Source: Planctomycetota bacterium (lineage in GTDB: Bacteria > Planctomycetota > Planctomycetia > Gemmatales > Gemmataceae). From it: 64,000 nt of DNA. The stretch lies in contig JAIOPV010000095.1 of NCBI GenBank assembly GCA_021413735.1, positions 1 to 64,000 of the forward strand, in the 5' to 3' direction. This document shows, piece by piece, positions 1 through 64,000 of this stretch (position 1 is its first letter; every line of letters starts with the position of its first letter). Under the pieces are notes generated by a model that was not told the origin of the DNA, searched no databases, and saw only the letters and a program-made list of their open reading frames with translations. The position numbers and the translations under genes are program-made.

Positions 1-240
1 CACCTGCCAGGCAAAGAGCATTTCGCCGTCGCGGAACTGATATGTCAGTGCCGCGACTCTGCTGAATTTGTTCAGAACGAAGTCTTCGACGACTTTACCG
101 CCGTCGGGTCGGATCGGATCGCCCGGCTTCGCGGGGTCGCCCCGCCGGCCGTCGCCGAACAGAGATGTGCCGAGGGTGACGAGGGTTGCGGCAACCCCCA
201 GCACCACCGGCAGCATTCTCAGGCGTTTCAGGAAGGTCAT
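1..240 (-). CDS. Secreted or membrane-anchored protein, N-terminal part only
   Basis: The reverse strand is open from an ATG at 240 to the left edge (80 codons), so only the N-terminus is in the window. It begins MTFLKRLRMLPVVLGVAATL: a basic start then a hydrophobic stretch over residues 9-25, which reads as a signal peptide or membrane anchor. A Gly/Pro/Asp-rich segment follows, then a segment containing VVEDFVLNKF and RVAALTYQFR that looks like the start of a folded domain. Codon use is GC-rich in third position, as in the neighbours. I do not recognise the family. The nearest gene on the other side is divergent, so the promoter should lie between 241 and 775. Confidence 0.6.
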   Translation of the reverse strand, partial: MTFLKRLRMLPVVLGVAATLVTLGTSLFGDGRRGDPAKPGDPIRPDGGKVVEDFVLNKFSRVAALTYQFRDGEMLFAWQV

Positions 241-775
241 ACCCTGCGCTCCTGCTGTAGGACGGAAGCGGTCGCTGACGCACCGTCCAGGTGAAAAACA
301 AATCGTGGCCTGATTGTACGACGAGGTCCCACACGGATGCCAGCCTGTTCCCTTAATCGTGCCAGACTCCCGTGGGCAAGTCTACACCGATGTAACGGTC
401 CACCCCGAGCGCCGTTGGTGGGTTAAACCGAACTGCGCTCCGGATAGTGGGTTACTCGCCATTCACCCGGCGAAATCCGCACAACCGGCCAGGAAATCTG
501 CGAGTGCATTAGGGGTTGTTAGTTACCAGTTGTGGCGATTGGCGCGAGTCGCAGGGAATTTCGGATGGTTCAGCCCGATTGCACTGGCCATTCCCCCTCC
601 CTTTCGTGTTGACTTCGAGAATAGGACAATCTACGCTAATTCATGCAGGATCGAAGGATTGTTCCGCTGGGGAGAGCCCCCAAAACAATCCCTCCAATCG
701 GCTTCGGGTGCTGGGCAAACCACTCTGGTGTGTTCGTTCGACCCGGATGCACGCCAACTCAGAGTATACCTGAGC
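241..775. other. Intergenic region between divergent genes
   Basis: About 535 bases separate the truncated reverse-strand gene from the coiled-coil gene. The forward frame stays open through here, but its translation is rich in Trp, Cys and Arg and unlike the Pro/Glu-rich protein that follows, so I read it as non-coding. It presumably holds two promoters. I see no repeat, hairpin or RNA gene in it. Confidence 0.4.
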
Positions 776-1867
776 ATGTTACCCTCAAACAATTCGCCTG
801 ATCCGCAGCCCTCGATGTCTGCTGCGGCGCTTCGTGCGAGGCTCCTTTCTTCGGGGCCGCCTGCGGCTCCAATGAACACCCCGAAGCCGGTTCAGCTTCC
901 GGAGCCAGAACCCGAAGAAGTGGAACCCGAACCGGAACCACTTCCGGTTCCAACGCCGAGGGCAGCGTCTCCGCAGGAATTGTTGAACCGATTGCGGATG
1001 CCGGGTAAGTCGGGGCCGCTTGGGCCACTCTCACGCCCAGCTCAGCCGCAGCCAGTTGCTCCGGTCGCCATGCCGGCGCCGCCACAAGCACGGCGGCCGG
1101 TTGCTCCGCAGTACAATCCCCCGCCGACGCCAGCTCCCAATTACCCCCCCGCGAATTACCCGCCGGGTTACGGCCCGCCTCAGGGAAATTACGCTCCGCC
1201 GCCGGAACAGAACATTGCGGGGGCGTTGAACCAACTCGCGGGAATTCAGGAGAACAATCGGTATCAGGACGAGGGACCGAACGCGGAAGTTCAACGGCTC
1301 AAGGGCGAGAACAAGGAACTGCGAAAGCTTCTCGACGAGATGAAGCATCTTCTTCAGGAAGCGAGCGAATCCGAGCAAAAGCTCGTGGAGAAGGAGAAGG
1401 AATTCGAGGTTGCCCTGGCGGAGAAAGAGGGTCAGATCGAGGAACTGACGACGCAATTGATGGGGATCGAGGATCAGATCGCCAAGGGTGAACTGGCACC
1501 TCCGCCGCCGGTCCCGAAGACCCGCACGGAACTGGAAGAGTGGGGCGACGAACTGGAAAAGGAAAACGCCAAACTCCAGCAGGATCGGAAGCGACTTCAG
1601 GAAGAGCGTCAGCAACTTCGCGAGGACGAGGAGGGGTTGGAAGCACAGATGCGTGAGATGGAAGTTTCGATGGCGAAGGAGCGTGCGTTGCTCGCTCGCC
1701 AAGAGACGGAATTGAAGCGGTTGAGTGCGGAAATTCAGCACGAGTTGGAACTGATGCAGCGTGGCGACGCGAACCTGCGACAGAGCATGGAGAAGTTCAA
1801 GCGTCAAGCTCAGGAAGTGATGACGAAGCCACCGGGTGGCGGTGGCGGTGGCGGCGGACGCCGATAA
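776..1867 (+). CDS. Proline-rich coiled-coil protein
   Basis: A protein of about 363 residues starting at ATG 776 (MLPSNNSPDP); an alternative ATG at 815 gives MSAAALRARL. Residues 1-165 are low complexity, rich in Pro, Glu-Pro and Pro-Ala, with stretches such as PEPEPEEVEPEPEP. Residues about 175-345 are charged heptad-like sequence (Glu, Lys, Leu, Gln), a long coiled coil. The end is a run of eight Gly followed by RR. No signal peptide or catalytic motif is visible. Such proteins often act as scaffolds, filament formers or tethers, but nothing here identifies the role. A strong hairpin follows the stop. Proteins like this are poorly conserved, so I give no family. Confidence 0.7.
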   Translation: MLPSNNSPDPQPSMSAAALRARLLSSGPPAAPMNTPKPVQLPEPEPEEVEPEPEPLPVPTPRAASPQELLNRLRMPGKSGPLGPLSRPAQPQPVAPVAMPAPPQARRPVAPQYNPPPTPAPNYPPANYPPGYGPPQGNYAPPPEQNIAGALNQLAGIQENNRYQDEGPNAEVQRLKGENKELRKLLDEMKHLLQEASESEQKLVEKEKEFEVALAEKEGQIEELTTQLMGIEDQIAKGELAPPPPVPKTRTELEEWGDELEKENAKLQQDRKRLQEERQQLREDEEGLEAQMREMEVSMAKERALLARQETELKRLSAEIQHELELMQRGDANLRQSMEKFKRQAQEVMTKPPGGGGGGGGRR

Positions 1868-1884
1868 GCAGATCAGCTTTGAGT

Positions 1885-1938
1885 TTTCGCCGCTTGCGGC
1901 GTAGCGATCTCTTGATCGCTACGCCGCAAGCGGCGAAA
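1885..1938. terminator. 25-bp perfect hairpin between convergent genes (GCCGCAAGCGGC repeat family)
   Basis: Arms 1885-1909 and 1914-1938 are perfectly complementary with a 4-base TCTT loop. It fills the gap between the coiled-coil gene and the convergent transporter gene whose stop starts at 1939, so it probably terminates both. Its core GCCGCAAGCGGC recurs at 6075-6088, 26327-26379 and 60495-60542, so it is also a dispersed repeat. Confidence 0.8.
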
Positions 1939-4329
1939 TCATTTGGCGGGTTGTGGTTCCTTGCGGGTTCCGACGTACACCAGAAACGCCGCGAGCAACG
2001 CGAACATCACGACCGATAGCACCTTCGACCAACCCACATCGTCGGGCTTCCACTCCATTTTGCCGGTTTTCGAGTCTACCTCCGCGAAGAGATGGAAACC
2101 GACGTTAATCAGCTCGTTGAACGCTTCCGGCATGAACGCGAAGAACGCAATGATCAGCCCGCACAGCGTTCCGCCCGCGATGTAACCGCTTGCGAGCAGC
2201 ACCCCGGGGCTCGTCTCCGACTCGGCATCCGACTTGGGCTTACCTCGTAGCTTGTCGGTCACCCACCGAACCATTCCACCGACGAAAATTGGCAGCGTCG
2301 AACCGAACGAGAGGTACATTCCGACGGCGACCGGCAACGCCGACACACCGCAGAACTCCAGAGCAACCGCGATCATCACACCGATGATGATGAGGGTCCA
2401 CTGGAGGGTGCCGCCGAGGATGCCCTCGATGATGTTGGCGAAGAGGAGCGGTTGGGGCGCTGTGAACTCCTTCGGCGCGTCCTTGTCGTTATCCATCGTC
2501 TTCGACGAACGCGAGATTTGCTGATACTTTCGGTAAATCGGGTTCCCGGCATCGTTCACGAGATATCGCCCAGCCGGAACGCCCTCGTACTGGCCGTCTC
2601 GAACGTGAACGATGCGGTACTCAGTAGTATCGGCCTTCCAGTCCGGTTCGTCGCGGTCATACGGTCGTCCTGGAGCTTCACGAGGCGAATCGTCTGGCAC
2701 TTCGATCACGACATTCCCAACGAACCCCTTCTTCGTGTAATGCACGCCGGCCGCGTTGAGGGCGAGCATGGTCAACCCGATGACGAGCGACGATGTGACT
2801 GCCCCAATGAGGATGGCCCACTGCTGTTTCGACGGCGTGGCACCGACGAGGAAACCCGTCTTCAGGTCTTGTGAAGTCGTGCCGCCGTTGCTCGAAGCGA
2901 TGCACACCACGGCTGCCACGGTTAATGCGGTGAGCATCGCAGACGGCCCGGTCTTTCCGAGGATCAGGAAGATGAGGCAGACGAGCAACAAAGTCGCGAT
3001 GGTCATGCCCGAGATGGGATTCGATGAACTGCCGACTTCGCCCGTGAGTCTGCTGGATACCGTCACGAACAGGAAGCCGAACAGTAGGATCATCACCGCA
3101 CCGACAAGCCCCTGGAATGTAAGCCCCAACCCGAGCGGTTTCACGAGCGTCAGCACCAGAACGAGTGCAAGACTGCCCCACAAGACGACGGTCATTGGCA
3201 TATCGTGATCGGTTCGTGCCGCGGTCGGTGCTCCGCCAGCCGCCCGGCTCGCACGGAGATCACGCAAGCCAGAACTGATCGACGCGAAGATCAGCGGAAG
3301 AGCGCGAAACATGCTGATGATGCCGCCCGCCGCGACCGCTCCCGCACCGATGAATCGCAGGTACTTCTTCCGTAGGTCGTCTGGCTCCATGTTCTTGATG
3401 AGGCCAGGGTCTGCATCGCGTGCCTTCGCAACGGCTGGCGTAACAAGTCCGCCAGCTACCGCGAGGTGTCCGGGTTCAGCCGAAACGGCACGGCTCGCAG
3501 GCGCGACGGGTTCGTCGAGCTTTGCGCCGAATGTCGCAATCGCTGGCCCGAGAACGAGGTACGACAGCACCGCTCCGGCTATCATCAAGCAGGCGATACG
3601 CGGCCCGATGAGGTAACCAACGCCGAGCAGTTCCGGAGCGAGTTCACCACGAACCTCCGCCCCATTGATGCCGGTTCGAGTGCCGGTCGCTTCGTTCTCG
3701 CGGTACAGATTGGTCGCGGGCTCGCTCGCCCACAGCTTCGTAGCTGCCGTCAAGAACTTGTAGACGAGTGCGATGCCGAAGCCGACGAACACCATCTTCG
3801 CGGTTGCCCCACCTTTCTCTCCGGCGACCAGCACCTCGGCACACGCCGTTCCTTCCGGGTAGATGAGCTTTCCGTGCTGCTTCACGATGAATGCCCGCCG
3901 CAGCGGAATCATCATCAGAATGCCAAGAATCGCGCCGAGAACCGACACGGTCATCACGCGAACGGGGTCCATCTCGAAGCCGAGCAGCAGCAGCGCTGGC
4001 ATCGTGACGCCAACGCCGAACGCGATGCTTTCGCCGGCACTGCCGGCTGTCTGCACGATGTTGTTTTCGAGGATGGTCGTCTTGCGAACCTTGAACGCCT
4101 TCGAGATGGCCCGGAACAACGTGATCGACAGCACGGCGATCGGCACCGACGCCGAGACAGTGAGCCCGACTTTCAGCACGAGGTACAGCGACGACGCCCC
4201 GAAGATGATGCCGAGGACCGTTCCCGCGAGCACTGCCGGCCAGGTGAATTCGTGTGGCGATTCGCTCGCCGGAACGAACGGCTGATGCGGCGGCGGCTCG
4301 GTTGATTCGGTCGTCTTCGCTTCCGACAT
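1939..4329 (-). CDS. OPT family oligopeptide transporter
   Basis: A 796-residue polytopic membrane protein, predicted inner-membrane importer of small peptides or peptide-like metal chelates. After a hydrophilic N-terminus comes PHEFTWPAVLAGTVLGIIFG, the typical opening of bacterial OPT proteins, and then many hydrophobic segments. A soluble stretch of about 95 residues (roughly 535-630, containing VPAGRYLVNDAGNPIYRK) interrupts the membrane segments, as in the longer OPT proteins. The last helices end near GTRKEPQPAK. The start is ATG at 4327-4329, with no strong ribosome site. It stands alone: convergent with the coiled-coil gene and divergent from the next gene. The substrate cannot be told from sequence. 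Confidence 0.9.
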   Translation of the reverse strand: MSEAKTTESTEPPPHQPFVPASESPHEFTWPAVLAGTVLGIIFGASSLYLVLKVGLTVSASVPIAVLSITLFRAISKAFKVRKTTILENNIVQTAGSAGESIAFGVGVTMPALLLLGFEMDPVRVMTVSVLGAILGILMMIPLRRAFIVKQHGKLIYPEGTACAEVLVAGEKGGATAKMVFVGFGIALVYKFLTAATKLWASEPATNLYRENEATGTRTGINGAEVRGELAPELLGVGYLIGPRIACLMIAGAVLSYLVLGPAIATFGAKLDEPVAPASRAVSAEPGHLAVAGGLVTPAVAKARDADPGLIKNMEPDDLRKKYLRFIGAGAVAAGGIISMFRALPLIFASISSGLRDLRASRAAGGAPTAARTDHDMPMTVVLWGSLALVLVLTLVKPLGLGLTFQGLVGAVMILLFGFLFVTVSSRLTGEVGSSSNPISGMTIATLLLVCLIFLILGKTGPSAMLTALTVAAVVCIASSNGGTTSQDLKTGFLVGATPSKQQWAILIGAVTSSLVIGLTMLALNAAGVHYTKKGFVGNVVIEVPDDSPREAPGRPYDRDEPDWKADTTEYRIVHVRDGQYEGVPAGRYLVNDAGNPIYRKYQQISRSSKTMDNDKDAPKEFTAPQPLLFANIIEGILGGTLQWTLIIIGVMIAVALEFCGVSALPVAVGMYLSFGSTLPIFVGGMVRWVTDKLRGKPKSDAESETSPGVLLASGYIAGGTLCGLIIAFFAFMPEAFNELINVGFHLFAEVDSKTGKMEWKPDDVGWSKVLSVVMFALLAAFLVYVGTRKEPQPAK

Positions 4330-4444
4330 GGCTTGGCTCGGTTTGAGTTCGGGTGCGAGCAGATAGAATCATCGTGAACCACGTCGAAGGCAAGAGCCGA
4401 CGCCATGGTTCCCTGTCCCAACCTCATTCCACTTGGAGGTTCCG

Positions 4445-4858
4445 ATGCGTCTCCGTTTGCTGATCGCTGTTCCCGTGCTGGCCGTGATGTTGTCGCTTGC
4501 TCAGAACGTGCGAGCCGAGGACGAGCATCCCGTTGTGAAACTGGTGAAGAGCAAAGTGAAGGATGTGAAGAAGCCGTTCTCGCTGATCGTCGAGTTCAAG
4601 GTGAAGGCCGGTAAGGAAAAGGAAGCGACTGAAGCGTTCGCACCGTGCCTGATCGCGACGCGGAAGGAGCCGGGCTGCGTGGTGTACTTCCTGAACCGCG
4701 ACCCAGATCATCCCGAAATGTTCATCATGTACGAGCAGTTCAAGAGCGTCGATGCGTTGGCAGCGCACCTGAAGGAAAAGCACACTCAGACGTTGTTGAA
4801 GACGCTCGGCGAGTTGGGTGACGGCGAACCGAAACTGAAGATCTTGATTCCGGAGTGA
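4445..4858 (+). CDS. Exported antibiotic biosynthesis monooxygenase (ABM)-fold protein
   Basis: A 137-residue protein. ATG 4445 is chosen because a GGAGG lies at 4436-4440 at normal spacing, and the protein then opens with a clean signal peptide (MRLRLLIAVPVLAVMLSLAQ, cleavage near VRA-ED). The mature part has the ABM ferredoxin-like pattern: a strand SLIVEFKVKAGKE, a helix with EATEAFAPCL, the strand EPGCVVYFLNRDP and the typical MFIMYEQFKSVDALAAHLK followed by KHTQTLL. ABM proteins are small dimers that oxidise quinones or degrade haem, but most exported ones are uncharacterised. It is followed by a hairpin and the convergent aldo/keto reductase gene. Confidence 0.85.
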   Translation: MRLRLLIAVPVLAVMLSLAQNVRAEDEHPVVKLVKSKVKDVKKPFSLIVEFKVKAGKEKEATEAFAPCLIATRKEPGCVVYFLNRDPDHPEMFIMYEQFKSVDALAAHLKEKHTQTLLKTLGELGDGEPKLKILIPE

Positions 4859-4871
4859 GTGGTATCCGTCC

Positions 4872-4925
4872 GAGCCCGAGCGCCAAGCGAGGGTTAAGCC
4901 TAACTCTCGCTTGGCGCTCGGGCTC
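4872..4925. terminator. 25-bp inverted repeat between convergent genes
   Basis: Arms 4872-4896 and 4901-4925 match at 24 of 25 positions around a 4-base loop. It lies 13 bases after the ABM gene stop and before the convergent aldo/keto reductase stop. There is no U-run, so it may be a repeat that serves as a two-way terminator. The core CCCGAGCGCCAAGCGAG is not seen elsewhere in the window. Confidence 0.7.
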
Positions 4926-4950
4926 AGACCGAATCACTGACAACTCCCTC

Positions 4951-5982
4951 TCACATCGGTGGTGGTTCGTCGAAGCCGTGCTGCTTGCGGTGGTACGGGC
5001 CGTCGAAGTCGATCGTTGACTTGAACCGCTCGTGCCGACCGTCGCCCGCGTGCGGCTTCACCTTCGCCAACAACTTCTGCAGTTCGTCACCCTCAAGTGG
5101 CTTGAAGTTTCTCGCGATGGCGATGTTCTTCTTCAGCACGTCCATTGAGTCCATACCGCTGACGACCGATGCCACATCCTGCGACATCGCGAAGCGAATG
5201 CACTCCTCGGCCGTTGCAACGCCATCCTTCACGATCTTGCCCTTGCCGCCGCCGAGCGACTTCATGCCGATCACGGCCGTGCCCTGCTTCTTCGCGGCTG
5301 GGATCACTTGTTTCGCGAAGCTGCGGTAGAAGTGATCGCAGACGTTGATCGGGCACTGCACCGTGTCCCACTTGTGAACCGGCATCATCTGCAAATGAAT
5401 GTGTGGCGACTTGTGCCCCGTGAAGCCGACGAACCGCACCTTGCCTTCCTTCTGAATCTTCAGCAACTCCGCGAGCCCGCCCTGCTCGATCACCCATTCC
5501 GGGTCGTTGTCCCAGTTGATCTCGTGCATCTGCATCAGGTCGATCACGTCCGTCTGAAGACGCTTCAGGCTCTCGTCGATCTGCTTGCGCAGTTCAGGCC
5601 CCTTTCGTGAGCAAACCTTCGTCATGAGCACCACTTTCTTGCGCCACTTCCCGCCGTCTGCCGCGAGGGCTTTGCCCATGATCTCTTCGCTGCCGCCGTC
5701 GTGGTAGTCCCAGCAGTTGTCGAAGAACGTGACTCCTTCGTCGATCGCCGTGTGCATGATCTTCACCGCTTCGGCCTTATCTTTCACGTCGCCAATGTGC
5801 CAGCCGCCAAGGCACAGAATCGAGACGTTCACTCCGGTCTTGCCGAGTGGCCGTGTGGGAATGCCTTCGCCGGGTTTCTTCTCTTCTGCGGAGATGCTGC
5901 CCCCGAGAGTTGCGGCAGCGGTCGCAGCAACGCCAGCTTGAAGGAATTCGCGGCGAGATTCGTCGATGGGAAGGTCGCTCAT
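4951..5982 (-). CDS. Tat-exported aldo/keto reductase
   Basis: A 343-residue NADPH-dependent oxidoreductase of the AKR superfamily. ATG at 5980-5982 gives MSDLPIDESRREFLQAGVAA, a twin-arginine-like leader, with GGAG about 10 bases upstream. The reductase domain runs from about residue 43. Catalytic residues are visible as Asp/Tyr in FFDNCWDYHDGG, Lys in VVLMTKVCSRKG and His in DLMQMHEINW. The C-terminal cofactor part contains AVIGMKSLGGGKGK and a short His-rich tail. The family reduces carbonyls to alcohols; planctomycetes carry many exported copies of unknown substrate. The gene is convergent with the ABM gene; the WD40 gene upstream is about 100 bases away on the same strand. Confidence 0.88.
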   Translation of the reverse strand: MSDLPIDESRREFLQAGVAATAAATLGGSISAEEKKPGEGIPTRPLGKTGVNVSILCLGGWHIGDVKDKAEAVKIMHTAIDEGVTFFDNCWDYHDGGSEEIMGKALAADGGKWRKKVVLMTKVCSRKGPELRKQIDESLKRLQTDVIDLMQMHEINWDNDPEWVIEQGGLAELLKIQKEGKVRFVGFTGHKSPHIHLQMMPVHKWDTVQCPINVCDHFYRSFAKQVIPAAKKQGTAVIGMKSLGGGKGKIVKDGVATAEECIRFAMSQDVASVVSGMDSMDVLKKNIAIARNFKPLEGDELQKLLAKVKPHAGDGRHERFKSTIDFDGPYHRKQHGFDEPPPM

Positions 5983-6074
5983 GGTAGTTGCTCCGTCGGG
6001 CGAGGTGAAACGACGAAAGCGAGCATACCGCGCGCCGCGGGCAAAAGAAACAAGCCAACACGATACGTTTGCGA

Positions 6075-6088
6075 AGCCGCAAGCGGCT
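6075..6088. repeat. Short copy of the GCCGCAAGCGGC palindrome
   Basis: AGCCGCAAGCGGCT is a 6-bp hairpin that overlaps the stop codon of the WD40 gene (6087-6089). It is preceded by TGCGA, as in the copy at 26327-26346. It looks like a half element of the repeat family at 1885-1938. Confidence 0.55.
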
Positions 6089-7043
6089 ACTCCGCGTCCC
6101 AGATGACGATCTGCCCCTGGTCGCTGCCTGCTGCGATGCGAAGGCCGTCCGGCGCGAAGGTGATGTTCAGCAGCCGGCCAATCTTCCAGGTGAAGGTCGT
6201 GCGTTCCTGCCACGTCTGGGCATCCCAGATGCGGACCGTTTCGTCGTTGCTGACCGTCGCCAGGAATCGACTGTCGTCGGTGAACGATAACCCCTGAAAG
6301 TGCTTCGTCCCGCGCTTGTGCAACGCGACCTCACGGTTGGTCGTGAGATCCCAAATTCGCAAGCGTGGCCCGGCAGTTCCCGCGAGAAAGCGACCATCGG
6401 GCGAGAACGCGAGATGCGTCACCGCTTGCTGCCAGCCGTCGATCGTCTGCACAATCTCCCCACCGGGGAAGTTGCGGATGTGAACGAGGTATTCGTAGTC
6501 GTTCACCGTGAATTGAAACCCCGGCAACATCCCGATGCGTCGGATTCGGTCGCCGACATTCGCCATGTGTCCCGAGGCGACGAACTTGCTGTCGCGGCTG
6601 AAGGCAACGCCGCCAGTGGTGTTTTGAGTGCCCGGCATCTCTGGGAGCAGTTCCCAGTCCGTCGTGTTGCGAATCATGAGCCCGGCACCAGCCGTCCAGT
6701 TGGTCGAGCGTGTTTGATTGACTTCAGCCAGGTAGTCGCAGCCGGGAGATGTCTTGATGCGGCGACCCCACGGGCTGCCGTGCGAGATGAGATGCCACTT
6801 GTCTTCTGTGAGGTTCCACCAGCGAAGGTGGATGCCCGCGAAGGCAATGCGATCTTCAGCGAAATAGGTGAGATCGAACCCCGACGACGTTTCCTCGACG
6901 GGTGCTGAGCGTCGAACTTCGCCCGTGGCGAGATCCCAGACGCGAATGAGGCCATCGCCGCAGACAGCCGCGAGTTCGTTGCCGCTCGGAGCGAAGGCGA
7001 TCGCGTAGATGCGTTTCTTCTTCTTGATCGAGAGCGTTTGCAT
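6087..7043 (-). CDS. WD40 repeat protein
   Basis: A 318-residue beta-propeller. ATG at 7041-7043 (MQTLSIKKKKRIYAIAFAPS) is preferred over upstream in-frame starts because the first blade begins at once and a GGGTGG lies just before it. Blades are visible as repeating units of the type AFAPSGNELAAVCGDGLIRV, ending in W-D: LIRVWDLATG near the start, LRIWDLTTN, VRIWDAQTW and IVIWDAE at the extreme C-terminus. No signal peptide and no extra domain. Such propellers are protein-interaction platforms. It is the last gene of a reverse-strand run after recN and a small membrane protein, 17 bases from the latter. The partner is unknown. Confidence 0.85.
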   Translation of the reverse strand: MQTLSIKKKKRIYAIAFAPSGNELAAVCGDGLIRVWDLATGEVRRSAPVEETSSGFDLTYFAEDRIAFAGIHLRWWNLTEDKWHLISHGSPWGRRIKTSPGCDYLAEVNQTRSTNWTAGAGLMIRNTTDWELLPEMPGTQNTTGGVAFSRDSKFVASGHMANVGDRIRRIGMLPGFQFTVNDYEYLVHIRNFPGGEIVQTIDGWQQAVTHLAFSPDGRFLAGTAGPRLRIWDLTTNREVALHKRGTKHFQGLSFTDDSRFLATVSNDETVRIWDAQTWQERTTFTWKIGRLLNITFAPDGLRIAAGSDQGQIVIWDAE

Positions 7044-7060
7044 TGCCACCCTCTGTGCGA

Positions 7061-7534
7061 TCAGACGATTCCCAGCAGGGCTCTTAATTCCGCAGCACGC
7101 TCCGGTGTGGCGCGAGTTCGTCGGTAACTCTGCCAGAGCAGAAAGCCACCCCCGGCTGAGAGCGCGAATGCCCAGGCCATAGTCGAATTCCACCAAACTG
7201 GCTGGGGCTCTTTGTCAAGAAAGAAGCCCAACCCAAAAATGACTAGCAACGCCGAAGCGATTCCATGAATCGGCCACAGGAGCGTGCGGATATAGGTCAT
7301 CAGGACTGATTTCCAACTAAAGGGAACACGAACACCGTTCACACTCCCATCAGAGGTAGTCGGCAAGCCTGTTACGGTTTGGATAAGGAAGCCCGCCGAT
7401 ACCAACTCCTTGCGTTCCACGACCGCCCAGGAGTCTAGCGGAAGAATCGGAATCCCAAGGCACACAAAACGGGTCGCAACGTGGCACACACCCGGAACCT
7501 GATCGACCATCCCGAACAAACCGGCACCAATCAT
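7061..7534 (-). CDS. Small membrane protein of unknown function
   Basis: A 157-residue protein starting at ATG 7532-7534, with GAGGAG upstream. The first 60 residues (MIGAGLFGMVDQVPGVCHVA, then IPILPLDSWAVVE) look like a small beta-rich cytosolic region. Two hydrophobic segments follow: SALLVIFGLGFFLD (about 94-107) and STMAWAFALSAGGGFLLW (about 116-133). An Arg/Ala-rich tail ends it. It lies between recN (22 bases upstream) and the WD40 gene (17 bases downstream), so the three are probably co-transcribed. Third-position GC is lower than in the flanking genes. I do not know a function; similar short proteins occur in other Gemmata-type genomes. Confidence 0.75.
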   Translation of the reverse strand: MIGAGLFGMVDQVPGVCHVATRFVCLGIPILPLDSWAVVERKELVSAGFLIQTVTGLPTTSDGSVNGVRVPFSWKSVLMTYIRTLLWPIHGIASALLVIFGLGFFLDKEPQPVWWNSTMAWAFALSAGGGFLLWQSYRRTRATPERAAELRALLGIV

Positions 7535-7556
7535 CGGACGCTCCTCGGTGGGTGGA

Positions 7557-9263
7557 TTACCCGCGTTGCTTCTCGGCTGTCTTCAGCATCTCGGCGGCTT
7601 CCTTGCGCGTCGTTTCGCTGCGGGACTCGCCGCGAAGCATCATCGCCAGCTCCTCCACGCGAGATTCATCCGTCGTCAGTGCGGTGATTGTCGTCGCGGT
7701 CTTCTTCGCGGTCGTGGACTTGCGAATCGTCCACTGATGGGCCGCGTAAGACGCCACCTGCGGCAAGTGCGTCACGCACAGCACCTGATGCGACTTCCCC
7801 AACGCCGACAGTTTCTGCCCCAGCACGTCGCCCAGCCGACCGCCGACGTTCGCGTCAATCTCGTCGAACACGACCAGCGTGCGAACCGGGTCGTGTGCCG
7901 ACAGCACGGTCTTCAGCGCGAGCATCGTCCGCGACATCTCGCCACCGCTCGCCACCTTCCGCAGCGGTCGCGACGGCTCCCCCGGATTCGCCATCAGCAT
8001 CAGGTCGAGTTGATCGATGCCACTCGCGGGAACTTCTCCAGCCATCGGATCGTTCGGCAGCGTAATCACCTCGATGGTCGCGTCGAGCTTCGCATTTGGC
8101 ATCTGCAAATCAACGAGATGCTTCTGAGCCTCGGCCGCGAGCTTCTTCGCCACTTTGCCGCGTGCCGTACTCAGCGTCGTCGCCGCCTTCTTCAGATCGG
8201 CCCAGGCAGCCTTCAACTCGCTGTCAATGCCCACGAGGTCGTTCTCTTCCTGCTGAAGTGCCTTCTCCTTGGCGTCGAGCGTGGTCCGGTACTCGATCAG
8301 TTCGTCGGGCGTCTTGCCATAGCGGGTCTGGATCTTCTTGAGGAAGCCGATACGTGTCTCGACTTCCTCCAACCGGTCGGGGTCGGCCTCGAACCGTTCC
8401 GACAGATCCCGGCACGTATCCGCCAGGTCATCAACTTCCGGGCGCAAGGCTTCGAGCCGCTGGCTCACTTCCTGCAACTTCGCGTCGAGGTTCGCCCAGC
8501 GGTTCGCCTCCTTGATGAGCTTGCCGAGAATCTCGCTCACGGCCCCGTCGTCGTCTGAAAGCCTCGCCGCAACCGTGCCCGTGAACTGTGCCAAACTCTG
8601 AGCGTGAACGAGCGTGTCGCGTTCCTTCGACAACGCCGGCAGTTCGTTCGGCTGAAGTTTCGCGTTGTCGATGTCTTCACGCTCGAAGCGAACCAGCGAC
8701 AGTTCGCGTTGCCGGGTAGCGCGAGCGTCGGAGAGTTCCTTGAACTTGCGACGTAACCCTCGCACGATGTCAGCGGCCACGTCGTACTTCTTGCGTTGAT
8801 CGCCGAGCCGTCCGAAAGCATCGAGGAGTTCGAGTTGGTATGCGGGCTGGAGGAGCGAGTAGCTTTCGCGCTGCCCGTGGACATCGACGAGCATTTCGCC
8901 GATGCGTTTCAGCGTGGCAACCGCAACCGGGATATCGTTGACGAGTGCGGAACTTCGCCCCGAACGCGAGAGCCGCCTCGTGAGAATGAGGCTGTCTTCA
9001 TCGACTGACGACTGAAGAATCTCGGCCGCAATGGCTCGCTGTTCGGGTCGTGTGAGATCGAATCGCCCCGTGACGCGGAGTTCTTCGGCACCGGTGCGGA
9101 TGAGGTCGGCGTTGCCACGTTCGCCGAGGAGCAGACCGAGCGCCCCGAGAAGCAGCGACTTCCCGGCACCGGTTTCGCCGGTCCAGGCGCAGAAGCCCGG
9201 GTGCAGCTCGACGCGCACATCTTCGATCAGGGCGAGGTTTTGAACGGCGAGTTCTCGCAACAT
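7557..9263 (-). CDS. recN: DNA repair protein RecN
   Basis: A 568-residue SMC-like ATPase that gathers broken DNA ends in double-strand break repair. ATG at 9261-9263 gives MLRELAVQNLALIEDVRVEL, the standard RecN opening. The Walker A motif GETGAGKS is at residues 29-36. A long helical middle (about 150-390) forms the coiled coil. The ABC signature region is SGGEMSRTMLALK and Walker B is TLVVFDEIDANVGG near the C-terminal end, followed by HLPQVASYA. Length is normal. It is divergent from the deaminase gene and leads the small reverse-strand run with the membrane and WD40 proteins, whose link to repair is unknown. Confidence 0.95.
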   Translation of the reverse strand: MLRELAVQNLALIEDVRVELHPGFCAWTGETGAGKSLLLGALGLLLGERGNADLIRTGAEELRVTGRFDLTRPEQRAIAAEILQSSVDEDSLILTRRLSRSGRSSALVNDIPVAVATLKRIGEMLVDVHGQRESYSLLQPAYQLELLDAFGRLGDQRKKYDVAADIVRGLRRKFKELSDARATRQRELSLVRFEREDIDNAKLQPNELPALSKERDTLVHAQSLAQFTGTVAARLSDDDGAVSEILGKLIKEANRWANLDAKLQEVSQRLEALRPEVDDLADTCRDLSERFEADPDRLEEVETRIGFLKKIQTRYGKTPDELIEYRTTLDAKEKALQQEENDLVGIDSELKAAWADLKKAATTLSTARGKVAKKLAAEAQKHLVDLQMPNAKLDATIEVITLPNDPMAGEVPASGIDQLDLMLMANPGEPSRPLRKVASGGEMSRTMLALKTVLSAHDPVRTLVVFDEIDANVGGRLGDVLGQKLSALGKSHQVLCVTHLPQVASYAAHQWTIRKSTTAKKTATTITALTTDESRVEELAMMLRGESRSETTRKEAAEMLKTAEKQRG

Positions 9264-9420
9264 ACCCCAATGGTACGGTCGGCCCGCCAATCGGTGAAGG
9301 TGAGTCGCTGATGCGGCTGCGCTGTCTGCAATTCCGTTGGCTTTCGATGGGCGCAGTTGGTAACTTTATCTTGGCGCGATGCGCTGAAGATGTGACACCC
9401 ACGTTCGACAAGGATTCCAA

Positions 9421-9900
9421 ATGCCCACCGCCCAAGACCGTGCGTACATGCTCCAAGCGATCGAAGTGATGCGTAACGCTGGCGTCGTGAACAAGACCGG
9501 CGGCCCGTTCGGTGCCGTGATCGTCAAGGATGGTGTGGTTCTCGCAGCCTGCGGCAACCGCGTGATGGCAGACCACGACCCCACAGCCCACGCCGAAGTC
9601 GCCGCGATCCGCATGGCTTGCGCGAAAGTCGGCAGCCACGACCTCAGCGGCGCCGTGCTGTACACGAGCTGCATGTGCTGCCCGATGTGCTACGCCGCGT
9701 CGTTCTGGGCTCGCATCGACAAAGTTTACTACGCCGCAGCCTGCGAAGACTACGCCGAAATCTTCGACGACGTCGTTCTGTACAATGACCTCGAACTGCC
9801 GTTCCACGATCGCAAGCTGAAGCCGGAGGAACTTTGCCGCGCTGAAGCGAACGCCGTGTGGGATGAGTTCCGCAAGATGCCAGACGGTGCCCGCTACTGA
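9421..9900 (+). CDS. Nucleoside/guanine deaminase of the cytidine deaminase fold
   Basis: A 159-residue zinc hydrolase. The zinc site is visible as THAEVAA (His ligand and catalytic Glu) and CCPMC (two Cys ligands), with GGPFGAVIVKDG as the substrate-side strand. The C-terminal segment after YAEIFDDVVLYNDL resembles the domain-swapped tail of guanine deaminase, so guanine-to-xanthine deamination is more likely than tRNA adenosine editing, but this is inference. The residue before the first Cys ligand, usually Pro, is Cys (CMCCPMC). Start ATG 9421 follows an AAGGA at normal spacing. The start of recN lies divergently 157 bases upstream. Confidence 0.88.
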   Translation: MPTAQDRAYMLQAIEVMRNAGVVNKTGGPFGAVIVKDGVVLAACGNRVMADHDPTAHAEVAAIRMACAKVGSHDLSGAVLYTSCMCCPMCYAASFWARIDKVYYAAACEDYAEIFDDVVLYNDLELPFHDRKLKPEELCRAEANAVWDEFRKMPDGARY

Positions 9901-9972
9901 TTCGGGCAATTGACAAGACGCTCGCACCGTTCCACTTCCCGCGACGGGGCGAGCAGATTCCGAGAACTTCGT

Positions 9973-10329
9973 ATGTCGAGCCGTGGATTCTTCGCCTCCC
10001 TTCTCCTCGCGGGTTCAAGCTGCATCGTGGCGGGCTGCAGCGAACCACCCGGCCCCACCGGCACCAACCCCGAAGAGTTGTACCTTCACCACTGCGCCAA
10101 GTGTCATGCTCGCGCCGGCGAACCCGGCGGCCCCAACCTCGGCGGCTCCAAAGGGCCAGACCTCTCGCACATCGGCTCGGCCACCGGAATGACTGTTGAT
10201 TGGCTCACGGAATACATCAGCAATCCCCAGAGCAAACGGCCCGACGTGCGGGTCATGCCCGCGTTCAACACCAAGATGACCCCTGAGCAAATCAAAGCGC
10301 TCGCTGAATGGCTTGCTGCCAAAAAATGA
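9973..10329 (+). CDS. Cytochrome c lipoprotein
   Basis: A 118-residue electron-carrier-like protein. ATG 9973 (MSSRGFFASLLLAGSSCIVA) gives a lipoprotein signal ending in the lipobox VAGC, so the protein is probably lipid-anchored outside the inner membrane. Haem is attached at CAKCH, and the distal ligand is probably Met in VRVMPAFN, as in class I cytochromes c. The fold ends with MTPEQIKALAEWLAA, the usual last helix. An upstream in-frame start would add an Arg-rich stretch that spoils the signal. It follows the deaminase gene by 72 bases on the same strand; no functional link is obvious. Confidence 0.88.
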   Translation: MSSRGFFASLLLAGSSCIVAGCSEPPGPTGTNPEELYLHHCAKCHARAGEPGGPNLGGSKGPDLSHIGSATGMTVDWLTEYISNPQSKRPDVRVMPAFNTKMTPEQIKALAEWLAAKK

Positions 10330-10446
10330 CCCCTCAGTTCTCCTTTCGTCTTCATGCGAAGCCGGGTAGACTTCCAACACGGTTTGTCGCCAGCCGTGCC
10401 GTGATTCCGTTTTCACTTCCAGCATCGCCGTTACCCGGAGTCGAAC

Positions 10447-11121
10447 ATGAGTACGCCAATCGTTGACCCAACCCGTCGCCTGTTTATCCGCTCGGCCGCA
10501 GCCGCGACCATCCTCCCATTCTGGACCGTCAAGGGTGCGTTCGCTGAAGAACTGACCCGCACCGTGGACCAAACCGAAGGGCCGTTCTACCCGAACAAGT
10601 TGCCGCTCGACACCGACAACGATCTGCTCATTGTGAACGACAACATCACTCCGGCGATCGGCGAAATCACCCACCTGACGGGCAAGGTTCTCGATCTCAA
10701 GGGCAACCCGCTGAAGAACGTCGTGGTCGAAATCTGGCAGTGCGACGGCAATGGCGTCTATCTCCACACCGCCGACAGCGACAAGAAGAAAGACAAGCAG
10801 GACAAGAATTTCCAGGGCTTCGGGCGATTCGTGACGAGCAGTACGGGAGAGTATTACTTCCGCACGATCAAGCCGGTGCCGTATCCGGGTCGCACGCCGC
10901 ACATTCACTTCAAGGTGAAAAAGGGCAGCAAGAGCCTGCTGAACACGCAGATGTATGTGAAGGGCGAGCCGGGCAACGAAAAGGATTTCATCTGGAAGAG
11001 CGTCAAAGACGCGAAGCAACAGCAAGCGATCACGGTTGGCTTCGAGAAGGTAAAAGAATCGAAGACGGGTGAATTGAGCGCGAACTTCGTGATCGTCGTG
11101 GGCCTCACGCCAGAGAGTTGA
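10447..11121 (+). CDS. Exported intradiol ring-cleavage dioxygenase-like protein
   Basis: A 224-residue protein of the protocatechuate 3,4-dioxygenase beta-like family, which splits catechol rings with Fe(III). The leader contains PTRRLFIRSAAAA, a twin-arginine signal. The domain opens with the family-typical TEGPFYP, then HLTGKVLDLKGNPL and VVVEIWQCDGNGVYLHTAD. The iron ligands are probably Tyr in GVYLH, Tyr in VPYPGR and the two His of PHIHFKV. Exported members of this family are common in planctomycetes and most lack a proven substrate, so aromatic degradation is not certain. The gene stands alone; a repeat-rich intergenic region follows. Confidence 0.88.
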   Translation: MSTPIVDPTRRLFIRSAAAATILPFWTVKGAFAEELTRTVDQTEGPFYPNKLPLDTDNDLLIVNDNITPAIGEITHLTGKVLDLKGNPLKNVVVEIWQCDGNGVYLHTADSDKKKDKQDKNFQGFGRFVTSSTGEYYFRTIKPVPYPGRTPHIHFKVKKGSKSLLNTQMYVKGEPGNEKDFIWKSVKDAKQQQAITVGFEKVKESKTGELSANFVIVVGLTPES

Positions 11122-11192
11122 GGTCCAACCGAGCCTGGAGCATCGCCCAGGCTCAGTCAGCTCGATGCTGTGTTGAATTGATAGGTGTTCGC

Positions 11193-11277
11193 GAGCGTCG
11201 AGCCGTCAGGCCGACGGTGGAGTTCGTGAGCGTCGAGCCGTCAGGCCGACGGTGGATTTGGTCAGGCCAACGGTGGG
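11193..11277. repeat. Tandem 29-base repeat, two full copies and one partial
   Basis: The unit GAGCGTCGAGCCGTCAGGCC plus CGACGGTGGA is found at 11193-11221 and 11228-11256, a period of 35. A partial copy with one change is at 11262-11277. Bases 11284-11315 carry the complementary sequence (CCCACCGTCGAGCTTACG, GTCGACGCTCAC), so the block can fold back on itself. Confidence 0.75.
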
Positions 11278-11435
11278 TTTACGCCCACCGTCGAGCTTAC
11301 GCGTCGACGCTCACAATCATTTCAACCCAGCATCAGCTCGACTGATACCCCCCAAGACAGACTCTCAGACATGCAGCCAGTGGTGCTGTCTTGTTGGTGC
11401 GCTGGCATTCGTGTCGGTGTTTCCAAGCAGCACAG

Positions 11436-11532
11436 ACAAGAATGTCTGTTGTTCGTAGGGCCGGCTGTGCCGGCCTTCTCCTGTCGCCTTCCCCAACGCG
11501 GCCGGCTGAGCCGGCCCTACAAGAATGTCTGT
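11436..11532. repeat. Inverted repeat bounded by direct repeats ACAAGAATGTCTGT
   Basis: Arms 11455-11475 and 11500-11520 (GTAGGGCCGGCTGTGCCGGCC and its complement) match at 19 of 21 positions. The 14-base sequence ACAAGAATGTCTGT occurs on both sides, at 11436-11449 and 11519-11532. This looks like a small non-coding mobile or repeated element. No open frame is inside. Confidence 0.7.
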
Positions 11533-11568
11533 GCCACCAAAACAGATAGATTTCATCGGGTTCGCGTA

Positions 11569-11874
11569 TCAGTTCTTTCCTTGCGGTTTCGCGGTTGGCG
11601 TCGAGATCAGCATATCCGAGGGGAAGTCGCATTCGCCGTACTCGGCCGCGTGCTTGCCCGATTCGGTGAGCGAATACGTCGCCTCGAACGGATCCTTGTC
11701 GCTCCCCGAAACACGGGTCAGCAATCCAAGACGGACCATGTTGGTGAGGAAGGTTCCATCCTTGGTTCCGCGTGTGGGGGAGAGTCTGAGTTCGCGACCA
11801 AGAGGTGGTTTGCGACTCCGCTTGACGGCTCGGAGAACCTGCCATTGGTTGTGGGTGACGGGGAGAACGGGCAT
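11569..11874 (-). CDS. Small winged-helix (MarR-like) protein
   Basis: A 101-residue probable DNA-binding protein starting at ATG 11872-11874 (MPVLPVTHNQWQVLRAVKRS). The pattern is that of a winged helix: a first helix with NQWQVLRAV, a helix-turn-helix region through GTFLTNMVRLGLLTRV and the wing-like strand FEATYSLTESGKHA. The short C-terminal tail is polar. No metal- or ligand-binding residues stand out; the only Cys is in ECDF. It is divergent from the rhodanese gene, with a perfect 10-bp-arm palindrome at 11918-11939 in between that could be its operator. Longer in-frame extensions upstream run through that palindrome and are unlikely to be coding. Confidence 0.65.
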   Translation of the reverse strand: MPVLPVTHNQWQVLRAVKRSRKPPLGRELRLSPTRGTKDGTFLTNMVRLGLLTRVSGSDKDPFEATYSLTESGKHAAEYGECDFPSDMLISTPTAKPQGKN

Positions 11875-11917
11875 TGGTGATGATGTGGGTCTGCGTTTCC
11901 CTGATTGCATTCGACCT

Positions 11918-11939
11918 GCCACCGGTGGGCACCGGTGGC
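11918..11939. promoter_or_regulatory. Perfect palindrome in the winged-helix/rhodanese divergent region
   Basis: GCCACCGGTG, two bases, then CACCGGTGGC: perfect 10-base arms, 43 bases upstream of the winged-helix start and about 150 bases upstream of the rhodanese start. The surrounding DNA (11950-12055) is AT-rich for this genome and could hold promoters. An operator role is inferred from position only. Confidence 0.4.
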
Positions 11940-12089
11940 TGGCCCCAGTCGCGCGAGTGGGGATGCGAAGTATAACATGATACTGGTTTACTTGTCTCAT
12001 AAAATTGAAGTAGACATTTTCGGTCAGGTACGTGGGGGGATTTTGTATCGTGACTGAACTGATCCCGCGTTCACCGAGGAAAGTTGACG

Positions 12090-12413
12090 ATGACATCTCA
12101 GATACACCCGAACGACTTGAAGGCGATGCTTGATGCAGGTTCGCCGGTGGTGCTGCTCGATGTGCGGCAACCGGAGGAGAATGCGTATTGTGCGTTGCCG
12201 GGAAGCGTGTTGATTCCGTTGGGGGAACTGCACGCGCGAGCGTCGGAGATGGAACCAACCGATACGCTTGTGGTGGTGTACTGCCACCACGGGGTGCGAA
12301 GCCTGAGCGGAGCGGCGATTCTGCGACAAGCAGGCATGCCGAACGTGACATCGCTGATGGGTGGGATCGATCTGTGGTCGCTGGCGATCGACCCCACCGT
12401 ACCGCGATATTGA
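12090..12413 (+). CDS. Single-domain rhodanese (sulfurtransferase)
   Basis: A 107-residue rhodanese. ATG 12090 is used because GAGGAAAG lies just upstream; a TTG two codons earlier is less likely. The domain runs the whole length: HPNDLKAMLDAG, LLDVRQPEENAYCALPGSV (the CH2A-like segment) and the active-site loop YCHHGVRS with catalytic Cys65. It should carry a persulfide and move sulfur to an acceptor such as thiols, cyanide or a biosynthetic partner. The CxxGxR loop and MGGIDLWSLAIDP tail match the MoeZ/PspE-type single domains. It is probably cytoplasmic, as it has no signal peptide. It faces the divergent winged-helix gene. Confidence 0.9.
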   Translation: MTSQIHPNDLKAMLDAGSPVVLLDVRQPEENAYCALPGSVLIPLGELHARASEMEPTDTLVVVYCHHGVRSLSGAAILRQAGMPNVTSLMGGIDLWSLAIDPTVPRY

Positions 12414-12448
12414 ACCATCTCCATGGCCTCGCGACGACGCGAAACACG

Positions 12449-14314
12449 TCACACCGCTTCGGTGTTTCCTTCGCGTGCCTTCGCCTCTTCTTCCGCGATT
12501 TTTGCTGCAGCCATCGCGCGGTTGAATCGCGCCGCGAGTGGGATGAATATCACCGTCACTACGACGATGGCTCCGGCGAGCATCATGAAATACACGCCGG
12601 GATGCATCAGCGGGTAAAGGCGGGTAATCGGCGCGTTAATCAGCAAGTTGGCCATTCCAACCGTGACAAGCCAACATGCTGTCACGAAGCTCTTCATCGT
12701 CGGCGGAGCTGCGACGAACGCGAGTTCAAGCCCCGTGACCGAGATCAGAATTTCCCCGATCGTCAGGACGAAGAATGCGAGGATCTGCCACCACGCAGTG
12801 ACTCGCTCGGCAGGCGGAACCCATTCCGTATCCTCAATCGAAACCTTCGGCGTTTCCTCGTCCTTCGGCCCTTCGATCTTCGCCCCGGTCTTCACGCTCG
12901 CTGCATTCTTCTCTGCGATCGCGAGCGTATCGCCTCCCATCGCGTAATCGCCCTTCTTGAAATGGCTCTCTCGGCTCCCTGCGAGTTCGATACTTGACTT
13001 CGCAAATGCACCGCGAGATTTATCGAAGTCGATGCGTCCTTTGTCGATCACGATAGCGGATCCGTCTGTGAAGGTGATCGTGCCTCCAGTGAGTTGGAAC
13101 TTCTTGTTGGTTTCGTTGAACGTGCCGTCGGTGCCCGTTACCCGCACACCACCGAAGTCGATGGAACTTGGGTTAGCTTCTTTAAGCTTCGTTTCGCTCG
13201 CAGGCAGGATCACCTCGCCTTCCTTAAACACCACCTTGATCGCGTCCTGCTTCTTGCCTGCGAGGAAGCCCGACCCACCGAGAACCATCATGCTTAGCGC
13301 GGTCAGGACGAAGCCGGTAATCATTTTGTCGGTTGCCCGAACCTTTACGCCGCGTGCCGCAAGTTGGTTGAACAGCACCACGCTCAACGGCAGCATCGTG
13401 ACGATGAACAGGGCGTTGGCGCTCTGGAGTTGGTCGGCGGTCACGGGAACGCCAAAGAGGTGCAAATCCATGTAGGTGTCTGCGAAGAAAATCCAGGTGC
13501 TTGCGGATTGGTCGAAAATGGCCCAGAAGAACATGATGAGGATGAACAGCGAGCCGATGCTTTCGAGCGTCTTGAGTTTCAACGCCCAGTCGGCATCGAG
13601 TTCCGCCTGCGTCACGACCTTGTACTTGATGGGCAATCCCGTGACCGTCACACCATCTGGGATGCTCTCGCCGACCGTGCCGACGACTTTGCGTTGAATC
13701 GACTCTTTGGCGTAGAAGCGTTTGCCAAGTGCGAACACTGTCAGCGCGACTGCCATCAATCCGGCTGGAAACAGGAAGGCGACGCGATAGCCGTGTTCGG
13801 TTCGCAACAGAGGCACGGCGATCTGCGACATCAATGCGCCAATGTTGATCGCGAGGTAGAACCAACTGAAGGCGTTACTTCGCAGTTGATCCTGACCCGG
13901 TCGCTTCTGATCGTAGGTCATGCCGAGCAGAGTCGAGATGTTCGGTTTTATGACACCCGAACCCATCGCAAGGAGCGCGAGAGCACCGACCACCACGTAT
14001 TTGTTCTCGATGCCGACGATGTACTGCCCCACGAGGTACGGCAACGAGAACCCGACGATGGTCCAGTATTTCCCGAAGAAGTTATCGGCCAGGTAGCCGC
14101 CGAGCAGCGGAAGGAAGTAGCACCCGGCGATAAACAGCGACATGAACGTGCCGGCGTCGGCCTTGTCCACGCCGAGTTTCTCGGTCATGTACAGCGAGAG
14201 GATGGCTCGCATTCCGTAGTAGGAGGATCGTTCGGCGAACTCACCCCAGAAGAAGAACCAAAAGCCGATTGGGTGCCCGGTTGGCACCGGCGGTGCTATC
14301 GTGGCTGTGGACAC
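12449..14314 (-). CDS. POT/PTR family proton-coupled peptide transporter with a large insertion
   Basis: A 621-residue inner-membrane symporter for di- and tripeptides. Start is GTG at 14312-14314 (MSTATIAPPVPTGHPIGFWF). The POT signature is clear: FWGEFAERSSYYGMRAIL near residues 22-39, and later NAFSWFYLAINIGAL. About eleven or twelve membrane segments are seen. Residues about 353-506 are a hydrophilic, Thr/Gly/Lys-rich insertion with repeated strand-like units (VRVTGTDGTFNE, FQLTGGTITFTDG, KGRIDFDKSRG) that is not part of the core transporter. The normal C-terminal helices resume at AWWQILAFFVLTIGEILISV. It is divergent from gmhB, separated by a repeat-bearing intergenic region. Confidence 0.92.
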   Translation of the reverse strand: MSTATIAPPVPTGHPIGFWFFFWGEFAERSSYYGMRAILSLYMTEKLGVDKADAGTFMSLFIAGCYFLPLLGGYLADNFFGKYWTIVGFSLPYLVGQYIVGIENKYVVVGALALLAMGSGVIKPNISTLLGMTYDQKRPGQDQLRSNAFSWFYLAINIGALMSQIAVPLLRTEHGYRVAFLFPAGLMAVALTVFALGKRFYAKESIQRKVVGTVGESIPDGVTVTGLPIKYKVVTQAELDADWALKLKTLESIGSLFILIMFFWAIFDQSASTWIFFADTYMDLHLFGVPVTADQLQSANALFIVTMLPLSVVLFNQLAARGVKVRATDKMITGFVLTALSMMVLGGSGFLAGKKQDAIKVVFKEGEVILPASETKLKEANPSSIDFGGVRVTGTDGTFNETNKKFQLTGGTITFTDGSAIVIDKGRIDFDKSRGAFAKSSIELAGSRESHFKKGDYAMGGDTLAIAEKNAASVKTGAKIEGPKDEETPKVSIEDTEWVPPAERVTAWWQILAFFVLTIGEILISVTGLELAFVAAPPTMKSFVTACWLVTVGMANLLINAPITRLYPLMHPGVYFMMLAGAIVVVTVIFIPLAARFNRAMAAAKIAEEEAKAREGNTEAV

Positions 14315-14753
14315 GTCGTATGACCTTTCAGATATCGGAATTCGGAGTGTATTTGGGAAAGTGGAGCGATCTTAGCATCCCGTTGCAGTTGGGGCAGCAT
14401 TTTTCCCGGCAGCTCATTCGCATCGAGATGATTCCGGAGGCTTCCGTTTGGTTCCGGAGGTGGTGCGAAGTCACCGTAAGTTCATCGAGATTGTCAGCGA
14501 ATGCCGTAAGCTATTTGCCCCGAAAAAGATGCGCATTGGGAACAAATAGCCACGGATATTCTGATGGAGTTTCTTCCGGACGAGAGTGGATGGTTCCGGG
14601 TCTGAAACGCTGGTTCCGGGCCGGAAACGATTGGTTCCGGACGTGGGATGGGGATGTGACCCGGAATCAAACCACGACTTCGTTATACCGTCCGGTTGAG
14701 GCCGGCGCAGTTCGTCTTGTCACGCCGTTTGAGTCGTGCGAATATCCCGCCCC
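14315..14753. other. Intergenic region between divergent transporter and gmhB genes
   Basis: These 439 bases hold a full copy of the TTCCGG element (14570-14671), and further TTCCGG motifs at 14429-14463. No coding frame is convincing. Confidence 0.5.
14570..14671 (+). repeat. TTCCGG stem-loop element, copy 1
   Basis: Begins TTTCTTCCGGACGAG and contains TGGTTCCGG three times. It ends with TTGGTTCCGG, a G-rich loop (GTGGGATGGGG) and CCGGAATCAA, which pairs with it including one G-U pair. The same order of parts recurs at 22565-22647, 45165-45246 and 55071-55196. Confidence 0.8.
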
Positions 14754-15350
14754 ATGATACACCTCAAACCAGCCGTGTTCCTCGACCGCGATGGCGTCGT
14801 CATCGAGGATTCCCATTATCTGGGCAGCCCTGAGCGCGTTCGCCTGCTGCCGGGCGCTGCTGCTGCCATCGCGTCGTTAAATCGCGCCGCGTGGCCGGTC
14901 GTGATCGTGTCGAATCAGTCAGGCGTGGCTCGCGGAATGTTCTCCGAGGCCGACGTGGATGCCGTTCACGCTCACCTCGCGGAGCTTCTGCACGGCTACG
15001 GCGCGAAGATCGACGCCTTCCACTTCTGCCCGCACCATCCCGAGGCCGAACTGAAGGCATTCCGTATTGAGTGTGCGTGTCGGAAGCCGATGCCCGGAAT
15101 GCTCCAGCGAGCGGCCACGGAGTTGAAGCTGGATTTGAAGGCGTCGTGGATGATCGGCGACCGCGTGAGTGATCTCGAAGCAGGCGCCGCGGCCGGTTGC
15201 CGCACGGTGCTGGTGCGGACTGGCTACGGGATGCTCGTGAACCCTGCCGGCCTGGATCGCGATGCGTTGAACGTGGAACTTGTCGCGGCCAATCTCGCCG
15301 ACGCCGTGGCGAAACTGGGGTTGGCCGGACAAGCCAAACGAGCGGCGTGA
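14754..15350 (+). CDS. gmhB: D-glycero-D-manno-heptose 1,7-bisphosphate 7-phosphatase (GmhB-like HAD)
   Basis: A 198-residue HAD-superfamily phosphatase that removes the 7-phosphate in ADP-heptose (LPS core) synthesis. ATG 14754 gives MIHLKPAVFLDRDGVV with the nucleophile and acid Asp11 and Asp13. Motif II is IVSNQSGVARG, motif III the Lys of CRKPMPGML and motif IV MIGDRVSDLEAG. The GmhB zinc site is present as CPHHPE followed by ECACRKP (Cys-X-His and Cys-X-Cys). Histidinol phosphatase, the nearest relative, is less likely without a his operon. It is convergent with the Clp-type gene, only 7 bases apart, and fits a Gram-negative-like envelope. Confidence 0.9.
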   Translation: MIHLKPAVFLDRDGVVIEDSHYLGSPERVRLLPGAAAAIASLNRAAWPVVIVSNQSGVARGMFSEADVDAVHAHLAELLHGYGAKIDAFHFCPHHPEAELKAFRIECACRKPMPGMLQRAATELKLDLKASWMIGDRVSDLEAGAAAGCRTVLVRTGYGMLVNPAGLDRDALNVELVAANLADAVAKLGLAGQAKRAA

Positions 15351-15357
15351 ACGCCGC

Positions 15358-17640
15358 CTACATCGCTCGGAACACGCAGATGCCATCGACCCAGTCGGCG
15401 GAGATAGTGCCGCCGTCTTTGACGAAGAACTCCAGCAGCCAGCGAGCCAGCGGCGCAACGACTTCGCGTTCCACGGCTCGCTGCAACGGCCGCGCACCAT
15501 AGCGAGCGTCGAAGCCAATTCCCGCGAGCCGATCCACGAGCGCATCGGACCACGCCACCTTCACGCTGCTTCGCAGCAGCCCATCGCGGCGAGTGATCGC
15601 GTCGAGTTCCCGGCGCGTGATGACTTTCACCGACGCGGGCAGCAGCGGTCTGAACGTCACGACCTGATCCATGCGGTTGAAGAACTCGGGCCGGAAGAAC
15701 CGCATCGCCGCGTCCTTGTACTGCACGCCCGACTGCTCGGCGAACCCGACCGTGCGAGACTGCCCGGCTCCGAGGTTCGACGTCATGATGATGATCGTGC
15801 TGCGGAAGTTCGTGACGCGGCCGTACTGATCGGTGAGTCGGCCTTCATCGAACACGCCCATGAGCGTGTCGAACACGTCGGCCGCGGCCTTCTCGATTTC
15901 ATCGAGGAGCAGCACCGAGAACGGCTGGCGTCGGACACGCTTCACGAGTTCGCCGGGCTCGCCCTGCGGTGGCCCGAGCAACCGATACACCGCGTCGAAG
16001 CCGCCGTACTCGCTCATGTCGAGCCGCAACAATCGCTTCGATTCACCGGCCTTGGCGGAATCCTCGCCAGCCCCGAAGAAATACTTCGCGAGAGCCTGTG
16101 CCATGTGCGTTTTGCCGACGCCCGTAGGACCGCAGAACAGCAGCACAGCCGGCGGACGACCGGGATCGTTTAGCCCAGCTTTCACGGTCATCACGACATT
16201 GGTGGCAGCCTCGCACGCTTCGGGCTGGTCGATGACCCGTTCCGTGAACCACGCCAGCACATCCTCGCGTTTCAGGGTGATTTCGTCGCGGAGGAACAGT
16301 TCGGGGAGCCCGGTGCGTCGGCGGAAGCGATCCACGACGGAATCGGGCGTCACGGGCTTCTTGCCGTCGCGAACGTGGATATCGACGATCTCGCGGGCGA
16401 ACGCCGACGCCGGTCCCGGAAACGGCGAGTATGGCATGAACCGCCGGAACAGCCTGACGATCCGTTCGCCGGTGCCGCGTTCGATTTCGACACCCGGCCC
16501 GGATGCCGACGTTTCGAGTTGCTTGTCGATGACCATGAGGGCGGTTGCCCGGTCGAACGGCCGCACCTGCACAATTTGGAAGAGATCCGGCAAGCCAGGC
16601 ATGAGTCGCCTGCACGCATCGAGTTCTTGCGGCGTTGCTTCCGCGATCATGCGAAGTTCGCCGCGAGCGAGGTACGGCACAAGGAACATGGCGATGCTGT
16701 CGGCTGGCCCGAGACCGCCGCGTTGAACGAGATCGAGCAGCCGCTCGGCACACAGCACGCCCTTGAGTTCGCCGAGCGCACCGATAACGCCTTCGACTCG
16801 CTCTTCCCACTGCCCGAGGTACTTCATGCCAGCAACGAGCCGACCCGCCGACGTGAGCCAGAACCGCCGCTGCGTTGGGCCGGGTGCTTTCTTGCCGTCA
16901 ATCTCGTCACCGAGCTTCTCGGCTTCTTTCACGGCATCGACCATCAGGGTCGTCTTGCCGACGCCGGGTTCGCCGACGAGCAGGACGTTCGCCTTCTCGC
17001 GGTGCAGCTTGTGAACGAGTGCAGCAACCTCCGCTTCACGACCCCACGCACGCGCGAAGCCTTTCCGCACGGCACGATCGCCAACCGGTTCCGCAACCTG
17101 TGCGAGTGCTCGCGGTGGCTTGGCGTGAACCTCCGGCGACGCGAATTCCCGCGGCACGGCCACCACGATTTCCGAAAGCTCAACCTCGACCGGCGGCAGG
17201 TATGCTCCGAGTTGCTCGGGTGTGAGTCCTTCGAGCTTCTGCAACACGTACCGCTCGACGAGTTGCGGCAAGTGCGTGCGGTTGGGGTAGTCGAAGCGGA
17301 TGCCGAGGAGTGGCAGGTCGGCAGTTGGCTGACCGCTTTCGCGTGTGCCGACGACGACCGGAACTCGCACTTCAACTGACGATTCGGCGGGATAGAGGCG
17401 GTTCGTGCCCTTGTATTCAGGGCGAACGCTGACGGTGAACCATCGCAACTCAGCTTCGAGGAAGTCCGGTCCCTTCATCACGGCGAACTTGCGGTGATAC
17501 CAGCGGAAGTATTCGCGCAGGTCGGTGCTGGCGTCGCGTGATGTGAGCCCGAATCCGACGGTGCCCTCATCGACGGCAATGGCGGAACAGCCCCCGGCGA
17601 GGTCGCGGCAGATCAGCACGGGATAGCGAGCGGTCGGCAT
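15358..17640 (-). CDS. Divergent Clp/HSP100 double AAA+ ATPase without Clp-N domain
   Basis: A 760-residue unfoldase-type ATPase. ATG 17638-17640 gives MPTARYPVLICRDLAGGCSA; sequence further upstream does not look coding. Residues 1-190 are a unique N-terminal domain in place of the Clp-N repeats. D1 has Walker A GEPGVGKT (223-230) and the substrate-loop-like KYLGQWEER (273-281), but where Walker B should be it reads VLCAERLLDLV, with no acidic pair. D2 is intact: GPTGVGKT (504-511), [11 protein letters not shown] (575-585), IIIMTSNLG (616-624) and FFRPEFFNRMD (648-658). No coiled-coil M domain is visible. VGF at 631-633 sits where ClpP-binding loops occur. It lies 67 bases after the larger ATPase gene and is probably co-transcribed. 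Confidence 0.88.
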   Translation of the reverse strand: MPTARYPVLICRDLAGGCSAIAVDEGTVGFGLTSRDASTDLREYFRWYHRKFAVMKGPDFLEAELRWFTVSVRPEYKGTNRLYPAESSVEVRVPVVVGTRESGQPTADLPLLGIRFDYPNRTHLPQLVERYVLQKLEGLTPEQLGAYLPPVEVELSEIVVAVPREFASPEVHAKPPRALAQVAEPVGDRAVRKGFARAWGREAEVAALVHKLHREKANVLLVGEPGVGKTTLMVDAVKEAEKLGDEIDGKKAPGPTQRRFWLTSAGRLVAGMKYLGQWEERVEGVIGALGELKGVLCAERLLDLVQRGGLGPADSIAMFLVPYLARGELRMIAEATPQELDACRRLMPGLPDLFQIVQVRPFDRATALMVIDKQLETSASGPGVEIERGTGERIVRLFRRFMPYSPFPGPASAFAREIVDIHVRDGKKPVTPDSVVDRFRRRTGLPELFLRDEITLKREDVLAWFTERVIDQPEACEAATNVVMTVKAGLNDPGRPPAVLLFCGPTGVGKTHMAQALAKYFFGAGEDSAKAGESKRLLRLDMSEYGGFDAVYRLLGPPQGEPGELVKRVRRQPFSVLLLDEIEKAAADVFDTLMGVFDEGRLTDQYGRVTNFRSTIIIMTSNLGAGQSRTVGFAEQSGVQYKDAAMRFFRPEFFNRMDQVVTFRPLLPASVKVITRRELDAITRRDGLLRSSVKVAWSDALVDRLAGIGFDARYGARPLQRAVEREVVAPLARWLLEFFVKDGGTISADWVDGICVFRAM

Positions 17641-17707
17641 CGTGATATTGCAGATTTTGGATTGCGGAATGAAAACCCGTTTAGCGGCCGTCCCGGCGGG
17701 GCGGGCG

Positions 17708-20700
17708 TCACGTTGCCCGTGGCAACGCGGCCAGCGTGAACGTCCTGAAAGTCTCGGTGAACTCGGGGCGTCCCGGCAGTGGTGACACCAAACCCGTTCG
17801 CACGTCGGCCACGGGTTGCCCTTCGGGATAAACGCGGAGAATCGGCCCAAATGTGAATGGCTCCGCGAGCTGCGGTGGCAACGAATCGACCACATCCACC
17901 CGCACGGGTATTGGACCGCCGTGCTTCGGCAGGAACAGGTGCGTTCCCGCTTCGGTGAACGCCAGCGATCGAGCGTGAACGCCTTTCACTTGCAGCAGGC
18001 AGTCCGACTTTCGCAGACCGCCGTGTTCTGGCGGGAATTCACCCATTTCGACCCCAAGCGCAGCACCCCACGCCCTCTGATAGTACGCTTGGAGCAAACT
18101 GGCTGGCTGGCAAACTTCACCTTCGGGGAACCCGCGAATCCACAGATATACCGGCTTGTCGTCTGGCGGGGCGGAGGCCATCAATCGGAGCAACATGAGC
18201 TTGTTCTCGACCTCGAACAAATCGGCATCTTCAATCAGTGGCTCGGCGGTCTCCATGAGTTCGCGGATGGCGTCTTCCATGCTCTCGGCCGACCGAAGCG
18301 AGCCAAACGGCTGACCTCCGAGATGAGCGTTGGGGCGATTGTAATTGTGGGGCTTGATCGCTCTGAAACGGGCTTTGCGGCTCACACTCTCCGCTTGTTG
18401 GCCTCCAAGGCGAGACAGCTTCGCATCGGCGAGACGGTCTTCGTACGCGTTCAGCGTGTCGCCAATGCCATCGGCCACTTCGTTCAGCGCGAAATAACGC
18501 TCCTGTTCGACAGACACCTTTCCGGCGATCACGCCACCCTTCGGGCGGATGGAATCGAGAACCGTGTCAAGTTGTTCCAGAGTCGTCCATGCTGCCGAGA
18601 TTCGCTCCAGGGTCGGCATCATGGCGCGATCCACGACCGGCATGCGCTCGGCCCAACCGGGTGCCTGCACGCTCACTGACAACGCGTTGTCACTCGCCTT
18701 CACGGTGACAATGGTGAACTCGTCCGGCGACAGTTCCGCGAGCTTGCCAGCGGCAGGTTGAGCCAGTTCGCGTTCAACAGCTCGCTTCATCGCACGGGCA
18801 CCAAGCGCAGGGTCGTAGCCCGCGGAGATCACCCGTTCGAGTGCCTCGGCAGACACGTTCAGCACGCACTTTCGCTGACCGAATCCCTCGCGAGCCAGCA
18901 CATCATTCACGAGTCGGCGGGCGATGGTGGCCAGTTCCGCGCGGGTGAGTTTCTTGAACGGAATCACGCGGTCGAGGCGGTTGAAGAACTCCGGTCGGAA
19001 GAACTTCTCGGCAGCACCCGTGTAAGCAAATGAACGATCTGCTTCGGGGTTGAAGCCGAGGTTGCCTTCCGCTTCGCGAACGCCGAGGTTCGACGTCATG
19101 ATGATGATGGCGTTCGAGAAATCAGCCGTGCGGCCGAGTGCATCCGTGAGTCGACCTTCGCCCAACACCGACAGCAGCAAGTCGAACACTTCCGGGTGTG
19201 CCTTCTCGATTTCGTCGAGCAGGATCACCGCGAACGGCTGCCGGCGAATGGCGCTCGTAAGCAAGCCTTCAGGCTGATTGAACGTGCCCACGAGCCTGGC
19301 CGCCGCTCCGTACTGATTGAACTCATTCAGGTCGAACCGCAACAACCGCTCTGCTTCGCCGAACAGCGTGCGTGCGATGGCCTTCGCGCACTCCGTTTTG
19401 CCGACGCCCGTCGGACCGAGGAACAGGAACGCGGCAAGCGGTCGGTCCGGATCGTTGAGCCGAGCCTTCGCGACGCTGACCACATCCGCGAGCGCTTCCA
19501 CGGCTTCCGCTTGCCCGATGACTTGCTCGCGAACCTTGTCACGCACGTCGTCGCGGTCGAGCCGCTGTTTCGGATCGAGGAACGCAAGCGATAGCCCGCT
19601 GCGGGCCGCGAAGTCGGCGAGGACATCATCACGTGAGATATGCGGATGCTCGGCCAGCGGATCGTACTCGGCAGATCGCGTGTTAGTGGTTGGAGTTCGT
19701 TCTTCATCGGCGGTGGCGCGGATTGCCAATCGCGTCAGCACGGCGGCAGCCTTGCCTGGGAACGCGGCCGTGCGGTCATAGCGGCGTTGCACGTCGATCA
19801 CGGCAGGTAGCACGTCCAGGCCGAAATCGCACTCGTGCTTCCCCTCGAGGCGGCGTTGCTGGTCGACCAGGATTCGCAGGTTGTCGGCGTCGCCCGGTTC
19901 GCGAATCGGGATCATGTGGAACAGGTCGGCGAAGCCACGGTCGCGTTCCTGAAGAACTCGCAAGCCCTCCGTGGTGACTTCGCCAAGCACACGCACGTCG
20001 CGGCGTTCGAGATATGGCTTAAGCACGGTCGCGGCGTTGAGCGTCGAGTTCGCCGAGATGCCCGCCAAGAACAACCCGATGAGGTCGTCGAAGTACAGAA
20101 CGTGGTCGCGTTTCTTGGCGTGCTTCAGGATCGCGAGTAGGCGGCCTTCCCACTGCCCGACATACGACATGCCCGAGATGAGCCGTTGCGGCGACACCAG
20201 CCAGACATTCTGGTGCTGAACGTGAACCTGCTTGCGTTGTGCGACGCGATGGTATACCGCCTCGTGAACCACGGCAGTCTTACCGGAAAGTCGTGGGCCG
20301 CAGAGCAGCACGGGCCGGCGGTCGCCGAGTTCAAGCAAACGCGAGAGTTCCGCAACCTCGCGTTCCCGCAGCACGGCACGTTCGAGTTCGTCGGGATACA
20401 GCCAGTCGAGGCAACGACCGACGCGACGCAGTTCGCTGGCACCGTCGCTGGTCTCAGCGCCGCCCAGGAACATGAACTTCATGTCAGGCGGCTTCGGTGA
20501 CATCGCAGGCACGTTCGCCGACAGCTCAAGCACCTGCACCCACGCCTTGCCGGAGAGGTTGGTTGCCTCGGGGCGAATGTCTTCCTCGTCGTCGGCGTCG
20601 CGTTCAGCCTTTCGCCAGTATTCCGTGTAGACCGCCTGCGCCCGCACTTCGAGCGGTTCGCCGCGTGTGACCTCGAACCACACATCCGGAAGCGATGGCG

Positions 20701-21010
20701 AGAACGCAAGTCGTCGGCCCATGTGGTCGAACGCGACGAGCAGATATTTCACCCGTGCAACACGCCGACGCAGTTCGATTTCCAGGGCGACGCGGTGAGT
20801 GGTGACTCGCGGTGAGAATGCCCACGCCGCCACGGGATCATGGCGTTCTTTGCGGGCATCGTGTTCGATGAGCGAGACGATATCGCGGGTGAGCTTGGTA
20901 AGCAGGCGGTTGAGGTTGTCGTTCTTCAACTCCATGGTTGCGACGAACAACGGGCGCGCGGCGTACCCCTTCGGATGTTGATAAACGTAGATGGGAATGC
21001 GGAAGTTCAT
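17708..21010 (-). CDS. Double AAA+ Clp-like ATPase fused to a release-factor PCRF-like domain
   Basis: A 1100-residue protein starting at ATG 21008-21010. Residues 1-190 are a unique N-terminal domain (no Clp-N). D1: GPRLSGKT (238-245), SYVGQWEGR (282-290) and Walker B-like VLYFDDL (304-310). D2: GPTGVGKT (532-539), [17 protein letters not shown] (594-610), IIIMTSNLG (635-643), FFRPEFFNRLD (670-680) and the Clp C-terminal GYDPALGARAMKRAVE (731-746). LGF at 651-653 lies at the position of the ClpP-binding loop. A helical stretch (about 785-865) leads to residues 905-1045, which match the release-factor PCRF domain: VYLWIRG, then LLQAYYQRAWGAALGVEMGE, then CLLQVKGVHARSL. The tail ILRVYPEGQPVADVRTGLV resembles the end of RF1. 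The catalytic GGQ domain that should lie between them is missing. Confidence 0.85.
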   Translation of the reverse strand: MNFRIPIYVYQHPKGYAARPLFVATMELKNDNLNRLLTKLTRDIVSLIEHDARKERHDPVAAWAFSPRVTTHRVALEIELRRRVARVKYLLVAFDHMGRRLAFSPSLPDVWFEVTRGEPLEVRAQAVYTEYWRKAERDADDEEDIRPEATNLSGKAWVQVLELSANVPAMSPKPPDMKFMFLGGAETSDGASELRRVGRCLDWLYPDELERAVLREREVAELSRLLELGDRRPVLLCGPRLSGKTAVVHEAVYHRVAQRKQVHVQHQNVWLVSPQRLISGMSYVGQWEGRLLAILKHAKKRDHVLYFDDLIGLFLAGISANSTLNAATVLKPYLERRDVRVLGEVTTEGLRVLQERDRGFADLFHMIPIREPGDADNLRILVDQQRRLEGKHECDFGLDVLPAVIDVQRRYDRTAAFPGKAAAVLTRLAIRATADEERTPTTNTRSAEYDPLAEHPHISRDDVLADFAARSGLSLAFLDPKQRLDRDDVRDKVREQVIGQAEAVEALADVVSVAKARLNDPDRPLAAFLFLGPTGVGKTECAKAIARTLFGEAERLLRFDLNEFNQYGAAARLVGTFNQPEGLLTSAIRRQPFAVILLDEIEKAHPEVFDLLLSVLGEGRLTDALGRTADFSNAIIIMTSNLGVREAEGNLGFNPEADRSFAYTGAAEKFFRPEFFNRLDRVIPFKKLTRAELATIARRLVNDVLAREGFGQRKCVLNVSAEALERVISAGYDPALGARAMKRAVERELAQPAAGKLAELSPDEFTIVTVKASDNALSVSVQAPGWAERMPVVDRAMMPTLERISAAWTTLEQLDTVLDSIRPKGGVIAGKVSVEQERYFALNEVADGIGDTLNAYEDRLADAKLSRLGGQQAESVSRKARFRAIKPHNYNRPNAHLGGQPFGSLRSAESMEDAIRELMETAEPLIEDADLFEVENKLMLLRLMASAPPDDKPVYLWIRGFPEGEVCQPASLLQAYYQRAWGAALGVEMGEFPPEHGGLRKSDCLLQVKGVHARSLAFTEAGTHLFLPKHGGPIPVRVDVVDSLPPQLAEPFTFGPILRVYPEGQPVADVRTGLVSPLPGRPEFTETFRTFTLAALPRAT

Positions 21011-21098
21011 CGCACGCTCGGATCGTCACGCCGCGACACGTTCAGGTTGCACGGTGGACACGTCGAGCGTGTGGGAAGTTCGGAGGTGATGAATGAAC

Positions 21099-21135
21099 CG
21101 TTTAGCGGCGGACCCATCGGGTCCACCGCTAAACG
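21099..21135 (-). terminator. Hairpin after metK
   Basis: Arms 21099-21115 and 21119-21135 (CGTTTAGCGG...) match at 16 of 17 positions with a 3-base loop, starting 8 bases past the metK stop. It probably ends most metK transcripts before the ATPase genes, but has no U-run. GTTTAGCGG also occurs at 17672 and its complement near 48440. Confidence 0.6.
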
Positions 21136-21142
21136 TCTGCGA

Positions 21143-22408
21143 TTACACCCCGGCGGCCTTCTTGAGTGCGTCGGCCTTGTCGGTCTGCTCCCAGGTGAAG
21201 CCCGAACCCTTGCGGCCGAAGTGCCCGTGGCGTGCCGTCTCGCGATACACCGGCCGACGCAGATTCAACGACTCGATGATCCCCTTCGGCGTCAGCTTGA
21301 AATGCTCGCGGATCAGATCGACCAGCTTCGTCTCGGGGATCTTCGCGGTGCCATTGGAGTTCACCCAAATGTTCAGCGGGTCCGGGTAGCCGATGGCGTA
21401 GCTCAACTGAACTTCGCACTCGCGAGCCAACCCCGCGGCGACGATGTTCTTCGCGATATAGCGGCACACATACGCGGCGCTGCGGTCCACCTTTGTCGGG
21501 TCTTTGCCGCTGAACGCGCCGCCGCCGTGTCGACCACGACCGCAGTAGGTATCGTCAATGATCTTGCGGCCAGTCAGTCCGCAGTCGCCGTGTGGGCCGC
21601 CAGTCAGGAAGCAACCCGTCGGATTGACGTGGCAAGCGATGTCGCCGGCGGCCAGCTTCAGATTCGCGTCGCCGGGCCGGATCATGACGAGCTTGCCGCG
21701 AATCAGGTCTTCGCGTTCCCGCTTCAGAACCGGGTGAATGAGCTGGTCGATAATCATCTGGCGGGCGTCGTCGGTGAAGTAATCGCCCGTTTTCCCACTG
21801 ACCATCACCTCGCGGGTGTGCTGCGTGCTGAGAACGACCGTGTGAATGCGGTGCGGGGTGCCGTCGGCGTTGTACTCGACCGTAACCTGGCTCTTCGCAT
21901 CGGGACGCAGCCAGCCGAGCTTGCCGTTCTTGCGAAGGTCGGCGTGATGCTCCACGAGTCGGTGCGACAGGTGAATCGGCAGCGGCATCAACTCAGTGGT
22001 TTCCTGGCAGGCGAAGCCGAACATCATGCCCTGGTCGCCAGCGCCGCCGGTGTCAACGCCCTGGCTGATGTGCGGGCTTTGAGCGTGAATGCGGCAATCA
22101 ACCTGACACGAATCGGCGGTGAAGCCGATTTCTTCACTCTCTTCGCGGTTCTTGGCAACGTAGCCGATCTCGCGAATCACGTCACGCACGAGTTTATCGA
22201 CAGCCTGCCGCGTGAGGGCGGCCTTGGTGGTGATCTCGCCAGCAACAACAGCAAGGTCCGTCGTCACCAGCGTTTCGCAGGCAACGCGGCTCATCGGATC
22301 GGCGCTGAGGCAGAAATCGAGAACCGCGTCGGAGATTTGGTCGGCGACCTTGTCCGGGTGGCCCATCGACACGGATTCACTGGTGAAGAGGTAACGGTCG
22401 GCGGACAC
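21143..22408 (-). CDS. metK: S-adenosylmethionine synthetase
   Basis: A 421-residue cytosolic enzyme that makes S-adenosylmethionine from methionine and ATP. Start is GTG at 22406-22408 ([20 protein letters not shown], with the N-terminal ATP-site [20 protein letters not shown]). Other family marks are the hexapeptide-like [10 protein letters not shown] and the P-loop-like [19 protein letters not shown]. It is slightly longer than the E. coli enzyme (384) but all core regions are present. No SAM-binding leader is evident upstream. It ends with the hairpin at 21099-21135, 132 bases before the start of the Clp-type ATPase pair on the same strand, so partial read-through is possible. Confidence 0.97.
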
Positions 22409-22487
22409 GGTTTGCGTCTCCGTAAGCGGCTCACGACGGGGAAGTTATCGAACGGTCTTTATAGGCAGATTGGCGCTGTCGGCAAAC

Positions 22488-22519
22488 AAAGTAGCCCCCG
22501 GCAATCCGGGGGCTACTTT
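22488..22519 (-). terminator. Perfect 14-bp terminator hairpin
   Basis: Arms 22488-22501 and 22506-22519 (AAAGTAGCCCCCGG and complement) with loop CAAT. On the reverse strand it continues into TTTGTTTG, so it should end transcription coming from the Cys/Gly-rich gene before metK. Confidence 0.85.
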
Positions 22520-22564
22520 CCGAAGTCAACATGTGGGAAGAGTCAAGGAATCTGCGGCATATTC

Positions 22565-22647
22565 ATTGGTTCCGGACCACTTCCCCACCCCACGTCCGGA
22601 ACCAACCATTCCAGACCCGGAACCATCTCAGTCGTCCGGAAGAAAGA
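22565..22647 (-). repeat. TTCCGG stem-loop element, copy 2 (reverse)
   Basis: Read on the reverse strand it begins TCTTTCTTCCGGACGACTG, continues GATGGTTCCGGGTCTGGAA, and ends with the stem TTGGTTCCGG / CCGGAACCAA around the loop ACGTGGGGTGGGGAAGTGGT. The stem is perfect here. Confidence 0.8.
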
Positions 22648-22767
22648 TCGTCATAACAAAATGCTTCGCCCAATCTCACGACAGGCGAAGCACTTGTGAC
22701 TTGCTGACGAAACAGCGCCTCCGTCCGCGAAAAAAACAGCTCCGGAACCATTCATGCGGCAGCCGAA

Positions 22768-23517
22768 TTACTTCCCGGCGACAGGATCGCCCTTGCCATC
22801 AATCGCGGCGAACAGCTTCGGGAACGACTCAACCAGGGTCACCCCGGCTTCGACGACCACTCGCTTCTGTTCGACAACCATGCGACCATCGACCATCAGT
22901 TCGGCCTTCACTTCATAGAAGAACTTGCCAGCCCCGAGCGGCGGGGTGACGAACGATCGTTCGGCTCCGGTCAGGTTGGTGAGACGACCATCGACGAACA
23001 GCTTCGCATCGGCGGGCAGTTGGAACTTGACGTTCGCGCCCATCTTGCCGTCTTTTCCCGTCACAGGAGGGGTAACCGGCGTCGGTGTGACCGGTGCAGG
23101 AACAACCACTGGCGGATTCATGTTCGTGACGGTGCCGTACACAGCGCTTGGGCTGTAGTAAACCGGCGCTGCCCACGATGAGCCGTAGCAACCACCGCAA
23201 CCGCCACAACTGTAACCGGTGCAGGAGCCGAAGCACGACCAACCGGAGCAACTGTAGCCACAGCAGCCGGAGCAGGAGTGACGATGGCCGAACAGACCGT
23301 GACAGCCCGCGTGATGACCAAAGATGCAGTGTTTCTGCCCGTAGCACGAACCGTAGCAACCACCGCAACTGTAGCTGTAGCAACCGCCGCAACTGTAGCT
23401 GGTGCATCCGCCGTAGCAACCGCCGCAGCCGATCACAACCGGACCGGCAGCGGGAATGCCAGCAAGGGGATCCTGCCCAGGTGCTGCGAGGGCGGTCATG
23501 AGAACAAGACTGTACAT
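22768..23517 (-). CDS. Cys/Gly-rich protein with a C-terminal TIGR03000-type domain
   Basis: A 249-residue exported-looking protein. ATG 23515-23517 gives MYSLVLMTALAAPGQDP, a short hydrophobic leader. Residues about 28-120 are extreme in composition: Cys and Gly blocks such as CGGCYSYSCGGCYGSC and CSGCCGYSCSGWSCFGSC, with some His. A Pro/Val/Thr linker (PVTPTPVTPPVTG) leads to residues about 165-249, a PEGA-like domain (VKFQLPADAKLFVDGRL, then GERSF-like AERSFVTPPLGAGKFFYEV) of the TIGR03000 type found in planctomycetes. It may be a surface or wall-associated, disulfide-rich protein; that is inference. It ends ahead of the terminator at 22488-22519. Confidence 0.8.
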   Translation of the reverse strand: MYSLVLMTALAAPGQDPLAGIPAAGPVVIGCGGCYGGCTSYSCGGCYSYSCGGCYGSCYGQKHCIFGHHAGCHGLFGHRHSCSGCCGYSCSGWSCFGSCTGYSCGGCGGCYGSSWAAPVYYSPSAVYGTVTNMNPPVVVPAPVTPTPVTPPVTGKDGKMGANVKFQLPADAKLFVDGRLTNLTGAERSFVTPPLGAGKFFYEVKAELMVDGRMVVEQKRVVVEAGVTLVESFPKLFAAIDGKGDPVAGK

Positions 23518-23737
23518 GGTGTGAAAACCTCCGTGGTGGAAAACATCCGCTGCCAATCAGCGGAGCCGACCTTGACGATGGTAGAATGGGCGAGAAAACC
23601 CGTCAAAGGCAAACTGGTTAAACTGGATGGTTTGGATGGAATACGCCGTCCCTACGACCGGACCAGGGAAGTGAACGTCAAAACGCACAATCAGTCACAT
23701 GAGACTGGGGCGAAGCTCGCCAAGGCCGACGAAGAGT

Positions 23738-24469
23738 TCAATCGTGTGTCTTGAAGATTGCGAAGTCAGGCGTTGCGGCGATCTGCTGGAAGCAACCATT
23801 CTGTTGCCAGACGACAGCGTGCTGGGGGTTCGCGTACAGGATGTAAATTTCGCGTGACTGAGTCTGGTAAGACTCGGCAATCCGTTCCGCCACTCGCGCC
23901 ATGACCTCCCGCCCGAACGGGTTGAAGAAGTAGCACACCAATGGGTCATGCGGCAGTGGGTACTGCAACGCATCGGCGCAGACCAATCGCATATCCCAGC
24001 ATTGCTGTCTTTCGCTGCGAAACCCAGCTAAATTCTCCCTCGCGACTTGATCGAGTTCAGGCGAAAATTCGACACCAATCACCGACTTGAACGGGAACTC
24101 CGACGCCAGAAGGACCGCCCTCCCCTTGCCCGAGCCGAAGTCGATGAAAGTGAAGTCCTGGTGATGAATGGCGAGGGTGCCAACAAGGCGAGCGAAGACA
24201 GCGGGGTCGATGGCCCAGTAGGACGTACCATTCTGCCAAGACGTGCCGGCGATCTGCAAACTGTTCAGTTGAATGATCCCGCCGGTATCCACACCATGTC
24301 GGCTGTCGAAAGCCTGGTCTCTCTCAGCCTTCTCTCGCATGCTTCGACGCCAGGTTGGCGTGAGTTCGAGGAATCGCTGGGAAGCTCTGTTGATTGCGTG
24401 GACGACTGTTCCCCGAAGCCCCCGCCGACTGTAGGACTTCCGCAATTTGTTCAGAAGCCGTCCGATCAT
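23738..24469 (-). CDS. SAM-dependent class I methyltransferase
   Basis: A 243-residue predicted methyltransferase. ATG 24467-24469 (MIGRLLNKLRKSYSRRGLRG) is chosen because upstream sequence runs into an intergenic repeat. After a basic N-terminus, residues about 60-100 contain GTSWQNGTSYWAIDP. Motif I is FTFIDFGSGKGRAVLLAS, followed by the acidic strand-2 end VIGVEFSPELDQVA and motif-IV-like DPLVCYFFNPFG. The FIDFGSGKGR loop resembles DOT1-like and small class I enzymes, but the target cannot be told. It is flanked by non-coding repeats and stands alone. Confidence 0.82.
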   Translation of the reverse strand: MIGRLLNKLRKSYSRRGLRGTVVHAINRASQRFLELTPTWRRSMREKAERDQAFDSRHGVDTGGIIQLNSLQIAGTSWQNGTSYWAIDPAVFARLVGTLAIHHQDFTFIDFGSGKGRAVLLASEFPFKSVIGVEFSPELDQVARENLAGFRSERQQCWDMRLVCADALQYPLPHDPLVCYFFNPFGREVMARVAERIAESYQTQSREIYILYANPQHAVVWQQNGCFQQIAATPDFAIFKTHD

Positions 24470-24882
24470 GAAACGCTCCGAACGCAGGGATGCCACAGGC
24501 GAGGCCACTCGGTCGCCTTTTTCCCTGCACCTCTCGCGCCGTTCGGAAGTGACAAAGGCCACGGGATAAACCCGTGGCCTGCGAATCTCGGTCGAAATAG
24601 AGTGGAGCCCCAGCAGTGCCATTGTCTTTTGTCTTCGCCCTGAAGGGGCGGAACAACTTAGCCCGGGGCAAAGCCGAAGGCGACGCCCCGGGAACATGCA
24701 CAAATCCAATGATCCACCCTGAAAGGGTGGGACAAGCCTGCGCTTTGGTCGCTGGTCCCGGGGCTGCGACCGCTTCGCAGTCTTGCCCCGGGCTATGTTG
24801 TCCTGCCCCTTCGGGGCAAATACATGACCCGGGCTCTTTTCACCACAGCTTCAAACAGCTTTCTGGAGTTGCTTGGCCAAAC
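24470..24882. other. Intergenic region with a large inverted repeat
   Basis: These 413 bases hold the folded repeat at 24636-24818. The rest shows no gene or other clear element. Confidence 0.5.
24636..24818. repeat. Long inverted repeat with CCCTGAAGGGGCG and CCCGGGGC blocks
   Basis: Arms 24636-24670 and 24784-24818 match at about 30 of 35 positions. The inner part carries further short hairpins (CCACCCTGAAAGGGTGGG near 24715; CGACGCCCCGGG against CCCGGGGC). It looks like a dispersed intergenic repeat of planctomycete type. It lies between two reverse-strand genes. Confidence 0.7.
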
Positions 24883-26163
24883 TCACGCCAGGTCGCGATC
24901 CTCGAACAACAGAAGCCCCACGAGAAGCGCAATGGAAGTGTAGATCACTGAATAGCCAAGCACGGTCACGACATACGTTCCGAACATCCACAGATCGAGC
25001 GGCGTCTCACGAATGATCGCCGGACCCATGTTGAAGAACTCCAGCGCCGGCAGCAACACGTCGAAGAGCTTCCCGAGGAAGCCCACCATTCCCACGGCAG
25101 CGCCGCCACCCGAGATGTTCTCCGTCACCCGCACCAACACAGGCGCAAGCTGGCCCAAGAAGTAAATCACCATGCACAACACAAGATTGACCACGAACGA
25201 TATTCGCGTCGCAAGCGCTGACGCAATCGCCACTAATATCATCACCTGCCCGAAACCGAGCGCGATGCCGAAGGAATGCGCCACCGTATCCGAGAACCAC
25301 AGACCGCAACCTCGCGCAACCGCCTTGCCAGTCACACTTGGAACCGGCTTCTCGAACACGGGAACGACCGTCTTCTGTGCCTGGAACGTGAGCGGATCGA
25401 CGACTTTCTCGGCGGGAGTGCCAAGCGGATCAACCGGGTCCGGTGCGTTGTTGATCGGGTCGAATTCTCGCATCGCACGCAACGCGTAGTTCAGCGTCCA
25501 ACCCAGAATCAGCGACATGATGAGGCACGCCAGCAGAATCCCGAGATACTTCCCAATGAGGAACTGCCGACGATTCACCGGCTTGCTCATCAGCGTAACC
25601 GCTGTGCGGCCTTCGATTTCCTCACTGATCGACATGCTCGCGGCCAGCACTCCGAACAGCACCGCGGAAAGCATGATCGCGTCGAAGCCGATCTGCTTCA
25701 TCATCTTGTAGTCGTCGCCGAACGTGAAGTACGGGATCGCGACCGAGATCCAAATCAGACAGGTCGCGGCAATGACAATCAGCCAGAACATCGGCTGCCG
25801 ACACGCTTCACGATATGCCGCCTGCGCGACGGCTCCGCCCTTCGGCCACACGCGCACGGCGATCTGCGGGAACAGCAGGAACAGGTCTATCAAAATCTGA
25901 AGGTGCAGCAACGCCCCATAAACGTAGCGGCCGAACCACGCGAGGTTCTGCGGGTCGTTCTTGTAGCCCATGAACGCGGCCACACCGACACCGGCGGCCA
26001 GCAACCCCGCCCCAACGTAGGCCATGCCCAGCGGACTCGCTGCGGTTTGCTTAAAACCGCGTGGGTCAATGGCATACAGCCAGGGCAAAGCCGCTACGAA
26101 CTGAATGATCGCCAGAAGAATTCCAGCGAGCAACATCGGCTTGTCGGACGTCCAGAGAAACAT
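24883..26163 (-). CDS. ABC-2 type transporter permease
   Basis: A 426-residue polytopic membrane protein starting at ATG 26161-26163. The first segments are MLLAGILLAIIQFVAALPWL and MAYVGAGLLAAGVGVAAFMG. The ABC-2 hallmark is in the middle: FGVLAASMSISEEIEGRTAV, then LMSKPVNRRQFLIGKYLGIL, typical of permeases that work with a separate ATPase. A soluble loop (about 255-310, AREFDPINNAPDPVDPLG-like) follows, then four more segments ending in LLFEDRDLA. No ATPase gene is adjacent in the window, so the partner is elsewhere. Substrate unknown. It is divergent from the SprT-like gene. Confidence 0.83.
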   Translation of the reverse strand: MFLWTSDKPMLLAGILLAIIQFVAALPWLYAIDPRGFKQTAASPLGMAYVGAGLLAAGVGVAAFMGYKNDPQNLAWFGRYVYGALLHLQILIDLFLLFPQIAVRVWPKGGAVAQAAYREACRQPMFWLIVIAATCLIWISVAIPYFTFGDDYKMMKQIGFDAIMLSAVLFGVLAASMSISEEIEGRTAVTLMSKPVNRRQFLIGKYLGILLACLIMSLILGWTLNYALRAMREFDPINNAPDPVDPLGTPAEKVVDPLTFQAQKTVVPVFEKPVPSVTGKAVARGCGLWFSDTVAHSFGIALGFGQVMILVAIASALATRISFVVNLVLCMVIYFLGQLAPVLVRVTENISGGGAAVGMVGFLGKLFDVLLPALEFFNMGPAIIRETPLDLWMFGTYVVTVLGYSVIYTSIALLVGLLLFEDRDLA

Positions 26164-26326
26164 GCTGCGTGGCCCGATGGAGTGCGAGACAGAGCGGGTT
26201 GTTACCGCCGGTACGCTGTCGCCCGGTCGGCGGTTCGCTCCGCGGAGAAAGGTGTAGGATCAGACCGGCACCGCGACCAGCTATTTCAGCGAGTCGGACG
26301 ATCGGAAGCGTCGATAGAAGAGGGTG

Positions 26327-26379
26327 TGCGAAGCCGCAAGCGGCTTCCCCCAGTCGGTAAAGCCGCTCGCGGCTTCGCA
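26327..26379. repeat. GCCGCAAGCGGC-family hairpin
   Basis: Arms 26327-26346 (TGCGAAGCCGCAAGCGGCTT) and 26360-26379 match at 19 of 20 positions with a 13-base loop. It lies just upstream of the SprT-like gene in a divergent region, so here it is not a terminator. Same family as 1885-1938. Confidence 0.7.
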
Positions 26380-26404
26380 TAGCGTTCTGGCCTCGGAGAA
26401 GATT

Positions 26405-26899
26405 GTGTCGGCCGAAGTTCCCTTCCGTTTCAGTGAGCGAGCCGTTTCGATTCGCGAGTTGGCCCGTCGGCTCCTCGACGAACACGGCCTGACCGCGTGG
26501 GAGTTCGGGTTCAACTCGAACGTTCGTCGGGCTGGCGTCTGCTTCTACCCGCACCGCAAGGAACCCGGCCGCATCGAACTCTCCATTCACTTCGCAGAGC
26601 GCAACTCCGACGAGGATGTTCTCGACACGATCCTGCACGAACTGGCTCACGCACTGGTTGGGCCTGGTCATGGGCACGACGCGGTATGGCGTGCGAAGTG
26701 TCGGCAGATCGGAGCCAAGCCGGAGGCCTGTTACGGCGACGAAGTCGAGATGCCGCGAGGGCGATGGCGAGCGACGTGTGCGGGTTGCGTGTCGGAGTAT
26801 AATCGGCATCGTCGGCCACCGCAGGCAGAGGGCTGGCACTGTCGGTCGTGCGGCCCTCGGCTTGGGAAATTGCAGTGGCGAGAAGCAGAAGATGAGTGA
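26405..26899 (+). CDS. SprT-like zinc metallopeptidase-domain protein
   Basis: A 164-residue protein from GTG 26405, which has CGGAGAAG upstream; an in-frame ATG at 26324 would read through the hairpin repeat and is unlikely. The SprT region has the zinc motif HELAHALVGPGHGHDAVW (HExxH plus a downstream His), preceded by the strand GRIELSIHFAERN. A C-terminal zinc ribbon is seen as CAGC ... CRSCG. SprT/Spartan relatives act on DNA-protein crosslinks in eukaryotes; bacterial roles are largely unknown. The MOSC gene follows after 11 bases and is probably co-transcribed. Confidence 0.82.
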   Translation: MSAEVPFRFSERAVSIRELARRLLDEHGLTAWEFGFNSNVRRAGVCFYPHRKEPGRIELSIHFAERNSDEDVLDTILHELAHALVGPGHGHDAVWRAKCRQIGAKPEACYGDEVEMPRGRWRATCAGCVSEYNRHRRPPQAEGWHCRSCGPRLGKLQWREAEDE

Positions 26900-26910
26900 G
26901 GAACAACTCG

Positions 26911-27387
26911 ATGTCAGCTACAACTCCCCGTGTCGTGAGCATCGTTTACACGCCGCATGATGTGGCCCCGCGACGCCCGCAGGGGAATTACGCTCGCGTT
27001 TCGATGCCGCAGGCAGTTCTCGCGGAATTTCAAGGAATCGTTGGCGATGCGAAGGGTGGCGTCGGGACGCGGCAACTGAATATCATGTCCGCCGAAACCT
27101 TGGCGCAGCTCCGGGCGGAGGGCTTCAAGACAGATCCCGGCGAACTCGGCGAGCAGATCGTTATCGCTGGCCTCGACCTCTCGAACGTGGCGGCTGGTAG
27201 CCGCTTTCGCATCGGATCGGCGGTTGTGGAGGTGACGTTGCCGCGAACCGGCTGTGCTCGCTTCGAGACGATCCAGGGGAAACCGAAGACGATGGTGACC
27301 GGCCGCCTTGGCGTGTTGGTTCGTGTGGTCGCCGGGGGCGCGGTCGCGGTTGGTGATCCCGTGGAGTTGGTGCCGACCGAGGAATAA
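26911..27387 (+). CDS. MOSC domain protein
   Basis: A 158-residue protein of the MOSC (molybdenum cofactor sulfurase C-terminal) fold. ATG 26911 follows GTGAGGAAC. The domain covers the full length: VVSIVYTPHDVAPRRPQG, the RLNI-like strand TRQLNIMSAETLAQL, then the key loop LPRTGCARFETIQG with the conserved Cys, and GRLGVLVRVVAGG. MOSC domains move sulfur or bind Mo-pterin in detoxifying reductases; stand-alone short copies are mostly unstudied. It follows the SprT-like gene closely and is about 100 bases before the DUF1592 operon. Confidence 0.88.
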   Translation: MSATTPRVVSIVYTPHDVAPRRPQGNYARVSMPQAVLAEFQGIVGDAKGGVGTRQLNIMSAETLAQLRAEGFKTDPGELGEQIVIAGLDLSNVAAGSRFRIGSAVVEVTLPRTGCARFETIQGKPKTMVTGRLGVLVRVVAGGAVAVGDPVELVPTEE

Positions 27388-27486
27388 TCAGCTCGTGCTA
27401 TGCAAGCGGTCCGAATGTTGTCACAATAAACAATCAACCCTGCCAGCTCGTCTCCTCCCCAACCTTCCACCCGGGAATTCGGTTCC

Positions 27487-29886
27487 ATGAAAGCCGTCCT
27501 CCTCGCGGTCACTCTCATTCTCCTCACGCTTCCCCACACTCGCAGCGGAGCCGAGACGCCACCGCCAGCACAAAAGCCCGATGATCCGTTCCGCACATTC
27601 CTGACCAAGCACTGCCAGGAGTGCCACTCCGGCGAGAAGCCGAAGGGCGACTTCAACTTGGATAAACTCGCCCCCGACTTCGACAACGCGGCGAATCGGG
27701 AACGCTGGCTCGGAGCGTTGAAGCGAGTCCAGGCGGGCGATATGCCGCCGAAGGCGAAGCCGCGACCACCGGAGAAGGAGGTTCAGGCGCTCGCCGCGTG
27801 GATCGAGACGAAGGCCGGAGCCGCTCGACTCGCACACGGTCGCACGGTTCTGCGCCGCCTCAACCGCGTCGAGTATCAGAACACCGTCCGCGATCTGCTC
27901 GGCATCGACGTGGATTTTCAGGACATGCTCCCCGCCGATTCGTCAGCGAACGGTTTCGACAACAGCGGCGAAGCACTGCACGTCTCTTCGTTCCTGCTGG
28001 AGAAGTACCTGGAGGCGGCCGACACCGCTTTGAGTCTCGCCATCGCGAACGGCCCGCAGCCGCCGGTCGTGAAGAAGCAGTACAGCCTGAAGGAGCAGCA
28101 CAATGTGAAAACGACGACCGAGAAGGTGTATCGCATTCAGGACGACACCGTCACGCTGTTCAGTTCCTCGGCATGGAACGCGGTTCACATCTACCAGTTC
28201 TACCCGTCGGAGCGTGGCCGATACCGCTTCCGCATTTCCGCCTCCGCGACTCAGAGTGCCGACAAACCGATCACTTACTGCGTCTCGGTGGCGGGCAAGC
28301 GGATGGCCGGAAAGAGCGGCCTCGTTGGGTACTACGATGCCCCCGCTGAAAAGCCGAGCGTGGTAGAGTTCGTGGAGTTCATGGAGCCGCGAACGACGAT
28401 CCACATCCTTCCGTATGGGCTGGCGGGTGCCCAGACCGTTCACAAGATTGGTGCGGACAAGTGGGAGGGCCCGGGGCTTGCGGTGCAGTTTGTCGAGATC
28501 GAGGGACCGCTGAACGAAACATGGCCGCCCGAGAGCCACCGCCGAATCTTCGGCGAACTGGAACAGAAGCCGTCGCTCGTCTTCAACAACAGCAAGCGAG
28601 TCGAGGTCGTCTCGAAAGACCCCGAGGCCGACGCCGAGAAGATCATCCGCGACTTCGCCCGCCGAGCCTTCCGCCGCAGCCCCACCGACGCCGAGGTGAA
28701 GCCGTTCCTCAATCTGGTGAAGGCGAAACTTGACGCGAAGCAATCGTTCGAGAAGGCGGTGCGGGTCGGCCTCACGGCGATCATGGTGTCGCCGGAGTTC
28801 CTGTTCCTTCGCGAGAAGCCCGGCAAGCTCGACGACTTCGCGCTGGCGTCGCGACTGTCGTACTTCCTGTGGAGCACGATGCCCGACGAGGAGTTACTGA
28901 CGCTCGCCGAGAAGGGCAAACTCTCGCAACCCGAGACACTTCGCAGTCAGGTCGAGCGGCTGTTGAAGCACCCGAAAGCAGCAGCGTTCACCGAGAACTT
29001 CGTCGGCCAGTGGCTCGGCCTGCGTGACATCGACTTCACGGAGCCGAGCCACTTGCTCTACCCGGAATTCGACCACATGCTGAAAGTGTCGATGATCCGG
29101 GAAACGGAACTGTTCTTCGCGGAAGTCCTGAAAGACGACCTGAGCCTGACGAACTTCGTGGCCTCGGATTTCACGCTGCTCAACGCTCGCCTCGCGAAAC
29201 ACTATGGCATCCCAGGAGTGGATGGCTTCGCGCTTCGCAAGGTGACGCTGCCGCCGGGGAGTCACCGTGGCGGTGTGCTGACGATGGCGAGCGTGCTGAA
29301 GGTGACCGCCAACGGCACGACCACTTCACCGGTTACTCGCGGCGTGTGGGTGATGGAACGCATTCTGGGAACGCCCCCGCCGAAGCCGCCTGCCGATGTA
29401 CCGAGTATCGAGCCGGACATTCGCGGGGCCACGACCATCCGCGAGCAACTTGCCAAGCACCGACAGATTGCCTCGTGTGCGTCGTGTCACACCAAGATCG
29501 ACCCGCCGGGCTTCGCGCTGGAGAGCTTCGACGTGATTGGCGGCTGGCGCAACAACTATCGCACGACCGGCAACGGCAAACCCGTTACCGTCGAGGGGCG
29601 TCGGATGCCGTACCACGAGGGGAAGAAGGTTGATCCATCGGACGTGATGCTCGATGGGTCGAAGTTCGCGAACGTCGACGAGTTCAAGCAACTGCTGTTG
29701 AAGGACAAGGATCAGCTTGCCCGTGCGCTCGCCGTGAAGCTGCTGACCTACTCGACGGGTGCGGCTCCAGAGGGAACGGACAAGGCCGAGGTCGAGGCGA
29801 TCGTGAAACTTGCCCGCGAGAAGAATTACGGCTTCCGAACGCTGATTCACGAGGTCGTGCAGAGCAAGGTGTTCCAGTCGAAGTGA
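27487..29886 (+). CDS. Secreted DUF1592/DUF1588/DUF1585 protein with cytochrome-c-like motifs
   Basis: A 799-residue exported protein with a signal peptide (MKAVLLAVTLILLTLPHTRS). An N-terminal planctomycete cytochrome-like region has KHCQECHSGEKPKGDFNLDK with a CxxCH haem site. Then come DUF1587 (about 117-180, RLNRVEYQNTVRDLLGI), a carbohydrate-binding-like middle, DUF1595 (about 405-460), DUF1592 (about 465-600, SRLSYFLWSTMPDEEL), DUF1588 (about 610-715, with a second CxxCH in SCASCHTKIDPPGFALE) and DUF1585 at the C-terminus. These families are hallmarks of planctomycetes and relatives; they are thought to be periplasmic oxidoreductases but remain uncharacterised. The usual partner is a DUF1552 protein, found here three genes downstream. 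Confidence 0.93.
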   Translation: MKAVLLAVTLILLTLPHTRSGAETPPPAQKPDDPFRTFLTKHCQECHSGEKPKGDFNLDKLAPDFDNAANRERWLGALKRVQAGDMPPKAKPRPPEKEVQALAAWIETKAGAARLAHGRTVLRRLNRVEYQNTVRDLLGIDVDFQDMLPADSSANGFDNSGEALHVSSFLLEKYLEAADTALSLAIANGPQPPVVKKQYSLKEQHNVKTTTEKVYRIQDDTVTLFSSSAWNAVHIYQFYPSERGRYRFRISASATQSADKPITYCVSVAGKRMAGKSGLVGYYDAPAEKPSVVEFVEFMEPRTTIHILPYGLAGAQTVHKIGADKWEGPGLAVQFVEIEGPLNETWPPESHRRIFGELEQKPSLVFNNSKRVEVVSKDPEADAEKIIRDFARRAFRRSPTDAEVKPFLNLVKAKLDAKQSFEKAVRVGLTAIMVSPEFLFLREKPGKLDDFALASRLSYFLWSTMPDEELLTLAEKGKLSQPETLRSQVERLLKHPKAAAFTENFVGQWLGLRDIDFTEPSHLLYPEFDHMLKVSMIRETELFFAEVLKDDLSLTNFVASDFTLLNARLAKHYGIPGVDGFALRKVTLPPGSHRGGVLTMASVLKVTANGTTTSPVTRGVWVMERILGTPPPKPPADVPSIEPDIRGATTIREQLAKHRQIASCASCHTKIDPPGFALESFDVIGGWRNNYRTTGNGKPVTVEGRRMPYHEGKKVDPSDVMLDGSKFANVDEFKQLLLKDKDQLARALAVKLLTYSTGAAPEGTDKAEVEAIVKLAREKNYGFRTLIHEVVQSKVFQSK

Positions 29887-29920
29887 GCTATACACCGGTT
29901 GATTGGATTGGAGGCATGAG

Positions 29921-30511
29921 ATGGTAGTCCCCTCTCTTCAGGAAGCGACCTGGGAAAGGATGATACGAGCCGTGGAAAAAGTACGCGAACGCTGTGCGCG
30001 GGCCGTGCACGCTCTCGAAGCGGCGAGCCTGCCCTATGCTGTGGTTGGCGGTAACGCGGTAGCGAATTGGGTCGCCAGCATCGACGAAGGATCGGTGCGC
30101 AACACACGCGATGTGGACATCCTGATCCAGCGAGCTGATCTCGACGCCGTGAAAGTGGCGATGCAAGCCAACGGCTTCATCTTCGCCAGTTCTTACGGCG
30201 TGGACTTCTTTCTCGACGGCCCCGACGCCAAACCCAGCGAGGGAATTCACCTCCTCTACGCCGGGGAAAAGGTGAAAGAAACGGACCCTGTGCCGACCCC
30301 CTTGCTGTCGGAATCGGAGCGTGGTGCCGCGTTTCAGGTCATCTCGCTTGAGCCGCTCGTGCGAATGAAACTGGTCGCCAACCGACGAAAAGATCAGGTC
30401 CATCTTGAAGACATGATTCAGCTCGGGCTCATCGACGCAACGTGGCCCGCGAGATTTCCGCCCGTGCTTGCCGAACGACTCCAGCACATACTGGATACGC
30501 CCGGCGGTTGA
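29921..30511 (+). CDS. Nucleotidyltransferase-fold protein
   Basis: A 196-residue cytosolic protein; ATG 29921 follows GGAGG at 7 bases. The nucleotidyltransferase core is visible: a helix ARAVHALEAASLPYAVVGGN (GG loop) and then TRDVDILIQRADLD with the paired Asp. A later strand and helix include VDFFLDGP and EPLVRMKLVANRRKDQVHLE. Relatives are found in toxin-antitoxin and small-molecule or tRNA modifying systems, but this subgroup has no assigned function. It sits 34 bases after the DUF1592 gene and 18 before a small gene, inside an operon that normally has no such genes. Confidence 0.78.
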   Translation: MVVPSLQEATWERMIRAVEKVRERCARAVHALEAASLPYAVVGGNAVANWVASIDEGSVRNTRDVDILIQRADLDAVKVAMQANGFIFASSYGVDFFLDGPDAKPSEGIHLLYAGEKVKETDPVPTPLLSESERGAAFQVISLEPLVRMKLVANRRKDQVHLEDMIQLGLIDATWPARFPPVLAERLQHILDTPGG

Positions 30512-30529
30512 GTTCAGCAGGGGTTTGTG

Positions 30530-30892
30530 ATGAGAAGCATTGAGACCATTATCAGCGATATTGAAGCACTCAGCCTGGATGGGGACTATTGGCCGCTGCT
30601 TTACTCGCTTGCGGATGAAATTGAGAACCATCCTGATGGAGCGAGGACCATACAGGCTGTGCTTCAACTGTTCGAACACAACCCGGACGGCGATTTCGGA
30701 ACTCCTGGGCCACTCGCGCACGCAGTCGAGACCTACTCTCGCCGTGGCTATGAGAATTGCCTTTTGGAGTCCTTAACGAGGAAGTCAACACCCTTCACGC
30801 TCTGGCTCGCCCACAGGATTGTGAACGCATGCGATGAGAATGAGTCAGCGTTCACCCCGTTTGCGAAAATGTATGAAGAACTCCTGAAATGA
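30530..30892 (+). CDS. Small hypothetical protein, possibly immunity-like
   Basis: A 120-residue all-helical-looking protein from ATG 30530 (a GTG three bases earlier is possible). It is acidic, with GDYWPLLYSLADEIENHP, HNPDGDFGTPGPLAHAVE and YENCLLESLTRKSTPFTLWL. The last two segments resemble small proteins I associate with toxin immunity clusters, but I cannot confirm a family. Its third-position GC is visibly lower than in the flanking genes. The DUF1552 gene starts 11 bases after its stop. With the nucleotidyltransferase it forms a two-gene insert in the DUF1592/DUF1552 unit. Confidence 0.65.
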   Translation: MRSIETIISDIEALSLDGDYWPLLYSLADEIENHPDGARTIQAVLQLFEHNPDGDFGTPGPLAHAVETYSRRGYENCLLESLTRKSTPFTLWLAHRIVNACDENESAFTPFAKMYEELLK

Positions 30893-30903
30893 GGCTCACT
30901 CTC

Positions 30904-32166
30904 ATGAAACTCTCCCGCCGAACATTTCTCCGTGCCGCTGGCGTTTCGCTGGCGTTGCCGTTGCTCGACATCAACGCTGTCGGCGTACCGGCCGCCAAGC
31001 AACCGCGACGCATGGTGTGCATCAACACGCCACTCGGGTTGCACCCCGCCGCGTTCTTCCCCGAGAAGGCTGGCAAGGATTACGCCCTCTCGCCATACCT
31101 GGAAATCGTCCAGGAGTTCCGCGACGACTTCACGGTCATCTCGGGGTTGTCGCACCCGGACGTCGGCGCGAGCCACGACTCCAACTACAGCTTCCTCACC
31201 GGTGCCCCGCACCCCGAGCAACGGGCCGGCTTCAAGAACACCATCTCGCTCGATCAGTTCGCCGCCGATTTGCTCCACGGCCAAACTCGCTACGCCAGCC
31301 TGCCGCTTTCGTGCGAAGGCTTCGGGCTGGCGTGGACCCGCAGCGGTGCGCCCGTGCCAACGGAATCCTGGCCGTCGAGTGTGTTCGCGAAGCTGTTCAT
31401 CGAGGGACGCCCCGACGAAGTCGAAACGCAGAAACGCCGCCTCCAAAACGGTCAGAGCATCCTCGACACGGTGCGTGAGCAGGCCAAAGATGTGCAGTCC
31501 ACGGTGGGCGCACGCGATCGCGAGAAACTTGAGGAGTACTTCAACAGCGTTCGCGAACTGGAACGGCGACTGGCACAGTCCGAGGAGTGGGCGAAGAAGC
31601 CGAAGCCGAAGGTGGATGCCAAGCCACCGCAGAACGTCATGAACTCGACCGATCTGATCGCCAAGACGCGAGTATGGTTCGACCTCATCCACCTGGCGCT
31701 ACAGACCGACTCCACACGATTGGTGACGTTGCAGTTGCTCGGCACGAGCGGCGTGCCGCCGATTCCTGGCGTGTCCCTCGGTCACCATGATCTATCGCAC
31801 CACGGCAAAGACCCGTCCAAGATTGAGCAACTCAAGAAGCTCGAAACCGAAAAGATGAAGACCCTGCGCGACTTCCTCAAGCAGTTGAAGGACACGAAGG
31901 AAGACGGCAACACGCTACTCGACCGAACGACGGTGTTCTTCAGCAGTAACCTCGCCGACGCCAGCACTCACGGCGTCAAGAACATGCCGGTGCTACTCGC
32001 CGGTGGCGGCTTCAAACACGGCCAGCACCTCGCATTCGACCCGAAGAGCAACCCGCCGCTGTGCAATCTTTATGTCTCGATGCTCCAGCGTCTCGGTCTG
32101 GAGGTGGACAAGTTCGGCAGCAGTACCGGCACCCTCACAGGGTTGGAAACCCGCCAGGACGGCTAG
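30904..32166 (+). CDS. DUF1552 secreted protein
   Basis: A 420-residue exported protein. ATG 30904 (MKLSRRTFLRAAGVSLALPL, a twin-arginine signal) is preferred over an in-frame ATG at 30889 that overlaps the previous stop, because GAGG lies at the right distance from it. Family marks include RRMVCINTPLGLHPAAFFPE at the start of the mature part, GLSHPDVGASHDSNYSFLTG, TISLDQFAA and, near the end, VFFSSNLADASTHGVKNMPV and LLAGGGFKHGQHL. It is the usual partner of DUF1592 proteins; a sulfatase/phosphatase-like fold is suspected for its relatives but no reaction is proven. A repeat follows the stop. Confidence 0.92.
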   Translation: MKLSRRTFLRAAGVSLALPLLDINAVGVPAAKQPRRMVCINTPLGLHPAAFFPEKAGKDYALSPYLEIVQEFRDDFTVISGLSHPDVGASHDSNYSFLTGAPHPEQRAGFKNTISLDQFAADLLHGQTRYASLPLSCEGFGLAWTRSGAPVPTESWPSSVFAKLFIEGRPDEVETQKRRLQNGQSILDTVREQAKDVQSTVGARDREKLEEYFNSVRELERRLAQSEEWAKKPKPKVDAKPPQNVMNSTDLIAKTRVWFDLIHLALQTDSTRLVTLQLLGTSGVPPIPGVSLGHHDLSHHGKDPSKIEQLKKLETEKMKTLRDFLKQLKDTKEDGNTLLDRTTVFFSSNLADASTHGVKNMPVLLAGGGFKHGQHLAFDPKSNPPLCNLYVSMLQRLGLEVDKFGSSTGTLTGLETRQDG

Positions 32167-32206
32167 AGCATTTTCAGAAATGGTGGAGCGTTCGTTCGGC
32201 TCACGC

Positions 32207-32278
32207 GGGCCGCCCCGGTGGGCGGCCCCTACAAGCGAAACCGCCTTGCTTGGTTGGGGCCGCCCTCCGTGGCGGCCC
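32207..32278. repeat. GGGCCGCC inverted-repeat element, copy 1
   Basis: Two hairpins, 32207-32228 (GGGCCGCCCCGGTGGGCGG and on) and 32257-32278 (GGGCCGCCCTCCGTGGCGGC), are joined by CTACAAGCGAAACCGCCTTG. The same layout, nearly identical, is at 35755-35826. It lies between convergent genes. Confidence 0.75.
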
Positions 32279-32336
32279 GCCCACACGCTACACATTTCCC
32301 GAAACCGCTCTAATCGAGTGCGTCACAAGATGAAGG

Positions 32337-33917
32337 TCAGTTCTTCTTCAATGGCGGCAGTGGCATCCGAACTCGCGGGTCGTCTCCCGGGGGGGCATCG
32401 TCAAACCATCTGCCCCCGTCATCCTTGCCGTTGGGGCCGACGCTGTAGAACAGGTATCCTTTCTCCCCCGGCTTATAGATGAGCGCCTTGCCCGAGAACA
32501 GATCGCCCACGATGGCCGGGATGTACTCTGGGGCGAGATCGTCGAGCGTTTCCGGATAGCGCCCGTGGTCGGCGTGGTAAGCCGCCAGAGCGAACGCGAT
32601 ATGCAGATTTCTCTCGACTTGTTCAGCTCGGTCGCGGGCGGCCTGCACCTTCCGAACTGACGGGCTCAGCAACGTGATGAGGCCATCACCGAGTCGCTTG
32701 CCAGTCGCTTTGTCTGGCCCGCCCTTCGCAACGAGCAGTTTCAGGAGGTCTTCCACTTCCCGGACTTGCTTTTGCAAAGCCTGAAGTTCCGCTTCGACTT
32801 TATCGAGCCCCTTCTCGCGGGCAGTTCGTTCCTTGAGCCGCATAGCGGCAACGATGCGGTCGTACCAACCGTTCATGGTCTGCATCGCCGGAGCCCAGTC
32901 GATTGCCTCCAGTGCTTTCGACTCCTCTTTCGTGAGTACCCGCCCGAAGAGGTCGCCAGTTGCGCCACGGCGGACGCTCTGGAGCGCATCGAGGCCGCTG
33001 AAGCGTTCCATGATCTCGACTTTCTCGGCAAACGAGGCGAACGGCGGCAGGTTCCGCAAATCCTTCAGTCGTTCGAGAGCTTGCTTCGATGTGAGCTTGG
33101 ATTGTTCGAGATACGCCACGGTTGCGTTGCTGGCAGACTGACCGATGGCCACCCCCACGAGTCCCTCGATCAGAGTGGCACCTCGGGAAACGAGTCTCGC
33201 GAGTCGATGGCTGGCGAGGATGTTGTTCCAGGCGTCGTCGAACTTTCCCTCATGGACCAGGAGCATCGCACGGGCGTTCAGAGCGGATACGGCTTCACGG
33301 CACTTCGAGACGGTGGGCAATAACCCACCGATCAGGTTACTCGGACCACCCACGGCGCGATTCGAGCAAATTGGGCTGAAGTATTCGGGCCGCTTCGACG
33401 CCTCCATCACCAGACCGAGCGGTTTGTCATTCGCTTTCACCCACTCTGCAATCACGGGATAGTCCTTGGCCGACCACGGCCGCGCCGTCGCCCGCGTTTG
33501 CTGATCGAAGACTGTCTCCAGTTGCAGGTCACTGAGGGCGAGTCTCTGCTTCCCGTACGCAGTGAGGCTGACGAAGTATTCGCCATCCTTCGGCGGAGCG
33601 TTGATGTCGAGCCACCGATAGCACTCAAGCGACAAGCCGGTGCCGCCTTCTGGAGCCGGTCCAAACGCCGCGATCAGGAGTACGTTGGCGTTCTTCGCTG
33701 GTGTGATGCCGCGACTCAACTCCGCGTTCAACGCAGCCTCGTAATCGACATACCCCTGTTTGTCGAGCGGGCCGGTAACGTAGGTCGTCTCCTTCCCGAG
33801 CGGAAGTTTCGGTGCGGGAGTCTCAGGTAATGGAGACTTCTCCTTCTCGTCCGCGTTCACTGGGATGAGTCCCAACAAAGCCAGGAGAAGTAATGGAAGA
33901 AGCGTTTGATTCAGCAC
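32337..33917 (-). CDS. Secreted protein with pseudopilin-like C-terminal tail
   Basis: A 526-residue exported protein starting at GTG 33915-33917, with signal peptide MLNQTLLPLLLLALLGLIPV. The main body (about 50-400) is alpha-helical and unrecognised; helix-rich segments include ARAMLLVHEGKFDDAWNNIL and LKERTAREKGLDKVEAELQA. The C-terminal 90 residues resemble the globular part of type II secretion major pseudopilins: LHIAFALAAYHADHGRYPE, LDDLAPEYIPAIVGD and YLFYSVGPNGKDDGG. This combination is common in planctomycetes and uncharacterised. It is convergent with the DUF1552 gene and divergent from the phosphatase gene. Confidence 0.8.
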   Translation of the reverse strand: MLNQTLLPLLLLALLGLIPVNADEKEKSPLPETPAPKLPLGKETTYVTGPLDKQGYVDYEAALNAELSRGITPAKNANVLLIAAFGPAPEGGTGLSLECYRWLDINAPPKDGEYFVSLTAYGKQRLALSDLQLETVFDQQTRATARPWSAKDYPVIAEWVKANDKPLGLVMEASKRPEYFSPICSNRAVGGPSNLIGGLLPTVSKCREAVSALNARAMLLVHEGKFDDAWNNILASHRLARLVSRGATLIEGLVGVAIGQSASNATVAYLEQSKLTSKQALERLKDLRNLPPFASFAEKVEIMERFSGLDALQSVRRGATGDLFGRVLTKEESKALEAIDWAPAMQTMNGWYDRIVAAMRLKERTAREKGLDKVEAELQALQKQVREVEDLLKLLVAKGGPDKATGKRLGDGLITLLSPSVRKVQAARDRAEQVERNLHIAFALAAYHADHGRYPETLDDLAPEYIPAIVGDLFSGKALIYKPGEKGYLFYSVGPNGKDDGGRWFDDAPPGDDPRVRMPLPPLKKN

Positions 33918-34116
33918 GTTGACCTCAACGCAAGGAAGTATTCGCTGGCAATCGCCAGCCGCCCTGAGGACGTTTGCCGGATGCGGTCATTTCGCCAGAC
34001 TCCGTGCAATCTCACGCGACTTTGCGCCGCGTTCATTGTACGGGACTCATCGCTCCGCCTGCCCGCTCCGGATACGATGATGACCTGTCTCTGCCTGTCG
34101 TCTCGGAGTCGATTGC

Positions 34117-35082
34117 GTGTCCCCAAGGTTCATCTTCTTCCTTGTCGTGTGTCTCGCCACTGGCCACATCGGCTGTTCTCGCCCCGTCCCCGATGTCGCG
34201 GTGCCGCCCAACTCGTCGTCGGCGTTTGCTCCAACACGGCTCGGTGATCGGCCAGGCTTGCACAACGTTTTTCGTCTCACCGACCGCCTTTACTCGGGCA
34301 GCAGTCCCGAAGGCGATGCTGGGTTCCGTTCTCTCCGCGAACTCGGAATCGTGGTTGTCGTTTCCGTGGATGGAGCGACGCCCGAAGTGGAAACCGCGAG
34401 ACGGCACGGGTTGCGGTATGCTCATCTCCCAATCGGATACGACGGGGTGCCACGCGATACTGCCCTCCGGATCGCTCGTGTTGTCCGCGACTCGTCTGGC
34501 CCGGTGTACGTCCATTGCCATCACGGTCAGCATCGGGGGCCGGCTGCTGCGATTGCCGTGGCTCGCTGTCTCGATGAGCGTTGCGATGCGCGAACCGCAC
34601 TCGACTTCCTGACTGCGGCCGGAACTGATCCCCGCTACAAGGGGTTGTTCGCCGATGTCGAGCGAGTGGGAAATGCACTACCCGGTGAACTCGACCGGGT
34701 GACCGAGTTGCCCGAGACGGCTGTCGTGCCCGATTTGACGCGATTGATGGTTGCCGTCGATGAACGCTGGGACCGATTGAAGGCAGTCAAGGCAGCAGGA
34801 TGGAAGACACCACCGAATCACCCGGACGTGGACCCAGCGCATGAAGCAGTGCAGTTAGCGGAACTCTACCGAGAGGCGGCGCGACTGCCTGCGGTAACGC
34901 GAGAACCAGCGATGCGAAGGGGGTTCATCGAGGCTGAACGATTGGCTCGTGAATTGGAGGCTGCGTTGCGCTCGAAAGATGGAGATCGCACCGAGGTATT
35001 GTTTCGCGCTTCTGGAGTGACCTGCACGGGGTGCCACGGAGGTCACCGCGATGTACCTCGTTCAGCGGGCCGAACAGACTGA
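34117..35082 (+). CDS. Tyrosine/dual-specificity phosphatase fused to a cytochrome c'-like tail
   Basis: A 321-residue predicted lipoprotein from GTG 34117, leader FIFFLVVCLATGHIGC with Cys20 as lipidation site. Residues about 40-185 are a cysteine phosphatase: YSGSSPEGDAGFRSL, LGIVVVVSVDGATPE and the active loop VHCHHGQHRGP (Cys134, Arg140; CX5R). Residues about 200-321 are helical (LTRLMVAVDERWDRL, EAVQLAELYREA, EAERLARELEAALR) and end with VTCTGCHGGHRD, a CxxCH haem site (Cys303, Cys306, His307) placed as in cytochrome c', whose haem is bound at the last helix. The phosphatase assignment is firm; the haem part is inferred from the motif and the four-helix layout. Confidence 0.82.
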   Translation: MSPRFIFFLVVCLATGHIGCSRPVPDVAVPPNSSSAFAPTRLGDRPGLHNVFRLTDRLYSGSSPEGDAGFRSLRELGIVVVVSVDGATPEVETARRHGLRYAHLPIGYDGVPRDTALRIARVVRDSSGPVYVHCHHGQHRGPAAAIAVARCLDERCDARTALDFLTAAGTDPRYKGLFADVERVGNALPGELDRVTELPETAVVPDLTRLMVAVDERWDRLKAVKAAGWKTPPNHPDVDPAHEAVQLAELYREAARLPAVTREPAMRRGFIEAERLARELEAALRSKDGDRTEVLFRASGVTCTGCHGGHRDVPRSAGRTD

Positions 35083-35110
35083 CGTTTACCGACGCCCGCG
35101 TGAAGTGAAG

Positions 35111-35734
35111 TCACTCGGACCGCTCGGCCAGTTCGACGACCACCCCGCTACCCTCTCCGAGTTGGGTGCTGGCATTCACGAAGATGATGCCGTCGTGCTC
35201 GCTGCGTCCGGCCGATTCATGGATGTGCCCGAAGACGTGAAGTTGCGGTTTCACCTCGAACACGCGGTCGAACAGGTCGCGACAGCCACAAAGATCACCC
35301 ATGCGGTTTTGATCGAGAATCCCAGAAGGTGGTCCGTGCGTAATGAGCACATCGACACCGACGGGAATCTTCGCCCACACCTTCGCAAGCTCCTCGCCAC
35401 GCGGCAAGTTGAACGCCCATCCGCCGAAGTACGGTTGCCACGGACTGCCGTAGAAGCTGATGCCGTCGATCTCGCAACCGGAGTCTTCAAGGTAGATCGC
35501 GTTCGTGATGCGGGCACGAGCTTCACTCGCCCGCTCCTGAAAGCAGAAGTCGTGATTCCCGCAAATGACGATCTTGTGTTTGTGCGGCAGCGTTCCGAGC
35601 CAGCGGTCGAACGATTCGACATCTTCGAGACTGCCGCGACGGGTGATGTCGCCACCGTGAACGAGCACATCGCCGTCGGGAATGACGGTGAGATGATGCC
35701 TTGCGTGCGTGTCGGAAACGCAAACGATTCGCAT
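35111..35734 (-). CDS. Calcineurin-like metallophosphoesterase
   Basis: A 207-residue cytosolic enzyme. ATG 35732-35734 gives MRIVCVSDTHARHH, starting directly at the first metal-binding motif DxH. The others follow: VLVHGGDITRRG (GD), IVICGNHDFCFQ (GNHD), VLITHGPPSGIL (His) and LHVFGHIHESAG (GHxH). The short form with YGSPWQPYFGGWAFN is typical of the metallophosphatase-domain proteins related to human MPPED1/MPPED2. It should hydrolyse phosphoesters with two metals; substrate unknown. It is convergent with the phosphatase-cytochrome gene, 28 bases apart. Confidence 0.9.
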   Translation of the reverse strand: MRIVCVSDTHARHHLTVIPDGDVLVHGGDITRRGSLEDVESFDRWLGTLPHKHKIVICGNHDFCFQERASEARARITNAIYLEDSGCEIDGISFYGSPWQPYFGGWAFNLPRGEELAKVWAKIPVGVDVLITHGPPSGILDQNRMGDLCGCRDLFDRVFEVKPQLHVFGHIHESAGRSEHDGIIFVNASTQLGEGSGVVVELAERSE

Positions 35735-35754
35735 ATGGCAACCTATTGAGGCAA

Positions 35755-35826
35755 GGGCCGCCACGGAGGGCGGCCCCTACAAGAGAAAGCGCCTTGTTTT
35801 GTAGGGGCCGCCCTCCGTGGCGGCCC
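35755..35826. repeat. GGGCCGCC inverted-repeat element, copy 2
   Basis: Arms 35755-35782 and 35799-35826 are perfectly complementary over 28 bases around a 16-base loop (GAGAAAGCGCCTTGTT). Each arm is itself a hairpin. It lies between two reverse-strand genes, 15 bases before the next stop. Confidence 0.85.
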
Positions 35827-35841
35827 GTGCGCTGCTCGGCG

Positions 35842-37026
35842 TCACACTTCGATCACAGCATCGGGGAAGCGAGCTTTCAGAGCCTTGATTCCGGAAGGCG
35901 TGAAGTTGTTCCCACGCACATCGAGATGGTTCAGGCTCAGGTGCTTTGACTCGGTGAAGAACCGCAGCACTCCCGAATCGAGGCCGTTGAACGACAGACC
36001 AAGCCATCGCAGCGCCGATGCCGCGGATTGCTTCAAAATGTCGCCGACGCCCTCGTTTCCGAGTCGTTGCCCCTTGAGGTCGAGAATCACCAACCGTTCG
36101 AGCGGGAGCACCCAGCCGGGGTTGATGTGGGATAATGGTCCGGCACGGCCACTCAGCCATGCCCCTCCGAGCCGCAGTTCTTCTGCGTGACGCAGGCATC
36201 GGCTCGTCAGCAGTTGCCGCATTTCGTCCGAAGTGAACACCACTCCCGTGACATTCAATCGGCGAATCTCGCGGTGATTCGCTCGGGCAAAGGCGTTCAC
36301 GAGTGCGGGGCCAAGGTTCGGGATTTCTGCGATGTCGAGACCTTGCAGCTCGGGGAACTGATCGCCGTTGAACAAGTCCACGAGCCACGGCGGTGGCACC
36401 ACGTTCTCTCGCAGCGACAAATCCCGAAGGCCACTCAGATGCGAACAGCTCAGCATCGCGGCGTATTCCTCTTCCGTGATGCTGTGCGTGATCTGCTGCG
36501 GACGAGCGAATTCCAGCCGTCGAAGGTGTCGGAGTTGCGGCACCTCGAACACGGGTTCCAGCGGCACATCATCGGGTGTGGCGAAGCGAATCAGTTCGAG
36601 CGACTGGATCGGCTCCGCTCCGAAGATGCCGTTCGCGGCACGGACGAACACGGGCGGCTGAAGTGTGACGTGGCCAACGAATCCTCGCTCGAAGCGAGCT
36701 TTCACCTTCACCACATCGCGGAGCGGGCTCACCAGCGAATTGCTCACCTGCACGCCGACGAAGTCTTCGAGTTGTCCCTGAATGACTTCGCGAATGCGTG
36801 CGTGCCACACGGCACCGTACTTTTCGAGAAGTGCTCCGGCTCGCTTGGTGGCGTTGCGGACCTGCACGCTGAACGGGTCGGCACGCACCGCTTCAATTTG
36901 AAGGCGGATGAACGCAGCCAGATCACCCTGACCGTTCTCGTCGAGCCAATCGGCGTAGATCAATCGCGGTGTGTCTTCGTCTGGGTCCGCGAGAACCGCC
37001 TGTCGAAGTGCGTCTCCGTCGGACAT
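35842..37026 (-). CDS. Leucine-rich repeat protein with TIGR02996 N-terminal domain
   Basis: A 394-residue protein. The N-terminal 45 residues (ALRQAVLADPDEDTPRLIYA, DWLDENGQGDLAAFIRLQ) are the TIGR02996 segment, typical of Gemmata-group repeat proteins. The rest has leucine-rich repeats of ribonuclease-inhibitor type: LRHLRRLEFA, LSGLRDLSLRENVV, LRHAEELRLGGAWL, LERLVILDLKGQRLGNEGVG, ALRWLGLSFNGLDSGVL and LSLNHLDVRGNNFTPSGIKA. No signal peptide. It presumably binds a protein partner. It starts 3 bases after the stop of the ubiquitin-like/TolB gene, so the two are translationally close and probably work together. Confidence 0.85.
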   Translation of the reverse strand: MSDGDALRQAVLADPDEDTPRLIYADWLDENGQGDLAAFIRLQIEAVRADPFSVQVRNATKRAGALLEKYGAVWHARIREVIQGQLEDFVGVQVSNSLVSPLRDVVKVKARFERGFVGHVTLQPPVFVRAANGIFGAEPIQSLELIRFATPDDVPLEPVFEVPQLRHLRRLEFARPQQITHSITEEEYAAMLSCSHLSGLRDLSLRENVVPPPWLVDLFNGDQFPELQGLDIAEIPNLGPALVNAFARANHREIRRLNVTGVVFTSDEMRQLLTSRCLRHAEELRLGGAWLSGRAGPLSHINPGWVLPLERLVILDLKGQRLGNEGVGDILKQSAASALRWLGLSFNGLDSGVLRFFTESKHLSLNHLDVRGNNFTPSGIKALKARFPDAVIEV

Positions 37027-37029
37027 GGA

Positions 37030-38439
37030 TCACTTCACCTCAATCACGTAGAGATCGCTGCCGCCGTCGCGAGTGGACACGAACGCCAACTTCTTCCCAT
37101 CCGGACTCCACGCGGGACTCGTATCCTGGGCTTCGTTGTTCGTGAGGTTCGCCAACCCGCTGCCGTCGGCGTTCATCAGCCAGATGTCGGAGTTGCCGGA
37201 ACGGTTCGACGCGAACGCGATCTGCTTGCCGTCCGGTCGCCACGCTGGCCACGCATCGAGGAACTCGCCGTCGGTGAGTTTCTTCACGCCGCTGCCGTCG
37301 GCATTCATGACGTGAAGCTTCTGTCGACCACTGCGACCGCTCGCGAACGCAATCTGCTTTCCGTTGGGACTCCATGCGGGGTGCAGGTCGTAGGCCAGGT
37401 CCGATGTCAGCCGCTTCTCGTTCTTCCCGTCGGCGTCCACGGTGTAGAGGTCGGGGTTCTTGTCGCGTGTCGAAACCCACAGCACGAGTTTGCCGTCGGG
37501 GCTCCACCGCGGCGACTCCTCGAACGCCTTGTGCGGAATCAGCGTCTTGTCGTCGGAGCCGTCGGCCGCACACACGTTGATTCGCAGCTTGCCATCGGTG
37601 CCCTGAAGGTTGTCGTACACGTACACGATTCGCTTTCCGTCCTTGGAGTAGCCGCCGTCGAAGTGCGGTTCCTTGTGTTCGGGCAACAGGCGTTTCATCT
37701 CGCCGCCGTCTGCAGGCATCTGCCACAGCGACATCTTCCCCTGATGTATTCGCGTGAACAGCAACGTCTTGCCGTCCGGCGACCACTGGATGTTCTGCTT
37801 GAAACTGCCTTCGGTTGTGATGCGGGTTGGAACAGCTTCACCCGAGAGAACGACCCGACCACCGAGAGGAAGGCAGAGCATGACGAGAATAAGACCGAAG
37901 CACCCGCCGCCGGTTTTCGCTTTGGGCTGTGGCACCGGCGCACGCGGTTCGGGTTCCGATTCAACCGGTGGGACGGTGAGCTTCGCCATTCCGACGGGGC
38001 GAGTGGGGACGTTCACCGGCGTGCTGGGAACGGTGCCGGAATAGCCCGGAACCGACTGACACAAGCCAGCGGGGTCGGGTTGAGCGGGGTGAGCACGGAA
38101 GAGCAGTTCGAGGCACGCTCTGGCTGGCTCCCACTGTTTCTGCTGCGCGAAAGCCAGCGAGTCGTCGTAGAGTTTCTTCGTGAGAGTGTTGAACACCACA
38201 TCGTGAATCGGAATGAGGTTCAGCTCCGAACCCGGCCGCACGCCGCCCGCAACCAGCGACTTCTCAGTGAGCAGTTTCGAGCGAGTGCCCACGGGGATGA
38301 GTTGATACGTGAGCTGCGTGGGCAAGCCGAGTTGCTTCACGAATGTCGGAATCACGTTCCGCACGATGGCGTAGTTATCGACCCGTTGCTCGAACCGATT
38401 TCCAGCGGGGTCGATCACCGTGATTGCAATCTCGGCCAT
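37030..38439 (-). CDS. Ubiquitin-like domain, membrane segment and TolB-like propeller protein
   Basis: A 469-residue membrane protein from ATG 38437-38439. Residues 1-80 look like a ubiquitin-like (EsaB/YukD type) fold: ITVIDPAGNRFEQRVDN, PTFVKQLGLP, YQLIPVGTRSKLLTE and GVRPGSELNLIP. A helical stretch (82-120) and a Pro-rich linker lead to one membrane segment (about 178-197, CFGLILVMLCLPLGGRVVL). Residues 205-469 form a TolB-like six-bladed propeller with repeated WSPDGK units, for example IQWSPDGKTLLFTR, PRWSPDGKLVLWVSTRD and PAWSPDGKKLAFVSTRDG. The first domain should be cytosolic and the propeller periplasmic. It is directly followed by the LRR gene. Confidence 0.82.
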   Translation of the reverse strand: MAEIAITVIDPAGNRFEQRVDNYAIVRNVIPTFVKQLGLPTQLTYQLIPVGTRSKLLTEKSLVAGGVRPGSELNLIPIHDVVFNTLTKKLYDDSLAFAQQKQWEPARACLELLFRAHPAQPDPAGLCQSVPGYSGTVPSTPVNVPTRPVGMAKLTVPPVESEPEPRAPVPQPKAKTGGGCFGLILVMLCLPLGGRVVLSGEAVPTRITTEGSFKQNIQWSPDGKTLLFTRIHQGKMSLWQMPADGGEMKRLLPEHKEPHFDGGYSKDGKRIVYVYDNLQGTDGKLRINVCAADGSDDKTLIPHKAFEESPRWSPDGKLVLWVSTRDKNPDLYTVDADGKNEKRLTSDLAYDLHPAWSPNGKQIAFASGRSGRQKLHVMNADGSGVKKLTDGEFLDAWPAWRPDGKQIAFASNRSGNSDIWLMNADGSGLANLTNNEAQDTSPAWSPDGKKLAFVSTRDGGSDLYVIEVK

Positions 38440-38483
38440 GGGCGAACCTCATGATTTCGTGTCAACCACTGCGTCGCAGGGCG

Positions 38484-39047
38484 TCATTCCTCGAAGAACT
38501 TTTTCACCTCGACAGCGAAGCCCGGCAGCACGTCGGCAAGCGTGAGTTCGTCGCCGTTGTGCATCCGGATCGGAAATTCGTTCTCACGGAAGACGGCGAG
38601 CGATTCGGTTTCTGGGTCGAGCACAAGCACCACCGTGACGCCAGCGTCGAGGTACTCGGTAGCCTTCGCGCTGAGTTGAGGAATGCGATCGGAGGGGGAA
38701 CGCACTTCAACGACCAGATCGGGGGACGGAATCGGGCCGTTGGGGATCGGCCCCTTCGGCATCCGAGCGTAACTCACGAACGCCACGTCCGGCCCTCGCA
38801 GCGTCTCGCTCGCTTCCTTCACTCGCGTTTTCGTGAACGTGTCGTTCGTGAACACGCGGCCAAGTTTGTGTTCCCGCACGAAGTTGTGAAGTATCGCGGT
38901 TGCATTTCCTGTGATAAAACCGTGTGGGCCACCGGGCATGGGATACCTCACAACTTGGCCACGGACGAGTTCCACGCACGTTTCCCCGCCGTGGAGGCGG
39001 AGAAACTCGTCGCTCGGCATCAGCGGATCGGTCGCGGTTGTGTTCAT
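38484..39047 (-). CDS. Uma2 family endonuclease-fold protein
   Basis: A 187-residue protein of the Uma2/DUF820 family with a restriction-endonuclease-like fold. ATG 39045-39047 (MNTTATDPLMPSDEFLRLHG) is chosen; upstream sequence lies past the monooxygenase stop. Core marks are ETCVELVRGQVVR, FTKTRVKEASETLRGPDVAF with the first acidic residue, and PDLVVEVRSPSDR, the D-ExxS catalytic segment. The family is very abundant in planctomycetes and cyanobacteria; its biological role is not known. It lies in a reverse-strand run 41 bases after the flavin monooxygenase and 44 before the ubiquitin-like gene. Confidence 0.92.
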   Translation of the reverse strand: MNTTATDPLMPSDEFLRLHGGETCVELVRGQVVRYPMPGGPHGFITGNATAILHNFVREHKLGRVFTNDTFTKTRVKEASETLRGPDVAFVSYARMPKGPIPNGPIPSPDLVVEVRSPSDRIPQLSAKATEYLDAGVTVVLVLDPETESLAVFRENEFPIRMHNGDELTLADVLPGFAVEVKKFFEE

Positions 39048-39088
39048 GGATTGCTTCCCTTCAAGTAACCTACCCCGCACGTCTGGGT

Positions 39089-40750
39089 TCACACCAACCA
39101 GCCCCTCAGGTATTCGCTCAACTTCGACAGGTCCGCCGGTTGCGAACGGTACGCGATGTAGCCATCCGGACGCACCAAGTAGACGCACGGCGACCGAGCG
39201 CCATACCGGTCAGTCGCAGCCTCTTCTGCGGACTCGATGAGCACCCCGTGAACCCGCGTGCCCCATTCCGCCGTCACCTTCGCCAGCAGTTCCCGCTGAT
39301 GTGCAACCGTTTCGGGCTTCGCGTCTTTGCCAGCGAAAGCAAGCAGTGTGAACCGCTTCGGATCGCGGAACAGGTCGAAGATGTGACCGCCGCCAAGGAC
39401 GGCATCGGGGGCACGGTCGCCAGCATGGGGACCGTTCGCGAACTCTCGCCAGGCCCATACGCCGGGGTCATCTGCTCCGTGCGGCAAGATCGAGCCGAGC
39501 AGGCTACCGTGATGCTCCGCGGAAAGTGGGCTCTTGCGGTAACCGATGGCCAGTTCGGAGATCGTCCGTCGGACTCGCTGTTGGAACACCTCGAAGCCAG
39601 ACACGACACGCATGACGTTGTTCCGCACGGCGATCGCGACGGGGTGACGCATCATCGCAACGCCGGCAAGCCGGTCGGTGTTCTTGAGGAGGTCGATGCC
39701 AACCGCGTGTCGCTCGGCGTGATAGGAATCGAGGATCGCAGGCTTCGCCGCTCCGTTCTCGACGAACGCCAACTTCCACGCCAGGTTGAAGGCATCCTGC
39801 AAGCCGGTGTTCATCCCCTGCCCGCCAGCCGGGCTATGGATGTGAGCCGCGTCGCCCGCCAGGAACACCCGACCGTTGCGGTACGCTGCCGCCATTCGCG
39901 AGTTCACCCGGAAGTTCGCGAACCACACAGGATCGTGCGCCTTCGCCGGGAAGCCAACCCGCTCATCAAGGATTTTTTGCGTGGACTCGAGTGTCGGTTC
40001 GGGCACGTCAGTAACCCGCCCGTGCTGTGCGACTGCCCCGGCTTCAACCTTGTGCGTCGCCTCGAACTCCCACGTCAAGCGGTAGCGATTCTCGCCCGGA
40101 AGCGGGAACGCCGCAGTCAGGCCGTGTGCGCCATCCCCAGGGAAAACGAGAACTTCGTCGTGTGGAAGTGCCCAGTCGATTCGCACGTCCGCGAGGGCGA
40201 ATCCGGACTCGTAGGTTTCGCCGAGGAACGTCAGCCCTGCGCCCTTGCGAACGGGACTGTGCGCGCCGTCGGCTCCGATCAGCCAGCGACAGCGAACCGT
40301 TTCCGCTGTGCCGTCGGGCTTTTTCAGCGTGGCCGTGACGCCCGCGTCATCCGCAACAAAGCCGGTCAGTTCAGTTGTCCACTCCGTTGACAGCCCAAAC
40401 CCCGCGAGTCGTTTGCGGAGGATGTCTTCGGTGTCGGTTTGTGGCACGCCGAGGACGAACGGGTACGGCGAATCGAGTTCGTCCATCGTGACGTGAACGA
40501 GGCGCTTCTGGCCGCTATAAGCGGACATCCCGTGGTAGACGGTGCCACGCGGGGTGAACTCGTCGAGGATGCCGAGATACGAGAAGATTTCGAGAGTTCG
40601 GGCCTGGATCGCGACCGCTCGCGAGGTGTCGAGTGGTTTGTCTCGCTTGTCCACCAGTCGGCATTTGACGCCATAGCGAGAGAGTTCGCCGGCGAGCATC
40701 AAGCCCGTGGGACCGGCTCCAATGATCAGGACAGGCAATTCTGACGACAT
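39089..40750 (-). CDS. FAD-dependent aromatic monooxygenase (class A)
   Basis: A 553-residue flavoprotein of the PheA/MhpA type that hydroxylates aromatic or polyketide substrates with NAD(P)H and O2. ATG 40748-40750 gives MSSELPVLIIGAGPTGLMLA with the FAD-binding GxGxxG. The second motif is CRWLIGADGAHSPVRK (DG) and the third NGRVFLAGDAAHIHSPAGGQ (GD), then GMNTGLQDAFNLAWKLAF. The C-terminal 150 residues form the thioredoxin-like domain of the phenol hydroxylase group (RFTLLAFAGKDAK, VYLVRPDGYIAYRSQ). No pathway genes are nearby; substrate unknown. Confidence 0.93.
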   Translation of the reverse strand: MSSELPVLIIGAGPTGLMLAGELSRYGVKCRLVDKRDKPLDTSRAVAIQARTLEIFSYLGILDEFTPRGTVYHGMSAYSGQKRLVHVTMDELDSPYPFVLGVPQTDTEDILRKRLAGFGLSTEWTTELTGFVADDAGVTATLKKPDGTAETVRCRWLIGADGAHSPVRKGAGLTFLGETYESGFALADVRIDWALPHDEVLVFPGDGAHGLTAAFPLPGENRYRLTWEFEATHKVEAGAVAQHGRVTDVPEPTLESTQKILDERVGFPAKAHDPVWFANFRVNSRMAAAYRNGRVFLAGDAAHIHSPAGGQGMNTGLQDAFNLAWKLAFVENGAAKPAILDSYHAERHAVGIDLLKNTDRLAGVAMMRHPVAIAVRNNVMRVVSGFEVFQQRVRRTISELAIGYRKSPLSAEHHGSLLGSILPHGADDPGVWAWREFANGPHAGDRAPDAVLGGGHIFDLFRDPKRFTLLAFAGKDAKPETVAHQRELLAKVTAEWGTRVHGVLIESAEEAATDRYGARSPCVYLVRPDGYIAYRSQPADLSKLSEYLRGWLV

Positions 40751-40888
40751 GGGTGCGTTCCTGTTCAAGTTGGCGGGCAACAAAACGATTTTATTTGGTT
40801 TCAGGAAATGTCGAACGCTGGGATCGGCTTCCGTTAGCCCAGAGGGAACGTCGTTTCATCCAAGAACCCGGTGGTTGTGACCCGTTCG

Positions 40889-40918
40889 ATGGGAGGAGGA
40901 GCCGCCTCGCTCTCCCAT
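40889..40918 (-). terminator. Hairpin after the PQQ/zinc-ribbon gene
   Basis: ATGGGAG at 40889-40895 pairs with CTCCCAT at 40912-40918, with an inner GAGGAGCC/GCCTCGCTC part that can also pair. It lies 15 bases beyond the stop of the 1209-residue protein gene. No U-run follows, so factor-independent termination is uncertain. Confidence 0.4.
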
Positions 40919-40932
40919 TTCATGCGAACCTG

Positions 40933-43900
40933 TCACTGCTTGCCTTTCGGTTCCGGTGTGGGCGGTGGGGCTGCCGTGAATGTCAGCAGCACGGTCGAGC
41001 CGTCCGACAGCGGAACGAGTACACTTCCGCCGCCAACGGAACCCACGGCCACAGCCGGAACCACCCCCGGCAACCCAATCTTCAGCACCTCGTGCGTCTC
41101 GCCTTCAGGGTCGAGCAGCGTCACACGTCCGCCGAGATCGCTCACATACCACCGTCCGCCGCCAGCGGCTCGCGGCGCACCAACGAGCGTCGCGTCGACC
41201 TCTTCGCCAATCTTCTTGGCCCATCGCGGATGCTCACGCTCAGGATCGAGACACACCAGGAACTTGTTCTCGACCGTGTACGTCACGACCAGCCGATTCA
41301 TGGTGTCTGTCTGAACGACGAACGGCGATGTCGGCTTGCCTGCGGGAAGGCCGCCGCTTGGTCGCCAGCGTCGAACCGATTGTCCGGGGCGGTCAGCGGC
41401 AAACATCAAGACGCTTCCCGTCACATCCGCGAGCAGCAACCGAGGTGACTCGCCCGGCAGCGCCGGCAACACGATGCCCGGCCCCGCAGACCGTTCGCCA
41501 AGCTCCCACTCCTTGCCCGCCGGACTCCAGTTGCCACCCTTCGGCCAACTCCACGACGCGAATTTCTTGCTGCCGTCGTTGGTGAGGAATGTCGAATCCG
41601 AGGTCGGCGTGAGGAAGCAAACCGCATCGGCTGGGCGACGGTCGCTCGCCCACGGTGGACCCGCGACTACCGAGTCCGGGTTCACCTTCCCTGTCCCGAG
41701 AACGTGCCGATAGACGGTTCCATCAGTCGCCGGGATGAGCAACAAATCGCCAAGAACCACGGGCTGACCCGCGATGCCACCCGGAGCGACAGCCGTTCCG
41801 CGGTGCGTGATCTGCCCGCCGGTAATGCGGCGGATCAGCCACTTCGGAATCGACTTGGTGCCTTCGAGTTCCAGCAGCGGCGTCACCGTGAAGATATTCT
41901 TGCCGTCGGCGGAGCTAGTCACGACGGTCGGCCCGGTCGCGCGTTCGGGCGAGTCGGCAATCACCCACGCGGGAGGCGCGACCGTGGTGCGGCCCGGCAT
42001 TGCGGCACCTGTCGCGGGAAGCGCGATCAAGCCGCCGTCTTCAGCCGCGAGAATCACACCGCTATCCTGAATGAGCGGCGGAGCAGCGGGAATCACACCA
42101 AGCTGACGCTGCCAGCGGATTTCGCCATCGCTCAGATTCATCAGCACTGCTCGACAGCCTGCCGAGTTCGCAGACCGCACAACGAGGCACGCTGAAGTTT
42201 TCCGGCTGTTGAACTGCGCCGGCTGCGTCGGAATGCCGAAATCGTGCGGCTTCGCCACTGGTGTCAATTCCACGCCGCGAGCCGGGTGCAGGCCCAACCG
42301 ATACCGCTGCATCGACCCATTTGCGAGCACCCAGAACGCGGCCTCTTCCGCGGGGAAAATCAGTCCAGGGTTCGCGGTGCCGGGCGTTGGCGTCGGCAGC
42401 GTTGGTGCGGGCAGCGCGAACAGAGGCTTGTCGAGGTTGTTCGGTTGCTTCACGCCGTAGAGCCTGAACTGGCCAGTGTCGGTCACAAGTGCGAGCCGTT
42501 CACCGTCGCTGACGGGCGGGAACCACACCCAACCCGGAGCGCTCAGTTCGACGGCGCTGACCACTGTTTCGGCCGGCACCTTCCCATCAGTCGGCGTCTG
42601 TATTGGAACCAGCGGGAATGCGCGAACTTTCGTACTCGTTGGGCCATCGGCTTGTGCGAGGACCATCCAACGGTCACCGGGTTCGTCGCCGTCCGGACCC
42701 AGGAGCGAAGGCGGCGTGCGAAGCGTGCCCGGCAGGTGCCCTGTCGCGATCACCTGCACGCACAGCGGCGGCTTCGGTGTGCCGTCGTCTTCCTTGCCGC
42801 CCGCGTCGAGAACATAAACTCGGCGAGCGTCTGCGGCAACGTAGAGCAGGCCCGTTCCACCGCGAACCACCGCCCCAGGGCCTACAGGCTGCCCGAGTTT
42901 GATGTGCCCCTTGCGTTCGCCGGTCGTCAGGTCGTACTCGTAGATCGTGCCCACCGCATCGCGAATCGCAACAAACGCACGAGTTCCGATGATCGCAGCC
43001 GGGCCAGCAGCCGGAAACTCCAGCGGTTGATACCATCGCGCTTCACCTGTCTTGACGACATACGCCGTGAGTGCTGGCACACCGCCCGCATTGGAAGCGA
43101 CAACCGCCAGATCGGTCGGCCCATCGTCGAGTGTGATTCGCGCGACGGCAGGCGGCTCGGTAATCTCCGTGCCAACACGAACAGCCCACACGAGCGCTCC
43201 GCTATCTTCTTCGAGAGCGTAAAGGATGCCTCGGGCGACCGCGAGGAACACCGACGGCGGCGGATCACCCGGACCAGCAGCGGGACCGCGGCGAGTCTGA
43301 CCGATGGGGGAAACGAACAGGATCGTCGCGGCAGAACTCAGCGGTGCAGCTCGCGGAGCAACCGGCTCGGCGACGTACTTCACTGATTCACGCAACTTGC
43401 CGCGAGCGGCGACGATCATGGCCTGAGCGTCGGGATCGGCGATGAAGCCGGCCGCGGTCAACTCGCCCTCGACCATCTGAATCATCGCGTCGGACACGGT
43501 TTCCAGTTGTCGCGATGCTTTGGCGAGTGCGGCCGTGCGGTCGCGTTCTCGCTTCGCCCCCGCTTCGGCCTGGTCGAGACTCTTGCGGACCGAATCGAGT
43601 GGCGAATCGTCGGGAGCTTTGAACGGCTCAACAAGCGTGAGCAACTCGCGACCGCTGGCGACAGACTTATCGACCTTCTCAAGTTCCTTGGCTTTGACGC
43701 GCTCCTCGGCATATGCCGCGAGGTCTTCGCCGACTTTCTTTCCGGATTCGTAGATGTCGCGCCCGTAGCCGGTCGTGTGCTTCGCGAATTCCGAGCCTTT
43801 GTTCGCCTCGATGAACTGCTTGAGTTTGTCGAACACGGGTTCCGGGTTCTCGCGATTGGCGGCCGATTTGACAGCGAGTTGCAACCCCGCGAGGTCGGCG

Positions 43901-44562
43901 AAGAACTTGTATTTGGGTGCGTTGTCGCTGTTGGGGTACTCTTCCGCGAGCTTCTGGAACGCCTTCTGAGCCACGGGATAATCGGGCTTCTTGTAATCGG
44001 CCTCGGCTTGCTTCGCGAGTGCTTCCTCGCTGTCGCCCTGGAACTTCAGCACCTTCAGCCCGATGAACCCAGCCACGGTGATGACGACGACCAACATGCC
44101 AATCAGAATGACCGGGCCGCGTGACTTCTTTTTCTTGCGGCGAAGGATGGGCCGATCGTCGATATCCTCGGGTTCATCAACGACCGCCCGAACTGGCTTC
44201 TTGGCCTTCGGCGGTGGTGGTGGAAGGTCGGCGTCTTCGCTCCAGACGACTTCCTTGACCTTCGGTTGTGCGACGGGCGGTTGTGGTCGTGGCTTCGCTG
44301 GCCGCTCGGGGGTCACGGAACTATCGGGTGCTTTCGGCTTCGCGGGAACAGTCGGACGCGCCACTCGAGGGGCGGCTGGAGGCGGCACTGGTTTTGGTGG
44401 CGGCGGAGGCGGAGACGGTTCCGGTTCGGTTGGCCGTGCGCTCGCTTGAACCTTGAACACCTGTTGGCAGTCGAAGTTCGGGCAGCGCATCTTCTTGCCG
44501 GCCATTTCCGGCTCAAGATTGAACTTCGTTTCGCAGTGGGGACACTGTGCGACGATCGACAC
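40933..44562 (-). CDS. Zinc-ribbon, single-pass membrane protein with PQQ-type beta-propeller
   Basis: A 1209-residue protein from GTG 44560-44562 (AGAGGA upstream). Residues 7-32 are an MJ0042-type zinc ribbon (CPHCETKF ... CPNFDC). Residues 40-145 are Pro/Glu-rich, then a membrane segment at about 149-171 (PVILIGMLVVVITVAGFIGL). After it comes a TPR-like helical part (YPVAQKAFQKLAEEYPNSDN, SAANRENPEPVFDKLKQFIE). From about 420 to the end, PQQ-type blades repeat: YALEEDSGALVWAVRVGTEI, AYVVKTGEARWYQPLEFPA, EYDLTTGERKGHIKLGQPVG and LDPEREHPRWAKKIGEEVD. The ribbon should be cytosolic and the propeller outside. Function unknown; it may read a state outside and signal or scaffold within. Confidence 0.85.
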   Translation of the reverse strand: MSIVAQCPHCETKFNLEPEMAGKKMRCPNFDCQQVFKVQASARPTEPEPSPPPPPPKPVPPPAAPRVARPTVPAKPKAPDSSVTPERPAKPRPQPPVAQPKVKEVVWSEDADLPPPPPKAKKPVRAVVDEPEDIDDRPILRRKKKKSRGPVILIGMLVVVITVAGFIGLKVLKFQGDSEEALAKQAEADYKKPDYPVAQKAFQKLAEEYPNSDNAPKYKFFADLAGLQLAVKSAANRENPEPVFDKLKQFIEANKGSEFAKHTTGYGRDIYESGKKVGEDLAAYAEERVKAKELEKVDKSVASGRELLTLVEPFKAPDDSPLDSVRKSLDQAEAGAKRERDRTAALAKASRQLETVSDAMIQMVEGELTAAGFIADPDAQAMIVAARGKLRESVKYVAEPVAPRAAPLSSAATILFVSPIGQTRRGPAAGPGDPPPSVFLAVARGILYALEEDSGALVWAVRVGTEITEPPAVARITLDDGPTDLAVVASNAGGVPALTAYVVKTGEARWYQPLEFPAAGPAAIIGTRAFVAIRDAVGTIYEYDLTTGERKGHIKLGQPVGPGAVVRGGTGLLYVAADARRVYVLDAGGKEDDGTPKPPLCVQVIATGHLPGTLRTPPSLLGPDGDEPGDRWMVLAQADGPTSTKVRAFPLVPIQTPTDGKVPAETVVSAVELSAPGWVWFPPVSDGERLALVTDTGQFRLYGVKQPNNLDKPLFALPAPTLPTPTPGTANPGLIFPAEEAAFWVLANGSMQRYRLGLHPARGVELTPVAKPHDFGIPTQPAQFNSRKTSACLVVRSANSAGCRAVLMNLSDGEIRWQRQLGVIPAAPPLIQDSGVILAAEDGGLIALPATGAAMPGRTTVAPPAWVIADSPERATGPTVVTSSADGKNIFTVTPLLELEGTKSIPKWLIRRITGGQITHRGTAVAPGGIAGQPVVLGDLLLIPATDGTVYRHVLGTGKVNPDSVVAGPPWASDRRPADAVCFLTPTSDSTFLTNDGSKKFASWSWPKGGNWSPAGKEWELGERSAGPGIVLPALPGESPRLLLADVTGSVLMFAADRPGQSVRRWRPSGGLPAGKPTSPFVVQTDTMNRLVVTYTVENKFLVCLDPEREHPRWAKKIGEEVDATLVGAPRAAGGGRWYVSDLGGRVTLLDPEGETHEVLKIGLPGVVPAVAVGSVGGGSVLVPLSDGSTVLLTFTAAPPPTPEPKGKQ

Positions 44563-44750
44563 GGGAATCCTCTGTGTCGTTGCATGAACGAGCGTGGGTA
44601 ATGTCAATTCTAATTGATGAGCGCTCCGCGTGCGCCATTTTGATTGCAGAGTCTGCGAGATTGATTCCGGTCTGGCAAATCGGTGTGACGATTAGAACCG
44701 AGATGGCATAATGAACGGAATTGCTGCTGATACTGGAGAAAGGCATTTCC

Positions 44751-44943
44751 CCCCCTCACCCGCCGCTCGAAGACTCGCGGCGACCTCTCCCCCATCAAAG
44801 CATGGGGGCGAGGTGGGCTCTCCAGTTTTCTCTTGAAAGAAATGGGTTGGTTTAACCTGTCGAGAAGCCGCTGCGCCCCACCTCTCTCCCATGCTTTGAT
44901 GGGGGAGAGGTCGCCGCGAGTCTTTGCGAGCCGGGTGAGGGGG
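44751..44943. repeat. Large inverted repeat with 67-base arms
   Basis: Arms 44751-44817 and 44877-44943 are largely complementary. Each contains CGCGGCGACCTCTCCCCCAT and CAAAGCATGGG, itself a hairpin (CCTCTCCCCCATCAAAGCAT against its complement). The 59-base spacer is AT-richer (TTTTCTCTTGAAAGAAATGG). It could form a long cruciform or RNA hairpin. It lies in a divergent region, so it is not simply a terminator. Confidence 0.8.
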
Positions 44944-45034
44944 AACACCTTCACCCAAAACCCACGACGCTATCGTTCATTGCGCATCGGTTTTACGGAA
45001 ATCGGACCCACTGCCGGCCCATAATCCAATGCAC

Positions 45035-45071
45035 TTTCTTCCGGACGAATGAAATGGTTCCGGGCCTGAAA
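45035..45071 (+). repeat. Partial TTCCGG element
   Basis: TTTCTTCCGGACGAATGAAA followed by TGGTTCCGGGCCTGAAAT: the first half of the element seen in full at 45165-45246, in the same orientation. The stem and G-rich loop are absent. Confidence 0.65.
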
Positions 45072-45164
45072 TAATGTACAGGTAAATTCATCGTCATTGT
45101 CGTCCATCGCCGCAAGTTTTGGTGCCTGGATCAGTTGAGGTTCCAGAGGGGATACTCTGATATA

Positions 45165-45246
45165 ATTTCTTCCGGACGAGCGAAATGGTTCCGGAGCAGA
45201 ACGGGTTGGTTCCGGACGAGGGGTGGGGGAGTGGCCCGGAACCAAT
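45165..45246 (+). repeat. TTCCGG stem-loop element, copy 3
   Basis: TTTCTTCCGGACGAGCGAAA, then TGGTTCCGGAGCAGAACGG, then the stem TTGGTTCCGG / CCGGAACCAA around ACGAGGGGTGGGGGAGTGGC. It ends about 170 bases before the DUF1549 start. Confidence 0.8.
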
Positions 45247-45418
45247 GAGAAACGCTGAAACCGCCTTCGCTGAGTTGACACCGTGAAACCGTTGAGTTTG
45301 TCGCTGGCGTCTGCGGGAACCGATGTTACAATATCTTGAGTACATCCCGCCCGCCGGATCTGCATCCCTCCCCGCCCGATCCGCACTGCAAGTTCACCCC
45401 GCCTACCTGGAGCACCGC

Positions 45419-47041
45419 ATGCGGCTCCGCCTGCTGCTGACCGCGGCCATCTGCACCCTCGCCGCGAACATCGTTTCCGCTGACGACCTCGCGCCGGCAT
45501 CCAAGCCGATTCCGCAGGTCATCGATCAATACATCGACGCCGCGATTGCCGAAGCTGGCGCGACCCCCGCGGGTCAAGCCGACGACGCGACCCTCATTCG
45601 TCGCCTCACTCTCGACCTCGTCGGCCGCATTCCCACGACCACCGAAGTCGACGAATACGTCAAATCGAAAGACTCCGACAAGCGCACGAAGCTGGTCGAT
45701 CGGCTGATTGCGTCGCCCGGCTTCGCCAGGCACCAAGCGGCGCTGTTCGAGGCGATGTTCAACCCCGACGGCAATGGTCGCGGCAGTAGCGGCGGGTTCC
45801 GGCAGTACATGACCGACGCCGTGCGCGAGAACAAACCCTGGGACAAGATCTTCCGCGAAGTCGTGCTCGCCGACGAAACCGACGCCAAGCTCAAAGGCGC
45901 TGCCGAGTTCATCAAGGGTCGCGTGAACGACGCCGACAAACTCACGAACGATGTGAGCGTCGCGTTCTTCGGCGTGAACGTGAGCTGTGCCCAGTGCCAT
46001 AACCACCCGCTCGTGATGGACTGGACGCAGGATCACTTCTACGGCATGAAGATGTTCCTCGCTCGCACGTTCGAGAACGGCGGCTTCCTCGGCGAACGCG
46101 GCTACGGCACCATCAAGTACAAGCCGACGAAGGGAGCCGAGCGCACCGCCAAGATGATGTTCCTGACCGGCACCGTGATCGAAGAGAGCAGCAAGGAACC
46201 GACGCCCGCTGAGATGAAGCAAGAGAAGGAAGCGCTCGACAAAGCGAAGACCGCGAAGACTGCGCCGCCCGCACCGAAGTTCAGCGCTCGCGGGAAGCTG
46301 GTCGAGGTTGCACTGAAGGATGCGAACGCCGACTTCTTCGCGAAGAACATCGTGAACCGGATGTGGCACCGCTACTTCGCGGCTGGGTTGGTGAATCCGC
46401 TCGATCAGATGCACTCCGAGAATCGCCCGACTCACCCGGAACTGCTGTCATGGCTGGCACGCGATGTCGCCGCCAATGGCTACGACCTGAAGCGACTCAC
46501 ACGCGGTCTCGTGTTGAGCAAGGCATACTCCCGCAGCAGCAAGTACGAGTCGAGCCTGCCCGACTCGAAGCTATTCGCCGTCGCCAAGCTGAAGCCGATG
46601 ACGCCGAACCAACTCGCGACCTCCCTGAAGATCGCGGCGACCGATCCCGCATCGTTCGAGGGAAAGAAGCCCGAAGAACTGGAGAAACTGCTGGAACAAG
46701 CCGAGAACGCTGGCCGTGGCTTCGCGAGCTTAATCTCACAGCCGACGGACAACTTCCAGATCGGCGTCGGCGAAGCGTTGCTGTTCAGCAACGGCGACCG
46801 CATCATGCGGGAATTCCTGACCGACGGTGGCGGTAGCGCTCTCGGTCGGGTTAAGCTGATGAAGGAGCCGAAAGAAGCGGCTGAGTTCCTGGTGAAGACC
46901 GCGTATGGCCGCCCTGCGACCGCTGAGGAAGTGAAAGCGATCACCGCATACGTCGAGAAGCGACAGGGCCGCGAAGCCGAAGCCTACCGACAGGTGATGT
47001 GGGCGCTGGTCACCAGCCCCGAGTTCCGTTTCAGTTACTGA
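45419..47041 (+). CDS. DUF1549/DUF1553 secreted protein with CxxCH motif
   Basis: A 540-residue exported protein. ATG 45419 (MRLRLLLTAAICTLAANIVS) gives a good signal peptide and has GGAG upstream. DUF1549 (about 30-240) shows LIRRLTLDLVGRIPTTTEVD, GFRQYMTDAVRENKPWD and the haem-like CAQCHNHPLVMDW. DUF1553 (about 265-530) shows FFAKNIVNRMWHRYFAAGLV, NPLDQMHSENRPTHPELLSW and the final GREAEAYRQVMWALVTSPEF. The usual N-terminal PSCyt1 haem domain is absent. Such proteins are nearly always paired with a DUF1501 gene, which follows here after 42 bases. They are thought to be exported oxidoreductase or degradative complexes, unproven. Confidence 0.93.
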   Translation: MRLRLLLTAAICTLAANIVSADDLAPASKPIPQVIDQYIDAAIAEAGATPAGQADDATLIRRLTLDLVGRIPTTTEVDEYVKSKDSDKRTKLVDRLIASPGFARHQAALFEAMFNPDGNGRGSSGGFRQYMTDAVRENKPWDKIFREVVLADETDAKLKGAAEFIKGRVNDADKLTNDVSVAFFGVNVSCAQCHNHPLVMDWTQDHFYGMKMFLARTFENGGFLGERGYGTIKYKPTKGAERTAKMMFLTGTVIEESSKEPTPAEMKQEKEALDKAKTAKTAPPAPKFSARGKLVEVALKDANADFFAKNIVNRMWHRYFAAGLVNPLDQMHSENRPTHPELLSWLARDVAANGYDLKRLTRGLVLSKAYSRSSKYESSLPDSKLFAVAKLKPMTPNQLATSLKIAATDPASFEGKKPEELEKLLEQAENAGRGFASLISQPTDNFQIGVGEALLFSNGDRIMREFLTDGGGSALGRVKLMKEPKEAAEFLVKTAYGRPATAEEVKAITAYVEKRQGREAEAYRQVMWALVTSPEFRFSY

Positions 47042-47083
47042 CACACCCGCGATTCATCCCACCGCTCACACGGAGCAATACCC

Positions 47084-48388
47084 ATGTCTCGTTCCCGATT
47101 CTGCGGCTCTCACGAGCACGACATGAACCGTCGCGCGTTCCTCGGCGCAACCGGTGCCGCAGGCGTCAGCCTTGCCGCCGACATGACGCAGTTGAACGCA
47201 CTCGCCGCACCCGGCGTCAACGACGCCCTGAAGAAGACGCAGAAGCGTGTCATTCTGCTGTGGCTCGCGGGCGGTGCCAGCCAGCTTGAAACGTGGGACC
47301 CGAAGCCAGGGGCCAGCACCGGCGGACCATTCCGAGCGATCAAGACCGACGTTCCAGGCGTGGCGATCTCCGAGCTGATGCCGAAGATGGCACAGCGGAT
47401 GAAGAACACTTGCATCCTTCGCGGTCTCGACACCAAGAACGGCGACCACGGCAGCGCCGCGATCACGATGATGCGTGGTCGCCGCAACGAAGCCGCCCTT
47501 CGCTACCCCGACCTCGGAGCGGTCCTGGCTCGCGAGATGGCCCGAGCTGACAGCAAGGTTCCGGATTACGTGAGCTTCTACACGCAGACCGAGGGCCGCG
47601 GCATGGCTCCCGGCGACAGCGGGTTCCTCGGCGCACGCTACGCCCCGATGGATCTCACTACGAGCAACTATCCGGAGTTCATCAAGCGCCTGGCGGACAT
47701 CAGCGATCTCGACCACAAGGAACGTTCCGACCTCCGCGATGTACTCGGCAAGCAGTTCGTCGCCGGCCGCAGTTCCGACACGATGAACAGCCAGAACGAA
47801 GCCTACGAGCGAGTTCGCGGCATCATGTCATCCGAGAAGCTGTTCGACGTGACGCAAGAACCGCAGAAGGTTCGCGACCGTTACGGCCCGACGCAGTTCG
47901 CGGAACAAGTGTTGATTGCTCGCCGACTCGTGGAAGCTGGCGTGCCGTTCGTGCGGGTGGGTCGTGCGTGGTGGGATAGCCACGGGCAGAACTTCGAGAC
48001 GCACCAGGAAATGGTGCCTGAACTCGATCACGTCATGGCGACGCTCATCGACGACTTGAAGGAACGCGGCCTGCTCGACGACGTGATGATTGTGACGCTT
48101 TCGGAGTTCGGTCGCACGCCTGGCATCAATGCGAGCCTGGGTCGCGATCACTTCGCGAGTGCGTGGAGTTCGACGATCACGGGTTGCGGCATCAAGGGCG
48201 GCTCGGTCTACGGCAAGACGGACGACAAGGGGAACAAGGTGGTCGCGGAGCAGGTGGACGCGGGCAGCTTGTTCGCGACGATTTACGAAGCGTTGGGCAT
48301 CAACCCGGAGAAGAACTACTACGTCGGCAGTCGTCCGATTCCGCTGGTGAACCCAGGCATCCACGCGATCAAGGAAGTACTCAAATAA
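47084..48388 (+). CDS. DUF1501 secreted protein (sulfatase/alkaline-phosphatase-like)
   Basis: A 434-residue protein from ATG 47084 with GGAG upstream; an inner ATG at 47123 (MNRRAFLGATGAAGVSLAAD) also gives a twin-arginine signal. Marks of the family are KRVILLWLAGGASQLETWDP, ISELMPKMAQRMKNTCILRG, TKNGDHGSAAITMMRGRRNE, VRVGRAWWDSHGQNFETHQE and, near the end, VMIVTLSEFGRTPGINASLG and GRDHFASAWS. The D-H-E-H arrangement fits the alkaline-phosphatase superfamily metal site. It is coupled with the DUF1549 gene upstream and the WD40 gene downstream, a common planctomycete trio. The substrate is unknown. Confidence 0.93.
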   Translation: MSRSRFCGSHEHDMNRRAFLGATGAAGVSLAADMTQLNALAAPGVNDALKKTQKRVILLWLAGGASQLETWDPKPGASTGGPFRAIKTDVPGVAISELMPKMAQRMKNTCILRGLDTKNGDHGSAAITMMRGRRNEAALRYPDLGAVLAREMARADSKVPDYVSFYTQTEGRGMAPGDSGFLGARYAPMDLTTSNYPEFIKRLADISDLDHKERSDLRDVLGKQFVAGRSSDTMNSQNEAYERVRGIMSSEKLFDVTQEPQKVRDRYGPTQFAEQVLIARRLVEAGVPFVRVGRAWWDSHGQNFETHQEMVPELDHVMATLIDDLKERGLLDDVMIVTLSEFGRTPGINASLGRDHFASAWSSTITGCGIKGGSVYGKTDDKGNKVVAEQVDAGSLFATIYEALGINPEKNYYVGSRPIPLVNPGIHAIKEVLK

Positions 48389-48395
48389 CCTCGCG

Positions 48396-48443
48396 TAGCC
48401 GCGACCGGAGGGGAGCGAGAACGCTCCCTCAGGGTCGCGGCTA
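48396..48443. repeat. Inverted repeat TAGCCGCGACC...GGTCGCGGCTA
   Basis: Arms 48396-48417 and 48422-48443 match at about 18 of 22 positions with a 4-base loop. It begins 8 bases after the DUF1501 stop and ends 41 bases before the WD40 gene, so it may attenuate read-through inside the operon. Confidence 0.6.
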
Positions 48444-48484
48444 AACGTCAGACAACAACCCACCCCACAACCACCACCTCAATC

Positions 48485-49486
48485 ATGCCATCCCCCAACC
48501 CTGATACCCTGAAGCTCGCCAAAGACTTTTCGCAGCCGGTCATCGTGTTCGGCATCGCTCGCCTCACGGGCACCGACGCCGTGTACCTCGGTTGCTCCGA
48601 CTTCAAGGTCTACTCCGCTGACCTCACGGCCACCAAGTTCACGCCGAAGGAACTGTACTCGCACGAGAGCTACGTCACTGGCGTGGCGCTCGCCAAGATG
48701 AACCTCATCTCCGGCGGCTACGACGGCAAACTGAAGTGGTGCGACATCGAAACCGGCGACGTGATTCGCACGGTCGATGCCCACTCGAAGTGGATTCGCA
48801 AAGTGATCGCGTCGCCGGACGGAAAGCTCGTCGTGAGCATCGCCGACGACATGGCGTGCAAAGTGTGGGATGCAGCGACCGGCAAACTGGTTCACGATCT
48901 CCGCGGACACAAGGAGAAGACGCCACACGATTTCATCTCGATGCTCTACGCGGTGACCTTCTCCGACGACGGCAAGCACCTCGCGACCGGCGACAAGACG
49001 GGGCACGTTGCAGTGTGGGACGTGAAGGCAGGTCAGCAGATTGGCGAGTGCGAGGCACCGGTGATGTACACCTGGGACAAACAGCAACGCCTGCACTCCA
49101 TCGGCGGCATTCGCTCGCTGGCGTTCAGTCCAGACGGCAAGCAACTCGCCGTCGGCGGCATGGGCAAGGTCGGCAACATCGACCACCTCGAAGGCAAGGC
49201 TCGCGTTGAAGTGTTCGATTGGAAGGCGGGCAAGCAGACGGCCGAATTCCCCGGCGACAAGTTCGCGGGGTTGGTGAACAAGCTCGCGTGGGCACCGGAT
49301 GGTTCCTGGCTCGTCGGTGCAGGCGGTGCGGGCGAAGGCTTCTTCCTCTTCTACGACGTGGCCGCGAAGAAGACGCTTCGCCAGGAAAAGGTAATGATGC
49401 ACGTTCACGAGTTCGACATGACCGACGACGCGAAGGAGATCGTGAGCGTCGGCCACAACCGCATCACGATCCATAAACTTGGGTGA
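48485..49486 (+). CDS. WD40 repeat protein of the DUF1549/DUF1501 locus
   Basis: A 333-residue beta-propeller without signal peptide. Blades are visible as [55 protein letters not shown] with [30 protein letters not shown] with [10 protein letters not shown] and [20 protein letters not shown]. About seven units, so a complete propeller. WD40 proteins of this kind regularly follow DUF1549/DUF1501 pairs in planctomycetes, which suggests a shared complex or regulation. Its stop overlaps the start of pdxA by one base. Confidence 0.87.
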
Positions 49487-50445
49487 TGAACCTTCCCCGC
49501 ATTGCAATCACGATGGGCGACCCCGCAGGCATCGGTCCAGAACTGTGTCTGCGGTTGCTGAACGAACCCTGCGTTCGTGCGGTCTGCGCTCCACAAATCA
49601 TCGGCGATCTCTCGCTACTCAATCGCGTCGCACGACATCTCGGCTGGCCCCTTCCCGATTCCAATTTCGTTCACGATTTGCACAACCTTCCGGCCGACGC
49701 CATCAAACTTGGAGCGGTTTCGGCTGCGTGCGGACAGGCGGCTTACGAGTACGTCACGTTCGCCATTGATGAAGCGCTCGCGGGGCGAGTCGATGCAATT
49801 GCAACGGGACCGCTGAACAAGGAAGCACTTCACGCTGCGGGGGTTCCCTTCCCCGGACATACCGAGATTCTCGCCGAGCGCACGAAGACGCCTCGCGTCT
49901 GCATGATGCTCACGTCGGACGCCATCACTTGTTCGCTCGTCACGGTTCACGTTGGGTATCGCGATGTGCCTGCACTTCTGACTCGCGAACTCGTGCGAGA
50001 AACCATCGAGTTCACAGCGACCGCGATGGAACGAATGCGTGGCCGCAAGCCTCGCCTGTTGGTGTGCGGCCTGAACCCGCACGCTGGCGAACACGGTCTG
50101 TTCGGCGACCGCGAAGAGGAACGCATCATCGCCCCTGCGATTGCCGACGCCCGTGCAGCAGGCATCGACGTGAGCGGCCCACTTCCGCCAGACACGGCGT
50201 TCTTGCCGAAGCTGCGAGCAACCACGGACGCCTACGTCTGCATGTACCACGATCAAGGACTCATCCCGCTGAAATCGCTGGCGTTCGAGGAGGCGGTGAA
50301 CGTGACGCTGGGGTTGCCCATCGTGAGAACGTCGGTCGACCACGGCACCGCCTTCGACATCGCCTGGAAGGGCGTCGCCGATGTGTCGAGCTTCATCAAG
50401 GCTGTGGAACTCGCCGCGAAGTTGGCAACGAAAACAAAGACATAG
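49486..50445 (+). CDS. pdxA: 4-hydroxythreonine-4-phosphate dehydrogenase
   Basis: A 319-residue enzyme of the pyridoxal 5'-phosphate pathway that oxidises 4-phosphohydroxy-L-threonine with NAD. ATG 49486 overlaps the WD40 stop (TGATG), so the two are translationally coupled. Family motifs are complete: [84 protein letters not shown] and [15 protein letters not shown], covering the metal-binding His residues. Length is normal. A long inverted repeat begins right after the stop. Confidence 0.96.
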
Positions 50446-50650
50446 CCACGGATGAGCACAGATAAAACACGGATAAAACAAGACGAAATCGCCGCACGAT
50501 CAAAGACGATGAATCACGATCAAACCAGAAGACTGAGTTCAAATCACTGCATTCTGTCTGAATCGTGTCTTTGATCGGTTTTTGATCGTGCGGCTAATTT
50601 CCTTCTGCTCTTTGTCTTATCTGTGTTTCATCTGTGTTCATCCGTGGCTT
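50444..50650. repeat. About 200-base inverted repeat, AT-rich for this genome
   Basis: GCCACGGATGAGCACAGATA at the left pairs with TATCTGTGTTTCATCTGTGT and TCATCCGTGGC at the right; inside, GCCGCACGATCAAAGAC pairs with TTGATCGTGCGGC. The match is imperfect but spans the whole gap between pdxA and the convergent isomerase gene. It is distinctly lower in GC than its surroundings. Direct short repeats (GGATAAAACA, CACGATCAAA) lie within the arms. Confidence 0.75.
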
Positions 50651-50663
50651 GTCTTTTGCTCTT

Positions 50664-51581
50664 TTAAGGCAACGTGATTCGGATCTGTGCGTCCTTGCGG
50701 AGTTTCTTCACCAACTCGACGCGGTAATCGTCGGTGTACGCTTCCAGCACTTCCAGCACGCACTTCTCCAGAACCGACGGCGTGCCCGGTTTTCGGTCGG
50801 TGACCAGCAACAAGTGGAAGCCGTAATCCGTCGTCACGATGTCGCTCAGCGTGCCAACTTTGAGGGCGAACGCGGCCTTGGCGAGCGTTTCCTCCTCGGG
50901 CAACGCACGACGCAGGATCACGCCCAGATCGCCGCCGGATTTCGCCGAAGGACATTGCGAGAACTTGCGGGCAGCGGTCGCGAAGTCGGTTTTGCCCGCC
51001 GCGATGTCGGCCCGCAGTGCGATGAGCTTTTCCTTCGCGGCTGATCGCTCCGTGGCGGGGGCATTCTTCGCTGTGCGAATCACGATGTGACTCAATCGCA
51101 CTTCCACCTTGTCGAAGTGATCGCGGTTCGCTTCGTGATACGCTTTCAGTTGGTCATCGGTGACCTCTTGTTTCACATACGCCGCAAGCTGAATCTGCAA
51201 CGCTGACGCCTCACGGAGCTGAGCTTCGGTCTGTCCGGTCTCCTTGAGAAACTGCGTCAGCGTGCGGTTCTCTTTCGTCAGCTTGGTTGTGAGGGCTTTC
51301 ATCTGAGCATCGACCTCAGCCACATCGACCTTCAGCCCGTTCTTTGCGAGGAACTGCTTCAAGAGCGCATCGTCAATCAGATCGTCGAGCAACGCAGTTC
51401 GGAGTTGTCGTCGGTGTGCTGCTGTGATCGGCACCTTCGGCAAATTCGCGTTCACCACCGCATCCAGATCGGCGAGGAGGATTGGCTGGTCGTTCACGGT
51501 GGCGGCAACCGTGGGTGCTGGCGGCTCAACTGCGATGACACTCGATACGACGATTAACGCGATGACAACGGCTAAACGCAT
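50664..51581 (-). CDS. Exported parvulin-type peptidyl-prolyl isomerase
   Basis: A 305-residue SurA/PrsA-like folding factor. ATG 51579-51581 gives a signal peptide (MRLAVVIALIVVSSVIAVEP). The N-terminal chaperone part (about 25-150) is helical (LLADLDAVVNANL, LRTALLDDLIDDALLKQFLA). The parvulin domain (about 165-280) has VRLSHIVIRT, FATAARKFSQCPSAKSGGDL with GVILRRALPE, then AKAAFALKVGTLSDIVTTDY and GFHLLLVTDRKPG. It should help fold exported proteins in the periplasm. It is divergent from queE and convergent with pdxA. Confidence 0.9.
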   Translation of the reverse strand: MRLAVVIALIVVSSVIAVEPPAPTVAATVNDQPILLADLDAVVNANLPKVPITAAHRRQLRTALLDDLIDDALLKQFLAKNGLKVDVAEVDAQMKALTTKLTKENRTLTQFLKETGQTEAQLREASALQIQLAAYVKQEVTDDQLKAYHEANRDHFDKVEVRLSHIVIRTAKNAPATERSAAKEKLIALRADIAAGKTDFATAARKFSQCPSAKSGGDLGVILRRALPEEETLAKAAFALKVGTLSDIVTTDYGFHLLLVTDRKPGTPSVLEKCVLEVLEAYTDDYRVELVKKLRKDAQIRITLP

Positions 51582-51650
51582 GACAGACCTCCCTGGACCG
51601 GCCGTATACCCCGCGAAGCGAGATGAAGCAATCGCAGGCAGTCTGCTAAG

Positions 51651-52388
51651 ATGGGGGGTATGAGTGAGACGAAGCTGAAATCATTGGCCGTTGTGCCAGC
51701 CGAGGCGACCCATCGAGTCGCCTTGTTGGAAAAGGTGCCGGCGGGTGAATTGCTGATCCACGAGCTTTACCGCAGCGTGCAGGGCGAGTCCACGTTCGCG
51801 GGGTTGCCGTGCGTATTCATCCGGACGTCGGTGTGCGATCTGCGATGCGTGTGGTGCGATACGCCGCACGCCTTCAACCGCGGCGAACGCATGACTCGCT
51901 CGGAAGTTCTGACGCAAGCGTTGAACTTCGAGTGCCCACTGGTCGAGATCACCGGCGGCGAGCCACTTCTGCAGCCCGAAGTGTTCGGCCTCATGACCGA
52001 ACTCGCCGACGCTGGCCGCACGGTGCTGCTGGAAACGAGCGGCGCGCACGACATTTCGCCGGTCGATGATCGCGTTCACATCATCATGGATTTGAAGTGC
52101 CCCGATAGCGGCGAGAGCCATCGTAATCTGTGGGCGAACCTCGACGTGCTGAAGCCGACCGACGAGATCAAGTTCGTGATCGCGTCACGGCGAGACTGGG
52201 ATTGGACCGCCGCGACGATCCGCGAACACCAACTCGACACGCGATTTCAGTGCCTCGTCAGCCCGGTGTTCAGCTCAGTCGATCTGCGTGAACTCGTGAA
52301 CTGGCTGCTGGAATCCGGATTGCAACGGGTCCGCTTCCAGCTTCAGTTGCACAAGTTCATCTGGGACCCCGCCACTCGCGGCGTGTAG
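51651..52388 (+). CDS. queE: 7-carboxy-7-deazaguanine synthase (radical SAM)
   Basis: A 245-residue radical SAM enzyme of queuosine (7-deazaguanine) synthesis that contracts the ring of 6-carboxytetrahydropterin. ATG 51651 is used; an ATG at 51660 (MSETKLKS) is equally possible. The family opening LLIHELYRSVQGESTFAGLP is followed by the cluster motif CDLRCVWCDTPHA (CX3CX2C). Further marks are VEITGGEPLLQPEV, VLLETSGAHDISP, HIIMDLKCPDSGE and the C-terminal FQLQLHKFIWDP. No other queuosine genes are in the window. It is convergent with the serine hydrolase gene, 5 bases apart. Confidence 0.94.
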   Translation: MGGMSETKLKSLAVVPAEATHRVALLEKVPAGELLIHELYRSVQGESTFAGLPCVFIRTSVCDLRCVWCDTPHAFNRGERMTRSEVLTQALNFECPLVEITGGEPLLQPEVFGLMTELADAGRTVLLETSGAHDISPVDDRVHIIMDLKCPDSGESHRNLWANLDVLKPTDEIKFVIASRRDWDWTAATIREHQLDTRFQCLVSPVFSSVDLRELVNWLLESGLQRVRFQLQLHKFIWDPATRGV

Positions 52389-52393
52389 CGGCG

Positions 52394-53908
52394 TCACTTC
52401 TTCGCCTTCTTGAACTCCTGGTCGAGAAACTTCATTCCCTCGATTGCCCCAGCAGTGTTCAGTCTGAACTGCAACTCGAACGTGGACCGATCGAACGACA
52501 CCACATCGTCAGCAGGTGCAACGGGCACTGCGGTGAATGTGTCGAAGTGGTAGTGATCCAGTCGGAATGTGAACTTCCCCCACTTCACCATCAGCTTGTC
52601 ATCTTCCAGCGACACCACCGCACGCCCGTAAGCAGTCTCTTCGTAGTTGCCCGCGTAAGCCTTCAATTCCAGACTTGGCTTCGTTTCGAGCTTCCGATCG
52701 CCTTCACGCTTCTTCATCCGGAACGCCAGGTTGAAGTCGGCAATCGCGAGCGCCCCCTTGCCCTCCTTCACCCACTCCTCCGCGGGAAGGCCAAGCATCT
52801 GGTCGAGTGCAGACTTCGCGACCGCCTCCGTGAACAGAGACGGACGTAGATTGCTCACGACGAACACGCCGAGTTTCTTGTCGGGGATCAGCATGCACTG
52901 TGCGCGAAACCCAGTCAGTGTGCCGCCGTGCGAAACGCAATCGTGCCCACGGTAATCATGCACGAACCAGCCGAGGCCGTAGCTGCTGAATCGCGTCGCC
53001 TTCGGTGGGAAATACTGCAGGAACGGCCCCTCCGGTTTGAACAGCATCTGCGATGAATGCGTCTCTTTCAGCGTTCGTTCCGCGATGAACCGCTTGCCAT
53101 CGAACTTGCCGCCAGCGAGCTGGAACCGCAGCCAGTTCCCCATGTCGGTCGCTGTGCTGTTGATGCATCCAGCCCCGCCCGCTTGGTCGATCTCGTCCCA
53201 CTTGATCGCTGCGATCGACTTGTCGAAGGCGTTGTAATGCGGCGTCGCGTGGTCGCTGTTGGATGAAGCGGCCTTCCATGTCGTGCTGCTCGATTTCATC
53301 ATCAACGGCTCGAAGATGCGTTTCTGAATCGCGGTGCCCCAGTCGCTTTTCTCAAGCTGACCCGCGATCAGACCTGCCGTGGTGAATGGCACATTGGAAT
53401 ACTCCCAGGTGTTGCGGAACGATGTCGATGGTTTCCCCTTCCCCCATCGCCGAATGATCTCGCCGCTGTCGGTGCTGAGGCCCGACCACAGCATGTCGTG
53501 GCGTGGCATCCCGGTGCGGTGCGACAGCATATCTCGCAGCGTCACTTCGCGGTCGGCGAGTTCATCGGAGAGGCGGAAGTAATCGAGGTGCTCGTGAACC
53601 TTGTCGTCCCATTTCAGTTTGCCGTCGTCATTGAGCATTCCCACGAGCGTGGCCGTGAACGCCTTGGAACACGAGGCAATCGCGAACACCGTGTCAGCGG
53701 TCACGACCTCGGGCTTGCCCTTCTCGCGAACGCCGAATCCTTTGCAGTACACGATCTTGTCGTCTTGCACAACAACGACCGCAGCCCCAGGGACATTCAT
53801 TTCCTTCATGCCTAGCTCAACCACCGCGTCGAGCGGCTTGGGGTCGAACTCGGCCGCACGAAGCGGAGCCGGAACGAGCAGCAACGCGAACAGCACGATT
53901 CGCCGCAT
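52394..53908 (-). CDS. Exported serine hydrolase of the beta-lactamase/class C family
   Basis: A 504-residue exported protein; ATG 53906-53908 starts a signal peptide (MRRIVLFALLLVPAPLRAAE). The penicillin-binding-like domain (about 25-380) has the SxxK motif in AIASCSKAFTA (Ser79, Lys82), the YxN motif in WEYSNVPFTTAG and an HGG in CVSHGGTLTGFR in place of KTG. The C-terminal 110 residues (KAYAGNYEETAYGRAVVSLE) resemble DUF3471, seen after such esterase-like domains. It probably acts as an esterase or peptidase rather than an antibiotic resistance enzyme. It is divergent from the O-methyltransferase gene. Confidence 0.9.
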   Translation of the reverse strand: MRRIVLFALLLVPAPLRAAEFDPKPLDAVVELGMKEMNVPGAAVVVVQDDKIVYCKGFGVREKGKPEVVTADTVFAIASCSKAFTATLVGMLNDDGKLKWDDKVHEHLDYFRLSDELADREVTLRDMLSHRTGMPRHDMLWSGLSTDSGEIIRRWGKGKPSTSFRNTWEYSNVPFTTAGLIAGQLEKSDWGTAIQKRIFEPLMMKSSSTTWKAASSNSDHATPHYNAFDKSIAAIKWDEIDQAGGAGCINSTATDMGNWLRFQLAGGKFDGKRFIAERTLKETHSSQMLFKPEGPFLQYFPPKATRFSSYGLGWFVHDYRGHDCVSHGGTLTGFRAQCMLIPDKKLGVFVVSNLRPSLFTEAVAKSALDQMLGLPAEEWVKEGKGALAIADFNLAFRMKKREGDRKLETKPSLELKAYAGNYEETAYGRAVVSLEDDKLMVKWGKFTFRLDHYHFDTFTAVPVAPADDVVSFDRSTFELQFRLNTAGAIEGMKFLDQEFKKAKK

Positions 53909-54024
53909 GGGGAACTCCGAAAGGTCTGAGGTTGTCTCTGTTCTACGATGCGGAACCCGCGACGGTTGCCTGGGAACTTCTAAGACAACGCCAAGCCCTC
54001 GCCGAATCTCTTCCAGGAAAAGCA

Positions 54025-55044
54025 ATGAACGATACGTCTGTTCCCGACCCGTCTCCGGTTCTCGATCTGCTGGCCGCGTTTCGCCGATCGAAGACGATGT
54101 TCACCGCCGTCACTCTCGGCGTGTTCGACGCACTCGAAACGGGTCCAAAATCGGCTGCGGTGCTCGCCACGGAACTCAAACTCAATGCTGATGCCCTCGC
54201 GCGATTGCTCGATGCCTGCGTCGGGCTTCAATTGCTACGCCGCGTCAACACCGAATACGCGAACACGCCAGCCGCCACCACTTACCTGACGAAGACAAGC
54301 CCACGCCGCATGACGGGCTATCTCCGTTTCACCGACGATATCCTGTGGAAGCTGTGGACCGATCTTCCCGACGCGATTCGTGAAGGCAACCACGGCTGGA
54401 AGCGCACGTTCAACTGGGAAGGCGACATCTTCGGGCAGATCTTCCACACGCCGGAGTTGCGTCGTGAGTTCACGATGGGGATGCATGGCTTCGGCCTCAT
54501 CTCGTCGCCGGTTGTGGTTGCCGCGTTCGACCTGTCGCGCTTCAAGAAGATCGTCGATCTCGGTGGCGCGACGGGTCATCTCACCGTGGCTGCGTGTCGG
54601 CATTACCCGAAGCTGCGGGGCGTCGTGTTCGACCTGCCCGAGATTGTGCCGATCGCGAAGGAACTGGTTTCGGCAACGGAAGTGGCGGATCGCATCGACA
54701 TCATCGGCGGCGACTTCTTCACGGATGCGTTGCCGGAGTCGGACCTGTACTCGCTGGGCCGCATCATCCACGACTGGTCGGAGGAGAAGATCCTGCTTCT
54801 GCTGCGGAAGATTTACGATCGGCTCCCTGCTGGCGGCGGGTTGCTGGTTGCCGAGAAGTTGATTGCGGACGACCGAGCGGGCCCAAACTGGGCCCAGATG
54901 CAAGACCTGAACATGCTGCTCGTGACGGAAGGCAAGGAACGCACGCTCGGCGATTACGCGGCATTGCTGAAACGTGTCGGCTTCACGGACGTTCAAGGAC
55001 GCGCATCCGACGCTCCGGTCGATGCGATCCTCGCACTGAAGTAA
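54025..55044 (+). CDS. SAM-dependent O-methyltransferase (hydroxyindole/plant-type)
   Basis: A 339-residue methyltransferase. ATG 54025 (MNDTSVPDPSPVLDLLAAFR) follows AGGAAAAG; longer forms overlap the divergent promoter. The N-terminal dimerisation winged-helix domain (about 1-110) has FTAVTLGVFDALETGP and ALARLLDACVGLQLLRRV. The catalytic domain has motif I IVDLGGATGHLTVAAC, then VVFDLPEIVPIAKEL, SLGRIIHDWSEEKILLLLRK and GGLLVAEKLIADD. The catalytic His is that of IIHDW. It resembles acetylserotonin and antibiotic O-methyltransferases; substrate unknown. It has no biosynthetic neighbours. Confidence 0.9.
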   Translation: MNDTSVPDPSPVLDLLAAFRRSKTMFTAVTLGVFDALETGPKSAAVLATELKLNADALARLLDACVGLQLLRRVNTEYANTPAATTYLTKTSPRRMTGYLRFTDDILWKLWTDLPDAIREGNHGWKRTFNWEGDIFGQIFHTPELRREFTMGMHGFGLISSPVVVAAFDLSRFKKIVDLGGATGHLTVAACRHYPKLRGVVFDLPEIVPIAKELVSATEVADRIDIIGGDFFTDALPESDLYSLGRIIHDWSEEKILLLLRKIYDRLPAGGGLLVAEKLIADDRAGPNWAQMQDLNMLLVTEGKERTLGDYAALLKRVGFTDVQGRASDAPVDAILALK

Positions 55045-55070
55045 CGTTCAACGGGAATGCAAGCCCAGCA

Positions 55071-55196
55071 AATGGTTCCGGGCGACTTCCCCACCCCACG
55101 TCCGGAACCAACCGTTTCAGACCCGGAATCATGACATTCGCCTCCGGAACCAACCTTCCAGGTCCGGAACCATCACCCTCGCCGGAAGAAAGATCA
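55071..55196 (-). repeat. TTCCGG stem-loop element, copy 4 (reverse, extended)
   Basis: Read on the reverse strand: GATCTTTCTTCCGGCGAGGG, then two extra TTCCGG units, then the stem part ATGGTTCCGG-type against CCGGAACCAT with the loop GTGGGGTGGGGAAGTCGC. It fills the gap between two convergent genes. It has five TTCCGG units against three in copies 1-3. Confidence 0.8.
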
Positions 55197-55217
55197 TCAG
55201 AGGGTCGATTCGCCTCA

Positions 55218-56129
55218 TCAATCGGCTTTCGCGAAGCCCATCAACTTCGCGGCAGTGCCGCCGAAGATCTTCGCTCGGTCGTCGGCACTCAGATGGGCCA
55301 GCAATTCCGCGACCCGTTCGCGTTCCTTCAGATAGCTCTTGCCGGTCGCGCCAACACCGAAGCCACCCCCGAACATGAGCCGATCCGCCCCAAACGCCTC
55401 CGTGAGTTGCTTCACGACCGGTTGCGGGTCACGATGCGGATACACGCCCTTGTTCGGCACCGCCGACAGCTTCATCACCACGTTGTCGAGTTTTGCCCAC
55501 TTCAGCACGACGGCGTATTCCTTTTCGGTGCCCTGAAACGGTCGCCCCAGATGATCGACATACACTCTCGTGTCTTTGAACTCCTTAATGTACGGCTCGA
55601 ACCCCTCGGCATATTTCGGCTCGAAATGCAGTTGCACCGCAATACCCGCGTCGGCTGCGGCCTTCCACAGCGCTTTCAATTCAGGCTTGCCGAACGGCGG
55701 CAGGCGATCGGCCTGATAGGCATGAACGCGAGCCGCGACGAGTGGCACCTTCTTCGCGAGCGCCTTGATTTTAGCTGGCGTATCTTCACGGTCGGCGAAG
55801 AATAGGCAGGTGCCCTTGAGCTTGCCTTTCCCGACCGTGAGACAGTGTTCGAGGTAGCGGTGATCGTCCTGATATGATTCAGGATGCACGACGACGGCGT
55901 AATCGACGCCGGCTTCTTTCATACAGGTGAGGAGGAGTTCCGGTGTGGCGGCGTCGTCGGGTTTGTACGGAGCGTCTTTGTGGTAGGGGAACTTGTCGTT
56001 GGATTTGCCGGCGAAGCAATGCAGGTGCGTATCGACAACCGGCACACGCTCGGCAGCACTGAGCCGCGACCCAAAGGGAAGTGCTGGCAATGCCGCAGCG
56101 GTTGCGAGGAATTCACGACGGGTGGGCAT
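55218..56129 (-). CDS. Exported amidohydrolase-family (TIM barrel) protein
   Basis: A 303-residue protein from ATG 56127-56129 with a twin-arginine-like leader (MPTRREFLATAAALPALPFG). It is of the amidohydrolase-2 type: the first metal motif is PVVDTHLHCF (HxH), followed by VDYAVVVHPESYQDDHRYLE, AARVHAYQADRLPPFG, VQLHFEPKYAEG with a further His, VYVDHLGRPFQG and LMFGGGFGVGATGKSY, where the usual Asp-containing GSD/G-S-x-x-P is altered. Members act on aromatic acids or lactones; substrate unknown. The last motif suggests that the metal site may be incomplete. It is divergent from the next membrane protein. Confidence 0.86.
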   Translation of the reverse strand: MPTRREFLATAAALPALPFGSRLSAAERVPVVDTHLHCFAGKSNDKFPYHKDAPYKPDDAATPELLLTCMKEAGVDYAVVVHPESYQDDHRYLEHCLTVGKGKLKGTCLFFADREDTPAKIKALAKKVPLVAARVHAYQADRLPPFGKPELKALWKAAADAGIAVQLHFEPKYAEGFEPYIKEFKDTRVYVDHLGRPFQGTEKEYAVVLKWAKLDNVVMKLSAVPNKGVYPHRDPQPVVKQLTEAFGADRLMFGGGFGVGATGKSYLKERERVAELLAHLSADDRAKIFGGTAAKLMGFAKAD

Positions 56130-56278
56130 GGGAGATAACTCCACTCAGGAGGAACTGCGTCTTGATGGGTGCGATCATACCAAACCAACTCGGTCGGTGC
56201 GATGAGTCGCAGGTTACCTTTCTCGTGCGCCATCCGTAGGACAACACCACACACTCATTCGTCACGCACTGGCTCGTA

Positions 56279-57880
56279 ATGTCCGAACCCACACCAGCAA
56301 CTCCTGTTCGCAATTCGCACCTACTCGAAGCTCTCCTGCTGGCGATCGCGTTCGCCGTCGCCCATACACAGTCGCCACTCTACTACTCGAATCAGAACCA
56401 ATACTTCGTTCACGGTCTCGCCGACGGTGGACACGTCAACCTCTCGCACGACTGGCTCGCCAACACCACCGACCCCACACCCATGTTCTCGGCCCTTGTC
56501 GCGATGGGCTATCGCGGTCTCGGCGAATGGTCGTTCCAGGCCACGTACTTTCTCCTGCTCATGGGATACTTCCTCAGCATGCGATGGCTCGTCGCGGCGT
56601 TGCCCGGGATGCCAACCTCACGCGGCTTCCGGTTGACCTGGGCCGCTGCGTTCATCGCAGCACATGCGGCTGTGTTGCGAGTATTGTCGGTGAAGATGGA
56701 AGGCGTCGATTATCCGTGGTTCTTGCAGGCGGGCGTTGCGGGGCAGTACGTCCTCGGGCCGGGCTTGCAGCCGTCGGCGTTCGGCGTGCTGCTCATCGCA
56801 GGACTTGCCGCGTTCGCCAATCGACGAACGACGCTCGCATGCGGTCTGGTCGGGGCAGCGTGTGCGTTCCACTCGACGTACATGCTTTCGGCGGGGTCGC
56901 TCGTGTTGGGGTTTCTCGTCGTGATGTTTCGCGAAGATGACGACGCCGGGCCGCAGGCGTTTCGTGGGTTGCTCGCGGGGTCCGTGTTTGTGGCCCCCGC
57001 CGCGGCATTCACGCTGTTCACATTCGGACCGCACGATCCCGCGACGTTCGAGGCCGCACAAAAGATACTCACCGAAGTCCGCATTCCGCACCATTGCAGC
57101 ATCGCACGGTGGTTCGATAAAGTGGCGGGCGTGCAACTCGCGTGGGCGGGGCTGGGCCTTGCGATGTTGTGCCGTTCGCGGTTGTTCCTCGTTATCTTCA
57201 TCGCGGCGAGCATTGGACTGTTCGGCACGCTGATTCAGTACGAGTACGACAACCCGACGCTGGCTCTGATGTTCCCCTGGCGAATTACGGTCGTGCTGGT
57301 CCCGCTCGCGACGGCTGTGATCGTGGCGAAGCTGGCAGCACTCTTGCCCGACAAGCCGTGGGTGAGTTGGGTTGGTGGCGTTGGCGTTGTGGCATTCGCG
57401 GCGGCTGGTGTGTGGGTTACTGTCGAGCGACTCGGGTATCGGGCCGGAGTCGATGAAACGCCAGTGTACGACTTCGTGCGGTCGAACTCGGAACCGACGC
57501 AGGTCTATTTGCTGCCGGTGCGTATCCCGGCACCGAGCAACCGCAAGGGAGCGATGTCGGCGAGTTTCACGCCGCCGCCGCGAACGAATTCCGATCTGAT
57601 CGCGGTCGATCTCCAGCGATTCCGACTGCACACTGGCACACCGATTTACGTTGATTTCAAGTCGATGCCGTATCTGGAGAACGAGGTGTTGGAGTGGCAA
57701 CGGCGAATGTGGCAGTGCGAGAAGTGGTACGCCGCCGACTGGACCGCCCCCGAACGCCTGCAAGAGTTGCGAGCCGAGAAGATCACGCACATCGTGACGT
57801 CAGCCGACAAACCGCTGACAGCCGACTACCTGGAGATGGTGCATTCCGACCCGGCGTACATCGTCTATCGTCTGAAGTGA
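56279..57880 (+). CDS. Polytopic membrane protein (DUF6798-like)
   Basis: A 533-residue membrane protein from ATG 56279 with about ten hydrophobic segments, among them LLEALLLAIAFAVAHTQSPL, FQATYFLLLMGYFLSMRWLV, FGVLLIAGLAAFANRR, LSAGSLVLGFLVVMF and LFLVIFIAASIGLFGTLIQY. A soluble C-terminal domain (about 395-533) contains PTQVYLLPVRIPAPSNRKGA, GTPIYVDFKSMPYLENEVLE and EKITHIVTSADKPLTADYLE. The layout (NQNQYFVHGLAD near the start) is that of glycosyltransferase-C-like or DUF6798 proteins, which sit near envelope genes. No enzyme activity can be assigned. Confidence 0.8.
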   Translation: MSEPTPATPVRNSHLLEALLLAIAFAVAHTQSPLYYSNQNQYFVHGLADGGHVNLSHDWLANTTDPTPMFSALVAMGYRGLGEWSFQATYFLLLMGYFLSMRWLVAALPGMPTSRGFRLTWAAAFIAAHAAVLRVLSVKMEGVDYPWFLQAGVAGQYVLGPGLQPSAFGVLLIAGLAAFANRRTTLACGLVGAACAFHSTYMLSAGSLVLGFLVVMFREDDDAGPQAFRGLLAGSVFVAPAAAFTLFTFGPHDPATFEAAQKILTEVRIPHHCSIARWFDKVAGVQLAWAGLGLAMLCRSRLFLVIFIAASIGLFGTLIQYEYDNPTLALMFPWRITVVLVPLATAVIVAKLAALLPDKPWVSWVGGVGVVAFAAAGVWVTVERLGYRAGVDETPVYDFVRSNSEPTQVYLLPVRIPAPSNRKGAMSASFTPPPRTNSDLIAVDLQRFRLHTGTPIYVDFKSMPYLENEVLEWQRRMWQCEKWYAADWTAPERLQELRAEKITHIVTSADKPLTADYLEMVHSDPAYIVYRLK

Positions 57881-58046
57881 GCGGGCTTCACACGGAAGCG
57901 AGATTGACGCCCAATCCGCGCGACCGTGCCGCGTCTCGTGTTCCGCTTTGATTCCCCCTCGTTTTCTACTTGCATCCCAGCTCTAAATCGGTCATACAAG
58001 TATCGGGTCTTCCATTCTCGCGTGACACTTATCTCCAAGGTGTTTT

Positions 58047-59033
58047 ATGGACCCTCATCGCCGCTCTCCTCGCGGCTTCACGCTCATTGAGTTGCTGGTC
58101 GTCATCGCCATCATCGCCATCCTCATTGGTCTGCTGCTGCCGGCAGTGCAGAAAGTACGGGAAGCAGCCGCCCGACTGAAATGCGGCAATAACCTGAAGC
58201 AAATCGCACTCGCGCTGCATGCCCACGCCGATGCAAAGCAGACGTTTCCCGCAGGCGGCATCGGTTGCCCAACAGGAACCTGGTACGGCCACTCGTGGTG
58301 GATCGAGACGATGCCGTTCCTCGAACAAAGTGCCTTCTACACGAAATTCGACAAGACCGGCAAGGAAAGCGGTACTCAGTATCAGTCCACCGGTTGGTGG
58401 CAGTACCCCAGTTTCAGTGAGGCCAACGGCAACAACAAGACGGTGCTGAGCGGCTACAGTTTCCCGATGGGGAAGTGCCCATCGAGCCCGTTCCCGCCGT
58501 TCAAGGACTACGGCAGCGGCCTCTTGATCTTCGTCACGGACTACGCGGGCATCTCGGGCAGCATCGACCATTCCACCACTTTCACCAGCGCCACCTACGG
58601 CGTCGGCATGGTTTCCTCGGGCGGATGCCTGATTCCGAAACAGCCGATCGCGTTGACCAAGATTACCGATGGCACGTCGAACACGATGGTCGTCGGTGAG
58701 CAATCCGACATGTGTACTCTGGCCAACGGCACGAAAGCGGACTGTCGCAGTTCGTGCGGGCACGGGTTCGCGATGAGTTTTCCGAACTCGTTCCCGAGCG
58801 ATCCGCGAATCTTCAACATGACCACCGTCCGCTATAAGGTCAGTAAAGACGCTTCCCTTGCGAACTCTGGCGGCAACTGCGGCGGCAACAGTCCATTGCA
58901 GTCGGCCCACATCGGCGGTCTCAACGCCGCGTTCGCCGACGGCTCCATTCGCTTCATCCGGGATAGCATCGACATCACGACGCTGAAGCGGTTGGCCGAC
59001 CGCGACGACGGCCAAGTCCTTGGAGATTATTGA
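58047..59033 (+). CDS. DUF1559 pseudopilin-like protein (first copy)
   Basis: A 328-residue protein with a type IV prepilin-like N-terminus: [20 protein letters not shown], the prepilin peptidase site being G/F, followed by [20 protein letters not shown] and [14 protein letters not shown]. The mature globular domain ends in the DUF1559 signature [18 protein letters not shown]. This is one of the largest families in planctomycetes; the proteins are thought to be exported through a type II secretion or pilus-like system, but function is unknown. A small lipoprotein gene follows after 34 bases. Confidence 0.94.
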
Positions 59034-59067
59034 GGTTTCTTGCCTCGTGCGCTGGAGGGCGCGTTTC

Positions 59068-59484
59068 ATGTTTCGATTCGGTTTCGCGGTCGCGGCGTCT
59101 ATTCTGGTACTTTGCGGGTGCAACTCGGAACCACCGCTCGGCGTGGCCAAAGGCAAGGTGACGTACAAAGGGGCTGCCGCGACCGAAGGGTCTGTCCTCT
59201 TTACTGACGATTCGCAGGGGGTGGCTTACGTCGCCGACATCGACTCGGAAGGGAACTTCGCCTTCCAGGTCGCGAAGGGCCACGGGTTGCCGCCGGGCAC
59301 GTATCATGTCGCCATTCAGCCACCACGGTTGAACAAGCCGTCGATGGATATGGTGCCTCCCGTGACGGTGGATCCAGATAAATACCCGAAGATTCCGAAG
59401 AAATACCACGATCACAAGTCGAGCGGGTTCACCGCGACTGTGAAGCCCGGAGCCAACGAACCGTTTCTTTTCGAGATGAACTGA
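59068..59484 (+). CDS. Small lipoprotein with carboxypeptidase-regulatory-like fold
   Basis: A 138-residue lipoprotein. ATG 59068 (MFRFGFAVAASILVLCGCNS) gives a lipobox LCGC and has GGAGG about 10 bases upstream. The mature part is a beta-sandwich of the carboxypeptidase-regulatory type: GVAKGKVTYKGAAATEGSVL, ADIDSEGNFAFQV and LPPGTYHVAIQPPRLN. The same pairing (DUF1559 then lipoprotein) is repeated directly downstream. It probably sits in the outer or inner membrane facing the periplasm. Confidence 0.85.
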   Translation: MFRFGFAVAASILVLCGCNSEPPLGVAKGKVTYKGAAATEGSVLFTDDSQGVAYVADIDSEGNFAFQVAKGHGLPPGTYHVAIQPPRLNKPSMDMVPPVTVDPDKYPKIPKKYHDHKSSGFTATVKPGANEPFLFEMN

Positions 59485-59520
59485 GCCCCACCGATACATT
59501 TCAATTCCGAGAAACTTCTC

Positions 59521-60486
59521 ATGCGTCGCACTCTCTCCTCTCGCATCGGCTTCACGCTGATTGAACTCCTCGTTGTGATCGCGATTATCGCCATCCTGAT
59601 TGGCTTGCTGCTTCCCGCCGTGCAAAAGGTGCGTGAGGCAGCAGCTCGTTTGAAGTGCAGCAACAACCTGAAGCAGCTCGCGCTGTCGCTGCACAACTAC
59701 CACGACGCCAACGGCAAGTTCCCGTACACGAGTTATTACAACCACCCATCGGGCAACAAGCATACCTGGGTCGAGTTGATCCTGCCGTACATCGAACAGG
59801 GGCCACTCTTCAGCCAGATCAACTTCACGATCCCGAACGACTCGGGCACGAACCTCGCGCTGTTCGTGAACAAGCCGTTCGCGTTCCTCACCTGCCCCTC
59901 GAACCCGAACGCGCCCCTGCTGACCATGAAGAGCGGCGGCAACTTTCAGGAGTGGTCGGGCAAACAGCAGGGTCTTTACTATCCGCTGTGCGCCGGCACC
60001 ATCCTGCCAGACGATCCCTCACCCGATTGCGGTTGCTCCGCGTGCTACTGCGCCACCGAACCGGACAACGCCGCGGGAATTGGAGCACCCACACTGCGTT
60101 GGCACAAGGCGATATCGTCTGGCAATGACCATCCGGGCATCTTCAACCGGACGTATACCAACGTGAAGTTGAGCGACATCACGGACGGCACAAGCAACAC
60201 CATGATGATGGGCGAGCGGAACGCCGAGGAGTGCGGCTACGGCGGTTCGTTCAGCAACAACTTCACCGTGTTCTACACCGGCCAGAGGATCAACAGTTCG
60301 ACGCGGAACATCGCGGCACAGCCGAGTTCGTGGTGGACCAACTGCGGAGCGTCGAGCTACCATACCGGCGGTGCGATGTTCGCGATGGCCGACGCCTCGG
60401 TGCAGTTCCTCAAGCAAGACATCTCGCTGACGACCTACTGCGCTCTGGGCGACAAGGCCGATGGAATTGTTGCGTCCATCCCGTGA
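59521..60486 (+). CDS. DUF1559 pseudopilin-like protein (second copy)
   Basis: A 321-residue protein with the prepilin-like start [20 protein letters not shown], then [20 protein letters not shown] and [20 protein letters not shown]. The C-terminal signature is [20 protein letters not shown]. It is clearly related to the copy at 58047-59033 but differs widely in the globular domain, including a Cys-rich loop [12 protein letters not shown]. It begins 36 bases after the first lipoprotein gene and is followed by a hairpin repeat and the second lipoprotein. Confidence 0.94.
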
Positions 60487-60494
60487 CCCAAGTT

Positions 60495-60542
60495 CCGCCG
60501 CTTGCAGCGTAGCACCCTGGTTCTGCAACGCCGCAAGCGGCG
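60495..60542. repeat. GCCGCAAGCGGC-family hairpin
   Basis: Arms about 60495-60510 and 60528-60542 (CCGCCGCTTGCAGCGT against ACGCCGCAAGCGGCG) pair with one mismatch. It lies between the second DUF1559 gene and its lipoprotein gene. The sequence closely resembles the element at 1885-1938, including the GCGTAGC after the left arm. Confidence 0.7.
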
Positions 60543-60563
60543 AAAACCAGCTCGCAGGTTACC

Positions 60564-60962
60564 ATGTTGCGTTTGATCCTCATTGGTCTGGTCGCGTTGT
60601 TTGCCCTCGGTTGTGGCGGGGCTGCTGGCTTCACCACCGTTCAGGGCACCGTGACCTACGACGGTAAGCCGCTCACCAATGGCTACGTCACCATTCTCCC
60701 AGACGGAGAAGGCGAAAGCGCCTCGGGTCAGATTGGCAGCGATGGGCGATTCACGCTGACGACTTTCAGCCCGAACGATGGGGTGAAGCCAGGTAAGTAC
60801 AAGGTCCGCATCGCGTCGTATCTGTCGGAAGCGAAGATGAACGACCCGAGTTCCGGGAAGCCCGCGATACCGGACAAATACTTCGACGTCGCGAAATCCG
60901 GGCTTACCGTCACCATCGAAGGCAAATCCCAGACGCTTGATCTGAACTTGCCGAAGGAATGA
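60564..60962 (+). CDS. Small lipoprotein with carboxypeptidase-regulatory-like fold (second copy)
   Basis: A 132-residue lipoprotein from ATG 60564, leader MLRLILIGLVALFALGCGGA with lipobox ALGC. The mature domain has TTVQGTVTYDGKPLTNGYVT, GQIGSDGRFTLTTF and VKPGKYKVRIASYL, with the same beta-sandwich as the lipoprotein at 59068-59484 (shared start pattern GKVTYKG/GTVTYDG). The two DUF1559 + lipoprotein units look like a tandem duplication. The gene ends in a strong terminator. Confidence 0.86.
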   Translation: MLRLILIGLVALFALGCGGAAGFTTVQGTVTYDGKPLTNGYVTILPDGEGESASGQIGSDGRFTLTTFSPNDGVKPGKYKVRIASYLSEAKMNDPSSGKPAIPDKYFDVAKSGLTVTIEGKSQTLDLNLPKE

Positions 60963-60965
60963 AAA

Positions 60966-60993
60966 AAGCCCACCCGTTGTCACGGGTGGGCTT
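60966..60993. terminator. Bidirectional rho-independent terminator
   Basis: A perfect 12-bp stem (AAGCCCACCCGT at 60966-60977, complement at 60982-60993), loop TGTC, followed by a T-run to 61000 and preceded by an A-run from 60962. It ends the lipoprotein operon and the convergent clpC gene. Confidence 0.95.
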
Positions 60994-61031
60994 CTTTTTT
61001 CGTCGCTTGCGACGGAGCAATCACAACTCGA

Positions 61032-63590
61032 TCACGCCTGAGCTGCTGCAACCACAGCCGGAGTGGTATCGACGGGCTTCGTCGTGTCGAAGCCGAGTTT
61101 CTTCTCACCATCCACTTCGACCACCTTCACGGTGATCGAGTCGGTCCCGTGGAAGGTGCCCCTCAGTAGTTCCTCGGCGAGCATGTCTTCGAGGTTCTGC
61201 TCGATCGACCGACGCAGAGGCCGCGCACCGAACTCCAGGCTCGAACCCTTCTCGATCAACAGTTCCTTGGCGTCCTCGTTCACGATCAGCTTCAGACCCT
61301 TTTCGGTCATGCGCTTCGTGACCTTCGCCAGTTCCATTTCGACGATTTGCTTCAGATCCTTGTGCGTCAAGGAGCGGAACACAATGATCTCGTCGAGGCG
61401 GTTCAAGAACTCAGGTCGGAACTCCTTCTCCATGCGGGCTCGGAGCTTCTTCTGCATTTCCTGATACGTGACCTCTTCGTTCTTCTTCAGGCCCTCCCGG
61501 AACATCCCACCGACCTCAGCCTGAGCAACGATCGTCTCAGCACCGATGTTCGTCGTCATGATGAGGATGGTGTTCTTGAAGTCGATCACCCGCCCCACGT
61601 TGTCGGTCAAGCGGCCTTCTTCCATGATCTGGAGCAGCATGTTCCAGACGTCCGGGTGTGCCTTCTCAATTTCGTCGAGCAGCACCACCGAGTACGGCTT
61701 GCGGCGGATCTTCTCGGTGAGCTGACCGCCCTCTTCGTAGCCGATATAGCCCGGAGGGGCACCCACCAGCCGCGAAACGTTGTGCTTCTCCATGTACTCG
61801 GACATGTCGAGCTGCACGATGTTGTTTTCGTCGCCGAACATGAACTTCGCCAGTTGCTTCGCGAGCAACGTCTTACCCACGCCAGTCGGCCCGGCGAAGA
61901 TGAAGCTGCCGATCGGCCGCTTCGGGTCCTTCATACCCGAACGGCTCTTGCGAACCGCCCGTGCGATGGACTTGATCGCCTCGTGCTGGCTGATAACCGT
62001 GCCGTGCAACTCGGCTTCCATGTTCAGGAGCCGCTTCGTCTCGTCTTCGCCGACCTTCTTCAGCGGAACGCCGGTCATCTTGCTGACAACCTCAGCGATG
62101 ACTTCTTCATCGACGATGCCGTCGGTTTCCTTGGCCTTGTCGCGCCAGTCCTTCGTGAGCTGGTCCTTCTGCTTCTTCAGCTTTTCGGCCTTGTCGCGGA
62201 GGTGAGCGGCTTTCTCGAAGTCCTGCTCCATCACCGCGGCTTCTTTTTCCGTGTTCAGCTTGTCGATGTCTTCATCGATCGCCTTGAGATCCGGTGGCCG
62301 CGTCATGGCCTTGAGGCGTACCCGAGCGCCCGACTCGTCGATGACGTCGATCGCCTTGTCTGGCAGGCAGTGCCCGGTGATATACCGTTCCGACAGTTCG
62401 ACTGCCGACTTGAGGGCGGCATCGGTGATCTGCACGCGGTGGTGCGATTCGTAGCGGTCGCGGAGCCCCTTCAGGATCTCGACCGTTTCCGCCATGCTCG
62501 GCGGGTTCACGATGATCGACTGAAACCGGCGAGCGAGCGCCTGATCCTTCTCGATGTACTTGCGGTACTCGTCGAGCGTCGTGGCTCCAATGCACTGAAT
62601 TTCGCCGCGAGCCAGAGCAGGCTTCAGCACGTTCGAGGCGTCGATAGCCCCTTCCGCGCCGCCAGCACCGACGAGCGTGTGCAGTTCGTCGATGAACAGC
62701 ATCACGTTCTTGGCGCGACGAACTTCGTTCATCACCGCCTTGATGCGTTCCTCGAACTGCCCGCGATACTTCGTGCCCGCAACCATCATCGCAAGGTCGA
62801 GCACGACGATGCGGCGATCCCGCAGGAGTTCCGGCACGTTCTGATCGACGACGAGCTGAGCGAGCCCTTCGACGATGGCCGTCTTGCCGACGCCTGCTTC
62901 GCCGAGGAGAACTGGGTTGTTCTTCTGCCGACGCGAGAGAATCTGAATGACTCGCTCGATCTCGTTGGCTCGGCCGATGACCGGATCGAGCTTGCCCTGA
63001 CGGGCGAGTTCGGTGAGGTCGCGACCGAAGCTATCGAGAGCAGGTGTTTTGCTCTTGCTGCGTCCAGAGGAGCGTTCGGAAGCGCCGCCGCCTCCACCGC
63101 CTCCGCTGCCGCTGCCGCCGCCACTGCCTTCGGATTCGTTCGGCATGTTGTGCCCCAACAGGTTCAGGACTTCCTCACGCACATCTTCCAGCTTCAGCCC
63201 CAAGTTCATCAGAACCTGGGCAGCGACACCTTCCTGCTCACGCAGCAGGCCGAGGAGCAAATGCTCGGTGCCGACATAGTTGTGGTTCAAGTTCCGGGCT
63301 TCTTCCACGGAATAGTCGATGACCTTTTTGGCCCGCGGGGTGTGCGGCAGTCGGCCCATTACGACTTGCTCGCCACCCGGTCCGTGCTGGACGATTTTCT
63401 CGACCTCAAGACGAATCTTGCGAAGGTCGATATCCAGGTTTTTGAGGACGTTGGCGGCTACACCCGAGCCTTCTTTCACCAGCCCGAGAAGGATATGCTC
63501 GGTGCCGATGTACTCGTGGTTGAACCGCTGGGCCTCCTGGTTCGCCAGTTGCATGACCTTGCGGGCACGGTCTGTGAATCGTTCGTACAT
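61032..63590 (-). CDS. clpC: ATP-dependent Clp protease ATP-binding subunit ClpC
   Basis: An 852-residue HSP100 unfoldase starting at ATG 63588-63590 ([20 protein letters not shown]). Two Clp-N repeats are clear ([20 protein letters not shown] and [20 protein letters not shown]), then a Gly/Ser linker ([17 protein letters not shown]). D1 has GEAGVGKT and [20 protein letters not shown]; a short M-like coiled part (about 415-490) contains [20 protein letters not shown] with UVR-type [15 protein letters not shown]2 has [25 protein letters not shown] and [13 protein letters not shown]. It should feed substrates to ClpP. The ClpP-binding loop region reads VGGMFREG and is not a clear VGF/LGF. It contrasts with the two odd ATPases at 15.4-21.0 kb. 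Confidence 0.96.
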
Positions 63591-63771
63591 CTACGCTGTC
63601 TCCCCCCGATAGGGATGGAAGGGATGGAGAACTACTGGGATTTAGATTGACACTCTCGACTGAAGATTCCAAAGACCACTAACTTCGTCACAAACAACAA
63701 GGCACCGCGTTTTTGGTCTTTCTCAATCTTCAATCTTCGACCATCAATCATCAATCGCGACCGGCCCTCTC

Positions 63772-64000
63772 TCATCCATCATATACCCGCCGTGGGTCGG
63801 CACCACCTGAACCGGGAATTGGGCGGGTGAGCGTCCGGTTTCCTGGGAAGGCTACCGCAGGTTTGAGAGCGTCTGCGGCTGTCGGCTTGCTGTCGGGGCT
63901 GATGGGGTTCTGAATCTGCGGAATTCTAGGCGGTGGTTGCGACCGAATCAAGCCGAGCGCCCGCTGAGGCTCAGAGAAAGACGGAACGCGGATGACGCAG
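63772..64000 (-). CDS. Possible C-terminal end of a gene cut by the right edge
   Basis: The reverse strand is open from the right edge to a TGA at 63772-63774 (about 75 codons). The tail reads PTAADALKPAVAFPGNRTL, then RPIPGSGGADPRRVYDG. It is Pro-rich, with moderate third-position GC, lower than in confident neighbours, so coding status is uncertain. If real, it ends about 180 bases upstream of clpC on the same strand. Bases 63591-63771 between them are AT-richer and probably hold the clpC promoter; I see nothing else there. Confidence 0.4.
   Translation of the reverse strand, partial: CVIRVPSFSEPQRALGLIRSQPPPRIPQIQNPISPDSKPTAADALKPAVAFPGNRTLTRPIPGSGGADPRRVYDG

Follow-up and report, generated by a model that had tools for sequence, protein, structure and literature searches.

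Release factors and Clp unfoldases are both among the best studied bacterial machines. A gene of a planctomycete of the family Gemmataceae (GCA_021413735.1) raises the question of whether parts of both have been joined in one polypeptide and, if so, what the release-factor part is for. The window, i.e. the whole stretch of DNA analysed, comprised positions 1 to 64,000 of contig JAIOPV010000095.1. The gene, termed gene B, is an ORF of 1100 aa on the minus strand with an ATG start, and is listed here with its parts and a neighbouring paralogue (gene C).

17708–21010, minus strand: gene B, ClpA-like double AAA+ ATPase of 1100 aa with a C-terminal RF2-derived module without domain 3 (ORF and translation)
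20396–21010, minus strand: gene B N-terminal domain, residues 1–205 (alignable across orthologues)
19571–20395, minus strand: gene B AAA+ module D1, residues 206–480, Walker A GPRLSGKT at 238
18701–19570, minus strand: gene B AAA+ module D2, residues 481–770, Walker A GPTGVGKT at 532 (Pfam and motif table)
19052–19060, minus strand: gene B LGF tripeptide, residues 651–653
18164–18616, minus strand: gene B RF2-like domain 1 (helical), about residues 799–949 (VIA-align, hhalign)
17714–18163, minus strand: gene B RF2-like domain 2/4, about residues 950–1099, PCRF core and RF2-like tail with D[VL]RTG (VIA-align)
15358–17640, minus strand: gene C, paralogous Clp-like ATPase without a release-factor module, about 760 aa (internal ATG)

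Taken as a joint claim of anatomy and descent, the gene B protein is almost certainly a ClpA-like ATPase with a C-terminal module derived from RF2, as judged from sequence comparison and a predicted structure. Orthologues were matched at E<=1e-100 in 22 of 95 genomes within this planctomycete's taxonomic family.

The motor was as the preliminary description had read it: two Clp-like AAA+ modules, with Walker A motifs at residues 238 and 532 and, in D2, Pfam matches to AAA_2 (6.5e-40) and ClpB_D2-small (2.8e-10). Walker A and Walker B (LLDEIEK) of D2 are both intact, as in the D2 of Clp/Hsp100 proteins. D1 has a pore-loop-like SYVGQW and a Walker B that ends in DD, not DE; the catalytic Glu is absent (DD) in 12/12 B proteins, and DE was found in 0/10 A paralogues and in none of 19 other fusions (those of 31 in which the motif was located). 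An aromatic GYVG-type D2 pore loop is absent from the gene B protein in the motif table, the segment reading RLVGTFNQPEGLLT versus another 13-letter segment in the window's housekeeping Clp. Because D2 lacks GYVG in its pore loop and D1 lacks the catalytic Glu, the threading power of this ATPase is uncertain. The spacing between the two Walker A motifs is 294 residues, versus 337 in the same housekeeping Clp. NCBIfam equivalog cut-offs were not reached for ClpB (338.5 vs 1232.1 bits) or ClpA (330.6 vs 993.15), and residues 1–205 gave no match, including none to Clp_N, in a Pfam scan. PADLOC matches to DolB (1.6e-23) and PDC-M37B (9.2e-23) both lie on the D2 core (residues 488–648) and were set aside as a defence signal, since that position fits ClpB-like similarity.

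For the C-terminus, the preliminary description had proposed a PCRF domain at about residues 905–1045 and an RF1-like tail, quoting three sequence strings that are all present in the translation. The PCRF profile match expected of the protein itself was not found: neither the whole protein nor its C-terminus matched PCRF or RF-1 in Pfam at E<=10 or release-factor families in NCBIfam at E<=1, and neither the best 25 NCBIfam rows for the protein nor a PADLOC scan contained a release-factor match. Structure prediction did give the release-factor fold. Residues 776–1100 were modelled with AlphaFold (pLDDT 81.5, pTM 0.80), and the model retrieved 36 PDB chains at E<=0.001 with Foldseek; among the 50 matches listed, 44 have a release factor in the title and the other six (8akn, 4v63, 4v4s, 4v4r and 9d7r twice) come from termination or ribosome complexes. 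The best match among those listed by VIA was E. coli RF2 (1gqe; Z 13.4, rmsd 5.0 over 236 residues), aligned to model positions 24–322, i.e. residues 799–1097 of the protein, and 45 of the 50 VIA matches listed were release-factor or such ribosome-complex chains. Two designed three-helix bundles scored Z 10.5–10.6 on the helical part, equal to many release-factor rows, so domain 1 of the module is not specific to release factors by fold alone.

Profile comparison pointed to RF2. An alignment of 20 orthologous B C-termini (of 22 carriers; L011 and L077, cut or not mapped, were left out) was compared with 17 planctomycete RF2s by hhalign and scored 60.2 (Prob 93.6, E 2.1e-7 for one comparison), with no score above 20.6 among 40 column shuffles. 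The aligned region starts within helical domain 1; together with the fold, this moves the start of the module from about 905 to about 799 and adds domain 1 to it, while its identity as a release-factor module stands. B also matched the fusion modules found elsewhere in the phylum (E 2.7e-8). Against RF1, with a profile that still included the spurious ORF L064, the match was non-significant (E 0.14). An earlier shallow comparison with a mixed release-factor set had given E 0.44 for B and 0.14 for A, B becoming significant, against the fusion modules and against RF2, after orthologues were added. The D[VL]RTG tail occurs in 17/20 B orthologues. The affinity of the module, like the grouping of relatives' modules, is with RF2 and not with RF1, and the C-terminal module of gene B is, on profile and predicted fold, derived from RF2, not RF1.

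Conservation of the fusion in homologues, suggested as a check in the preliminary description, was borne out by the B orthologues and by a survey of the phylum. Clp-RF2 fusions were found in 35 of 392 genomes sampled, a widespread yet patchy distribution (the modules examined leave out seven matches without an assigned locus, and the module counts also leave out the truncated L083 and L100). PCRF scored above its own cut-off in 8/8 fusion modules tested; in a family search of 41 relatives, the fusion of genome G021 alone did so apart from ordinary release factors. NCBIfam prfB matched seven tested modules with a domain-3 remnant at E 1e-16 to 7.6e-39 and two without it at 3.1e-6 and 9.9e-10, all below the cut-off of 370 bits (best of the nine, 133.7 bits), and did not match the window protein. 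Genomes G119, G122 and G129 hold fusions, though their modules were beyond the reach of a plain B-module HMM. A search of genome contigs with P0001 returned six loci, each with a title naming a planctomycete or a Gemmata relative. The Clp-RF2 fusions form a family scattered within the phylum. In a tree of 55 (FastTree; six modules without domain 3 left out, and the spurious ORFs L042 and L064 removed from the RF1 set), the fusion modules form one clade (support 100) and group with RF2 against RF1 (support 100). Their nesting inside RF2 hinges on a single RF2 (L141; support 77); only the grouping against RF1 is firm in this sequence tree, and the placement inside RF2 is not.

What has been lost from the module bears on what it could still do. 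As initially proposed, the catalytic GGQ part is gone: domain 3, which bears it, is missing from the middle of domain 2/4 of B, where model positions 175–324 align by VIA-align onto positions 123–366 of a release-factor chain (9fy1_8; rmsd 3.0 over 134 residues). Two GGQ triplets stand at residues 869–871 and 898–900, within domain 1 or the domain 1 linker, and are shared by 0/19 other aligned B orthologues; because of this position and absence they are not the catalytic motif. Domain 3 is wholly missing in B and in 6/29 fusion modules, and GGQ occurs beyond the first 60 residues in 0/29. The SPF stop-codon motif was found in 0/20 B, 0/12 A and 0/29 other fusion modules. Of 71 columns conserved in RF2, 25 are retained by <=10% of the fusion modules, including the GVHR arginine and G109-G110-T111. 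RF1 lacks the FW of RF2 domain 1, which 93–97% of modules elsewhere in the phylum keep. All Clp-RF2 fusion modules examined are, from these motifs, predicted to be dead as release factors.

The genome has a separate RF2 (L135) and RF1 (L149), both with GGQ, and a tmRNA. Paralogue A, in the same genome, also has a release-factor fold at its C-terminus; A (without L035, which has an open end) matched RF2 with a score of 29.4 (E 0.0055; at most 18.6 in 40 shuffles) and the fusion modules at E 1.9e-5, a weak sequence match, and its relationship to release factors rests on the predicted fold. GGQ letters in 2 of 12 A C-termini (L024, L031) fall within a proline-rich region and close to KGGQPR and are not conserved among the 12. 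For gene C, the longest ORF extends to 17895, and an internal ATG fits the lengths of orthologues adjoining B (756–786 aa). Among the three closest orthologues, the gene B module gave dN 0.14–0.28 and dS 0.94–1.25, rates that indicate that it is under purifying selection; it evolves faster than the motor (dN about 0.14–0.28 vs 0.03–0.04 in D2).

We propose that the RF2-derived module would still target ribosomes, or the partners of RF2 at the factor-binding site, serving as a tether and not a terminator. The D2-driven ATPase would unfold protein at the ribosome or pass it to ClpP via the LGF loop, and the gene B protein would act as a recruitable unfoldase in translation quality control. We infer the putative ribosome-directed tether to be plausible, at slightly under even probability. 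The fuller picture, in which some planctomycetes possess a one-protein quality-control machine consisting of a Clp unfoldase with a dead RF2 as putative ribosome address, is tentative and rather doubtful. Table 1 of PMC11633108 gives rqcH in 7 of 211 PVC-group genomes, the RqcH pathway being rare there. Counted against the tether were the loss of SPF and of RF2-conserved columns, the faster evolution of the module than of the motor, and the lack of a translation-related neighbour (none was found around 20 fusions).

The LGF at residues 651–653 occupies what we take to be the site of the ClpP-docking IGF/IGL loop of ClpA/ClpC/ClpX. B orthologues have [LVIF]GF there at 18/20 loci and LGY at 2/20, and an [LIV]G[FL]-type loop was found in 26/31 other fusions (5/31 not resolved). 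Five B-type proteins from other families have VGF (one) or PGF, LGV or MGL (four). Paralogue A has [ASTP]GF in 10/10 and [LIV]GF in 0/10, and this lack of the loop motif lowers confidence in a ClpP partnership of B. The genome has two ClpP genes. That the gene B protein partners ClpP is possible, if leaning towards doubtful. In known Clp rings ClpP is faced by the D2 side, and the RF2-type module comes after D2; this was counted against the proposed role of the gene B protein.

The module may instead have been exapted off the ribosome as an interaction or oligomerisation domain that binds substrates or adaptors, its descent then being silent on present function. This is nearly as likely as the putative ribosome docking, and in itself somewhat improbable. 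It would suit the absence of GGQ and the stop-codon motif from every module examined, the full loss of domain 3 in B and 6/29 fusion modules, the module's outpacing of the motor, and gene C, which alone of paralogues A, B and C has no module. Against it, the scaffold is retained in full (domains 1 and 2/4), as is the D.RTG tail, which is more than a single surface, and the B module is no more acidic than whole RF2 (median net charge -9.5 vs -12). Alternatively, the dead module might sit in the A site when ribosomes are idle or stalled and block or report them, with the ATPase clearing it on recovery. A release factor that has lost GGQ and stop recognition could in principle act as a blocker, and true RF1 and RF2 are retained in the genome, but A-site binding should be weaker without the recognition motif and no hibernation factor was found among nine recurrent neighbour proteins scanned; we consider this unlikely. 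That the PCRF resemblance of the window protein reflects chance and no real relationship is extremely improbable, because the empty PCRF scans of the protein itself and the poor E values against RF1 and in the shallow comparison are set against fold searches (Foldseek and VIA) that give release factors, matches of B to RF2 and fusion-module profiles, the release-factor fold of paralogue A, and fusions with a recognisable RF2 module elsewhere in the phylum.

The gene B module has domains 1 and 2/4 in the same order and with the same fold as RF2 (prfB), and its D.RTG tail is also found in several planctomycete RF2s; it differs in lacking domain 3, in sitting behind a Clp ATPase and in not reaching the prfB cut-off, and no module examined has GGQ at its site or SPF. 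With ClpA/ClpC the gene B protein shares two AAA+ modules, a D2-small domain and the LGF loop, but not a Clp N match, the D1 Walker B Glu or the D2 GYVG, and it has the RF2 tail. According to PMC6514570, Vms1/ANKZF1 is a peptidyl hydrolase of eukaryotic ribosome quality control that works with Cdc48, likewise a release-factor-type protein paired with an AAA+ ATPase, although these are separate proteins of another release-factor superfamily without homology to gene B. PrfH and ArfB are specialised paralogues of bacterial release factors that both retain the catalytic Gln, and section 2.4 of PMC6514570 does not describe an ATPase fusion for them. No description of a Clp-release factor fusion was found in the literature searched, in agreement with the preliminary description, and within that literature a conserved fusion of this kind appears undescribed. 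If the module still binds ribosomes, a single polypeptide would couple ribosome state directly to protein unfolding; if it does not, it would be a rare instance of a repurposed release factor.

Neighbourhoods were compared for 20 fusion loci after the fusion gene had been positioned in every one of them; some genes escape the ORF-based caller, including the B gene of L029 and the fusion gene in L120, L123, L129 and L133. Rfam over 14000–24000 of the window gave nothing. One recurrent gene set occurs in 7/20 loci, and its six scanned members are protein kinases; only L127 and L129 have kinase genes adjoining the fusion, and no link is drawn. Further recurrent genes, each confined to loci of family f38, encode a sigma-70-type factor (4 loci), an HD-domain protein (3 loci) and a methyltransferase (3 loci).

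Gene B of the window encodes a ClpA-like double AAA+ ATPase.

17708–21010, minus strand: open reading frame of gene B, coding for 1100 residues
20396–21010: N-terminal 205 residues of B, no Pfam family match

Pfam assigned two AAA+ regions and a ClpB D2-small domain to the B protein. Neither Pfam (E<=10) nor NCBIfam (E<=1) reported a release-factor domain, so the profile search proposed in the preliminary description gave no PCRF match; as the sole evidence, that outcome would nearly have sufficed to refute the finding. The C-termini of 20 B proteins were then aligned by hhalign against 17 RF2s from planctomycetes (Prob 93.6, E 2.1e-7, score 60.2) and against the RF2-like modules of Clp-RF2 fusion proteins from other genomes of the phylum (Prob 95.2, E 2.7e-8), all E-values being those of single comparisons. 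As controls, none of 40 column shuffles of the B–RF2 comparison scored above 20.6, and B C-termini against their own N-terminal part scored 13.1. The comparison with RF1 failed (E 0.14); the module, whose tail was first described as RF1-like, matches RF2 instead. D[VL]RTG was found in 17 of 20 B proteins, at the place of D.RTG in several RF2 tails. RF2s of this genus (L135, L143, L145 and L146) carry an unusual REEREG, REERDG or RDEREG there, and many other planctomycete RF2s KD.RTG or similar.

The B C-terminal alignment was modeled by AlphaFold2 without templates (pLDDT 81.5, pTM 0.80). Foldseek matched the model to 36 PDB chains at E<=0.001; the 50 matches listed comprised 44 with a release factor in the title and six chains of termination or ribosome complexes. 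VIA-align superposed model residues 24–322 on E. coli RF2 (1gqe; Z 13.4, rmsd 5.0, 236 residues) and residues 175–324 on 123–366 of chain 9fy1_8 (Z 11.9, rmsd 3.0, 134 residues). The latter stretch, which spans so much more of the chain, corresponds to release-factor domain 2/4 from which domain 3 has been removed, which agrees with the proposed loss of the GGQ part; fold and RF2 profile together uphold a PCRF-type part behind the Clp ATPase. Two designed three-helix bundles scored Z 10.5–10.6 on model residues 22–173, so the fold by itself does not single out helical domain 1; it was assigned to RF2 because the RF2 profile match begins there and because of its position. The PCRF region stands as described, within a module that starts at about residue 799 rather than 905, includes domain 1 and runs to about 1097.

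Fusions were collected with a 1180-aa Clp-like protein whose C-terminus matches PCRF at 2.5e-13; it comes from G021, a genome in the taxonomic family of the window. As query it matched 35 of 392 phylum genomes (E<=1e-100); the fusion family is therefore widespread but patchy. The set comprised 30 returned loci plus the G021 protein (31), with a C-terminal part >250 residues in 29. NCBIfam prfB matched modules with a domain-3 remnant at E 1e-16 to 7.6e-39 (7 tested) and modules without one at 3.1e-6 and 9.9e-10 (2 tested), beating prfA in 9/9, all far under the prfB cut-off. PCRF was above its cut-off in 8/8 modules tested, and a below-cut-off RF-1 domain match touched only one of the eight. 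Domain 3 persisted as a remnant in 23 of the 29 and was lost in 6. KGR, RGR, SGR, EGV and similar occupied the GGQ site; GGQ beyond the first 60 residues and SPF were each found in 0/29. Each of 25 of the 71 RF2-invariant columns was kept in at most 10% of modules. A fusion group of other families (L102–L107) also lacks domain 3, a loss perhaps independent of that in B; the N-terminal stretches of L102–L104 look membrane-spanning by eye, and in the fusion of G021 (L034) HEAT repeats stand where B has its N-terminal 205 residues.

An HMM of the B module matched 6 of 119 phylum genomes, own included, in open frames of 1075–1195 aa, with Clp D2 in all five outside the own genome; it did not match the modules of three fusion-bearing genomes (G119, G122 and G129). 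One genome (G194) holds both module types.

In an IQ-TREE tree of 55 sequences, the 23 domain-3-bearing modules formed one clade (100), which grouped with RF2 against RF1 (100); placement inside rather than beside RF2 was weakly supported (77). The module is derived from RF2 or the RF2 stem. For the window gene compared with its two nearest orthologues, C-terminal dN was 0.14–0.28 against dS of 0.94–1.25, as counted by the simple Nei-Gojobori method with dS high: the C-terminus of B is maintained, but changes faster than D2 (dN 0.03–0.04).

61032–63590: ordinary 852-aa housekeeping Clp ATPase, ClpB/ClpC type, canonical GYIG pore loop
15358–17640: gene C, directly downstream of B, Clp-like paralogue without release-factor module, with its own TVGF loop
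L021:7636–11268 (contig C84, own genome): paralogue A, 1210 aa, ending in a release-factor-fold module

B has an intact Walker A in both AAA+ modules and an intact Walker B in D2. The D1 Walker B lacks the catalytic Glu (DD in 12/12 B), and DE was found there in 0/10 A proteins and in 0/19 other fusions with the motif located (of 31). D1 retains an aromatic, pore-loop-like SYVGQW; the D2 pore loop is shortened and lacks GYVG. LGF of B lies at the place of the ClpP-docking loop of ClpA/ClpC/ClpX, with [LVIF]GF at 18 of the 20 B loci listed and [LVIFM]G[FLY] in 26/31 other fusions. Against ClpP docking count the [ASTP]GF of A (10/10) and five B-type proteins of other families (VGF in one, PGF/LGV/MGL in four).

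Among the 95 genomes of the taxonomic family, 22 contain a match to gene B (E<=1e-100). A (1109–1210 aa in all loci read), B and C (756–786 aa) are consecutive in five loci read (L024, L025, L028, L030, where C is cut off, and L031). A also adjoins B in L026, L027 and L032; C follows B in the window and at L022 and L023 of two close genomes, with A elsewhere in those three genomes (L021, L038 and L037). The C-terminus of A is also predicted to fold as a release factor (pLDDT 82.5, pTM 0.75, alignment of 12 sequences): the top 41 VIA matches were release-factor chains (Z 12.4–15.4), the next, unrelated, scoring 9.9. Its match in sequence was weak.

L120, L123, L126, L127, L128, L129, L134, within the fetched stretch: kinase-type genes near fusions

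This set recurs at 7/20 fusion loci, directly adjoining the fusion gene only in L127 and L129; all six members that were scanned proved to be protein kinases, and some of them carry FHA or TPR domains. Three further families recur among related loci only (20 fusion loci). These neighbours help little with mechanism, the kinase recurrence being a raw count.

What is established is anatomy and descent. Ordinary stop-codon binding is disfavored, since SPF and many residues invariant in RF2 have been lost. Descent and the retained scaffold of domains 1 and 2/4 suggest that the module may still visit ribosomes, where it would act as a tether recruiting the ATPase to ribosomes or to RF2 partners, perhaps joined by ClpP. 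Nearly as likely is exaptation, the RF2 module now being a plain interaction domain. No paper describing a release factor–Clp ATPase fusion was found, as judged by listings drawn mainly from openly accessible journals; in an evolutionary survey of release factors, a text search found neither ClpB nor PCRF, and section 2.4 covers RF1, RF2, ArfB and PrfH (PMC6514570). Table 1 of PMC11633108 gives rqcH in 7/211 and smpB in 208/211 PVC-group genomes. The own genome encodes two ClpPs, a tmRNA, and separate RF1 and RF2, both with GGQ.
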